This document shows, in pieces, positions 1 to 64,000 of a stretch of 64,000 bases of DNA (positions within the stretch are counted from its first letter, which is position 1; every line of letters starts with the position of its first letter). The DNA lies in assembly GCA_016748015.1 (NCBI GenBank), contig JAAOMT010000620.1, forward strand, positions 483,246 through 547,245. The letters are read 5' to 3'. The notes beneath the pieces were generated by a model that was given only the letters and a program-made list of their open reading frames with translations, did no database searches and had not been told where the DNA came from. This DNA comes from Geosiphon pyriformis. Lineage: Eukaryota; Glomeromycota; Glomeromycetes; Archaeosporales; Geosiphonaceae. A program made the position numbers and the translations under genes.

Positions 1-110
1 TAACAAGTCTTGTTACATGTTTTTTCTCTGCCAGGCACATTATTTCAGAGTCTTTCATTAGGCAAGATCTTGTCACATGTGAGGTATGGTATGTTGTCCT
101 ACTTGTCTTG

Positions 111-302
111 TCATTTTGGTCGTCCAAATCTTTTTAGTACACAAGATCTGCAGTAGTATTTGGTGATAGTGGGCCATTTTTTATTGTCTTCAATACATGC
201 ATTCATAGTGGATAGCTTCTTTCCACAATCAACACATATTAGTCTTGGAAGTTGGTAAAATAGATTTCTTTGGTCTGAATTTATGTATCTTATTGATAAC
301 AA
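111..302 (-). pseudogene. Cys-rich (zinc-ribbon-like) segment of pol
   Basis: The 63-residue open stretch has CVDCGKK, then YYCRSC 24 residues on, a CX2C...CX2C arrangement compatible with a zinc ribbon. It follows the protease in the same orientation. The decayed copy near 9400-9540 keeps the same motif order, which supports it as part of the element rather than chance. Its role is unknown to me. Confidence 0.45.
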
Positions 303-341
303 TTGGGGCTTTTTTTCAGCTCTGTCTTTTCCTTTTTCTTC

Positions 342-1022
342 TCAGGTTGGTATTGGAGGTAGTTCAGTTTGATAATCATCTGCCCATAAAACCTGATAGG
401 TCTCAATAGTTGGTAGCAGTGGTGTGTTTTCAAATTCAATTAGGAGTTCCTTGATACATTGGGTTTTAAAGTGTCTGCATATAGCTGGAACTTGGGCATG
501 CTGTCTATTGAATGTGAGTTGAAGTTCTTGGGTGTTCCAGTCAAGAGTAACATTGGCTTTTAACAACCAATTATTTCCTACTAGAGCTTGATATTGAGTA
601 GCTTCTATGACAAGTATTTTGGTAGAGATCTGGATTCTATCAATCTTAAAGGGGAAGTTGTCAATTTCTTCTATCAGGGTTTTTGTGTTTTTATCCACCA
701 TAATAATTCAAGCAGTAGCAGCATAGTCTACTCGGTGACCTAGTTGGTCTATGAGCTGCTTCATGATTATGCTACCAGCTGATCCGCTATCCAGGATTAA
801 CTTAATGTTTATTTCTCCGACTCTGACATCAGTGTATAGGGCCTTTATTGGTTTATTCTGATTGATGGCTGCTCCACTAAAAAAGCTATGGGTGTTCAAA
901 TTATCAATGTCAAAAGAAAATATGGCAGCTAGGGTGGTGTTCTCAGTAATAGTGGCTGGTGGGATATTGTTTTTTGTTTGCTTAGAAGGTTGGGAGATTT
1001 GTTCTACATCCCTTCCTTCCAC
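342..1022 (-). pseudogene. Retropepsin-like aspartic protease of the LTR element
   Basis: The minus-strand frame carries the catalytic triad motif ILDSGSAGSIIM near 815-780, followed by the retropepsin fold region and the segment ATQYQALVGNNWLL near 605-560 that in my memory typifies protease regions of Rhizophagus Ty3-type elements. One TGA at 708-710 (after YAATA) splits it; a neighbouring family form would have Arg there, so CGA-to-TGA explains the stop. The protein would cleave Gag-Pol in the particle. Confidence 0.7.
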
Positions 1023-1099
1023 AGGTGTAGATTTATTAAAACTCTGGTCTTCTGTGAGACTAAGATAGAAAGCTTAATTCAGGTATCTGGTTGGTACTG

Positions 1100-2999
1100 G
1101 TCAAGATTGGACAGGACCGTGAGAGATTGGTCAAGACAGTCTACTGCTGGTTTGTGCCTAATTGTTGTTGGGATTTCTCCATCTCTGATTATAGTCTATA
1201 GCTTGAAGTCTGGGCTGACTGTAAGGGGGAGTTTGATAGTGGGGGATTGCTTATGTCATTGGTGGTAGTTGATAATAATTCTGGGGCAGTGGTTGAGTAT
1301 ACAGAACTTGTTGTGCATATTGGGGCAGTTGATTTTAAGGTATGGAATATTGGAATATTATGCTTTACTGATATCTTGGTTGCTGGTATTGGTTTTCTTG
1401 ATTTTGGTTCATGATCTTCTTTTTGTAGTTCTGCACAATGTGTTCAGGTTTCTGGCAGTAGTAACAGTTGTGGGGATCAGTTCTCCAGGGTTGTTGCTAT
1501 TGCTGACAGTTTTGTTGCTACAGGTATCTGTTGTTGTTATTTTCTCTCCATTGTGATAGTTGATAGGTTTCTGTAGTTCCAGCTAAGAATCCCTCAATTT
1601 TCTGAGTTAGTTTTTTACTCAATTGAGTTATCTTTGTGTTAATGTTAGAGGTTCTATTAATGGCTAAATTGATGGCTTGGGTATGGTTTGCTTCTTGTTC
1701 TATGAACTCAAAATCGTGAGCGAAAGTGATGGTGTCTTGTAAATTGGTTGGATAGCAGGGTCTTATGGATCTTAGAATACTATTTCACAATCCTTTAATA
1801 AATTGATTAAGAACTTGCACCGTGGTGTAATAGTTCTTTTTGATAGCTAATATTTGACGAAAAATTTGATTAAATCATCTGAAATAAGTAGTTACTGCTT
1901 CGTGATCTTTTTGTTTAATTATGCTGAATTGATTCTGCAATCAGATTAACGTATTGAAATCACAAAAGTATCATAGAAAGGCGAGCTTAAAGGTATTAAA
2001 GTTGGTTGGTTTTTCTACAAGGTTTTAATACCACAAGTCTGCAGTTCTGGTTAGAAAGAATGACAGTGCTTGAATAACTCTGTCATTATCCCAGTTGTTA
2101 GTGGTAATTGCTTTTTCAGCTTCCACAATTCACAAATACACGTTATCTTCTTTGCCAGAAAATTTCTCCAATTTAGTGATATCTCAGTAAGCCATGATCT
2201 AGTTAATGGATGAGGTGTCACTGATTATATTTAAAAGAATTGGTGTCTGCATATTTGAGTGTTCTCTGAGTGCTAATGCTGGTTGTTTTTCTTTGTCGCT
2301 TAAACCAATAGGTTGTAAGATAGCTGTTTTTTCCGTCAGAAGAAATGCTGATTCTACTAAATTTTGTGCTGGTGGCTGTTTCCAAGTTGATGTGTTTTCT
2401 TCTGTTTGACTGGCTGCTGGGGTAAGATTTCCAAACAGCGATTCGTATTTTTCTAGTGATTTGGTTTAACTGTGTTAATTCTAAGGGTGTGAATTTCCAG
2501 GAGTTTGTGGTGTTTCTGACTGGGTTTCCAGGGGTGAGTTGAATACAATTCTACTTTGGAATGTTTGATGGTATGATAGAGTTATTGGGAAGAGGACTCT
2601 TGGTTTCTTATTGACCATGGATTTGTCTTGGGCAGTTGTGGAATTATTGGATCCGTACTTGTATTTCTCCAGATCGGATTCTACTGGTTGTTGTACTTAA
2701 GAGAATTGTTTTGCCACATAGTGTTTAATGTCCATATCAACTATGCATAAAATTTCAGTGATTACTCAAATAGTGGTAGTTGTTGAGTACTTTAGTAAGC
2801 TTTGATGGATTTGTTTTTCAAGTTTTCCTGTGTTCATTGTGTGGCCTAACAAGCAGTTGATTTTTGTGTTGATATAGTTGCAAAAGTCACTTTCTGCAAT
2901 AGTGGTTTCTGCTGGTATTCCTAGATCTTTTTGAAAGTATTGAAATAGTGCTCTTTTATACAAAAAGTGGTCTTTTCCTATTGTTCCAATGGTCGCCAC
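1100..2999 (-). pseudogene. Retrotransposon gag, broken
   Basis: The frame opens at the ATG at 2999 (MATIGTIGKDHF), 62 bases inside the LTR. Further down a typical gag core is readable near 2175-2030: FSGKEDNVYLW, then WDNDRVIQALSFFL and TADLWY. A zinc knuckle lies near 1430-1470 as CYYCQKPEH followed by Tyr where the last Cys is expected (CX2CX4HX4Y), which is a G-to-A type loss. At least a dozen in-frame stops break the frame. Gag would form the particle that packages element RNA; this copy cannot do so. Confidence 0.7.
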
Positions 3000-3044
3000 T
3001 TTTGTGTATCTCTGGGGTGCTCTGTCTCTGTGGATTTATAACCT

Positions 3045-3058
3045 CATAGGAAGCACCA
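3045..3058 (-). other. Putative primer-binding site of the LTR element
   Basis: Two bases inside the LTR on the minus strand the sequence reads TGGTGCTTCC, the TGG that pairs with a tRNA CCA end. The same site next to the LTR at 57178 reads TGGTGCTCCC. The priming tRNA is not identified. Confidence 0.45.
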
Positions 3059-3060
3059 AA

Positions 3061-4082
3061 TGTTACAGGTAAACTTGGTGGGTATGGGAAATAGTAACGT
3101 TTAGTGCTCTCAATTATTGATAATACATCTTCTGTGTAATTCTGTTGGCTTAGTCTTGATTATCAGTTTCTGAAAGTCTATTCCTGGATGTGATTTTACC
3201 TATTGAGTTCTTTGGTTATAAGGCACAAAGTTTGTCTTTTGTCGATTGCAACATTTTCCGTAAATGTGAGCTTTTTTCTTTGAGCTAATAAGCACAGTCA
3301 TTAGGATCTGGCGTTGTCTTTTTGCTTTTTTGGTAAGCTAACAAGATAATGTTAATATTCAAAACTTAGGAAAAGTTTCCCTTTTTTACCAGGCTATCAT
3401 GAAGTTTATTCTCAGATAGTCAATTTTACTATGTTGTTGCTCCACAAAAGATAAGAAAAAAAAAAGAAAAAAAAAAGAAAAAAAAGATAAATTAGTATTG
3501 TCAATCGCCATAATCAAGAGCAATTGGTCCAAATCGTTAATTGTTTGAGACGGTTATGCTAAGAGCATCTGTCCTAAAATAAAGATATGAAACAAGAGTT
3601 AATTCATGTAAATTCCACAAAGTTTGAGAACATGAATTCATGATTCTGATTTCTTTAATAATTGGTTTATTTTAGAAGATAAAATAGGGAAAATAATAAA
3701 TGATGAATAGGTAAGGAAATTTGATTCTTGTCTAGAGATTTGTATCTATCTGTCCCTTTTTCTATCTTCTACTACTACTTGTTTTTATACATTCTTTTGG
3801 TTTTACAGAATTGCTTTCAATTGTCTCGCTATCGCTAGCTATTGCTTTGTTATTTCTGTTATTACTTTGTTTTTCTATGTTATTGCTAGTTATTCTATGT
3901 TATAACACATTATCTGATATTATTACATGTTATTCTGTATTATCCTGCATTATAACATGTTATTCTATGTTATAATGCATTATCTAATATTATTGTGCAT
4001 TATTCTGTATTATGTCACATTTTGGTCATATTTTGGTGATGTTTCTTCATAACTTTAAATCAGTTTTTCTACTTGGGTAACA
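3061..4082 (-). repeat. LTR of the left-edge Ty3-type element
   Basis: The 1022-bp repeat begins TGTTAC and ends GTAACA, a perfect 6-bp terminal inverted repeat as expected for LTRs. The same ends and most of the body recur at 54856-55780 and 57178-58113. It carries an A-rich tract near 3460-3490, in the same place as the A-rich tracts of the other two copies, and a run of TTATTC-like repeats around 3890-4020. The partner LTR is outside the window, so target duplication cannot be tested; the five bases after it are ATGCT. Confidence 0.85.
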
Positions 4083-6385
4083 ATGCTAAAAAAAGTGTTT
4101 CTATTTTTTATTCTGTTGCTTTTGGTGATAAATCATAAATGCAAGTGGTTTTGTTTACTGTTTTTTTTAATAATACTTGTTTTGGTTTTGGTTTTTTTTT
4201 TTTTAATATTTTACATATTAAAAAAAATATCTTGGTTGGCCAAGACAATTTATTCATTATAGTTTATTTAACTTCTTTAGAACATTTCTTAGATTTTTTG
4301 CTAATTAAGTATTAAAAATTGTGTAAAAATTAAGTATTGTAAATCTGGTGTTCTTGGCATCTGTTTTTTAATCTTTTTTTTAGCTGTTTCTGTATTATTA
4401 GATTTAAATTTGGTTTGAATATAATTTTGAAAAAACTTACAAATGTTATCTGTTTTTTTCTTTTAGTTATAGAGAATAAGACTTTAGGTTTAGGTCTAAG
4501 TAATTAAAAAATTTTAATTACTAAAGTAGATAGCTTAAAATTAAAAATAATAGTTCTTAAGAGTTTAATTAATTCAGTTTTGACAAAATTGAATTAGTTA
4601 TGCTTTGACTTAAAATTTTTAATGCTTTTTTTATCTCAATAACTGATTTAGTATAAAAGTTTGCTATATGCAATGTTTAAAGTTAGAGTTTCAATATTCA
4701 GTTTGGTTTGGTTCAAATTCAATTAAATTATCAAACTAAACTAAACTTGAACAGAAAATTTGGCTAAATTTTGAATTCAAACTTGAACCAAACTTAAAAT
4801 TACTAAACTTGAACTGAATCCAAACACATATAACAAGTCTGGTTCAAGTTTGGTTTAAAGTTTATGAACATGTTTAGGTTCAACTATTAAAAATATTATA
4901 TAATACTATATTATCATTTAATTTTCTTTTCAATAGTTCTTGTATTTATAATTAAAAACATTGGACATTTTGTCTTTTTTTATGATATTTTTCTGTTGTA
5001 ATATATATTGTTTAGTAAGAAGTCTTTAAATAGTGCTATAAGAGTTTAATAGTGTTTATAATTCTACAAAAAAATAGTTTATGTACATATTTTAAAACTA
5101 TACATTTAGCTGTTTTTTTTTTATCTACTCAAATTTATTAAAATAGTTTTATACTTTATTTTAAAAGCTATATTTACCAAATATATTAATATTTAGACTA
5201 TTTGAATTATTAAATTCTATTATTTTGGATTTTGAATTTTTAATAATATTAGATAATACTAACAATAAATTTATTTTGGTAAGTTAGAAAGTAAAATTAT
5301 TATATATGCATAGTTTTATAAATCTTTTTAACTAATCATAGTAATTAAACAAAATAATAATTAATGAATAAGTAATACAAATTATATATTTTTTTAATTT
5401 CATTAAACTTAAACAAGTTCATAAACTTTAAACCAGACTTGAACTAAATTTACATTTGTCAAAAAAGTTTAATGCTAAACTCAAACCAAACTTTGAAAAA
5501 TTGGTTTAGTTTAAGTTTGATTTATAATTCAAACTAAATTTGAACAACACTTAAAGTTTGGTTTAGTTTAGTTTGATTGAAACCCTATTCAAAATATTAA
5601 TGTTTTTATAAAACAGAAAGATATTATTTATTAATATACAAATTTGGGTAATATAGTCTTTATTGTTATAAAAACAAAATTAAGATCTAATATTAAGCTA
5701 TAAATTGTAAATAAGTTTAATAAAGTGTAGATTTTTATGTTTGGTTTGGATAAAAGTTTTTTTAATACTAAAGTGGCTATTATTATAAACAATTTTCTGG
5801 TTTGATATGTTTCTAAAGTAAAAAAAGTTTCTAATTATGTTATTTTAATGTAACTTTTTTTTAAAAGCAAACTTTCAATTATGGTTTTGGGTTTGTATAT
5901 TGGTGCTTTTACTAAAACTAAATTTAATTAGACTTCGGAAATCAACTTTTTTATTATTAAAGTAGTTAACTTTAGCATTTTTGTAGTTATAAATAGAGAT
6001 TTTAACAAAAATGGATTTAAGAAAAGTGCAATTTTTAAGTTTTGTTTGGATTTAAATTTGGTCAATTCATTTAATAAGCATCTATTGATTAAAACTTCTA
6101 TTTAAAACAACTCAAAAAGTTTTAAAAAAGTCATAAATTATATTTTTGTAAGTAAAAATTTGCTTTTTATAGTTGCTAATTATGAAGTTGAATCTATATC
6201 CGACTTTTTTAATACTAATTACAAGATAGTTTTAGTTTTGGTTGGTTTGAATGATTTATTAGATGCCCATTTAAATAGTATATACAAACAAGTTAAAAAA
6301 AATTGGTGGAAATTTAAAATCAAAAATGCAAATAGTACCAAGTAGATATAATTTAAAAAATGCTTTTTTATTAAGTATTATTACT
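4083..6385 (+). pseudogene. Decayed LINE fragment (ORF1 C-terminus and endonuclease)
   Basis: Translated with stops ignored, the plus strand matches the LINEs in the right half of the window. 4084-4200 reads AKKSVSIF...AFGDKS (LINE E: AKKNVFIS...AFGGKS). 4490-4640 follows the end of LINE E ORF1. 4660-4683 plus 5588-6350 gives the endonuclease: the CNVRG start, KQKDII, an FGLDK segment, NRDFNKNG (GDFNENG in LINE D) and FFNTNYK (FFDTNHK in LINE D). The left end is cut by the LTR element at 4082/4083 and the middle by the MITE at 4684-5587. Differences from intact copies are mostly transitions toward A/T. No reverse transcriptase part is recognisable beyond 6385. Confidence 0.8.
4684..5587. mobile_element. 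hAT-like MITE / foldback element, 904 bp
   Basis: The ends are inverted repeats: TAGAGTTTCAAT at 4684 and the reverse complement of TAGGGTTTCAAT at 5587. Inverted similarity extends about 190-200 bp inward on each side (4684-4885 against 5400-5587), for example GTTTAAAGTTTATGAAC in the left arm against GTTCATAAACTTTAAAC in the right arm. The middle (4890-5400) is AT-rich and non-coding, so the element has no transposase. It is flanked by TTTAAAGT (4676-4683) and TTCAAAAT (5588-5595), an 8-bp target duplication with two transition differences. Length of duplication and the TAGGG-type end suggest the hAT superfamily; that is inference. Confidence 0.8.
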
Positions 6386-6509
6386 TATAAAAATTAGGAT
6401 TATAATAATAAATAAAATGGCCAATTAAAATAGCCATAATAAAAAAAAAATTTCAGAATTCCAGAATTTCAGAATTTTTTTCAAAGAAATTGAAAGATTT
6501 TAAGAAATT

Positions 6510-7188
6510 TTATATAACATAAATTATGTATATATAGCAAGAATATTAAAAGCAGAAAAAGTAATTCCAGAAAAATTCAATAAAATAGATAAAATTCAAT
6601 AGAGTTCAAAATAACAATATTTTTTTCTTTAAAAAAAAGTTTTTTATAACTTGAAATAAAATTATTCTCATATCAATAAAATTATTTATTATTATTCAAT
6701 CTATATTATTATTACTTGATTAAAAAAATATTAATCCATTCCACTCTATCAACACTTTATGTTAATAAAATCCAATACTTAACTACACTAAATCAATAAC
6801 TTTTAATTATGATTATTAATAAAATACTAATTTTTTCTTTTTTTTTCTTTTTTTTTTGTTTTATTTCTTTATTATTTACTAATTAATTAAAAAAATTAAG
6901 CACTAAGTATTTGATGTCAAAAATAGCCTGGTAAAAGATCTGAAAACAAGGATAGAAATTTAAAGATAGCTTACCAGAAAGATACAACTGCCAAAATAAA
7001 CTGGCCACCATATTAAAAAAAGAAATTTACAAAAGAAACCATTAATTAAATTTCTGTTTATTATATAAAAGACTTAACCAAAATCTTCAAACTCTAAAAT
7101 CTTTAGAAATTACCAATATTCTTAGCTATTAAACACCAAATTATGAGTTTGTTATTTGTTTTAACACTCTAAATAATCATTTGTAATA
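6510..7188. repeat. LTR-like direct repeat, copy 1
   Basis: This block of about 680 bp is repeated immediately downstream. Shared landmarks include AATATTAAAAGCA near 6540, TAACTTGAAAT, a CT-rich/poly-T tract near 6830, AACTGGCCACCATATT near 7000 and AATAATCATTTGTAA at the end. Both copies end with GTTATTTGTT(T/C)TAACA(C) followed by that last box. It may be a pair of adjoining LTRs from an element that lost its interior, or a tandem duplication. No coding sequence is seen. Confidence 0.6.
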
Positions 7189-7870
7189 TTGTATAATAAA
7201 AATTATATATATATAATAAGAGTATTAAAAGCAAAAAAGACAGATAAGTTTAGAATAACAATATTTCTTTCTTCAAAAAATAGTTTTCTATAACTTGAAA
7301 TGAAATTATACTGATATCAATAAACTTATTTATTATTATTTAATCTATATTATTATTACTTAATTAAAAAATATTAATCAATTTTCTACTATTAATACTT
7401 TATATTAATAAAAACCAATACTTAATCACACTAGACTAATAGTTTTTAATTATGGCTATTGATAAAATACCAATTTATTTATTTTATTATTTTATTTTAT
7501 TTTATTTTTATTGTTTTTTTATTTTTTTTATTTTATTTTTTTTATTTTCTTTGTTGTTTTCTAATTGATTAAAAAAATTAAGTACTAAGTAATTGACATT
7601 AAGAATAACCTGATAAAAACTTAAGAACAAAAGTAGAAATTTAAAAATAGCTTACTAGAAAAACATAACTGTTAGAATAAACTGGCCACTATATTAAAAA
7701 AAGAAATTCACAAAAGAAAACCATTAATTGAATCTTTATTTATTATACAAAAGACTCAACAAAAATTTTCAGACTTTAAAATCTTTAAAAGTTATTAATA
7801 TTAATAGCTATTAAGTTCCAAATTACAGATTTGTTATTTGTTCTAACACCTTAAATAATCATTTGTAACA
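7182..7870. repeat. LTR-like direct repeat, copy 2
   Basis: Second copy of the unit at 6510-7188, starting TGTAATATTG and ending TTTGTAACA, which gives TG...CA borders of the LTR type. It is as decayed as copy 1. The poly-T stretch near 7480-7550 is longer than in copy 1. Nothing separates the two copies. Confidence 0.6.
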
Positions 7871-8380
7871 GTAAATATATTAGCATATTTAATAATTAAC
7901 TATTTTAATTGTTTTTGTTGTTGGGGTTTCAAAAGATTTATGTTGATTCAAAAAAGTTTTTCTTTAATAAAATAGTAGTTTTTAGTAATAGACAAAATAT
8001 TTAAGTTTAGAAAAAGAATGTGTTTCACAATTTCAATAAAATTAGAGACAATTTAAAAAGTTTTATTCTGGAAGATATTATTATGTATAATTCTAATTTC
8101 TAATCTATTTAAATAAAATGATGAGTGTTTATAAAAATTATAAAATATAACTCAGAATTTTTTTATTTTTTTTGGCATATAATATTTGAAATTAAGATTT
8201 TGTTTTTTAAAAAAATCTGTTTATTTAATTCAAAAATTTGTTAAGTGGTGGTTAATTTTGAATAAGTGTAAATTTGGTATTTTTTTTTAAAAGATAAAAT
8301 AATAATTAGTTAAAAAAGTTGAAAATTTGGTAAGATTTATTTTGTGTATTGAGAACTATGTTTATTGAATTTTTAAACCA
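7871..8380. other. AT-rich stretch without recognisable gene
   Basis: No open frame, RNA gene or clear repeat is seen. It may hold the unrecognisable 3' part of the decayed Ty3-type copy that follows. Confidence 0.5.
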
Positions 8381-11300
8381 TTTAATTGAACCAAAATTTT
8401 GAGTTCTTCTATTGGTTTTGCCTAATTGTTCTCTTTGATTGACTGGTTGTAAATTCAAAATGTTAATTAGAAATAAGTAAATTGCCTAGACAATTTTTTC
8501 AGCATGTTCAATCCTAAATGGTTTTTTATTTTCATTTTGTAGCATGATTATAATGTTTCTAGTGTATTCTGTATCTATAACTCCTTTTTTAGTATTGATT
8601 TCTTTATTGACCAAAGATAATTAAGAAACAATTTAGATCATTGTTTCTGGTGGTATTTTAAGAGCAATTTTAAAGTTGATCTTTGTTAAGAACTTGAATT
8701 GAAAAATCAAGATATTTTTTTCTGAATATTATAAGTCATATCTTGTATCAATTTTATAAGCTTTTTTTGGCTTGATTTTTTGACTATTATTGTTAAAATA
8801 CTTGAGTTGCATGGCAGGCTAATTTTCAGTAAAATAGATTAAAATTATTGCAATTTTTTTTTCTGGCTTAAGTTTTCTAAATTTGATTTTGTATTTATTA
8901 TTTTTACTAACCAAAGAGCTAAAAACATAGTATTTCAGACACTATTGGTTGTCATTAAGCATAGAATATTTTTTGTACAATTGAATATTTATTTGCTCTA
9001 ATTGGTGAATTTAAGCTTTTTTGGTCAAGTAAGTATAACCTGTAATTTGATAGTATACTTCTACTTTATTTTTATAGTTGTATCTGACAATTTCAAAAAT
9101 GTATTCAATATATTCAGCTTTTTTCATTTGACAAACATCTTTTTGAATTTCTTTATTGATTAGAATTATGGCCAATTTATAGATTATTTTTATATTATGT
9201 AAATAATAATAAAGTTTGTTTAGAACATTGTTATATGCTGCATTAAAAAAGATTTTTTTATGAACTTTTTCTGTAATTAATAGGACATATTAGCAGGTCT
9301 AATCACAAACTTTTTCTTTTATCACAATATTAATTTAGTTGTATTCTTTTGATAATAGTTTTCTATATATGAAACAAGAAGTATTGTTTTATTTTTTACT
9401 TTATTTGAAGTATCCAAATTGTTCTTGGTAACAGATCTTACAGTTATAATAAGTACATATCTCATATTTTTCTTTTGGTAATATACAAACTTCCATTAAT
9501 GAAAGCTTTTTGTTGCAATCTTTATATTTAAGTAGAATATAAGATAGTTGTTTTTATAATTCTGATTTGAAATACTGAATTTTGTTCTAACTACTAGTTT
9601 TTTTGAAAAATTTTTATTCTGTTTTTTCAGTTTAATTGGGTGTTGATTCAAAAGTCATATAAGTTTTGGTAATTACCATTTTTTTTTCTCTTCAAATTCG
9701 AATACAAGGACTTTTTCTAACTATTTATTAAAAATATTACAAATAGTAAGTACTTTATATTGTCTTTGGTATAAAATTTTGAGTTTTTGGGTTTCTTAAT
9801 CTAAGTTTGCATTGGCTTTAAGAAACCAATCATTTTTAAAAAAAGCTTGGTACTAAGATGTATCTATGACAAAAACTTTAATTAGAATAATAATTCTATT
9901 GATTATAAATAAAAAATTGTTAATTTTTTTAACTGAAGTTTTTTTTATACTATTAACTATAACAATAACTGTTTGGACAGATCTATTTATATTTTATTTA
10001 AGCTGTTGTATTAACTAATAAGTAATAATGTTTTTGGTAGATTTATTGTTTAAAATTAATTAAATTGGTTTTTTTTTAATTTTAACTTCAATATATATTG
10101 CTGTAATTGCTTTTTGTTCTATAATTGCTATATTACTAAGTAAAAATAGTGATTCATTAGCTTTGAATTCGAATGGAAAAATATTGGAAAGATTGGCATT
10201 TTGGATAATTTAAACTGGTAGAATAGTATTATTGAAAGAGTTTTGTTTTAAGACTGTAGTTTTATCTTTAAAAAGTACAGTTTGCTAAAAATCCAATTTT
10301 TTTAATATTATGAAATAGCTAGATGTGTATAATAATAGTTGGGTTTTTGTTGAACTGGATTTTGGAAAACTAATTGGTTATTAGAATTAAATCTATTATT
10401 GTTTATTGTAAATTGGTTTTGAAATATAAATTGGTTTTGCTAAACCAATCTTCAGACAGATACTTAATATTGTTGAACTGATAAATATTGTTGTTGAATA
10501 AATTGAAAAGCAGATAAATAATAATTGTTTTAATATTGAGATTTTGGTGGATAATAAATTGGTAGTAAAAATTAGTAGTAGAATTGCTAAAGTTGGGAAT
10601 AACATTAATTATTCTTTAATTGTTAATCTCTTTGTATCTTTTGGCAATCTTGTTTTCAGTGTTCTAGAATTTTACAATAGTGATAGCTTTGAAATTGGTT
10701 GTTTGATAATAATAAGTAGTTATTTTAATTGTATCTTTGGAGTGGCTAATATCTTTATTGTTACTGTTATTGTTAATTGATAAAATAAGTTTCAAATTTT
10801 TTTATAAGTTGATTAATTTTTTTTTTAGCTGCTAAGCTGGTTTTGCCAATTGCAAGTTTGACAAGTTTGGTATAATTTGCTTCTTATATTGCTATTTTGT
10901 AGTTTTTTACATGTTAAATGACTATAGCTAAGTCTGCTGAAACATAAAAACAAACTTTCTTGATTAATTTATCTTTTAATTTGGCTATAAATTAGTCCAA
11001 AAATTGAGCATTGAAGTAATATTTATTGGTTTCTAATTGTCAAATTTGTCAGAAAAGTTTGTTAAAATTTTCAAAATAGATTATTATAAATTTAGAAAGT
11101 TCTTGTTTAATGTTTTGAAATCAGTTTTGAAAAATAATAGAGATGTTGTTGTTAGTAAATTGTTTCAAAAAAGCATTTTTGAATGTTTGTCAAATTTTAA
11201 AGAGTGTGTCTAAGTTTTTAAACTATTCACTTGCAGTTTTTTAAAAAAAATAAGAAATTGCTTTTAATATTTTTGTTGTATTCTATTTATTCATATCTCT

Positions 11301-12121
11301 TGCTTTTATGATTTTATCAAGCCATTTTTGTGGGCTGGTGTCTATATTTTTTCTAATAAATTCAGTAATTTTTGCAATGTAGATGGTTATTATGTCTTCA
11401 ATATCTTTGTTTTTAATGGGTTTTTTTTTTCAAATTTAAAAACATTTTTATTATTATTAAAGTAATTATTCTGGTTTTTACTAAAAAATTAAAAAAATTA
11501 ATACTAGTAAATATTGGTTTTGGCTGTCATGTTGGGCTTTTTAATAAAGTAAAGTTTTTTGGTCTTGAAAATTAAATAAAAAGTAAATTAGGTATTTGTA
11601 ATTGAACAAATAAAATTAGAAATAATGTAATAAAAAATAGTAATTTAATACTGGTTTTTTGTTTAGGTGTTTACAAGTATTTGGCAGTTTTTTTTGGTAC
11701 ATTGTAAGTTGTTTTCTTTTGTTGATATTTTTAGGCTCTGATTTTATGCCTAAAAAAAATTTGGATTATACTAGGTATTTTTTTTTACAATATTAGATGA
11801 TATTAAAGTTAAGTTCTTAAAAGTAAGTATTAAGTGTTTTACTATTAAAGTTTTCTGTTTTTAAGTAAAAATAGTGTAGTAAATTTTTGTAAATATTGTT
11901 TTTGACTTCTGAAATATTATAATTTTTAAAAAAATAATTGTTAATACAGTTTTTAATATATTAGTATAATAATTTCTTAAAAACTTTAATTTTATTTTGA
12001 ATGTTAAATATTTTCTTACAGTAAATGTAAATTAATTGATAGTATTCTAAAGTTATTATGTTAGATGTTATTGTTATTTTGAAGTTGTTATTGCTGTGTT
12101 ATTTTTATAGAAAACACCAAA
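8380..12121 (-). mobile_element. Very decayed second Ty3-type copy
   Basis: Base-by-base similarity to the left-edge element survives in the same order on the minus strand. 9400-9540 matches the Cys-rich segment (111-302). 9780-9960 matches the protease end (520-680), for example the box around ATTGGCTTTAAGAAACCAATCA. 10860-10930 and 11100-11340 match the gag region (1690-1750 and 1975-2180). At 12110-12127 ACACCAAATATTAC lines up with the primer-site/LTR border GCACCAAATGTTAC. Nearly every difference is toward A or T and no frame longer than about 80 codons remains. The left limit and any LTR are not resolvable by eye. Confidence 0.6.
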
Positions 12122-14700
12122 TATTACTAAAGGTTTTTGGTCTCTTTTTTTAGTTGTTATTAATATTAGTTTACTGTTAATTCAAATTTTATTGAAAGCT
12201 ATTAAATTTTTAATAACTAAATTTATTTTCAAATTATCTTCTATAATTTGAATTGCTAGACTTATATATATAGAATAGCCAATTTTATACCAGTTGCTTT
12301 GTATAATTATATTGTAATAAATGGTAAATTTTTTTAAAAAATTGTTCATTTGAAAACTCACTAAAAAATATGCTATAAAAGTCAACTTTTTTATAGAAAT
12401 TTTGTCTGTAAACTACTCTAATAATTATAATAAAAAAAAAAAAAGAAAATAAAAGAAATATAAAAGAATTGGAATTTTGTTAAAAAAATCATTTTCATCC
12501 AAATCTAAAATCACTAATAGTTTACTGAAATTGGTAGCTAATCAATTTCAAACCATTAGTTGGTTTTTGGAAAATATTAAGTACAATTATTTCAAGAATT
12601 GGTTTTTAAAGTATATTTTTATTTTGAATTATACTAATAAGAATAAATTTAAAATAAAATATCTATAGTAAATATATTTTCTCAAAGAAAAAAGCTCTTT
12701 TTTTATATAATCTGTTGTAATATTAGTTTATAAACTTAAATTTTTTTCTTTGCTATGATTTAAACAAACTAAAAATACATTTTAATAAACTATTATTTAT
12801 TTTAGTATATTATTTATTATTTTGGTAAATTTCTTATAAATTTTAGTAAATTTTTAAATATTACATAGTTTGGGTTATTGTGTAATTTAATTATTCTAAT
12901 TTCTATTGTACAAATCGAATTATTAATTAAATAGTAATATTTAATAATTTGATTAAGTAATAAGTAATAATTTAAATAATATTAATATTAGGAATTATAA
13001 GAGTAATTTTATGTTAATTAATAACTAAAATTCCATTGGTAATATTATTTAATTTACTCACTTATTGTAATTTTCTCTTTGATTAATTTCATTATTCTAT
13101 AATTTTGTTTTTTTTGCTATTTGTTAGCTTGTTATTCCAACTTATAATAATATCAAAAATGCTTTAAATTTTTTTGGTAAAGTTAAAATTTGCTAATTAA
13201 TAATAATATGTTGTATATTTTAAGTTTTATATATATTTTAATATTGTTTTAATATGTTAATTAATTTTTGTTAAAAAAATATTTTTAAATTTTTTTTTAA
13301 TTAAAAAAAAATTATTGTTTTAAAAATATTTTTAAAGTCAGATTAGTCATTTTTTTAATTGTATTGTTTTTAAGTAAATAATTATATATGATTTATTTTT
13401 TGGTTCTTAAATTTTACTTAATAATTAAAATATATTATTGTTATTTTTAATTTTAAAAAAATTTAAATACTATCATAATTAAAAATAATATTTTAAAAAA
13501 ACATTATGTTTAATAAAAAACTTTTGATTAAATTATTTTTGCTAATTAAATTTATTGATTTTTTAATTGTTATTATTATAATATTAATAAGTATTTTATT
13601 TGCTAAAAATTTTAAAATAAAAAATTATTATTATGAAAAACAGATTAAAAAAATGATTAATCTTAAAGTAAAATAAAATATAAGTTGTTTATATAATAAT
13701 AATATAAATATTAATAAAAACTTTATTAAAATAATGGTTTTTTAAAAGTTTTAAACATTAAATATTAAGTTTAATATTAATATAACTATTAAATAAATAA
13801 CTGATTTGATTTTTAATAAAAATAATTTAATTGTAATTATGCATAAAATAATTTTTTGAATAAGTTTTTTTTTATTAATTCAATATAGTTTGAACTGACT
13901 TAAATAATAAAAAATGCATAAGTTATATTTATTTTAAACTTTATTATAAATATATTATAATACATAATAATTAAATATTACATTAATTAAAACATGTCAA
14001 TATTCTTATTAAAATAATATTTTAATTATTATTTTATAATTTATGTTAAAAATTTAAAAATTTAAAAAACTTTAATCTTAATAATTGATTTGTTTTGAAT
14101 TGGATTTTTTTAATTGTTTTAACAATATAATCTAATTTAGTTTTTTTAATTTGGATTTATTGTAAAATTTATTATTAAAATTACGCTTAATTTTTTTATT
14201 AATAAATTTTAAAAATGAACATTTAATTTTAGAAATTTAAAATATTTTAATAAAATAATTAATATTTAATTTATTTGTAATAATAATTTTTATAAAATTT
14301 TAATTAAAGTTTATAATATTTGTATTTTGTATAATTAATAATAATATTAAAATAATTTTTTGATTTTTGCAATATTTGCAGTTTTAAAAACCATTTTTTC
14401 ACAATTGTTATAAATACCAATTTTTAAAAAAATTGTTTTTATTATTAAAGTTAATAAATTTATTAATCAACTAATATTATTTTTTTAATTAAACTTGTAT
14501 AAAATTAATAATTTATTTAATAAGACTTTTTAAAGAAATCATTTAAAAAAATCCTAATTTTTATTTAAAATTAAATTACAAAATAAATTGTATTTATAAT
14601 TAAAATATGCATCATAATTAATTTACTTAATCAAATATTTTAAAATTGAACATTTAAGTTAATTTAAATTATAATCTTTTAGGAAAATTTTAATTGAATA
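12122..14700. other. AT-rich spacer, no gene recognised
   Basis: Long A and T runs dominate and frames are short. The short open frames at 12182-12385 and 12477-12668 have only Phe/Ile/Asn/Lys-rich composition expected from random AT-rich DNA. No tRNA or repeat was recognised. Confidence 0.6.
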
Positions 14701-14707
14701 AAATCTT

Positions 14708-14854
14708 TTTATATAAGTAGCAAACAGATTACACTTATCGGGATTGAATTTATTTAATTTAGAATCTGTAAATATGCATTGATGAGTCATAAGTTGTTTG
14801 AAATAAATTTGCAGAAATCTCTACTTTCGAAACCAAATTCCTTTTATTCACAAC
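14708..14854 (+). promoter_or_regulatory. Presumed TIM23 promoter and 5' leader
   Basis: A TATA-like TTTATATAAG lies near 14708-14717. The palindrome ATGAGTCAT at 14782-14790 contains TGAGTCA, the core bound by Gcn4/AP-1-type bZIP factors in other fungi. The stretch AATTCCTTTTATTCACAAC leads to the ATG. Use of these sites here is inference. Confidence 0.4.
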
Positions 14855-15727
14855 ATGGCCTCCTTTACTCCCGACAATCCAGCCGACCAAGAGCTTTACG
14901 ATGAACGCTTTTATCAAGAACCTAAATATACTAGCAATTATGATCCCGATGCAGCTGTCGTTAAAGACTTTTTGGGTAGCGCAAATCTCGGTTCCGCCCG
15001 CTTACGAGAAATGGCGGGACTCGGTGGTGGAGTAGAATTCTTACCGATTGAAGAACAACAAGTCACTCGAGGAGCTATTCCAAGTAGAGGAGTTCTAGAC
15101 GATCTTTGCTATGGGACAGGAACTACATATATGACCGGTACGGCCTTGAGCAAACTTGGCAATCTGTTTTTTCCCTTAGCCCGCCAGTTTGAAAATTCAA
15201 AACCTAAAAACCAAACTTTCATTCTAGGCCTATCTTTTGGTGGTGCATGGGGTTTAATTGAAGGTTTTCGTGGTCATAGTCCAAATTTTAAACTTCGTCT
15301 TAATACTATACTGAATTCCGTAACCCGACGTGGGCCCTTTGTGGGTAATTCATGTGGGGTTCTAGGTAATGAGGATATTTTATCTTATTTTTGGTTGTTT
15401 TATTTCAGAATACCATTTAATCAAATTATATGATTTTTGTATAACAGCAATGGGTTATAATTCTATTAATGGCATTATCGGTAATTTGAGAGGGCAGCGT
15501 GATATTTTAAATGAAATTGGTTCAGGGGCACTGGTAGGAGCTATTTTCAAATCAACAGGTAACCTTCATTTTGTTTAAACTTTTAATATATTAAGATTAT
15601 TATTTACTAAATGAAATTGCTTACATTAAATTTAGCTGGGATAAGAGCTGCCTCTGCCGCCTCTTTAATATGTGCAAGTGCAGCGGGAACATGGGCATTC
15701 GCAAAGCGCTACTACTTTAAATATTAA
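14855..15727 (+). CDS. TIM23: Mitochondrial import inner membrane translocase subunit Tim23
   Basis: Three exons, 14855-15365, 15448-15558 and 15636-15727, with GT-AG introns of 82 and 77 nt, give a 237-residue protein ending KRYYFKY. Tim23 forms the channel of the TIM23 complex, which moves presequence proteins across the inner mitochondrial membrane. Family marks are an N-terminal hydrophilic domain with SARLREMAGLGGGVEFL, then the Tim17/Tim22/Tim23/PRAT domain with four membrane segments: YGTGTTYMTG, GGAWGLIEG, LNSVTRRGPFVGNSCGVLA, and GSGALVGAIFKSTAGIR with AASAASLICASAAG. Splicing joins CTAG to CAATGGG and ACAG to CTGGG, restoring the conserved joins VLAMGYN and KSTAGIRAA. The length suits fungal Tim23 (about 220-240). 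GC and codon use are clearly richer than the surroundings. The gene is convergent with PEX19. Confidence 0.95.
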
Positions 15728-16261
15728 GCAGTTTTGCTTCTATCCGTAAAGGCTAGACTTAATGAATATAGGAAATTGACGCGCGAGGGAATATATTTTG
15801 GTAGGTAATAAAATTTGTCTTTATGTTAATATAATATTTTATAGTTAATTTTTGGGTTGGGAATTTCTGAGAATGCTAAATGCACCTGTCCAGTGTTTAA
15901 GCCAAGTCTAACCAGAATCGTGGGTCATTATGTGAAGCCTTTTAATTCTGGATAGCTATGGCGAGATAAAATATCAGATATCAACAACATTGTTGTTTGA
16001 TTTTTCAATGACGAAGGTACAGGGCCCGATCTCAAAAGCTGTTGAGTTGCTCTGGGTAGTATTTACTTTCACATATTTGAATGGTCTAATCAATTAATTT
16101 ATACGGGGGGCGAAAATGTGAAGGGGAAGGGTAGTCTTTTTTGTTTAATTAGTAGGGGGTACGGTAGAAGAGATTGAGCAAACTTAGCTGACATCGTCCA
16201 TTTTTTCAGACAGCATGCGATATTAAGACTACAATTTTCCTTTAGAGAATGAAATCTTATA
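15728..16261. other. Convergent intergenic region between TIM23 and PEX19
   Basis: About 530 bp shared by the 3' ends of both genes. A/T-rich stretches such as TAATATAATATTTTATAG near 15825-15843 could serve polyadenylation. No ORF, tRNA or repeat is recognised. Confidence 0.6.
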
Positions 16262-17437
16262 TTACATCAGGGTACATTTGTCTAAATCGCCAGGGGAGAA
16301 TTTTGGAACCCCTTGCTCATCTAGTTCCATATCTGGCGCCAATTCAGCGAGTATTTCAGAGGGTGGCTGACCAAAATCTTGCAACTATGAGAGAAAAAGT
16401 AGGGTAATCTATGAACTAATTACACAATTAAATCTTAATATTATATTCATACCTTTTGCATTAAATCAAGTATCTTCTTATTGTGTTGCTCGTTGTTTTC
16501 TTGATAATCCGGTGCCTCGTAGAATGCCACGATTTTTTGAACATATTCCGATTGATTTCGGAATCTTTCATACTCTTCCCGGGAAACTTTCTCCTTGTTT
16601 TCCTCGAGCCACTTCGGATACTTAATAATGAGGCCACCATTACAATGGTAACGGGATTTATGGATAATACCTTTTCTAATTAATAAAGGGAAGATACTGA
16701 AGAGATTTTAAGAAGGCTTTCACATACCCTTGTTGCTAAATCTTTTATAGGTTCATATAGAATATCCTTTGAAGTAAATTGTTCCATCATTCCGTCAAAG
16801 GCATTTTGAAATTCTGCGTTGTCTGCTAAGTTCTCCATTTGTTTCATCATTTCGGCTAGAAATTCTTCGTTGGCTTCTTCTGAGATTTCAGCCTAGTTAG
16901 ATTTAATCATCAGAAACAATAGAAATGATGAAAAGCTCTCAATTCATCGTTATTACTTACATCAACCTGATCCGAACTTTTTTGTAGTTTATTTATTGTT
17001 TGATTTATTTGTTCTTGAAAAGATTTTTTATTGCTACCCTCTTCGGTATGAAGCGACCCGTCGAAATCACTTTCTCCACTCTTCAAAAGTGCTTCAAAAG
17101 TTTCCCTTAATTCGTTGATATCTCCAAGACCATTTACAAGCGCTTCCATGTTAGCACTCAGTTGATCCACAAATTCCTCATTAGACCCATTTGAGGACTC
17201 TTGATCTGTAGAAGAACTTGGGTTGCTAGGAACGGGGGGAGTCGTAAAAGAAGTTGATTCAGAAGTTGAGCTGGATACTGTAGAAAAGTTGTCTAGAACA
17301 TCTAAAAAGCAAGAAAATTGTTAATTGATGGTTTACTATTAATGATCTCGGAGGGACTCCGAATACTAACTGTCAAGGAGGTCATCAAGGTCTTCATCGT
17401 CTTCCACAACTGTACATCTCTTATTGGGGGCTGCCAT
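16262..17437 (-). CDS. PEX19: Peroxisomal membrane protein import receptor Pex19
   Basis: Five exons in phase, 17437-17371, 17301-16961, 16892-16728, 16620-16453 and 16384-16262, encode 287 residues. Pex19 is the cytosolic chaperone and receptor that binds peroxisomal membrane proteins and docks them on Pex3. The start MAAPNKRC precedes the acidic DDEDLDDLLD segment, the family's N-terminal Pex3-binding type region. The C-terminal domain shows LAEMMKQMENLAD, the helix YEPIKDLATRYPKWL, QSEYVQKIVAFYE, LQDFGQPPSEIL and ends KCTLM. CTLM is a CaaX farnesylation box, as in yeast and human Pex19. The fourth exon start was chosen to give TRYPKWL; an upstream AG would keep the frame open and add 18 residues. 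Length fits the family (about 280-340). Confidence 0.94.
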
Positions 17438-17999
17438 TCTAAAAGTTTTGTGGAGTTAATTCTAAAAAAAAAGCATAGAACAAGAAAGTAATCTTAATGA
17501 TAAATTTTACCTGCTCAACTACATTTATATAATTCAATCGCATCCTTGATCTGTGTAACAATATATATTTTATTTTACTATACGTAGCATTGAGGGATAT
17601 TTTAAGAGAAATCTTTTAATTGAAATCCATCTCAAGGAATGATAGCATTGCGGGAAAATGTTCTGGATTAGATGCAACCGTTTGATTTTGTCAACAAGTA
17701 AATCTCCATTTTATTACTTGAATTTTGACTGGTACGGATTTGCCCAATCGGAACCAAACCCAATAATAGCTATAATGTGAAAAATGTTTATCTAACGTCT
17801 TAAATTAAAGATCCTAATCGAGGTAGAATTTTATCCCTCACAGATCAGATTCGATGTTACTAGCTACTATGTGTGATAAATATATACATAGGTCGATTTG
17901 ATGTGATCCGACATTAAAGTGTTATGATACATAGAACGCGGTGTCGGTACCGTAAAAGTCTCGCTTGCCATCAATGCTAGGGTGGCTGCTTCGTTGTAA
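17438..17999. other. Intergenic region between PEX19 and the FANCC-like gene
   Basis: 560 bp holding the PEX19 upstream region and the 3' end of the FANCC-like gene, which is transcribed in the same direction. No ORF or RNA gene is recognised. An ATATATA-type tract lies at 17560-17580. Confidence 0.6.
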
Positions 18000-20682
18000 T
18001 CATTCAGATGGTGTTAAAAAACAATGGTAGGCATCAGTTAAATTTTTTATAAACCTTTGTAATAAATCATTATTTCCATTTTCGAATGGCTGGATATTTT
18101 CATGGAAATAATCCAAAATTATGGTCAACGCAGAGAGGTTAATTTTCGCGTTGGCTTGTCTACAATAAAAAGAAAAGATATTAAATCCGTTTATCAAACT
18201 AAAACTGCATAATTTTACAAAACGGTGAAAATACAAACTGCGGTGTATTTTTTGAAACATTGCACGGCGATACACAATATTTCACCTGTTGGGGTATTCG
18301 AGATGAAATAAATTATCGGGTATTTCTATTCATTAAAAAAATGAACATCCCAAATATCTAACCACATACCATTGCGTCCATCAGAGAGAATGAGTTTGAT
18401 TTTGGCCAAAAGCCTAGGACAATGTCAACTAACATAGGATTTTCATCGAATTTCCTTTTGTGATTATCAAGATAAGCGACTATTACTTCGTTTCGAGACT
18501 CTTGGGACTTGTAATTGGTGAAGCATTCTGGAAAGGAAATTAACTCATAAGTAAATAACCAGAAGATTATAAATACAAGAGCTTATTAGTAATTCACGAA
18601 CCTCGAAGAAACACGATTATATCGGCCACTATGTTGGTCAGATTCAGGACTATAGCATCATCACGAGGACAAATTAACCAGACAAAATAATTGATAGGGG
18701 CTTCAAGCTATGGAAATTTCCATTAAGACAACAAAGATTGAACCATGCTGAGATAGGACGGCCTTCCAGGTGTAAAAATAAACTACCGCTTTGAGGCTTA
18801 CAAGATAAAGCTCATAACTGAGGTTTACGAGAAATGGTAATACTTGAAATTATTAAAGTGATTTTTTCCTACTTACTTGCTTGATATTTGGATATTTATC
18901 CTGATCAAAAATTGCCGCAATAATCCAATGCCGCCATTTTGAAAAAGATAGTAGCAATATCCATACTTGTTTACGACGCCATTCATAGTCAACTGGCAAT
19001 CCTTCCAGAAGCAATTTACGGCGAGCCAGATTAACCTCGACAAAAGATTCTGGACCAGCAATAACACTGTTAAGAATTGAAACTAAAAACTGAAAAGGTT
19101 GCCACAGATACTGGAAAAAGAATCTAAATTTAAATTAAATTTTATTGAGGACAAATTGAGCGAACATTAGTTAACTTACTAGGGTGATATCTGCTGATAT
19201 ATCAACAATTTGCTCAAGCACGGATTGTGTAAAGTATGTCACTAAACGAAGAATTCGCCAATCAGGAGTATCATCTATAAACTCGACAAAGACATCAATG
19301 CAACGAAGAAATATTCGAGAGCACATGAAAATGTGTTGAAATAATTGTCCTTGTCGAAATAAAGCTTTTATATTCGTAGGTGATGTGTATTTATCAATGG
19401 GAAATAATAGTTGACCAAATAGTGTCATGACCTATAATAAAGTTCATGAATTATTTTATAGTAGTCAACTAATTTTACAATACTAACAAATACTTACCTC
19501 ATGTTCAACAACAAAGGGAAAGCAGGCCGACAGACTTTATATCGTGGTGAATATATGTTTAGCAAAATGAAAAGTTTAATAAGATATTTTAAGCAAAAGA
19601 TACTAAAAACCTTAATATTCACACTGACCCTAGCTTCGATTCATTACTAAGTTTTTGATGAAATTTGGAATTACAAAAAACGAGATTTTCCACAAAAAGA
19701 GCCGATAGATATTCATTCGAATCCCCTTTTGTCCCAGTACGTATGATTTGATCAATCATATTTAAAGCATTCATATCCCCCAGTAAAGGAATACACTGTT
19801 CGGATAAAATTTTAATGGAATCTGCCTAAAAATCAGGAAATGGTTAATGAAATTTGGTTAAGAGAAAAAATGCCTAGAAAAACTTTACCGGGAGTAGTAT
19901 GGATTGATTCTGGAGTGCCTCCAAACATTGAGTAATAATGCTGATAGAACCCTCAGCTAAAGCCCGGTTGTTGCTGTAAGAATCGGTCAAACAAAAATCT
20001 TGAATTTTCCACACAGTCTGATTGCTCACAGGAATATTACGGCATAAAAATAGCGATCGCAATTGGCGGAAACACCAATCATTTGATCTAAACTCCGATG
20101 AGTTCCAAAAAAGCATTTATATTCTGGTTAGACATAAGAAGACGTAAAAATCCGAAGGAAGCGAAATCAACAAACTTGGGTAAAATTTTGCAGGATTCAA
20201 TGGAAAAATTATTAAAGATCTTGGAAAATTCGACTAGGCATTTAACAATCAATTGGGAACTTGTTGGATGAAGGATAAAAATTCTGTTTCGCTAAATTTT
20301 TGATTTTGATTTTAGAAAAATAGGAAATGGTATAAACGTCATAATATAGATTGAATATCGAAATGACAAAGTACCGCTAACTCTGACAATAATCGGGCAC
20401 CTTTGGGAAACATCCTTGCACATTCCTGAGCACTAGTACAGATTGAGAGTTGCTAAGGGATGTTTAATGAAATTAGTGAGCAAAATAAAGGTAACTTTTT
20501 TCAGCTCGGGAGTAAAGAGTTTTGAAACTTACCTCGTGAAACTCATCTAAGAAGGAATTCACCTTATCAAAATTTTGTATTATATCTACGATTTCGGCGG
20601 TCTTTTCGTCTTTAGACCTTTTTGGGGCTGTTGCTTTAACCCGCCACTTTGAGACCAGTTCTATGACCCCATCCCATTCCAT
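18000..20682 (-). CDS. FANCC: Fanconi anaemia group C (FANCC)-like protein
   Basis: I resolve twelve exons, all in phase: 20682-20533, 20452-20375, 20291-20176, 20087-19889, 19825-19629, 19534-19498, 19431-19180, 19110-18877, 18707-18602, 18527-18370, 18285-18239 and 18159-18000, giving 577 residues (human FANCC has 558). FANCC is an all-helical subunit of the Fanconi core complex that monoubiquitinates FANCD2-FANCI in DNA crosslink repair. Resemblance to FANCC as I remember it runs colinearly: ARMFPKGARLLSELARNRIFIL near residue 62, KILSEQCIPLLGDMNALNMI near 183, QVWILLLSFSKWRHWI near 400, and INYFVWLICPRDD near 431, where the human protein has similar FP..GQLLAKA, SRVCVPL, SWFLFIHFGGWAEM and LLWLLAFYYGPRD runs. 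Two donors are GTTTGT and one GTTTGT-containing intron spans a frame change, so exons 3/4 and 11/12 are the least certain. I first considered MMS22-like. Confidence 0.72.
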
Positions 20683-21010
20683 TTGAACATTTTTATCTTG
20701 GGCTCAAACGTTTATATGTTATAAGGAATTCGCTGAGTCTACAGGATAACAATAATAATCGTGAAGGAAACGAATTTTGTAAAATTCAGGAAGCTGCCCA
20801 TCGCGAGATTTCAATCACGTGAATCACCCACTAGAATATTCAAGGAATCACACACAGTCTCTTTTTGTTTAAGGTATTGTGACGAATAGAGTATTGTGGC
20901 AAAGTTAGCAAAATAAATTCGCGTGCGAAAATAAGACGCGTGAAAGTATGTCATTTTCTCACTTGTGAACAAATGGCATTTTTTATACTCTTTATCACAA
21001 CCCATCACAA
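20683..21010 (-). promoter_or_regulatory. Upstream region of the FANCC-like gene with ACGCGT and CACGTG boxes
   Basis: A perfect ACGCGT (20936-20941) lies about 255 bp upstream of the start codon; this is the MluI cell-cycle box bound by MBF in yeasts at G1/S genes, including DNA replication and repair genes. The palindrome TCACGTGA (20815-20822) is an E-box. Two other CG-rich words (TCGCGA at 20801, CGCGTGCG near 20920) are notable in such AT-rich DNA. Function is inferred. A 65-codon open frame at 20811-21008 is taken as chance. Confidence 0.4.
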
Positions 21011-21945
21011 ATAATTAATTGAGTTATGCAAAAAAAAAAATATGGTTTCAAGTAGATTTATTCTTTGAATATTAAATATATATATATATATATCTATCAA
21101 TCTATCTTTGATTTTCATTTTTATTATTATTATAAAAAAATGCTTTCTCGCAATAGATTGTAAATTAAAATATTAAAATATATTGTTTTAAATAAAAAAA
21201 TAAAAGATTTAAAAAAATTACTTAAATAAATATATATATATATATATAATTATTTTATAAGATTACATATTTTATAATTAAATCTTAAATTTATTTATTT
21301 TATTATTTAAATTTATTCAAAAACAGTAGCTAAATTCCATTCAAAAAATATTTAAAGACTACATTAAAAAAATAAATATTATGATAAAAATTGAATTATC
21401 AATTCTTTTCCTTTCCAACAGTATTATAAATTATTTTAATGGTACATCTTTTCAAATTTGTTTATTTAATATATGCAATAAGTTCTATTCTTTCAATATT
21501 TAGAGCCTGTTCATTTATTTATTTATTTATTAATTTTTAACCACAAAGATTCTCAGGATTTCGAATATCTAATTTTAGAAATTCTATTAACAAAATATGA
21601 AGGTTTTAAAAACTGACTTTTTAAGTTGTGGGTTCAAGTGTATTGCTCTAATTCCGATTATATGTCTCTCGACTCTTCAAATTACCTGAAACCTTAAAAT
21701 CAAAGAGGAATAATCAACTTTTAGCAGAATAATTTTACCTCAAACTTTAAGAGATAAAATGAGTAGATTAAGAAAAGCAATTTGGTTAATTCAAATTTAT
21801 ATGATGTTTGGAATAGAAAAAATTAAGTTACATACAATCTTCAATGAAAATAGAAGTTAGGAAAAAATTCCATTTTCACTTAATCTTAGTTTTTCTTATC
21901 TATACTACTATACAATCTATAGTCAATCCCAACTTGTTTATTAAT
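21011..21945. other. Intergenic AT-rich region between the FANCC-like gene and TVP23
   Basis: Contains two (TA)n runs, about 21074-21093 and 21228-21248. The part near 21540-21945 includes the TVP23 3' region. No gene is recognised. Confidence 0.55.
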
Positions 21946-22914
21946 TTAGCTAAATACTCTTCCAACACCACTTGAAAATAGCTTTCCTACCCATCCGACA
22001 TTCTGTGATGCAAAACCAGTGGCCCATTTTCGTTTTGCGTCCTTATCACATTGAGTGTAACCTAAGACGTTGGCGAAGTTCAAGGTCAAGGCAACTGCAA
22101 CTATCAATAACCATTTTGTGTCAAACCGAATGAGTGAAAGAAATCCACAGATGGCCCATAGTACGAAAGTTACATATAATGAAATCCAAAATATTCGTGA
22201 ATCTGTGGGATTCACTGGACGTGATGGCTTGGAAAAGACAAAGAAATCCTCATTAGAATGATAAATGAAGCATGAAAACAAAAAATAACGGTCATAATTT
22301 AAACTCACATCACGACTCTCAAACATCCAAACATTTTTACCGTCTTCTTGAATATCATTCCACCACCTCAATCCCACCAATAATCGTCCAGTAACGTTTT
22401 TAACTGTCCAAAAGTCAAAGGATAATAATAATACGCATGTGATAAAAATGAAAGGGAAATTACTAATGAAGAGACTCCCAAACAAATATACTAATAGTGC
22501 AGCACTACGAAAAAATAGATGAAACCCTAGGGCCACGGGATGGCTGAATCAAAAAGCTTGTTAGCCGAGCCAAGAAAAGCAGACTTCCAAAAAAAACCTC
22601 CAAGAGCTTTAGTTTCAGGAAACAAAAACCTAGACTGTTTCCAGATGCTTTGATTACTATTACTTTGAGTATCACCAAAGCTACTGTTTGTGCCTCCTCC
22701 AGAGGGTGCTTCAATGTCACCTTCAATCCTAGCGAAGGGTCCAGCTTGTGAGAGAAGATTTGCTGTAGATTCCTATCATGTTGTAGTTTATTTAGCATCC
22801 AATAGAAGAGTCTAATGAATAAAGATAAAAATATATAATACACGCCATTTCACCCTCAGCTTTAGGTGCCTCAACGTTTACGGTTGTTGAAAAAGTTTGT
22901 TCTAGTTTAGACAT
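21946..22914 (-). CDS. TVP23: Golgi membrane protein Tvp23 (TVP23/FAM18 family)
   Basis: Four exons, 22914-22854, 22762-22630, 22543-22309 and 22227-21946, give 236 residues. Tvp23 proteins are four-span membrane proteins of the late Golgi involved in vesicle traffic. Splicing AG to CCATCCC makes SSHPVALGFHLFFRSAAL, the conserved entry into the first span. Then come YLFGSLFISNFPFIFITCVLLL, WTVKNVTGRLLVGLRWWN with the family's NVTGRLLVGLRWW motif, WMFESRD, and RIFWISLYVTFVLWAICGFLSL followed by the last span WLLIVAVALTLNFANVLGY. The basic-aromatic tail ends SGVGRVFS. The first intron is uncertain: I use GTGAAA at 22853 with the acceptor before 22762; a phase-0 junction at the GATAG acceptor near 22770 is possible. 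The first ~60 residues are low-complexity. Confidence 0.9.
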
Positions 22915-23360
22915 TTCTGAAATTTTTTGATTTCTACGATTTTAAACTGGTTATCCTATAAATAAAATTTTCTTTAACAATGACATAATCAAAAAATTAA
23001 TTCGAAACCAAAAATATTCCGATATTGAAAAATAATAAAAATTTAATAAATAACACAAATAATTTTTATATTTCAAATATTTCAAATATTTTTAAATTTC
23101 TTATTATAATATTAATTTTTGTTATTTAAACATTTAAAAATAATAATACAACTTTGACATTAAATTTTTTTTTAAAAACAAAAAATCATAACAAAATTAA
23201 CAATCATAACAGTAGCAAGTTTTTCTTTTTAAAACAACAATTTTGTATTTTTTGAGAACTTTTATACTGTAAATTATCCAATTTACTAATTTTAAAAAAA
23301 AACAATTAATTTCAATCGGGCTATAAACAATAAACACTATTTTCAATTTAGATAACAAAA

Positions 23361-23394
<34 letters not shown>

Positions 23395-25539
23395 ATTTTT
23401 TTCTTTTTAATAACTAAAAAATTAATTTTTGGTTTTAATTTTTAAATTTTTGTACATATTATGTATATGTATTTGTTTTGTTAACAAAATTATTGTTTTT
23501 CTAAAAAATATTTAACTGTATGATATTTTAAATTTAAATTTTTAAAAAAATTAAATTATTTAAAATTAAAAAATAAATTTTGTAAAAATATTTATAAGTA
23601 AATTAAATATAAAAAAAATATTCATAATAAATTTTTCTTTTTTATATTTTTATAACTATATTCAAAGTAAAAAATAGGAAAAAAATAACTTTTTTTATTG
23701 TTTTTAATAATTTTAATACTTAACCTATTTTTTAAAAATAAAAACAGCTAATTAATGCTTTTATAAAATATTTTTTCTAAATAATTTGAATATAAAGCAT
23801 TTTTTTGACATTTAAATAAAAGTTGTTCTGTATTTAAATAATTAATTAAATTCAGTCTTAATGTAATTATTATTATTATTGTTATAAAGAATTTAAAAAA
23901 CGTTTAATAATAAGTTAATAATAAAAATATTTGTTTTTATACCAACTTTTTATTATTATTGTTAAAAAAACAATATTTTGATTTAAAACTTATTTTTTCT
24001 TTTAAAATAAAATAAAATATTGGTCTTTTCGGTTTTTTTGGTGTTTTTACCAACTTTATTACAATTATATCAATTATAATACTTATTTTTAATCTGTTTA
24101 TAAATAATAATTTTTTTATTTTAAATAATAACAATAATAAAATATTTATTAAATTTGGTTTAAATTAATACAGAATTAAATTGCTTAATATTTTAATTAA
24201 TAATTAATTTTTACCAATTTTAAAAGTAAATTAAGTTATGATTTTACATATAACTTTAATTAATTAACTTATTAAATTACTTAATCTTAAAAATTTAATT
24301 AATAAAATAAAAACCAAAATATTTTTTTCTAAAAAAGTTAGTAATTTTAATAATATTTAAAAAACAAAATATTAATTATTAAAATTTTTTTAATGAGTAA
24401 TTTTATTTTGATATTTAATAAAATTGTTAAAATTAATTAATTAAAAATTTGTTATATTTTTATTATTATTTTACAAATATAGTTTAATTATTGTTTAATA
24501 TAATACAACAAATTAAGTATTTTAAATTAAACATAATTTATATACTTGTTATATATAATTTATTAAAACTTTTTTATATAAAATTTGTATTTTAAATATT
24601 TTCAAATATTAATATTAAAATTAAATTTGTTAAATTACTTTTTTTATTATTTTTAAAATTGTAAAAATTTTTTATAATATTTGTTTTGATAATTGTTTTT
24701 TTTATAATTGTTTTTAATAATATTTTATTAAAAGTTTTAGTTAACAATATTAAAATTTACTGGTTTATAATAAAATAATATTGTATATTTTAAGCTTTGT
24801 TTGGTTTTTAATACTGTTTTTACTTGTTAATTAATTCTAATAAAAAATAATAATGTTTAAAATTTTCTTTTTTTAATCAAAAAAATTATTGTTAAATTAT
24901 TTTTTAATTGTATTATTTTTAAAATTAATAATTAAACTTGTTATTTGTTAAATTAAATTATATATTTAATAAAAAACTTTTAAATATCAATATTATTATA
25001 AATATTAAAGTTTAAATTACTTGGTTATTAATTATTAAATTATTTTTTTGGTTTTTTAAATCTTTTTTAAATTTTTTATTATATCTAAAAATTTTAAAAA
25101 ACCAAATCATTAATTTTAAAAAAATATATTTAAAAAAATAATTAATATGAATTTAAATATATTATAAAAAACAATACCATTTTTTTAATTAAAAAAAATA
25201 AAAATTTTAATACTGTTTTTTTTATTAAAATTAATTAAAAAACAAAACAGTTTTAAAAACTTTAAAAATTTGAAATAACAATAATATATTGTTACAAATT
25301 AGTAAATTTTAATTTAATATTAGTAATTTTATTAAAAATTCCAAAAACATTTTTTATATTATTAATTAAAATATTTAAAAAAAAATATTATAAAATATAA
25401 TAACAATAAAAAACAGATTTACTACAACAGTTTTTGTAATATTAAAAGTAATTAGCAAAATTAATTTTAATAATAGTATTTAAAAAAAAAGCTTTATATA
25501 AAAAATTTAATATTGTTTTTAATAAAATAAAAAACTAAA

Positions 25540-25580
25540 TACTTTTTACTTTTTACTTTTTACTTTTTACTTTTTACTTT
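25540..25580. repeat. 7-bp minisatellite (TACTTTT)n
   Basis: About six perfect units of TACTTTT in a row. It lies within featureless AT-rich DNA; no gene is near. Confidence 0.85.
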
Positions 25581-26094
25581 AATTATAATTATAAAAATCA
25601 CAAAAAAAAACTTTAAACCATATTTTTAATTATAATACTTTTTTATTTAATATTAATTTATAAACTATAAATTATTAAAATAATACAACAAAAAAATTTC
25701 TTTTTTTTTATCCCAAATTTTCCAAAAAAATATTTTTATAAAAAAGTTTTTTTTTTCTTTATATTATTTATTAATATTTTATACAATATAAATCTTTTTA
25801 TTTTAAATTTAATAATTACTACAAGTAATATTATAACAAAAAAAAGCCAATTAAAAATATTGTTTTTGGTTTTATTAATAATTTTTTGCAAAAATTAAAA
25901 GTATTAATTAAAAATATTTAATACTTAAATAATAAAATAGATTTAGAATTCAAATTATTTTTAAGTAATAAATTTGAAAGTCACTATTTTTTTAAAATTT
26001 AAAAAAATTACTAAATTAATATTTATTTTTAAAGAAAACATAAATTAAATTATAATATTAATAAAAAAAATTTAAATAAATAATAATCTTAAAA

Positions 26095-26167
26095 ATTAAA
26101 GAAATTATTTAGATTAAACTATAAAAATCAAAGAAATTATTTAGATTAAACTATAAAAATTAAAGAA
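26095..26167. repeat. Tandem duplication of a ~35-bp unit
   Basis: The unit AAAGAAATTATTTAGATTAA plus ACTATAAAAAT(T/C) occurs twice in direct succession, followed by a third partial start AAAGAAATTT. Confidence 0.7.
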
Positions 26168-26482
26168 ATTTTTATAAATATATTTAAGAAATTAATTACT
26201 TTAATTTTGTTTAAATTTGTTTAAGTTGTATTAATTTAATTACAACTTATTAAACTGTAATAAAAGACTATAATAAAAGTTATTTAATTAAACTAAGTTA
26301 ATTTATTAATATTTAAGTAATTTATTTTAATTAAAAAATTATATATATATAATCAAAACTAATATAAATTAAAAATTTTAAAGCTTTGTTATTTATTTTG
26401 CTTATAAATATTATTATATATAATTTTAGTAGTTTTTAAAAAAAAACCAATAAAAAAATTGGTGTTATTAAATTATATATTT

Positions 26483-28772
26483 TTTTATTTAACGCATTTA
26501 ACGAGTGTAGCCCAATCGCTATCTAGTACATAAAACCAAACTAAGAGGCTCAAACTAAACGCGACTCACGCACTTTCTACATGTAACTAGCCATTCAGGC
26601 CAGACAAGGCAACACTACACATCTATAACTACCCGCACACTGCCACTCAGACCAGAAAAGAAACAAAAAGGCTTCCGACGACCAAAGCTAACAGCAAAAG
26701 AATTGGCCAAACCAAGCAATCTCACAACACCGTCAGACAAAACCGAAGACATACCACAAGGGAGCCCAGAAACAACACCAACATCACAGACCAGACCAGT
26801 CTTCTCCATCACCACCCGGTGGCTGGCTCTAGCTAACCATACCTTAGCATGATGTAGACCAACAACAAATCTGACATAATCAACAATCCTAGCAGTGGCC
26901 ACCTTTTTATCCTCAAAAACATCGCAAGCCTCCTCATACCACTCCTCCAGCACAAACCCTTTGCACACCAAAGTGTACAGCCCAACATCAATGGAACATT
27001 GAGACAAAACCCACAACACAGCAGAAGCAGAGGAACCACCAGCCAAAGCTGATCAATGAGCAGAAGCCTCCGCCAAAATCTTACCACGAATGCCAGACTC
27101 ATGAACACAAGTAAAAACGTGGTCAGAGAACTCCACCTCACTGCAAAACAAACACAACACACTAGGGTAACATTTATCATACAACCTCTTCCTAATGGCC
27201 ACCGGCAACCTTCTGTGCACAGCCTTCATAACATAAGTGCAAAGCGATGAGGATGCACGGCTAGTGAACCCAGCAAGCATATGAGAATCAGGATGCCACA
27301 CCTTTGCCGTGACAACCCAGTCTATGCAACCAATCATCGCATCCGGAACTACATCACAACCAGGCCCAGCTTCCCAACGAGCACAACGAATTGATCGAAA
27401 AATATTTCTGACAAAATGACGGGCATTACCAGAAACAGCGACACCCTCAGCAACCAAAAAATGTTCACGCACATTGGCACAAAGAAAAAAGGGAGACCCA
27501 GAGGCAGTTCCAGCAGCCAAGTCAGCTCTCACATTACCAGGAATCCCAGAGTGTCCTTTTACCTTAACCCAACTCACACTAAGATTCTTATTCCTGACCA
27601 AATTGAAAATATGACGCCTTTCCAGCCAGCATTGATTACGGAAATCAGAAGCAACCAAAGACATCTCAGACACACATGTGTCAATGGCAGTCTGGCTGTC
27701 AAGACACAACACCACAGTACTTGAAGAAGGAACACACTCCAAAGCCAAAGCAACAGCCTGTAACTCGGCCATAGTAGATGACAAAAGACCACGAACAGCA
27801 ACACCAATACTCATATCCAAGACCGAAAAGTATGCAGCAGCACCACAGGTGACCTCAGCAGAGCCTGCATTCCTCAAAGACCCATCCGTGAAAACTTCAA
27901 AAGAGCCCTACCAAATGTCATGCAATCCATCTTTAACCGCAGAAAACTCCCCAGACCTCAAAATGTCCAAACCAAGCTTTTCTGCTGAGCCAACAGAACC
28001 AGAAAATGAGTAACCCTGACCTTTCAAAAACTCAGAAGAAACCATGAACCAGTGAGGCACAAGGCCATGTGGATCCAACCTCTTCCAACGACGAAAAGTT
28101 TTCCAATCCAACAAAACACTTTTCTTATCAAAAAGCCGATCACCAAAAGCAACACCAAAACGTTTAAGAGATTTGACCGAATTAAAATACAGAGACTTTC
28201 CAAGAACAGAGGACAACGGGAACCGACCAGGACTACGAAATGCAGTGGGGAGGTTGTTCACCAAAGTAAGCTCATTGCCCAGAAAGATCTTCACCATCCC
28301 AGCCAAAAAATTGTTCACCAGACTAACACGCAACCTGACCAGAAACTGCAAAGGATCTAAAGGAGCCCAACCAAGAATCTGTAGGTCTAAAAACCTATGT
28401 CTAAACAAACGCCCAAGAATGCCAAAAGCATTAAAGAATGCCATCAAAGCAGCAACCTTCCCTTCAGACTGCATCTGTTCAAAAGGCTTTAAGCCATACA
28501 ATGAGGGATGATGCAAAGCAGTGTCAAGAAAATCACAGGGGAGACAGGCCTTGGACCTAAGACCCTTTCTAACCAAGACATCCCACTTGCGACAAACATT
28601 AGATGAGACAAAACTGAACTAAGTACGATAGCTAACAATAGGCTGCAAAACAGCCGACATCAGATACGAGAATTGTTTGTCTGTAATAGCCTTCTTAAGC
28701 ACAACATTGACGAAGAAACGTACATCCACATGAGCCTTGGCAACACTTAGCTTGGAGAGCCCCTCAGTCGAC
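26483..28772 (-). mobile_element. LINE A, 5'-truncated insertion
   Basis: Flanked by a perfect 13-bp target duplication, AAATTATATATTT at 26470-26482 and 28773-28785. On the minus strand the insert starts inside the reverse transcriptase domain (LSTEGLSKLS) and ends with the LINE 3' tail CTCGTTAAATGCGTTAAATAAAA. 5' truncation with an intact 3' end is the hallmark of target-primed reverse transcription. It belongs to the same subfamily as LINE D by RNase H and 3' end sequence. Its GC content is far above the flanks and few codons are damaged, so it is one of the younger insertions. Confidence 0.93.
26615..28770 (-). pseudogene. LINE A ORF2 C-terminal part (RT thumb, RNase H, zinc motif)
   Basis: The frame covers the end of the reverse transcriptase (AITDKQFSYLMSAVLQP), a linker with ALHHPSLYGLKPFEQ and RWKRLDPHGLVPHWF, then RNase H and the C-terminal Cys/His region. 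RNase H keeps its acidic set: VFTDGS near 27873, MAELQAVALALEC near 27770, LDSQTAID near 27710, and VKGHSGIPGNVRADLAAG near 27550. The zinc motif is CLFC...DHVFTC near 27160-27100. Breaks include a TAG in RTQFSF near 28620 (CAG expected), a TAG just before RNase H near 27908 and a frame change near 27050. The end is RVVIDV then stop at 26615. Confidence 0.85.
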
Positions 28773-28785
28773 AAATTATATATTT

Positions 28786-31448
28786 AATATTAAAGTTTAT
28801 TATATAATTATATATTTTAATTTTAAAAAAACTTTAAATTAGATTTAGTATATTTAATAAAATCAATTTTTTTTAGACTAAACTAAATCTAATTTGTTAT
28901 AAAAAATATAAAAAATTTGAATATTTTGTTTTAAAATATAATTTTTTTATCTCTTTTAATAAGTTTTTTAAAAAAATGTTTTTAAAAAAAATCTATTCTT
29001 ATTTGGTTAATATCTATGCTAAAAAAAAGTTTTTATTTTATATTTTGCTGTTTTTAATAACAAATTTTGAATTTAAATAATTTTTTTAATTAAATTTTTA
29101 GTAATAATTTTAAATAAATTCTATTTTTACATAATATTTTTTTTAATAATAATTTTTTTTCAAAAATTTTACAATTGAACAAATTAAAAAAAAGGTTAAA
29201 ACTTATTTTTTATCAGTATTATCAATAAATTTTTTTAGTTTTTAATACAAAAATTACAATATATACTATAAAAATTATTATTAAATCATAAAAAAAAGAC
29301 TTATATTATTATATTAGATTAACAAAATCAGCCAGCAAATAGAAAACAAAAAATTGATAATTAATTTAATAACAACAAAAAAATATAATCTAATTTAATT
29401 ATTTAATTAAAATAAGTACAAAAAAATCTTGGCAAATTAAGAAACATCAATAAAAATTAAGAATTAATATATATAACTTAATAATAATAAATTTTATTAT
29501 GCTTTAAAATTTTTATATGTTTTTATTTATGCAGTTTAATATTTTAAATTTGCAATTATTTTTAGAAATAATTACTAAAAAATATAATTAATTAATCTAT
29601 TTTTAATTATATTACTTATAATTACAATTATTATTATATAATTAAATTTTAAATTTAGTTATTTAAATTAAAATTAATGAAAAAATAATATATTAAGTAA
29701 GCTTATAATTAAATTAATTAAATTAATATATTTAGATAATTTTAATAAAATATGTAAATTTAATATAATTTAACTATATATATAAGTTTTTTATTAGTTC
29801 AAAAAAGTATTAATTTTATAAGCCAACTTTTTATAGTTTTATAATAAGCAATAAGTTTTTTTTTAATATATTTTTCTTTTTTTTTAAGCTTTAAATATTT
29901 GTTATTAATGTTTTAAATATGTTAAATACTTATTATTAATATGTTGAATTTTTTATTATTTTATATTTTTAAATTATGTGTTATTTACATTTTTTATTAT
30001 GTCTTATTTTAATATATAAATTATTAATAAAATTAATTAATTTTATCTTTATTATAGTATTAACCAAATAATAAATTATAAATATAATTTTAACAATAAT
30101 ATTTAAATTATTATAAATTTCTTAATAATTTTTTTATTTTCACTTTTTATAAAACTGGATTTTTAAATATTACATATTTTTAATAATTAATTAAAAATTT
30201 TTTGGTTATAATATTATTAAATTAGTTTTAATTTCTGGTTGGTTATATTTTTTATGCTTTTATAAAATTTGATTATTTTTTTTAGAAATTTTCTATTAAA
30301 GCTGTTTTTTGTTTAAAAATAAATAATAATAACAATATTTTTTTTATTTTAATTAATTAATTATTTTTATTTTTATTCTTCCAAATATTAAAATAATTTA
30401 TATATTTATATATATATTATAATTAATAATTATATATATAGTTATGTATATTATTTAGAAAAAGCATTGTTATTATTAAAAAAATTATTAAATTCATGTT
30501 TTTTTCTTAGTAATATTATATAATATTAATTCTTAAAAGATTAAATATTCTATTTTTTTTTTAAAATACTATTATAAATTAAAGTAACAAACTTATAAAT
30601 AGCAAAAAAATAATTAAAAAAACATATTAAATTGTAAATATTTAATATATATAATCAATTTAAAATTATAATTACTTAATTTTTTCGAAAAATTCAAAAG
30701 TAAAAAAATAATTTGTAATTATTAACAAAATAATAATACTGTTATTATTTTATGTCTTATTTAGTAATTTTTAAAATTAATAACAAGTATTATTGTGTTT
30801 TTTGATTATTTTTTTATTTAATAATTTACAAAAACAAATAATTGCTTTTTAAACTAATTTTAATATTCAAATTAAGAAAAAAAAAATAAAGTATATAAAT
30901 ACTAACAAATAATTTTTTATTTACAAATATTTAAATACTTAAAAATTAAAAATTAAAAAAAAATAAGAAGATAAAAAAAGTATTAAATAGTAATTGTTAT
31001 TTTATTACTTTAATTTTTAATCTGTTTTTTATAGTTAAAAAACTTATTACTTATATAGTTATTTAAAATAATTAATAATCAAATTAGCAAATAAATTAAT
31101 AATTAAGTTATTAATCAAATTAATAATTAGATTAGTAATTAAATTAATAACCAAATTATTAATTAAATTAATAATTATTATTTAAAAATAAAATGACTAA
31201 TTATATAATATTATTAATTAATACATATAATAATTAATAAAAACTATGATTTTTAACTATAATAATACTATTTTTTTTTGGTTTTTAATAACTATTTTTG
31301 ATATAATTTTAAACAATTTTTTTATAATTACAGCTATAAATAAAAACTTATTTGTGTCTTAAGTAATAATTTCAATAATAATAATTTCAAAAAAAATGTT
31401 AATTTCAAAAAGTATTTGAATTTTGTTTAATTAATTCTTTAATAAATA
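28786..31448. other. AT-rich spacer between LINE A and LINE B
   Basis: No gene recognised in 2.7 kb. It contains an irregular tandem array of TTAATAATTAA-like words at about 31070-31180. Confidence 0.6.
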
Positions 31449-31589
31449 GCTTTATAATTTTTTTTTTTATATTTTAATAAGTGAGGTCCAAACGCAACCT
31501 AGTGCTATACATCATACAAATGATCTAAACTAGATGCGAATCATGCGCTTTCTACACATGACCAGCCACTCGGGCCAGTCAGGACTACA

Positions 31590-34500
31590 CTATACACTTA
31601 TATGCACAGAAACCAAATCTCCAATATCTGAAAAAAATGGACAAAATTTACGAAACCCAAAACCAACACCAAATGCTTCAGCCACCTTCAGCAATCTGAC
31701 CACACCAGCCAAAAGCACCTTAGGCAAAGCAGAAACCGAAGCAGGAATGGAGCCATCACTTGGAATCAAACCATGCTTCTCCATAAACACTCGGTGTCTG
31801 GCCCAGACCAACCAAACATCATCCCGAAATGCTAAACAAAACTCATGCACAAAGCTCACAATCCTCTTAGCACCCTCCCTAGAATCTTTAAAGACCGAGA
31901 TAGACTCACGAAACCATTCATCGAAAACAAAACTCTTACACAGAGCAACACTAACTCCAACCTCAGAAACACAAGAAGCTAAGGCCTGTAATACACATAA
32001 AGAAGAGCAAGAAAGGCCAGAAAGAGCCTCCCAAGTTGAAGCATGTGTGCCCAACAAATGAGCACGGCCAACAGCATCCTGAGGACATGAAAAAACATGA
32101 TCCGAGGTCTTAACATCACCACAAAACAGACAGACCACACTGGAGTAACTCCTGTCATATAAATGCTTGCACACAGCAACAGGAAGCCGATGATGGAGAG
32201 CCTTCATAAAGTAAGTACGACATCCTGCCGTGCGCATGGTGGTAAAACTGGATGCCAAGTGAGAATTGGGGTGCCACACCATAGAAGACATAGACCAATT
32301 GACATCAGCACGCAAACTATCATCCATAACACGAGAACCCACTCCAATCTCCCAACGAGCTCAATGAAACGACCGGAAAACATCACGAACAAAGTGTCTA
32401 GAATTACCAGAAACCGCCGTATCATCAGCACATAAAAAACGTTCACTGACTAAATGAGGTAGGCGCCAAGCAGAGCGAGCAGCACCCTTGGCAAGCGCAT
32501 CAGCATGCTCGTTGTCTGAGACATCTGAATGACCTTTCACCTTAACCCAATTCACATCCAAATTCTTTTGATGAATGACGGTGGCAATATGACAACACTC
32601 GATCCAACAGCGGTTCCTGAAATCCGGACAAACCAGCGACGACTCTGACCTACATGCATCTAAAGCAGCCTGGCTATCCAAGAACAAGTCAATCGAATGA
32701 GAAAAAGGAACACACTCAAGGGCCAAAGCTATGGCCTGCAGTTCCGTCAGAGTAGAAGAAACCAAACCAGACACCCCAACACCCAAACCCAAGTTAATGT
32801 TTTCAAAAAAAGCGGCAGCACCTGCTTTCATGTTAGCAGTGCCCAGACCAGAAAGAGACCCATCCGTATACACAGAAAGGTGGACAGCATCAATGGTTGG
32901 CAAAATGTCACGAATCACACCAAAATTATGAGAAAGATGAATATCAGACACAGCTTGACCATCTACCAAAGAAGAACTTGAGGAGAGAGGAACAACACCA
33001 CCAAGAAAGCAAATGGAAAGATCAAACCAGAAAGGGACTGGGCCATGAGGGTCTAGCCTCTTCCAGCGTTTGAAGATACTCCAACTGAAAACATCACCAT
33101 TACGGTCACGAAGCTGTTCCACGAAAGCAATTCTATAACGCCTGAGTGAAGAGATGCACTTGAAAAAACAGGATTTACCAAGAACCAAAGACATAGGAGT
33201 ACCATACCGACGACAAAAAGCACAATCCAGAGAACCTTCCAAAGACAAATCACACCCAGAAAAAATGCGAACTACACCTGCCAAAAAATTATCTGAGGGA
33301 CCAACACCAATACAAACCAGAAACAGCAAAGGATGACGAGAATGCCAGCTGAGAACCTGGAGGTCATGAGACCTATGAGAAAACAAGCGACCCAAGACAC
33401 CAGTAGAATTCGCAAAAGCAACAACGGAGGCCGATTTACTCTCAGCCTGTATCTGTTCGAAAGTTTTTAAATTGTACAAAAAGAGGTGATGAAGTGCATC
33501 ACTGGGGAAATCATGCGGCAACTCAGACTTGGACTTTAAGACCTTGTGAACCAGAGCATCCCATTTACTATAAACACCAACAGAAACGAAACTGAACTGA
33601 GTCCTGTAGCTGATGATAGGGAAAAGAACTGCAGACACCAAATATGCACACTGTTTGTCCGAAATTGCCTTTCTTAAAACAAGATTCGCAAAGAACCGTA
33701 CATCAGCCTGGGCCTTAGCCAAGCTGGGCTTCGAAAGACCTTCAGAAGACAAAAAAATACCCAAATAGTGATGAGATTCCCTTCTCTTGGCAATGAAAAT
33801 AGGTGCCCCACTAATAGTCAAATGAGGATCCAGCACCCGGCAATTGATGGGGATGGCCACCATTTTGTCATTGTTTATAGAAATATCGTTAAACCTAAAA
33901 AACTCACTAGCAACATCAAGGATGCGTTGTGTAGCAGTCTGGCTGCTACCAACCCAGATAGTATTATCGACAAAAGCGCTGGCAGCAAGAAATGAAGACA
34001 GCCCAGCTCGAGGATCCACCCGGCCAGTCCTTGATATGAAATGAGAATTCAACCTGTAACCATACACACTATCCTGTCTCTTGACCTCACACAAAAGTGA
34101 ATCATAAAAAATACGCCAGAGAAGAGGCGAGAAAACTTCCCCTTGATCCAGCCTATCGTGGACACAATACCCATCAGTCAAGCCAAAGTTGGTCATCACT
34201 TTGTTGATGCGACCATTGTGAATACTGCCAAAAAATCTAATAAACCTGTCACACATTTTGATCCTGACTAGACTCCTCCTAAGATGTTCCCAACCAACTG
34301 AGTCATAAGCTTTGCGCATGTCCTGTAAAACCAGCCAAAGTTCACGGTTCTTTTCCAAGGCATTCTTAACCACAGAACCAATAGCAAAAATGGGAGATTG
34401 AGTCATCGTATCCTTCAAAACCGAAAAATTGTCCCCACAAAAAACATCAAAAGTGCTGCAAGCCAGAGAGATCCTATCCGAAAGGATCTTGGAGAGAATC

Positions 34501-36359
34501 TTGCAGGCTATTTCAATTAAAGCTATAAGACGGGTGTTCATGAGAACTCCCTCCCATTCATATGGTTTAGGAATCATCAAAACCCAAGCTTCTCTTCAAA
34601 GCCCAGGGACCGACTCGCCAACCAAACAGAAATTCAAGAGCACCAAAAGCATATCCAAAACAGATTTGTCACAATGTTTCCATAATTCATTGGAGATACC
34701 AGAAAGACCAGCCACTTTTTCATCAGAAAGATCCTTAACAACAGCTAACAACTCATCAAAACTAATCAAACACATGACATCAGAGAAAGCACCATCGAAT
34801 ACGTAATCCAGAGGCCAATATTAACAGGCCCAATCCTCAGATAAGTCAGATACCACCTCACGTTTTCTGGTCCATCCCTTCATAATTTTGTCCACCTTAG
34901 ACTTAACCAAATCAGGCTCTAAAATCAACTCATCTTCTACAACCAAATGATCCAGGACCACCTTGCAAAGAGGACACTCCAAAACACTCCTAATGGTATG
35001 ACCCTTGTTCAGCTCAAAACTCTCTATTCTCTTACCAATAGCTTGCTTGATCAAGGATTCCTCAGCCCGCTTGGATTCCGCTAACTTGAAGGAGCAGTAT
35101 GATTTTCTAGCTTTGGCCAGTGCAGAGCAAATAAGATCAAAATTAGAACCTGAAAGAAACAGAGACTTAACCACTGATGCACCAGGGGAGTCGAGTCTGT
35201 GCCACACCTTCAACAAAGAAGCAAAACCATCACTAGAAGCCAAACATGAAGCCTTGACCAACTTAGAAACCAGCAGCTCCAGCTTGTGAAACCTAGAAGA
35301 AGTCTTGGTGAACACGCCATCAAAACCTTTGAACCATTTTTTTTTAAATGTACTACTCATTGAAAGAACCATAATCTTGTGAACAATGTCTTACATAGCG
35401 TCCACATCTGAAAATTTTACTGCCACACCAAAAGCATCCAAGAACATAGAGACATTAGCAGCTGAGGCATCCCTGAACTCCAACCACTTAGCTTTATTGG
35501 CACTTTTGACGTCAAACTTCCAACGATCTTTATTCACTTGCTTGCAAAGAGAATTCAAACACGTATCCAAGAGCCCACCCAAACCCAAATTCACTGAAAC
35601 AGCTTGATGGTCTGTGTCAAAATGCTCACTGACATTCAAAACCTTACGACGCACTATCGCATTGACAAGACTTGAGAAGACAAACACGTAATCAATTGTT
35701 TTCTTAATGCCCCTAGAATTTTCCCAAGTGGGCATTTTTGCAGCCGGGCTGCCAACTAAAGAATTGACCAGACCCAAATCAAAACATCTTTTGAAACTTG
35801 CACTTTTATGAGAGCCATCTTCATTAAAATCGCCACCGAGAATGATGAAAGAAGATTCGTTGACAGTCTTTGCAATGAGAGAATTGATTTCACCAGCTTG
35901 AGAAAACCGAACCACTGAAGAAGCACCAGCATAAAGCCCCAAAATTGACACAGAAAGTTTACTCTTAAAAAGTAATTTAATGGAAAGGAGCCGACCAGGC
36001 ACCTCAGAAACCTTGCACACATGACGAGCCAAAGAAACATTCATGATAACAGCAACACCCGCATCCAAGTGACCAAAGTCCAAACCAGAAGTGAACACTT
36101 GGACACCGTCGAACTTGTCTGCAATCTATGGACAAACCCTACTCTTTAATTTCATTTCAGTAACAATAGAGACTAAATTGTTCATTTCCTTATGCCACCT
36201 AATAATGTCTTCTTGTTTAACAGGATTGTTCATGCCCCTGACATTGCACGTAGCAACTTTCCAGACTAAACTGCTTATTGAGTAAGAGGTAGAGATACCT
36301 AAAGCGCACCTAAACTGTCCACTTTGGCCGAAAGGCCCAGAACCGTTTCCATTAGACAC
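31590..36359 (-). pseudogene. LINE B ORF2 (APE endonuclease, RT, RNase H), five nonsense codons
   Basis: One continuous frame of 1590 codons overlapping the end of ORF1. Endonuclease: ATCNVRG, VTEMKL, GGDFNEDG, TIDYVF and FDTDHQAV supply the APE catalytic residues. RT: QDMRKAYDSVGW (motif A, near 34340), DQGEVFSPLLW, and the active-site box reads FVDN near 33965 where LINE C has FVDD, so the second catalytic Asp is Asn. RNase H: VYTDGS, LTELQAIALALEC, LDSQAALDAC and VKGHSDVSDNEHADALAKG are intact. Zinc motif: CLFCGDVKTSDHVFSC near 32130. Stops lie at 36126, 35391, 34821, 34596 and 32361 (lower codon base); most are explained by TGG-to-stop, CAA-to-TAA or CGA-to-TGA. Confidence 0.9.
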
Positions 36360-38068
36360 TTCATGCTGTCTTCCAGCTTAGACACCAAAGACATATCAAA
36401 AGACACCGCTCCCGCGACATTCCTACCACTAGTGGACACACTCGAACCCTCACTCATCACTACATCTGCCCCTTGATCCTGTGATGAAGGGGTTACCAAC
36501 GGCTGACATCTAGGGCTAGGCTGGGAAACCATTGGTCCGAGTGCATCCAACCTCTTAGCCAGCTTACCAACTTACTCCGCAAGACTGGTGAGACTGTGCT
36601 CAAGAGCGGCGAACCTATTGTTGACTTCCATCGTAACCAGTTGGGACGGCTTCATTTCTGAAGAGGAGCCATTTGTTACCACAACATTCTGACCAGAGAG
36701 GGGGAGTGAAAAAGACCCGTGAACAACCTTTGTCCAAGAAAGACCACCAAAAGAGACTGGACAGGCAACTGGAGCCGAGCGTTTGACATAAATGGTTGCC
36801 AGCCTGCTTTTATCTGTATCCAAGAAAACCCTACGCAGTGAACTACTAGAAGACAATTTCCCACCAACTGCACAACCCAATAACGTGTGACCCAATTTCT
36901 CACACTTGGCGCATCTAGTAGAAATAAGATAAGACCAGTGGAGATTGATGTTCCTGAGTACTGGCGTGGTTCCCACAGCAGCATCCAATGACTCAGCAGA
37001 GTCGAAACAAACAACAGCACACCTGGCCCGAGTATACGTAACAGAATGACAATTAATGACGCACGTTTTCCCACCCACAGATCTAACAAAGTCCCAGATA
37101 TCATGAGCATTGGTTCCCATCGGCAACATATAGAGCAGCACCCTATGTTGGTCCCTAACATCCCATGCTTTCTTGTCTGAATTAGCTCTAGCCACACGCA
37201 CAGCATCTTTCTCGATTAAGATGGACCACTCAGCTGCAGCCAAATCAGCCTGATCCGATTGTTCGAATTCCACCACCGCCTTCTGCCACAGCCCGATTAA
37301 CTGTATCTTGATCGCCCTAATAACTCCAAACTCGGATAGTGCAGCACGCACAGCCTCAGCCAATGTTCCAACCGGAATTTTTTTCACGACCACAGCCCGA
37401 TCTGATCGCCCAGATGCTTTTTTGAGATCGGCGTTTACTAAGATCTTCACATTCGCAGCTTTATCAGTAGTTTTCATTAGACTTGATTCAGAAGTGAACG
37501 TCGCCCTGATGATTCCTGAGAATTTTGAGGGAGTAGATGCCCCCCCAAAACCATTGATTCCAGAAAACAACTTCCTCACCACCACAAGTTTTTTCTGAGA
37601 AGATTTGCCGGCCACTTTATCCAAGCCAATATCTAATGTGAATGATTTTCTGACTGAAACATTGACCAAATTTCTCACAGAAGGAGGGAGCTCAAGAAGA
37701 GCATCCAAGAGAACACCATCATTATTACCATCTTTTGAGAAGTCAATTTTCCCCAATGGCTTGCCCAACGCCTTTTTGGTTTTAACCTTCGAACTTGTGG
37801 GCGTCTGATCATAATCTCCACCAGCCAGAGCTCCACCTTTACCATAATCAAAGCTGGTTTCCTCCACCAGACACTCCTCTTCCATATCAACACTTTCAGA
37901 CTCAGTAGTGTCTCCAGTCTCCGAACCCCATGAACAAACACCAGGAACTTCAGCAGCAACCCTTCCGTTATCAACACCCTCTGCCAACACACCTCCCTTC
38001 CTCTTTTTTCTTGATGCAACCGCTTTAAAACCACTCTCAGAACCAGAAACTTTAGCAGTCTTTTTCAT
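36299..38068 (-). pseudogene. LINE B ORF1 (nucleic-acid-binding protein), one nonsense codon
   Basis: 590 codons from the first in-frame ATG at 38068 (MKKTAKVSG); homology to LINE D begins about 14 codons further upstream (QYNKSKLFFDYEATVG), so translation may start earlier without a visible ATG. The protein has a charged N-terminus, an RRM-like middle (GVIRAIKIQLIGLWQKAVVEF near 37310-37250), a CCHC knuckle CAKCEKLGHTLLGC near 36910-36870 and a hydrophilic tail with heptad-like LEHSLTSLAE. The stop at 36572-36574 lies where LINE D has Lys/Cys; the frame then continues to LGAL at 36299. ORF1 proteins bind element RNA in the retrotransposition particle. Confidence 0.85.
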
Positions 38069-38137
38069 AACAGCAATAACAGAGCCAACAGTGGCCTCAT
38101 AATCAAAAAACAGTTTTGATTTATTGTACTGAATGGT

Positions 38138-38209
38138 AAAAAACTTCTTTCAAAAAAACTTTTGACTCTTTTTTGGGAATTTTGGACGAAGGAGAGAAAG
38201 AAGTTTTTT
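38138..38209 (-). other. 5'-terminal hairpin of LINE B
   Basis: The first 14 bases of the element (38209-38196, AAAAAACTTCTTTC on the minus strand) are perfectly complementary to GAAAGAAGTTTTTT at 38151-38138, with a 44-base loop. LINE D has the same arms in a shorter form and LINE C has an unrelated pair of arms at the same place. Confidence 0.75.
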
Positions 38210-38220
38210 GCTTTATAATT

Positions 38221-39060
38221 AAAATATTAATATAAAATAACTTAAAAAAAACAGAAAAAATTATTAATTATCTTTTTTTTCTATATTATAGTTTTCCTAA
38301 AAAGTAATAACAAGATATATTTTTAATTTTTTATATATAATAATTTCTGTTTAAATTTTAATATTTAATATATATATAAGTAAAAAATTAATATTTATTA
38401 TGCTTTTTTTTATATTAATACAATTTTAAATTTAATTTTACATATTAAATATAGTTAAAAATAACTTTATTAAATAAATTATTTTATTATTATTATTATT
38501 ATTATTATTGTAATAAAAATCACTTAAGAGATATTTTTTTGTGTATTATTATTGTTTTAATTTTTTTCTTAACATTTTGTTTAAAAATAGTTCAAATATT
38601 TTTAATTAAATTAAGATCTAAACTATATAATAATCAAAACAAAATACAATTTAACAGTTGTATTTTAAGATATATGTGAATATTTTTTGAAATATGCTTG
38701 AATTATTATCATGTTAAAAAATTCAATATTATTATCCATATATACAAGTTATATTATAATATAAATTCATATTATGATTTTATGATAAAAATATCAGTTC
38801 ATATTTTCTGTAAAAATATATATTAAGTTTTTTTATATACACAAATTGCTTTTTATATATAAAGTTTATATAACTGTTTTATTATTGATATAATAAATTT
38901 ACTTAAATAAAATCAAGCCAAGCAAGTATTTTAAGCCATTTAAAAAGTTATTTTAATCAAAAATACTACTTTGTGTTAATTATAATTAAAATATTTTTAA
39001 GTCTATATTAATTAGTTTTGTTTGGTTTGTTTAGTAAGTAAAACTACATATTTTGATAAA
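38221..39060. other. AT-rich spacer between LINE B and LINE C
   Basis: No gene recognised. An (ATT)n microsatellite occupies 38484-38509. Confidence 0.6.
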
Positions 39061-39201
39061 ACAGCTATATTTTTTTTTTTATCATTTTACGAGTGAGGTC
39101 CAAACGCTACCTAACACTATACATCATACAAATGATCTAAACTAGGTGCGAATCATGCACTTTCTACACATGACCAGCCACTCGGACCAGTCAGAACAAC
39201 A

Positions 39202-42200
39202 CTACACACCTATATGCACAGAGACTGTGTTCCCAATACCCGAAAAGAATGAATAAAGCTTACGAAACTCAAAACTAACCCCAAAAGCTTTAGCCACACC
39301 CAACAACCTAATCACACCAGCCGAAAACGCCGAAGACAAACTGGAAATTGATGCGGGAATGAACCCATCACGTGGAATCAAACTATGCCTTTCCATAAAT
39401 GCCCAGTATTTGGCACAGACCAACCAGATATCATCCCGAAATGCGAGACAAAACTCACGCACAAAGCTCACAATCTTTTTAGTACCTTTTTTAGAATCTT
39501 TAAAAACCGAGACAGACTCATGAAACCAGTTATCAAAAACAAAGCCCTTACACAGAGCAACACCAATTCCAACCTCAGAAATACAAGAAGCCAACATCTG
39601 CAAGACACATAAAAAAAAGTGAGATAGACCAGAAAGAGCCTCCCAAGTTAAAGCATAAGCATCCAACAAATGAGCACAGTTAGCAGCATCATGAGAACAT
39701 GAAAAGACGTGATCTGAGATCTCAACATTACCACAGAACAGACAGACCACACTGGGGTATCTTCTATTATATAAGTGCTTGTGTACAGCAACAGGAAGCC
39801 AAAAATAAAGAGTCTTCATAAAGTAAGTATGACAGCTTGCCATGTGCATGCTGGTGAAACCAAAGGCTAAGTGAGAATCAGTGTATCACACCAAAGAAGA
39901 CTTAAACCAATTGATATCAGCATGCAAACTAGCAGTCACAATGCAAGAACCAACTCCAACCTCCCAACGAGCATGATTAACTGATCGAAAAACATCATGA
40001 ACAAAGTGTTTAGAATTACCAGAAACTGCTGCACCACCAGCACACAGAAAATGTTTACTGACTAAATGAGACAGATGCCAAGCAGATAGAGTGGTGTCTT
40101 TGGCAAGTGCATCAGCATGCTCATTGCTTGAGACACCTGAATGACTTTTTACCTTAACTCAATTCACATCCAAATTTTTTCGACAAATGATGATAGCAAT
40201 GTGGCGATGCTCGATCCAACAGCAGTTCTTGAAATCCAGATGAATCAATGAAAACTTCGACCTACATGCATCCAAAGTGGCCTGGCTATCCAAAAACAAG
40301 TTAATTGAACGAGAAGAAGGAATACACTCAAGGGCCAAAGCTATGGCTTGCAGCTCTGTTATAATAAAAGAAACCAAACCAGACATCCCAACACCCAAGC
40401 CCAAGTCAATGTCCTCAAAAAAAACGGCAGCACCAGTTTTCACATTAATAGTGCCCAGACTAAAAAGAGACCCATCTGTATACACAGAAAGGCAGGCAGC
40501 ATCAATGGTCAGCAGAGTGTCACAAACTATACCAAAAGCATGAGAAAGACAAACATCTGACACAGCATAACCATTCAACAAAGAAAAACTTGAGAAGAGA
40601 GGAACAATACCACCAAGAAAGTGAATGGAGAGATCAAACCAAAAAGGAATTGAGCCACAAGGGTCCAGTCTCTTCCAATGCTTGAATGTCCCCCAGCTGA
40701 AAACATTACCATCTCTGTCACAAAGCTGTTCCACAAAAGCAATACCATAATGCCTGAGTGAAGAGACACACTTAAAAAAACAGGGTTCACCAAGAACCAA
40801 GGACATAGGCGTACCGCACTGACAGCGAAAAGCACAAGCCAGAGAGCCATCCAAAGACAAATCACACCCAGAAAAAATACAAACCACACCAGTTAAAAAA
40901 TTGTTTGAGAGATTGACACCAATATGAGATAGAAATAGCAAAGGATGACGTGGGTGCCAGCTGAAAACTTGAAGGTCATAAGACTTATAAGAAAAAAGGT
41001 GACCCAAAATACCAGCAGAATTTGCAAAAGTAACAGTGGATGCCAATTTACTCTCAGCCTGAATCTGCTCAAAAGTCTTTAGACCATACAATGAAGGGTA
41101 GTGCAGTGCATTGTTGGGGAAATCATGGGGCAACCCAGACTTAGATTTCAAGATCCTGCATACCAGAGCATCCTATTTGTTACAAACACCCACAGAAACA
41201 AAACTGAACTGAGTCCTATAACTAATGATAGGAAAAAAAACCACAGACACCAAATACGCATATTGTTTATCAGAAACCACCTTCTTCAAAACCAGATTCA
41301 CAAAAAACTGCACATCCACCTGGGCTTTAGCTAAATTGGGCTTTGAAAAACTCTTAAAAAATAAAAAAATGCCTAGATAATAATAAAACTTCCCTTTCTT
41401 GACAATAGAGATAGGCACACTACTGATAGTTAAATGAGGGTCTAACACCCGGCAATTGATGGGAATGGCCACCGTTTTATCGTTATTTACAGAAATATTG
41501 TTAAACCTAAAAAACTCACTAGCAACATCAAGGATGTGTTGTGTAACAGCCTGGCTGCTACCAACCCAAATAGTATCATCAACAAAAGCACTGGCAGCAA
41601 GAAACGAAGACAGCCCAGCCTGAGGATCTGCCCAGCCAGTTTTGGATATAAAATGAGAATTCAACCTGTAGCCATACACACTATCCTGTCTTTTAACTTC
41701 ACACAAGAGTGAATTGTAGGATATACACCAGAGAAGAGGAAAGAAAACTTCCCCTTGGTCCAGCCCATCATGAACATAATACCCATCAGTCAAGCCGAAG
41801 TCAGTCATCACTCTGTTAACACGACTATTGTGAATGCTACCAAAAAATATAATAAACTTATCACACATCTTAATTCTGACCAGACTCCTCCTAAGATGTT
41901 TCTAACCAACCGAGTTGTAAGCCTTACGCATGTTCTGTAAAACCAGCCAGAGTTCTCGGTTTTTCTCCAGAGCATCTTCAATTACTGAACTTACAGCAAA
42001 AATGGGAGACTGCGTTGATGTACCCTTTAAAACTGAAAAATTGTCCCCATGAAGAACATTAAAAGTGCTGCAAGCTGAAGAAATCCTATTTGAGAGGATC
42101 TTGAAAAGAATCTTGCGGGCTGTTTCAATTAGAGCAATAGGATGAGTGTTCATGAGAACTCCCTCCCATTTATATGGTTTAGGAATCATAGAAACCCAGG

Positions 42201-43929
42201 CTTCTCTTCAAGGTCTAGGAATTAACTCACTAACTAAACATAGGTTCAAAAGCACCAGAAGCATATCCAAAACTGATTTGTCACAACACTTCCACAATTC
42301 GTTAGAGATACCAGAGAAACCAGCCACCTTTCCATCAGGAAGATCCTTGATGACTGCCAACATCTCATCAAAACTAATTGGACACATAACACCAGAGAAA
42401 GCACCATTAAAAACATGCTCCAGAAGCCAATATTAGCGAACCCAATCTCCAGAGATGTCAGAAACCACCCTATGCTTTCTTGTCCACCCTTCCATGATTT
42501 CATCCACCTTTGATTTAACAGAGTCAGGCTCCAAAACCAGCTCATCTCCCACAACCAAATGATCTAAGACTACCTTGTGAAAGGAATGCTCCAAAACACT
42601 CCTAATTGTGTAATCTTTGTCTAATTCAAAACTCTCTATCTTCCTATTAATAGCCTGCTTGATTGAAGATTCCTCAGTGTGTTTGGATTTCAACAACTTA
42701 GAAGCACAGTACAACTTCCTTGCTTTGGCCAGTGCAGAACAAATGGGATTGAAACCAGAACCTGAAAGGAACAGAAATTTCACCACCGATGCATTAAAGA
42801 AATCAAGCTTATCCCATGTCTCCAACAACAAAGCAAAATCCCCACCAGAAACCAAGCAAGAATTCCTAACCAGCTTAGACACCAGCAGCTCCAGTTTATG
42901 AAACCTAGACAAAACCTTATTAAAAACACTATCGAAACTCTTGAACCATTTTTTTTTGAAAGTTCCATCTGCTGAAAGAACCATAATTTTTTGAACAACA
43001 TTCCACATCTCATCTATATTTGAAAATTTCCTAGCCATAACAAAAGCATCTGAAAACATAGAAGCATTATCAGCCATGGCATTCTTAAACTTCAACCATT
43101 TCACCTCACTAGCACATTTGATGTCAAATTTCCAATGATCCCTATTGGCCTGTTTGTGCAATGAAGATAGCTGCACATCTAATAACCCATTTATACCCAC
43201 AAACACAGAAACAGCCTTATAATCAGTATCAAAAAATTCATCAACACCAGCTACACTGTAATCTACAACCGTGTTAATCAAATTAAAGGAGACAAAAACA
43301 TAGTCAATTGTCTTGGCAACACCACAAAAATTGCACCAAGTAGAAGATTTCACAAACAAACTCCCACCCAAAGAATTGACCAAACCCAAATCAAAACACT
43401 TATTGAAACTGGCACATTTGTGAGAACTGTCCTCATTGAAATCACCACCAAGAATAATGAAAAAAGATTCATTCATCACTTTAGCAATGAAAGAGTTGAT
43501 ATTACCAGCCTGAGAGAAACGAATTACTGAAGAAGCACCAGTGTACAGCCCTAGAATTGACACAGAAAGCTTGTTCTTAAAAAGCAGCCTCATCGACAAG
43601 AGCCAACCAGGAATCTCCGAAACCTTGCACACATGTCTCGCCAACAAAGAGTTCAAAATAATAGCAACACCAGATCCCATGTGACCAGAATCCAGACCAG
43701 AAGTAAAAATGCAAATACCATCAAACCTATCAGCAATTCAAGGGCAAATCTTCCCCTTCAACTTTGTTTCAGTAACAATGGAAACCAGATTGTTTATATC
43801 CTTATGCCAACAAACAATGTCCATCTGCTTTGTACAATTGTTCATATCTCTAACATTGCACATGGTAATTTTCCAAACCAAATGAGTCATTGAGATAATG
43901 TAATAGCTAACACACCCAAACCAGAACAC
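39202..43929 (-). pseudogene. LINE C ORF2, broken (EN, RT, RNase H)
   Basis: The endonuclease (43900-42960) keeps CNVRD, VTETKL, GGDFNEDS, TIDYVF and FDTDYKAV. The linker and RT follow from 42960: motif A reads QNMRKAYNSVG near 41935 with both Asp changed to Asn, while the active-site box FVDD near 41585 is intact. RNase H has VYTDGS, ITELQAIALALEC and LDSQATLDAC; the last part is VKSHSGVSSNEHADALAKD near 40140-40080. The zinc motif is CLFCGNVEISDHVFSC near 39750. Stops break it at 43738, 42433, 42208, 41902, 41173, 40159 and elsewhere. The C-terminus SVHIGV stops at 39202. Confidence 0.85.
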
Positions 43930-45824
43930 AGAAGATTCAACTTATCCAAAACCAAACCAACTGAAGCTTCCAAAGCAACCAATTTTGTTTCCAAACCACC
44001 CATCTTGGCAGTAAGAACTTTAAAACCACTAGCGCTGAGGTTGACAATAGCATCATTAGTGACAGGGAGAGTAATACCAGAAGAACTCAAAGCATTGTCC
44101 ACAATTATATCCGAATCCACCTCAGAACCCAAAGCTGCAGAAACAACAGAAGGGGAGACCAAGGAAGAAGGAGCTAAAGGAACCACACCAAAGGAATCCA
44201 ACCTAACCAGGATGCCAGAAACACAGTCAGCCAAAAGCTCCAAAGAGCATTCCAAAATTGCCAAATGATCACTCAAATGGGAAACAACAAGAGGATCAGA
44301 TACTACTAAAGGAGGAACCAAACCAGAATGCAAATCATAACCAGAGGAACCAGAAAGAAACACATGGGAGGGGGTGCCACCAGCAACTTGGGCCCATGTC
44401 TTGCCACCAAATGAAACTGGACAAGCAATAGGAGCTGATTTTTTTTTATATATACCAGCCAGGCAAATCCAATCCTGATCAGAAACTACCCTTTTCCCAT
44501 GAGCACCAGAACTTCCACCCACAGAACAATCAGCATGGATATGACCTAATTGTTCATACTTGGCACAGCTAGCCAAAACAAGACTAGCCCAACACAAACT
44601 AACACCCTTGAAAATCGAAATAGTACTAATAGCAGCCAACCTGGCAGTTTCATCATCAAAACAGACAATTGCACACCTATCACAAACATAAGAGACAGGA
44701 TTGCAACCAATGAAACATGTCTTCCTACCATAAGATTCCAACAAATCAGAAAGATCATGGGCTGTTGTTTCCACTGGCAAAGTATACAACAAAGCCTGAT
44801 GCTGATTCCTAGAAATCTACAATAGTTTATCTTCAGTTGCCAAAGCCACTCACACAGAATCCTTACCCATGAAAACTAACCACTTGAAAGCAACCACGCC
44901 AACTATTTCAGCTGACTTAAACTCTACCAAGGCCTTTTGCCATAGACCAACTAACTGCAATCTGATTGAAACAATCTCACCAAACTTGGAAAAAACCAAT
45001 TCCACAGCCGATTTGAGAAGATCAACCAGAATTTCCTTGACCACAATTTCCTGATTTGAACAACTATGTACTTTTTTTAGCTCATCATTAACTAAAATCT
45101 TTTCATTGACAGCCAAACTCTTAGCCTTATTCATACTAGCTTCTGAAGTGAAAGTAGATCTGATGATCCCAGGGAACTTTGAGGAAATGAAAACCCCTCC
45201 AAAACCATCAACATGATAAAAATTTTTTTTGATTGAGACCAACTTATCACCATTAGTTTTGCCAGGAACAGCTAACAAATTCACATCCAGAGCAAATAAT
45301 TTCACTGGCCTGAAACTATGACTTTCGAGAACATGTAATTTAAAAGAGGACAGCTGATTGGACCCATTGATTTTAGGAGGCAGCAACATGGAATTGTCAT
45401 TTATAGTAGCAAATAGAGGTGCCTTAAAAGATTATTCCAACACATATGTCCAAGTGCGAGTTCTATATGGTGTAGTCTCATCCATTTTGTTGTCCTTACC
45501 TGAATCAATGTAGCTTGTCTCCTCAGCAACTAAGTTCTCCAAATTTTCAACATCCAAAAGACCACTTACACTGTCAGAAATGCTACTCACTCTGCTTCTC
45601 CAAGATGCTGCCAGCTTGCCATCGTCACCACCCAAATCTTTCAAACGTAGAGGACCAGCAGATGACTCAACTGAAACGCCAGCTGCAGGCTTTTTAGGCT
45701 TCTTGTAGGATGCACCATGGGCGTAGATTGTATCAATACACTTGTTTTTAGCACTCTGGCAGGTCCCCAAACCAGCCAAACCCAAACCAGAACCACCAGC
45801 AGACAAGCCCACCAGTTCTATCAC
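43887..45824 (-). pseudogene. LINE C ORF1, broken
   Basis: Readable in pieces 45824-45432, 45389-44850 and 44792-43887. It has an RRM-like stretch (GEIVSIRLQLVGLWQKALVEF near 44985-44930), a knuckle CAKYEQLGH..DC near 44570-44530 in which the second Cys is Tyr, a FGGKTWAQVAGG segment and a C-terminal coiled-coil-like run (MGGLETKLVALEASVGLVLDKL cut here by its length near 44000-43930). The closest relative in the window is LINE E, not LINE B. Confidence 0.8.
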
Positions 45825-45900
45825 AACAAATAAAGATAAGTTAGAAGAAATAGTTAACAGGAACTGAGGGGAGAGAGAAAAGGAAAAGCAATTTTTTCAA

Positions 45901-45954
45901 AATTATCTTTTGTTCTCGTTGTGGTTAGAAGATTGACGAGAGAAAAGATTTTTT
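45901..45954 (-). other. 5' hairpin of LINE C
   Basis: ATCTTTTGTTCTCG at 45905-45918 and CGAGAGAAAAGAT at 45937-45949 can pair with one bulge across an 18-base loop, about 15-20 bases inside the element's 5' end. Sequence is unrelated to the LINE B/D hairpin. Confidence 0.55.
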
Positions 45955-45979
45955 ATAATTTTTATTAATACAGCTATAT

Positions 45980-46733
45980 AACCAAGTCTAAAAAGTTTAT
46001 TATAAATAATTTATTTACTTATTTTAATTTTAAAATATGTTTTTACAAGTTGTGTCTTGATTTTAATTTACAATTTTTTTAATCTGGTATTGTATTTTTA
46101 GTAAAGTTTTTTGTGAACAATTTAAATAATAAATTGCTCAAATTTAAATATTTTTATGAAATTATTTTTATATATTGTTTATAAAAATAAAAATAATATT
46201 AGTTTTTTAAAATATTTTGGTTGAATTTTAATAATTTTGTTGTTAAAATTTTTTAATAATTTTACAATTGAATTTACAAAATTATTTTTTATTACAAAAA
46301 ATAAAACATATTATGAATCAAAACAATTTTATTTTAAAAAATAAAAACAGTAATATAAAATATATATGTATATAAATTATTACTTAAAATATTTTAACAA
46401 TAATTAATTAGATCATAATAAGAATTATATACTATAAAAGTTATCTTGTCATTATTTTTTAAAAATATTATATTTAGAAATATTATAATTAATAAAAAAA
46501 TTTTAAATATATATAATTTTTTTAATATAAATTACAATTTTGTTTTTGTTTTAATAGATTTAAATAGTTTATTAGATGTTTAATTATTTTTTCTGCAAAA
46601 ACAAAATAATAAAAAATGTTAAAAATATAATTTTAAAAATTCAAATAATATTAAATAAATTTATTTTATAAAGAATTTTTTTAAACACAAAAAAACTAAA
46701 AATTTAAATTAAATTTTAGTTAATTATATATTT
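45980..46733. other. AT-rich spacer between LINE C and LINE D
   Basis: 750 bp with no gene or clear repeat. LINE C and LINE D face away from each other across it (5' ends adjacent). Confidence 0.6.
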
Positions 46734-46825
46734 ATTTGCTAAGATAATAGAAAAAACTTCTTTCTCTCTTTTGTCCAAAATTCCCAAAAAAGAGTCAAAA
46801 GTTTTTTGAAAAGAAGTTTATTTTC

Positions 46826-48685
46826 ACAATTCAGTATGATAAATCTAAACTATTTATTCTCAACTACGAAGCCACTGTTGACAGTAGTATTGTTGTTATA
46901 AAAAAGGCTGCCAAAGCTTCTGGTTTTAATGCTAGCTTTAAGTCTGTTCTTCCAAAAAAAAAAAGGAGAGGTGGTGCTCTGGAAGAAGATTCAAATAGTA
47001 GTATAGTTAGTCCTAAAGTTCAAGTTGGTCATTCATGGGGTTCAGAGGCTGGTGATACCACTAAGTCTAACAGTATTGACATAGAAGAAGAGTGTCTTGT
47101 TGAGGAGACCAGTTTTGATTTCGGAGATGGTGGAGCTCTTGCTGGTAGAGACCCTAATCAAACACCTACAGATTCTAAAGTCAAAACAAAAAAAGCATTG
47201 GGCAAGCCTTTTGGTAAAATTAATTTCTCAGTTGGTAGTAATGATAATAGTGTTCTCTTAGATGCTCCTCTAAATCTGTCTCCTTCCTTGAAGAATATGG
47301 TCAATATTTCTGTTCACAAGTCTTTTGTTTTAGATATTGGGCTGAATAAAATCTCTGGAAAATCTTCTCAGAAAAAGCTAATGATGGTTAAAAAGTTGTT
47401 TTCAAAAGTTAATGGTTTTGGGGGGGCCTTTACCCCCTCAAAATTTTCTGGAATTATCTGAGCAATGTTCACTTCCGAATCAAGTTTAATGAAAGCTACC
47501 AAGTTGGCTACTGATACAAAGATCCTGGTAAACACTAATCTTAAGAAATCAACTGGTCACTCAGATTGGGCTGTGGTATTAAAGGAAATTCTGGTTGGAA
47601 CATCAGCTAAGGCTGTATGTGCTGCACTATCTGAATTTGGTACAATTAAGTCAATCAAGATGCAGTTGGTAGGGCTGTGGCAAAAGACAATCATTGAATT
47701 TGAGGAGAAAAATCAAGCAGATCTTTTGGCAGCTAGGTGGTCTATTCTAATTAGGAAAGATGCAGTACGTGTTGCCAAATCAGATTTAAACAAATTGACA
47801 TGGGATATGAGAGATCATTATAGAGTGCTGCTCTATACTCTTTCAGTGGGAACAAATGCTTATGACATATGAAACTTTATTGGTTTTATGAGTGGAAAAA
47901 CATGTGTAATTGATCACCATTCAGTTATATATGCCTAGACCAAATGTGCAGTTGTTTGCTTTGAGTCAGCTGAATCATTGGATGCCATTATGGGAACCAC
48001 ATCTGTGCTAAAGGGTACTCATCTTCATTGATCTTATCTTGTTTCTACTATATGTGCAAAGTGTGGGAAACTGGGTCATACATCTCTGGGCTGTGTTTCA
48101 GGTGGGAAATCTTTTTCTGGTGGCTTGCCTCATCATGTTCTTTTAGATGCAGATAAAAGCAGACTGGCAGCCATTTATGCTAAGCATTTGGCACTTGTTG
48201 CTTGTCCTGTTTCATTTGGTGGTGTTTCATGGACCAAGATTGTTGGTGGGTCCCTCTTTTCTCCTCTCCCTGTTCGGAATGTTTCATTGAATAATGGCTT
48301 CTCTTTGGAGATGAAGCCTACCCCACAGGTGTCTTTAGTGTTAAATGATAGGTTTGCCACTCTTGAGCACAGTCTTGTCAGCCTTGCAAAGTGTATGGAT
48401 AAGCTGGCTAAAAGATTGGATGCGCTTGGGTTAATGGTTTCCCAGCTTAGCTCTGGACATCAGTTATTGGTGACTCCTTCATCACAGAATTAAGAGGCAG
48501 ATATAGTAATGAGTAAGGGTTTGGATGTGGACACTGGTGGTGGGACTGTTGCAGAAATGGCAGTTTTTGACTCTTCAATTATCTCGAAAATGGAGGAAAC
48601 ATTGAGAAATCTTTCAATTATGGTTATGAGTCTTTCGGCTAAAATAGACAATGCCAATTCTGTTCCTGCTCCTTATCTTTTCTAA
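46826..48685 (+). pseudogene. LINE D ORF1, broken
   Basis: Colinear with LINE B ORF1 from QYDKSKLF onward. A run of eleven A (near 46950) codes Lys-rich PKKKRRGG. The RRM-like part is GTIKSIKMQLVGLWQKTIIEF near 47640-47700 and the knuckle CAKCGKLGHTSLGC near 48055-48100 is intact. Stops interrupt at 47459, 47870, 47937, 48031 and 48490; expected residues there are Arg or Trp in LINE B. It ends PAPYLF at 48685. Confidence 0.82.
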
Positions 48686-48689
48686 TGAC

Positions 48690-51600
48690 AGATCTAGTTT
48701 GAAAAATTGCTATGTGCAATGTTCGAGGTATCAATGTCCCTGTCAAGCAGGAAGATGTTGTTTGGTGGTATAGGGAATTAGACAATCTGGTCTTGATTGT
48801 TACAGAAATGAAATTACGGTCTAGCATCAAATCATGGATTGCTAATAAATTTGAGGGTGTGCAGGTCTTTACATCTGGCTTGGACAAGGGTTTTCTTGGC
48901 ACTGGAGTAGCAGTAATCATAAATGTTTGTTTGGCCTGTCATGTGTCTAAGATCGAAGAAGTTCCTGGTTAGGTGGTCTCAGTGCATTTTTTGTTCAAAG
49001 GCAAGCTTTTGGTTATATTCCTGGGTTTGTATGCTAATGCTTCTGCTAATGTTAGGTTTGGTCAGGCTCTGGAAGTGAATTCATTGATTGCTAAGGCTGT
49101 TAACTCTACTACTTTCATTGTCTTGGGTGATGACTTCAATGAAAATGGGTCTGGAAAGAGTGTGAGTTTCAAGTTCTGTTTGAATTTGGGTCTGGTCAAC
49201 TTATTTGCTGGTCATTCTTTGGTTAAGGCTCTTACTTGGAGCAACTCAAGAGAAGTTGAAAAGACTATTGATTACATTTTTATTAGTGAGAGCTTGTCTT
49301 CTGCTGTTACAGGTCAAGGAATTAGTTCTGTCTCTGGCTTTTTTGATACTAATCACAAGGCTGTTACTGTGTCCATTGATTTAGGTGGATTTTTGGATGT
49401 TTGTTTGAATAGTTTATGCAAGCAGGCCAATAGGAATTGTTGGAAGTTCAGAATTAAAGATGCCAACAATGCAAAGTGGTCTCGTTTTAGAGAACACTTC
49501 TCTAATAGAATTCTAGGAGTTGAAGAAGAATTTCAGAATGCTAGTGTTTTTTTGGATTTGGACTGGATGTGATTATTGTTAGAGAGGGTGATAGTAGAAT
49601 CAGCTGACAGAGTGTTTTCTAGACATTGGTTCAGTGAATTTTAGTGTTCCAGAAATAAGCAGTCTTCTAGGTTTTTTGGACTGGAAGTGTTGGTTGCGAA
49701 AATTGTTAGGTTGTTGGGCTCAGGTGATATTTCTGGTCTTGGCTGTCTCTTGAAGAAGTGGTCTGTTTTGGATGCTGACAAGACTTCCGTTGTTTTGGCC
49801 CTAATTCAGAATGGTGAAAAACTCTCCATTATTCTTAAATATTTGTCTCTGATCAGAAAAAGTTATCAGAGATCTAAGATGTATGAGTCATGGTTAGCTG
49901 AAAAAGCTTCTGTTAGGAAGGTTATTGTGAAACATATAGACAAGTTTTGTTCAGATAAAGATGGCATGATCAGAAGTGTTTTGGACTGTCTCTTTCATAA
50001 GATAGTTTTGGATTATTTGGTTGTAGATGATAGTTTAGTTTTGGAGCCTAAGGAGGTGAAAGTCAGTATTAATAATATCATGGAGGGTTAGACGAGAAAG
50101 CAAGCGGTGCTTACAGTGTTGCCTGACCTCTGGGCTCGCCAATATGCACCTTTGGACTATGTGCAGAATAATGTTTTTGCTGGGGTGATGTGTGAAATTG
50201 GCTTGAATAAGCTGCTCTCAGTCATTAAAGGCTTGCCTGATGGCAAAGCTGCCAGTTTGTCTGGCATTCCGAATGAATTATGGAAACATAGTGGTGATAA
50301 GATGTTGGGCTGCCTTTTGAAGCTGTTGAATATATGCTTAGTTGTTGGTGGAATGTCTATTTTATGAAGGAGAGTGTGAGTTTTGATAATTCCAAAACTG
50401 TATAATTGGGATGAAATTCTCACAAATACTTGACCCATAGCCTTGATTGAGACTGCCCAGAAGATTCTTTCTAAGATCTTGTTTGATCATATTTCACTGG
50501 TGTGTAACAAGTTTGGAGTTCTCCATGGAGACAACTTTTTGGTTCTGAAAGGCACTTCCACACAGTCTCCAGTGTTTGCTGTTGGGTCAGTAGTTGAAGA
50601 TGTGATTGAAAAAAATAGGGAAATATGGCTGGTTCTACAAGATATGAGAAAGACTTATGATTCTGTTGAGTGGTTTTACTTAAGAACTAGCCTGCGACAA
50701 ATCAAAATGTGTGATAAATTCATCCAATTTTTTGGTAGCATACATGAAGATAAGATTAATCATGTAATGACTGATTTCGGCTTGACTAAAGGCTACAAAG
50801 TGCATAATGGACTGGATTAGGGTGAGGTTTTCTCACCTCTTCTCTGGAAAATCTTCTACGATCTGTTCCTGTGTGAGGTCAAGTGACATGAGTAATTGTG
50901 TGGTTACTGTATTGACATTAAGTTTGTTTTAAGAACTGGCAGAATTAAAAGTTGTAGTGGTCTAACTTCCTATTTTGCTGCAGGGGCATTTGTTGATGAT
51001 ACTATTTAGATTGGGAATTGCCAGACCTCTATTCAGTTTGCTTTGAACATTGCCAGTGAGTTTTTTGAGACCAATAATATTTCTATCAACAGTAATAAGA
51101 CAGTGGCTATTCTAATTAATCAGGGTGTCAAAATTGCTTCTTTGTCCATTTGTGGTCAGCCAATCTCTGTTGTCAGAAAAGGTGAAGCTCATCATTACCT
51201 GAGTATCTTTTTGTTCACTGAAGGTCTGTCTAGGCCGAGTGTTGTCAAGGCTCATTCTGACATTTGATTTTTTGCTAATGTTGTGCTTAGAAAAGCTATC
51301 ACAGACAAGCAATTCTCTTATTTAGTGTCAGCTGTCTTGCAGCCTATAGTTAATTACAGAATTCAGTTCAGTTTTGTCTCATCAGGTGTTTGTCGCAAGT
51401 GGGATGTTATAATTCAAAAGGGTCTTAAAGTGAAGGCTAGGCTGCCCCAGGATTTTCTTGATGCGGCATTGCATCATTCCTCTTTGTATGATTTGAAAAC
51501 TTTTGAACAGATTCAGTCTAAGGCAAAGGTCATGGCTTTGGTTTCTTTCTTCAATGCTTCTGGTATTCTTGGACATTTGTTCAATCATAGGTTCTTAGAT

Positions 51601-53376
51601 TTACAGGTTTTAAATTGGGCTCCTTTGAATCCTTTGCAGTTTTCAGTCAAGTTACATGTTAGTCTAGTGGACAATTTTTTGGCTGGCTTGGTTAAAATTT
51701 TGTTGGACAATGAGTTTTCTTTAACAAACAATCTTCTGAGTGTCTTTCGTGACTCTGGTTGGCTTCCTTTGTCCTTAATTCTCAGGAAGTCTCTGTACTT
51801 TAATTCCATGCATTTTTTGAAGTGATTTGGTGTTGCTTTTGGTGATAGACTTTTTGATAAGAAGAGTAGCGTGTTGGATTGGAAAAATTTTTGTCAGTGG
51901 AAGAAGCTGGATTTTTGTGGTCTTGTCCCTCATTGGTTCATGATTGCTTCTAATCATTTGCTGAACCTGGATACATCTTTGTTGGGCTCTGCCAAGTCTG
52001 TTCATTCTGGCTTTAAAAACATTATAGAATCTAGTGGGTTTTTTAATGTGAAAGATAATTTGCATGAAATATAGTCTGGTTTGTTTGAGGTATATACAGA
52101 TGGATCCTTGAAAGACACTGGCTCTGCTAGTGTTGTTGGTAGAGCTGCTGCCTATTTTCTCATATTGGATTGTAGTGTTGGTGTTTCTGTCATTGGTCTG
52201 CTGTCTTCTACTATAACCAAATTGCAAGCCATTGTATTGTCCTTAGAGTGTGTTCTATCTTTGAGTACTGTGGTTTTGCATCTTGACAGCCAAGCTGCTA
52301 TTAATGCTTGTGTTTCTGAGCTATCTTCTGCTGCGCCTGATTTCCGTAACCGATGCTAGATTGAGAGATATCACATCTTTAATTTGGTTAAGGAAAAAGA
52401 TCTTAGTGTGAGTTGGGTAAAGGTTAAGGGCCATTCTGGGATCTGTGGTAATATTAAAGCTGATTTGGTGGCTGGTGAGGCTGTGCGGTCTTCTTTTAGA
52501 TTGTTGGCTGAAGTGCAGAAGTGGTTTTTGGTCACTGAGAACACTGCTGTATCAGATAACACCTGTTATTTTGTTAGAGATATGTTTCAATCCATTTGCC
52601 ATGCTCGTTGGGAGGCTGGTCCTGGTTTTGATGTGGTTTCTGAAAATTTGATAAATAATGTGAATTGGATTGCTACTGCAAAAGTGTGGCATCCTGATTC
52701 CCATATGCTTGCTGGTTTTACTAGCCTTAAATCTTCTAATCTGCACATGTACATCATGAAAGTGGTACATAGACAGTTGCCAGTGGCTGTTCAAAAGAGA
52801 TTATATGATAAGAGATACCCTGGTGTGTTGTGCTTGATGTGTGGGGAAGTGGAACTTTTGGATCACATTTTTATCTGTGCTGGTGACATTGATGTTTGTA
52901 ACAATATTCTGGTGGAAGCATCTGCACATTGGTCTACTTTGGTTGGTGCCTGCTTTTCGTTGTTTTCCACTGTTCTGTGGGTGCTGTCACAATGTTCTTT
53001 AGATGTGAGTTTATATACTATGGTGTGTAAGGGGTTTGTCTTAGGTGAATGAAATGAGGAGGCCTATAAAACTTTTGAGGATAAGAAGAAAACAAATGTT
53101 CAGATAGTTGGGTTTGTGAGATTTATTGTGGAGTTGCATCATATAAGAGCTTGGTTAGTAAGATTTAAACACAGAGTTGTCATAGAGAAGACTGGTTTGG
53201 TTCATAATAACAGTATGGTTTCTGGTTTGTCCTATGTTGTGTCCTCTTTTTTGTCAGATGGAGTGGTCAGATTACTTGGTTTGAGTAAGTCATTTGCTGT
53301 TAGCTTCAGCCATCGTAAGCTGTGTGATTTTTTTTCTGGTCTAAGTGGTAATGTTAAGGTTTATATAAGTATATAG
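48690..53376 (+). pseudogene. LINE D ORF2, broken (EN, RT, RNase H)
   Basis: Endonuclease: MCNVRGINVPVKQED from 48709, VTEMKL, GDDFNENG, TIDYIF and FDTNHKAV. Unlike the other copies it still has TGG at 48835, in KSWIANKF. RT: QDMRKTYDSV near 50640, FSPLLWKIF, and FVDDT near 50990 followed by a TAG. RNase H: VYTDGS near 52090, ITKLQAI where the catalytic Glu is Lys, LDSQAAINAC, and VKGHSGICGNIKADLVAG near 52425. Zinc motif CLMCGEVELLDHIFIC near 52830. Stops include 48970, 50090, 50365, 50818, 51265, 51823, 52072, 52357 and 53050. The end is VKVYISI at 53376. Confidence 0.87.
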
Positions 53377-53522
53377 TGTTGCCTTGACTGGCTTGAGTGG
53401 CTAGCCACATGTAAAGAGTGTGTGAGTTGCGTTTAGTTTGAGCCACTTAGTTTGATTCTTTGTACTAGATAACGGTTGGGCTTTACTCGTTAAATAAATA
53501 AATAAAAAAAAATTTGCTAAGA

Positions 53523-54590
53523 CAGTTTTTAAAAAATTATGGTTTTATGTTTTTAATAATAATATTTTAAAATTTTATAAGATATTACAATTTTAACTTT
53601 TAATATCTAAGATTATTAAGATAATAAATTTGAAATTTGATATTAAGCTCTTATTATTGTAAAAATTATATTTATTAAAAATATATTTAATATAAGTTTA
53701 ATATAAATATTATTAAGTTTATTTTATTTAAAATAAAAAAATCTTATTATATTGCTAAGCTTTATAAATTATAATTTGTTTTAAAATTTTATATTAGATT
53801 TATTATTTTTAAACATATAAAAAATATTAATAAAAATTATATTATTTAAAATATCTTATAATGCTTTTTTTAAAAATTGGTTTAAATTATTTAATTAATA
53901 ATAATAAACTAATTTTAAATTCAGTAAATATTAAGTTTTAAGTATATATAATCATAAAAAATTAGGCCAGAAAAAAATTAATGTTAAATAAAATTCTGGT
54001 TCTTTAATAATTATAATATGCTTTTTTAGATTATATAAAAAATAATATTTTTAACAAAATTATATTAAAAATTAAATATAATGAATTTTTTTGTGTGATT
54101 AAAAATTTGTTAAATAATAAAATAGCTAATTTATTTAATATTTTAAATAAATTTTGAAAGTATTATAACATAATTATATTAAAAATATACTTAGATTTTA
54201 TAAATTTGTGTTTACTAATAAAGTTATTTTTAAGTTTTGAAAAATAATTTAAGTATTTATAATTTTTAAATTTTATAAATAAAAAAAAGGTTTAATAAAT
54301 ATCAGATTCATTGCTATAATTAAAACTGTTTACAAAATTTTTTCAACTTTTATTTTAATTGTATAAAAATTGTTTAATGTTTTTTACAATAATAATTTTT
54401 TAGTTTTAAAGAGTATTTTAATTTAATTTCTTATATTTATTATAAAATATGTTGTAAAAAATACTTTAAAAAAATTATAAATTAACATTAGTATTGTAAA
54501 ATATAATTTAGTAAATTAATATTATTTAAAGAATAATTTATTTAAAATTAAGATATATAAAATATTTATAAAAATATTTATAATTTTTTT
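53523..54590. other. AT-rich spacer between LINE D and LINE E
   Basis: About 1.1 kb with no recognised gene or repeat; LINE D and LINE E meet here 3' end to 3' end. Confidence 0.6.
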
Positions 54591-54855
54591 TTATTAAGTT
54601 TAATGAGTACAGTTTAACTACTACTTAATTACATAAAACCAAACAAATTCTATATTAAGTGTGGCTCATGCATTTTCCACATGTAATCAGCCACTCGAGC
54701 CAGTCAAGGTGACACTACACACCAAGAATACCAGTCATAAAGAAATTATGTAAAAAACCAAACTGTACATTATATAATTGAGAATAAAAACCAAAACATG
54801 CATGTACACTCAGCTTAATGCCAAAACTATTAATCATGTCACAAAACCAAACCAA

Positions 54856-55780
54856 TATTATAAGTAAACTTGGTAGGGTATAGTGATAATATTTGGTGCT
54901 CTAATTTAGTATTCTAAGGTTGTATATTTTTCACAGAGTTGATGTTTATTAGTCTTTGAAGGTCTTTTCTGAATGAGAATTTACCTATTGAGTTCTTTGG
55001 TTATAAGGCACAGAGTTTTGGTTTTTGCTGATTACAACTTCTTATAATGGTGAGCTTTTTTTTCTGAGCTAATGAGTACAGTCATTAGGGTCTGGCATTG
55101 TCTTTTCACCCTTCTGATAAGCTATCAAAATAATGTTAATATTCAAAAACCTAGAAGGAGCTTCCCTTTTTTATCAGGCTATCACAAAATTTATTCCCAG
55201 ACAGTTGATTTTTCTATGTTACTGCTCCACAAGAAAAAAATAAAAAAAATAAAAAAAAATAAAAAAAAAATAAAAAAATAAAGAAAATAAAATAAGAAAT
55301 AAGTGTTTTGTCAACAGCCATGATCAAAAACTATTGTGCCAGCAGGTTAAATAATGAATAATAACATGAATTTGAAGAATTAAAGAGATATTTTATTAAT
55401 ATAATTCCATTTCGATTGATAATAACTATCCTTGAAAAGAGGAGTATTTAATAATTATAGCCTATGAGTCTAATTGACTCTGAGAGTCTAATTGACTCCT
55501 GAAAGTCTAATTTTCTCTCTGAATATATGATAAATATATTACAAGATAAAATTGATTGCTAATTGACTGTCTTTTTAACTTTTACAATTACTTGCCTTTA
55601 TATATTCTTTTGGTTTTACAGAATTGCTTTCAATTGCTTTACTATTGCTAGCTATTATTTGTTATTGCTAGCTATTGCTTGCATTTGTCTTATGTTACCT
55701 CAAGTTGTATCACATTTTTTTTGTCATGTTTCTTTGTCATGTTTTTTTTATAGCTTTTTGGTTTTTTTATTCAGGTAACA
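54856..55780 (-). repeat. 3' LTR of the non-autonomous element
   Basis: 925 bp. The left border is decayed to TATTATAAG where TGTTACAGG is expected (G-to-A and C-to-T changes), the right border is intact GTAACA. Includes an A-rich tract near 55225-55300. Confidence 0.88.
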
Positions 55781-56399
55781 TTATTTTTCTCTTTTAGAAT
55801 TGAGCTTTTGTGAAATCTTCTAAAATTTTTTTTTTTTTTTTTCAATTTTTAAATCTATTTTGGTACATAAATAGTGTTTTTTTTTTAAACTATAAGAATC
55901 TGTCCAAGATATCTAATTTCAAATCCTGCATTTGTATTATGTGCACATTTAGCTATAATGCTCTCATTATTATCACTGAATTGAGTTAATTCCTGCTCTA
56001 TTGTAAGATTTAAAAGCATGATATATTGTTTGGTGTTTGAAGCAGAGTTTGAATTGTTGTTGTTATTATTGGTGAAGTTTAAATCATTATCATTATCATT
56101 AGTGGAGTTTGAATCAGAATTAAGTTTTGATTCTGATTCTCACTAATTGATTTATCTTCCTTGGAGTTCAAATATATAATGCATGAAAGTGAATTGTGAC
56201 TTGGGGCCATCAGGTGAGTTTTGATAATTTGTTGATTAATTTTGGTATTGTTGATTCTTAAATTTCTTTTTTTTCTCTAAGTCTTTTTCATATTAACACT
56301 TTCTTAGTGCTGATTTTTGGCATGGAAGAAGGCAGTCTTTGCACAGGTAAGTATGAATCTGGGTAGTTTTTTTTTGGAACTCTTTCAATAAGTCTTTAA

Positions 56400-57055
56400 A
56401 TAATTGGAGTTTTGAATTTTTAGAGGTTTGATGGGTTTTATCTGAGGTAAGTTTTTTTGTACAATAGCAGACTTATCAGGTTTCAAATGTTCAGGTTTTA
56501 AATAATCAAGTCTTGAATAATCAGAGTTTTAACTTTAACGAGTTTTATTAAAGATAAGTTTTTTTCTATACTAGCAAAGTTAAAATTTATTGAGTTTCGA
56601 ATGTTTGGGTTTTGAACTATTGGGTCTTGAAAAATCAGAGTTTTAACAAGTTTTATTGAAGGTAAGTTACTTTATACAATAGTGGGATTGGAATTATTGG
56701 GTTTTGAATAATTTTCGAAGTTTTTAATTTAACGAGTTTATTGAAAGTAAGTTTTTTATACAATAGTGGGGTTGGAATCATCGGGTTTCGAATAATTTTT
56801 CAGAGTTTTTAATTTTAACGAGTTTTTTGAATAATTGGGTCTTGAATAATTGAAGTTTTAATTTAACAAGTTTTACGAGTTTATCAAAAATAAGGTTTGA
56901 ATGTTCAGGGTTTTAATGATCGGGTTTTGAATAATCAGAGTTTTAATTTAATAAGTTTTATGAGTTTATTAAAGGTAATTTTCAAATGTTCAGGGTTTTA
57001 ATGATCAGGTTTTGAATAATCGGAGTTTTAATTTAATGAGTTTTTCAAAGGAAAT
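56400..57055. repeat. Degenerate tandem repeats inside the non-autonomous LTR element
   Basis: Words such as GGTTTTGAATAATCAGAG, TTTTAATTTAACGAGTTTTAT and AAAGGTAAG recur in the same order seven or eight times with spacings of about 60-105 bases. The array fills nearly half of the internal region; no protein is encoded. Confidence 0.7.
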
Positions 57056-57177
57056 GCTAAAATATAGATTTCACAAATTCTAAGTGATTTTTCCCTTGTT
57101 TTCTCTTGGTCTTTTACTTTTGTGAATTTCTGGGAGCTCAGTCTTGGTGGATTTATAACTTCACAGGGAGCACCAAA

Positions 57178-58113
57178 TGTTACAGGTAAACTTGGTAAGG
57201 TATGGTAGTAATGTTTGGTGTTCTAATTTAGTATTCTAAGATTGTATGTTTTTTACAAAGTTGATGTTTATTAGTCTCTAAAAATCTTTTCTGGATGAGA
57301 ATTTACTTGTTGAGTTTTTTGGTTATAAGGCACAGAGTTTTGGTTTTCACTGATTGCAACTTTTTATAATAGTAAGCTTTCTTCTTTGAGCTAACGAGTG
57401 CAGTTATTAGGGTCTAGCATTGTCTTTTTGCCTTTTTGGTAAGCTATCAAAATAATGTTAATATTCAAAAACCTAGAGGAAGCTTCCCTCTTTTATCAGG
57501 CTATCACAAAGTCTATTCTCAGACAGTTGATTTTTCTATGTTGCCACTTCACAAGAGAAAAATAAAAAAAATAAAAGAAAATAAAAGAAAATAAAAGAAA
57601 AATAAAGAAATAAAGAAAATAAAATAAAAAATAAGTGTCTTGTCAATAGCCGTGATCAAGAGCTATTGTGCCAGCAGGTTAAGTAGTGGATAATAACATG
57701 GATTTAAAGAATTGAAGAGATATTTTATTAATATAATTCCATTTTGGTTGATAGCAACTATCTTTGAAAGAAAAAGTATTTAATAATTAGGGCCTGTGAG
57801 TCTAATTGACTCTGAGAGTCTAATTTTCTCTCTGAATATGTGATAAATATATTACAAAATAAAATTGATTGCTAATTAACTGTCTTTTCAACTTCTACAA
57901 CTATTTGCTTTTATACATTCTTTTGGTTTTACAGGATTGCTTTTAATTGCTTCACTATTACTAACTATTGTTTGTTATTACTAGCTATTGCTCATTATTG
58001 CTAGCTATTGCTCACATTTGTCTTATGTTACTTCAAATTGTACCACATTTTTCTTATCACGTTTCTTTGTCATGTTTTTTCCATAGCTTTTTGGTTTTTC
58101 TACTTGGGTAACA
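57178..58113 (-). repeat. 5' LTR of the non-autonomous element
   Basis: 936 bp, TGTTAC...GTAACA. By eye it differs from the other LTR of this element at roughly one base in ten, nearly all transitions. Confidence 0.9.
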
Positions 58114-61100
58114 CTCAAGACAAACCAGGCACTAATAGAACAATAGATCTATTATGTGGCAAAAAACCATGCTTCTCATAATAGGCTCTTAGTTTGGTTC
58201 TTGGCAGCCATACACTAGACTTATGACCTTTAGCAAAATGGTAAACCAAATCAACAACCAAAGATCCACTATTTGAATCATTTCCTAATAAACCCTTCAT
58301 TTCATCCAATTATTTCTTCAACATGAAATCCTTGAACAAAGACATATACAAATGATTTGAACTCATAGTCTCATGAAGTGAGCAAACCATTATACCACAA
58401 GTAACACATACATCCAACAAGATTGTCCAATCCTTAATAGCATCTGAAATCAAGTTTTTACAGGTGTCAACATTGGAAACACAGACAAACATATGATCTA
58501 AATCCTCTAAAAGTCCATATTGAATGCACAACACACTAGGATAATCTGAATCATATAACCTCTTCCTTTTGGCCACAGGCAGTTGATGGTACAAGGCCTT
58601 CATGAAATATGAATGGAGTATTGCAGAATCAGAACTTGTGTAACCAGATCTAATCTGACCATCCATATGCCATACATTGAAAGTATGATGCTTGTCTATT
58701 AGGCCACTAAGTGATTCATCGACCATGCTATTTGTGTACTTGGATTTCCAACCAACAAGATTAACAGCTTCATAAAGTTTCCTAATTATGTGATAAGCAT
58801 TGTCAGAAAGAGGTCTGTCTTCTATGCTAAGAAAGTGGTGTGACATCTTGACAGGAAGGATGAAATTAGAACCAGTAGCAGCACTAGTAAAAAAATTAGC
58901 ATACTCATTGCTAATGACACCAGTATGGTCTTTTACTTTGTTCCAGATAATTGACAGATTTTTTGACAAAATAGTTTCACAAACATACTTATATTCTATT
59001 CAGCATTTTTTTCTGAAATCCAGTCTGGAGCTTTATAAGGCTGATGCACATAGGTCTAACAAAGTCTGACTATTAGTAAACAACACTACTGTACTATGAC
59101 TAGGAATACAGTCTAAGACAAGAGTGATGACTTGCATCTCTATAAGCATGGAAGACAGTAAACTGAGAATCCTAACACCAACACCAATGGCAGCAAGAAA
59201 ATAAACAGCAGTGTCACTATAAACACTAGGGAAACCAAGATTTCTAACCGAACTGTTAATGTAAACATGTATAATATCAGAACCTGCTTGTCCTAAATGA
59301 TCTCTGACATAACTAGCATCATATGAGCAAAATTTCGAAGAGAGAAGTTGCAACAAATTGCTACCACCAACCAGACCACCAGATTCAATAAAGTTTACAA
59401 GAGAGATGAACCAATCAGGAGTCAGTCCCCTAGGATCCAGCTTTTTCCATCTATAAAATGTATTCTATGTAAAACACTTGCTATAATGGTCCAGAAGCTG
59501 GTTCATGTAGATTATCCCAAATCTTCTCAGTGAATCCACTACCTTTATGTAAACATTCAGCCCAAGAACATCTGCAGCAGCAACACTACTGCTTGCATAA
59601 AACATGTTTTTCGCACTACTTTCCAAAGATAGGCCACACAATAAAAGTGTGTTCGTCATGCCAGCTAAAAAACAGTCTACAGAATTGATTGGGAGTGTTA
59701 TCAGAAAATTGAAAGGGTTCCAGAGCATCCAACTAATGACCTGTAGATCCATCACATGGTGTTTAAACAAGTTGCTGAGTACACTCACAGAATTAGCAAA
59801 TAACACAAAATTGGCCAGTGAATTTTTGGCCAGGAGCTGCTTGAATAGTACCAAATTATATAAATCCAAGTACTATAAGACCTTGTTGGAAAAGTTTTTG
59901 GGAAGATTAGCCTTGAGTTTCAAACTCTTTCTCAACAACTTGTCCTATTTTTCATACACATTAGTAAAAACATGACTAAATTGGAGCCTATAATTAATAA
60001 TGGGCTGTAAAACAGCAGAAACTAAATACAGAAATTGTTTATTAGAAACCATTTTCTTCAGAACTAAGTTCATAAAAAACTTTAAGTCCAAATGTGCCTT
60101 AGCAATACTAGGATGAAAAAAACCTTCAGTTGACAAAAAAATGTTCAAGTATCTATGAGCCTTGCACCTCTTTGCTATTGTAATATTTGATTCACTAATT
60201 ACTAGCTGAGGATAGGCAACTCTTCTGTTGATTGGTATGATCACTGTTTTATCTGTGTTTATTGAAATGTTATTTATATGAAAAAACTCACTAGCAATAT
60301 TCAAAATACTCTGAGTTACAGCTATGCTGTTTTCAATCCAGATTGTGTTATTTACAAAGGCCCCAGTAGCCATGAAGGACACCTTACTAGTCCTAAGATC
60401 CAGCTTGCCAGTGCATGTAAAAAATTGAATTCCATTCTATAGCCATATGCATAACTAAACTTTTTAATCTCACAAAACAAAAGATCATAAAAAATTCTTC
60501 ACAGCAATAGAGAGAAAACTTCTCCTTGGTCAAGTCCATCATGTACCATGTATTCGGATGTGAATCCAAAATCTATCATAACATGGTTTATTTGACCATT
60601 GTGAATATTCTCAAAAAACTTAATAAAATGAGGACACATCTTAATTCTGGTTAGACAATTCTTCAAGTGATGCCATCCAACAGAGTCATACACTTTGCAC
60701 ATGTTCTGTAGCACCAATCACATTTCCTTGCCCTTTTCCAAAGCATCTTCAACCACTGAGCCAACAGCAAAAATCAGAGAGAGAATAGACATATCTCTCA
60801 AAACTGAAAAGTTATCATTCTAAAGAACATTAAACCTGCTACATGCCAAAGAAATCCTGTCTGAAAGCAGCTTAGATAGTACTTTGTGAGCAGTCTTAAT
60901 CAAAACAATGGGTCTTGTGTTGGTTAGAGTCTCTTTCCAATCATACAGTTTTGGTATCATAGAGATCCAGACCCTCTTCTATAGCATAAGAACTATTGTC
61001 AATTGTAAGCACAAATTATAAATATTCAACAGGCCACCCAAAATTTTTTTATCACAATGCTTCTATAGTTCATTAGTAATACCAGAAAATCCAGCTGCTT

Positions 61101-62630
61101 TGCCATCTGGTAGATCTCTAACCACTAATAACAACTCATCCAGACTGAAACTACACATAACACCTGAAAATACACTGGTATCAATGTGAGCCAAGGGAGC
61201 ATATTGAGTTGACCAATGATCTGACAGAACACCGGGCACCATGTATTTTCTCATCCATCCTTCCATAATCATATTAATATTCAACTTAACATTACAAGGA
61301 TCCAAAATCAAATTATTATTTACTCTCAAGTAGTCCAATATCACTTTTCAAACAGGTCATTTCAACACATTCCGAATTATGCACTTTTTATTAGAGCAAA
61401 AAATTTCCATACATTTGTTAATTGTCTTCCTGATAGAGTTATTCCTAGCCATCCTGGATTCATAATATTTGGATTTGCAGTATGTTTTTCTCACACTAGC
61501 CAGGTAATAGAAAGCCACTTTAGTCTTAACATTACTATTAATTAGGGTCTCAAACTTAGAAGCTTCTGCCTTGTCAAGACCAGACCAAGTATGTAAAAAG
61601 CAAACAAAATTAGCTGTGCAACCCTTACTTAAACTCTTCACAATTTTTGCCACCAGAAGTTCCAACCTAAAAAACTTGGAAGAATATTTGTTCCTTACAC
61701 ACTTGAAATCACTGAACCAATATTTGGAGAAAATTTTTTCAGCCAATACCACCATAATCTTCCTTAGAATGTTCCATATTGTATCCAAATTCCCAAGATC
61801 TTTTGCCTAAGTAAATTCAGGCAGAACCAAAGCAAACCTGTTAGATGAGTGCTCTCTGAAATGCAACCATTTACTAGCATTAGCATCCTTAATTTTGAAT
61901 TTCCACCTGTCTCTGTTGGCTTGCTTGCATAAACTATTTAAATTGGCATTTACAAGACCCTCCAACCCAATTGAAACCAAAACTGTCTTATAATCAGTGT
62001 CAAAAAATTCCACAACAAAGCCAATTTTATGGCTGGCAACAGCAGAAGACAAATTGTAATTAACAAAAATAAAATCAATAGTTCTCTCAATCTCTCTTGA
62101 GTTGGACCATGTAGAAACTTCAGCCAGCTCATGGCCAATAAATGAATTCACCAAACCCAAATCAGAACAAAACTTGAAACACATGCTCCTCTCTTTCCCA
62201 TTTTTATTAAAGTTCTTACCCAAAACCACAAATGTGCTGGAATTGACAGCTTTAGCAATGAGAGAATTAACAATCAAAGCTTGATTAAATCTTGATTTAA
62301 TAAAGGCATCAGCATATAAACCCAAAATGGACATCAAAATCTTGCTTTTGAACAGAAACTTAATTGAAATGACTCACTCAGGAATCTCCTCTACTTTTGA
62401 TATATGCTGAACCAGACATTTATTCATGATAACTGCTACTCCAGTCCCTAAAAAACCCTTTTCCAGCCCAAAAGTAAATATTCACATTTCATCAAATTTT
62501 TTCATAATTTATAGCCTAATACTAGACTTCAGTTTAGTTTCAGTAATGAATGAAACCATGTTATCTAAATTCATATGCCACTATATAATATCTTTCTGTT
62601 TAGCTAGAACATTAATGCCATAAACATTGC
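58114..62630 (-). pseudogene. LINE E ORF2, broken; catalytic Asp residues mutated
   Basis: Endonuclease 62630-61807: GLYADAF, GKNFNKNG in place of GDFNENG, TIDFIF and FDTDYKTV. Linker 61788-61063 ends VRDLPDGKAAGFSGITNEL. RT: QNMCKVYDSVGW near 60715 and the active-site box reads FVNN near 60355 instead of FVDD. RNase H: VYINSS near 59275 instead of VYTDGS, LIEMQVITLVLDC, FTNSQTLLDLC instead of LDSQ, and VKDHTGVISNEYANFFTSA near 58930-58880, so each catalytic Asp is Asn. Zinc motif CIQY...DHMFVC near 58535 has Tyr for the second Cys. The frame is interrupted by the LTR element at 58113. Confidence 0.85.
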
Positions 62631-62657
62631 ACATAGCAAATTTCCAAATCAAGTTAT

Positions 62658-64000
62658 TTATTGGGGAGCAGAAGGCATCTGAAAACCTAAGCCAGCACAC
62701 AACTGATCTAACTTTGCCAAAATTGAACCAATTGAGGCTTCACGAGCCACCAATTTTGACTCTAAACAGTCCACCTTAGTTGTCAAAATCTTTGAGCTAC
62801 TGAGTCCCAAAGCTGAAATAACAGAAGGAGATGTAAGTACTGCTTCAAAACTATCTAAAACTATATTAGAGTTCAAATCCAAATTGACGTTAACTGGGGC
62901 AACCAATTTGTCAAAAGAAGAAGGGAGCCAAAGGCACCAATTCCATATTGTTGAATTTGTGCATAATGCCAGAAACCTGATCACCCAAGAGCTCTAAGAA
63001 ACATTCCAAAGAAAACAAATGAGCATTCAAAGACAAATTATTAGCCAGGACAAGAGAAGAACTACCACTCAAACCTAAGGCACTAGAAGAAAAAGAAAAA
63101 GAACCAAAACCAGACTCAAACTGAAGATCACCAGAAGAAAATACAGAAGAAACCACCTAAGCCCATGACTTGCCACCAAAAGCAGTAGGATGAGAAATAA
63201 AAACATTTTTCTTGGCATATAACTTGGCCAACCGAAGATAATTTACATGAGAAACATTTTTTTTAACGGTTTTTTTAGAAGAGGCAGACACCAGAGTGTC
63301 AGAGACATTACATTCCAAAGCTGAGTGTCCAAACTTCTCACACTTTTCATACCAAACCAAATCCAATCTAGTCCAAGAAAGTCTCATGTCACCAAAAATT
63401 GGCTCAGTACGAAATGCAAATTCAAGCTTATTTTCAGATTCAAAACCAATAACAACACAGTGAGTCCAGTTGCTAGTCTTCAGAGAATAGTTGATTACAC
63501 AAGTTTTCCCAGCCTCTTCCAAAAGAGTATCAAGATTATGTGCAGTTGTTCCCACCAGCAAAGTAAACAAAAGCATCCTAAAACAATCCTTAAACATCCA
63601 AGTATTCTGATCTCTCATGGCCATAGCCACATGCATTGAGTCCTTCCCAATAAAAAATAACCATCTTAATGCCAGTTGCTTTGCTTGTTCCAACTCAGTA
63701 AATTCTATCATAGTCTTCTACCACATTTCAATCAGCTGAATTTTGATCGACTTAATATTACCAAACTCAGATACTGCAGTAATGATCATCTTCTTTGGCA
63801 TATCCATGGAAATTTCCTTGATTACTACAGTCTGATCTGACTTCATTCCTTGTCTCTTAAGATTGCTGTTTACAGTGATTCTTTTTTCTCTGGTCAATAA
63901 TGTGGCCATTTCTATGCTCTTTTCTGAAGTAAATATCAATCAAATAATCCCTTCAAAATTTGAAAGGATATTGGCCCCCCCAAAACCATTGAGTAAAGAA
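62658..64000 (-). pseudogene. LINE E ORF1, broken and incomplete
   Basis: Pieces at 63939-63718, 63711-63157, 63156-62911 and 62984-62658 follow LINE C ORF1. RRM-like segment: GNIKSIKIQLIEMW near 63760-63720. The knuckle reads YEKCEKFGHSALEC near 63350-63310, with the first Cys changed to Tyr. Then AFGGKSWA and a coiled-coil-like end LGLSSSKILTTKVDCLESKL. The N-terminus is beyond the window. Confidence 0.78.

Follow-up and report, generated by a model that had tools for sequence, protein, structure and literature searches.

A very divergent, probable FANCC orthologue in the fungus Geosiphon pyriformis

The window, which is the whole stretch of 64,000 nucleotides that was analysed, contains a gene that very probably encodes a true but very divergent FANCC orthologue, which would act in the monoubiquitination of FANCD2 and FANCI. 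This reading is based on an exon chain that remains in phase, on matches to the Pfam family Fanconi_C, on the alignment with human FANCC, on the presence of FANCL, FANCI and FANCD2 in the same genome, and on a report of FANCC in Rhizopus. The protein adds a member to a known family and does not represent a new kind of protein. Within the Fanconi core ligase, FANCC, FANCE and FANCF make up the module that recognizes the substrate, and this module contacts FANCL (PMC10085685).

The minus strand carries the gene, which runs from an ATG at 20682 to a TGA at 18002-18000. A previous reading made from the sequence only had placed the gene correctly, but left the strand unstated. In the preferred exon-chain model, 12 exons, as had been proposed, are joined in phase across 11 GT-AG introns of 44-169 nt, but the product consists of 597 residues and not 577. 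The GC content is 37% in the exons compared to 28% in the introns. The gene is present in one copy in the 124.7 Mb assembly, and no related sequences were found in GTDB and IMG/VR contigs. The exons are:

20533..20682, minus strand: exon 1, with the start codon at 20682-20680; within the Fanconi_C match of residues 13-98
20375..20452, minus strand: exon 2, with the motif FPKGARLL; Fanconi_C match of residues 13-98
20176..20291, minus strand: exon 3, placed by the exon chain and the N-terminal Fanconi_C fragment match
19889..20087, minus strand: exon 4, the end of which falls within the Fanconi_C match of residues 168-334
19629..19825, minus strand: exon 5, with the motif EQCIPLL; Fanconi_C match of residues 168-334
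19498..19534, minus strand: exon 6 (37 nt), spanned by the Pfam Fanconi_C alignment
19180..19431, minus strand: exon 7, with YFTQSVLEQI opposite human VFTQCFVEAL; Fanconi_C match of residues 168-334
18877..19110, minus strand: exon 8, placed by the motif VWILLLSFSKW only
18602..18707, minus strand: exon 9, placed by the motif FVWLICPRDD only
18370..18527, minus strand: exon 10, for which phase and splice sites are the sole evidence and the 3' end is uncertain
18219..18325, minus strand: exon 11, the least certain exon, preceded by a 44-nt intron
18000..18159, minus strand: exon 12, with the stop codon TGA at 18002-18000

Fragments of the protein were scanned against 24,736 Pfam models. Fanconi_C (PF02106) is a profile of 560 positions with a curated cut-off of 25 bits. 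Fragment 1-115 matches it with an E-value of 0.0047, residues 13-98 of the protein being aligned to profile positions 15-97, and the N-terminal match is repeated with fragment 1-104 (E 0.0041). Fragment 155-343 matches with an E-value of 1.8e-4 and a score of 20.8 bits (residues 168-334 on profile positions 167-330). The two matches do not overlap, are in register with the profile and cross splice junctions, and Fanconi_C is the sole family reported for each of the fragments 1-115 and 155-343. Neither match reaches the curated cut-off, nor does the whole protein. Reversed, fully shuffled or hydrophobicity-class-shuffled fragments gave no match to PF02106. The shuffled controls reach E-values of about 0.013-0.04 with unrelated families, so that the fragment E-values are somewhat generous; they also bear a multiple-testing cost because about two dozen sequences were tried, a cost that is small for a family named beforehand among 24,736. 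Two separate in-register matches that the controls do not reproduce appear to be more than chance.

The whole 597-residue protein gave no hmmscan match in Pfam or NCBIfam. Longer fragments that contain the matching segments gave no Pfam match either, which is probably an effect of the HMMER speed filters. A six-frame search of the genome with the Fanconi_C profile found nothing at E-values of up to 10, and therefore such an exon-by-exon search is too weak.

The human FANCC sequence used for direct comparison is fully identical to chain C of PDB entry 7kzp over 496 residues. Its global alignment with the fungal protein scores higher than all 400 class-preserving shuffles with both the PAM250 and Gonnet matrices (Z 4.7-6.0); with BLOSUM the alignment is weak compared to shuffles (Z about 2). 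Rotation controls were uninformative because free end gaps keep much of the true alignment, and hhalign was without power when a single sequence was compared to the single human sequence. A phmmer search of PDB with the whole protein found neither human FANCC nor any other match.

The four motifs on which the sequence-only reading had relied (FPKGARLL, EQCIPLL, VWILLLSFSKWRHWI and FVWLICPRDD) are all present in the product and follow the order of human FANCC (7kzp chain C). The positions colinear with the human protein are FP..G.LL, C.PL, FTQ, W..L..F..W and W...PRD. The aligned pairs, fungal sequence first, are FPKGARLL and FPTIGQLL, CIPLL and CVPLI, YFTQSVLEQI and VFTQCFVEAL, VWILLLSFSKW and SWFLFIHFGGW, and WLIC-PRDD and WLLAFYYGPRDG. 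Like human FANCC, the protein is predicted to be helical and is similar in length, with 597 residues compared to 558, a closeness also noted earlier for the product of 577. It has two in-register profile matches within residues 13-334, both under the curated cut-off, and shares colinear motifs up to the PRD region. The C-terminal 263 residues alone do not score above shuffles. The sequence signal is confined to the first 334 residues, whereas the likeness of the C-terminal 263 to the human protein consists of short colinear motifs only. Overall identity is very low, below the detection level of phmmer or whole-protein hmmscan. The identification as FANCC is supported by two Fanconi_C matches, with none better, but both are below the cut-off and the C-terminal half is not significant on its own.

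A genome that carries FANCC should also have FANCL and the FANCD2-FANCI pair, and all three were found, with the acceptor lysine kept. The FANCL_C model (the Pfam C-terminal domain) matches with an E-value of 9.5e-13, and segments of the central domain and of the RING match solved FANCL with E-values of 1e-14 and 2.7e-19, respectively. FANCD2 was found with an E-value of 7.8e-46 and FANCI with 9.8e-15. Two of these genes were located:

G000:C252:198428-198684: FANCL gene, whose central-domain and RING exons closely resemble those of animal FANCL
G000:C270:372568-377415: FANCD2 gene, in which the acceptor lysine is conserved (VVQKQL) and the C-terminal tail is acidic

The FANCD2 segment VVQKQLTSSDEKYKQIGVIGAL aligns to a 22-residue human segment. 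As the human part of the alignment begins at residue 553 of the 1451-residue chain, the first lysine of the fungal segment corresponds to human position 561. The lysine at this position, K561 in human FANCD2, is the known ubiquitin acceptor and is kept in the fungal protein.

The FANCC-like protein would be an all-helical scaffold, as is human FANCC, and would work together with FANCE and FANCF. As the module of the core ligase that recognizes the substrate, the three proteins would bring FANCI-FANCD2 to the RING ligase FANCL, and FANCL would then monoubiquitinate the acceptor lysine of FANCD2 during crosslink repair. The protein may also limit meiotic crossovers, as in Arabidopsis. We infer that it is expressed, that it binds FANCE, FANCF and FANCL, and that it functions in this manner.

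Among the partners for which a search had been proposed, FANCL, FANCD2 and FANCI were found, but FANCE and FANCF were not detected by an insensitive profile search. Pfam profile searches of the genome for FANCE, FANCF, FANCA and FAAP100 found nothing. This blank, together with the role of Arabidopsis FANCC-FANCE-FANCF in limiting meiotic crossovers (PMC10085685), favors an alternative that we consider unlikely, in which the protein is a FANCC homologue without an animal-type use in the ligase and, lacking FANCE and FANCF, has another role, for instance in meiosis. The absence of these partners is not supported, however, because a search of the same type missed the FANCC-like gene itself, and the blanks are not evidence of absence. 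Furthermore, the genome retains FANCL and FANCI as well as FANCD2, which still has its acceptor lysine.

The structure of the protein was predicted with AlphaFold from the single sequence. The model is almost all helix, which agrees with the expected helical character, but it has a mean pLDDT of 40 and is too poor to interpret. No confident structure was obtained because the model was calculated from one sequence, with no homologue alignment. Human FANCC is absent among the 50 Foldseek matches listed for this model, which is too poor for this result to be interpreted; the list contains generic solenoids, PPR10 and importins among them, all with E-values of 0.001 or higher. It could be argued from the almost all-helical prediction, from this list of solenoids, obtained with a poor model, and from the C-terminal half, which against human FANCC does not rise above shuffles, that the protein belongs to another α-solenoid family (MMS22-like, HEAT or PPR-type) and that its likeness to FANCC is one of helical composition. 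This is very unlikely, because Fanconi_C was found twice and in register, class-preserving shuffles, which retain the helical pattern, gave no match to PF02106, and the fragments had no meaningful match to any other family, MMS22-like included; the other families that did appear had E-values of 0.037 or worse. A better match to another helical family, of which MMS22-like was the example, had been named in advance as the outcome that would speak against FANCC; none was reported in the Pfam scans, and no MMS22-like model appeared in those of the whole protein or of the fragments.

The 3' splice sites of the gene (exons 10-12) are the least certain part of the model because two open single-intron alternatives, in intron 10 or in intron 11 and each with weaker splice sites, give a product of 577 residues. 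The C-terminal exon chain is a prediction. A wrong exon chain, or a decaying pseudogene from which no full protein is made, is very unlikely: intron 10 (44 nt) and the joins of exons 10-12 are weakly supported and several single-intron alternatives keep an open frame, but there are 12 open in-phase exons with GT-AG borders, the GC content differs between exons and introns, and the Pfam matches pass through several splice junctions.

The neighbors of the FANCC-like gene are ordinary genes, and elements with reverse transcriptase are farther away. The neighboring genes are:

16910-17320, minus strand: Pex19 exon (peroxisome import), E 6.9e-7; close to the FANCC-like gene on its downstream side and in the same orientation
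14807-15433, plus strand: gene of the Tim17/Tim22/Tim23 family, E 2.4e-10; on the Pex19 side
21946-22548, minus strand: TVP23-like membrane protein with DUF846 (E 1.4e-51); on the upstream side of the FANCC-like gene

Several open frames with non-LTR-type reverse transcriptase and RNase H are found on both strands between positions 26600 and 53100 of the window, where they lie in blocks of higher GC content amid very AT-rich DNA. At locus L024, positions 1300-3154 contain an rDNA copy with 5.8S and SSU; the assembly gave only a single strong match to 5.8S. This copy seems to have many A/T substitutions compared to arbuscular mycorrhizal SSU sequences. A nuclear rDNA segment matches the arbuscular mycorrhizal primer AML2 with one mismatch, a hint of Glomeromycotina, although the copy appears diverged.

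Published statements on FANCC in fungi conflict. Singh et al. (2023) reported FANCE and FANCC in Rhizopus azygosporus, found by remote homology with identities of 21% and 15% (PMC10085685), whereas a survey of 183 proteomes concluded that all fungi lack FANCC (Barua et al. 2024; PMC11061109). The present gene agrees with the former and contradicts the latter, and suggests that the reported absence of FANCC from fungi reflects limited search sensitivity. The Rhizopus protein (RCH79564.1), set beside the present one by description, is likewise from an early-diverging fungus and was recognized by remote homology only, at 15% identity to human FANCC. Arabidopsis FANCC (At3g60310), found by HHpred with an identity of 16%, is a similarly divergent, non-animal member of the family, and Arabidopsis has FANCE and FANCF as well (PMC10085685). 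Its binding to FANCE-FANCF and its anti-crossover role have been shown experimentally, whereas for the fungal protein such binding is a prediction and such a role a possibility. The earlier statement that FANCC is best described in animals is right in general, but plants and at least one fungus had already been reported (PMC10085685). The novelty in fungi is reduced in the same way: the finding conflicts with Barua et al. 2024 (PMC11061109), but FANCC of Rhizopus azygosporus was reported earlier.

A well-delimited gene, accompanied by FANCL, FANCI and FANCD2, bears on this conflict and supports the view that the substrate-recognition module has been kept in lineages other than animals and plants. 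The gene can serve as a query in the search for FANCC among further early-diverging fungi, of which some are genetically tractable. Tentatively, and with more doubt than confidence, a reduced Fanconi ligase can be envisaged, in which FANCL and FANCC, the latter together with FANCE and/or FANCF as hidden partners, would act on FANCI-FANCD2 without FANCA-FANCG and FANCB-FAAP100. If such a ligase exists, the FANCC-FANCE-FANCF module would be ancestral and would have persisted better than the other modules.
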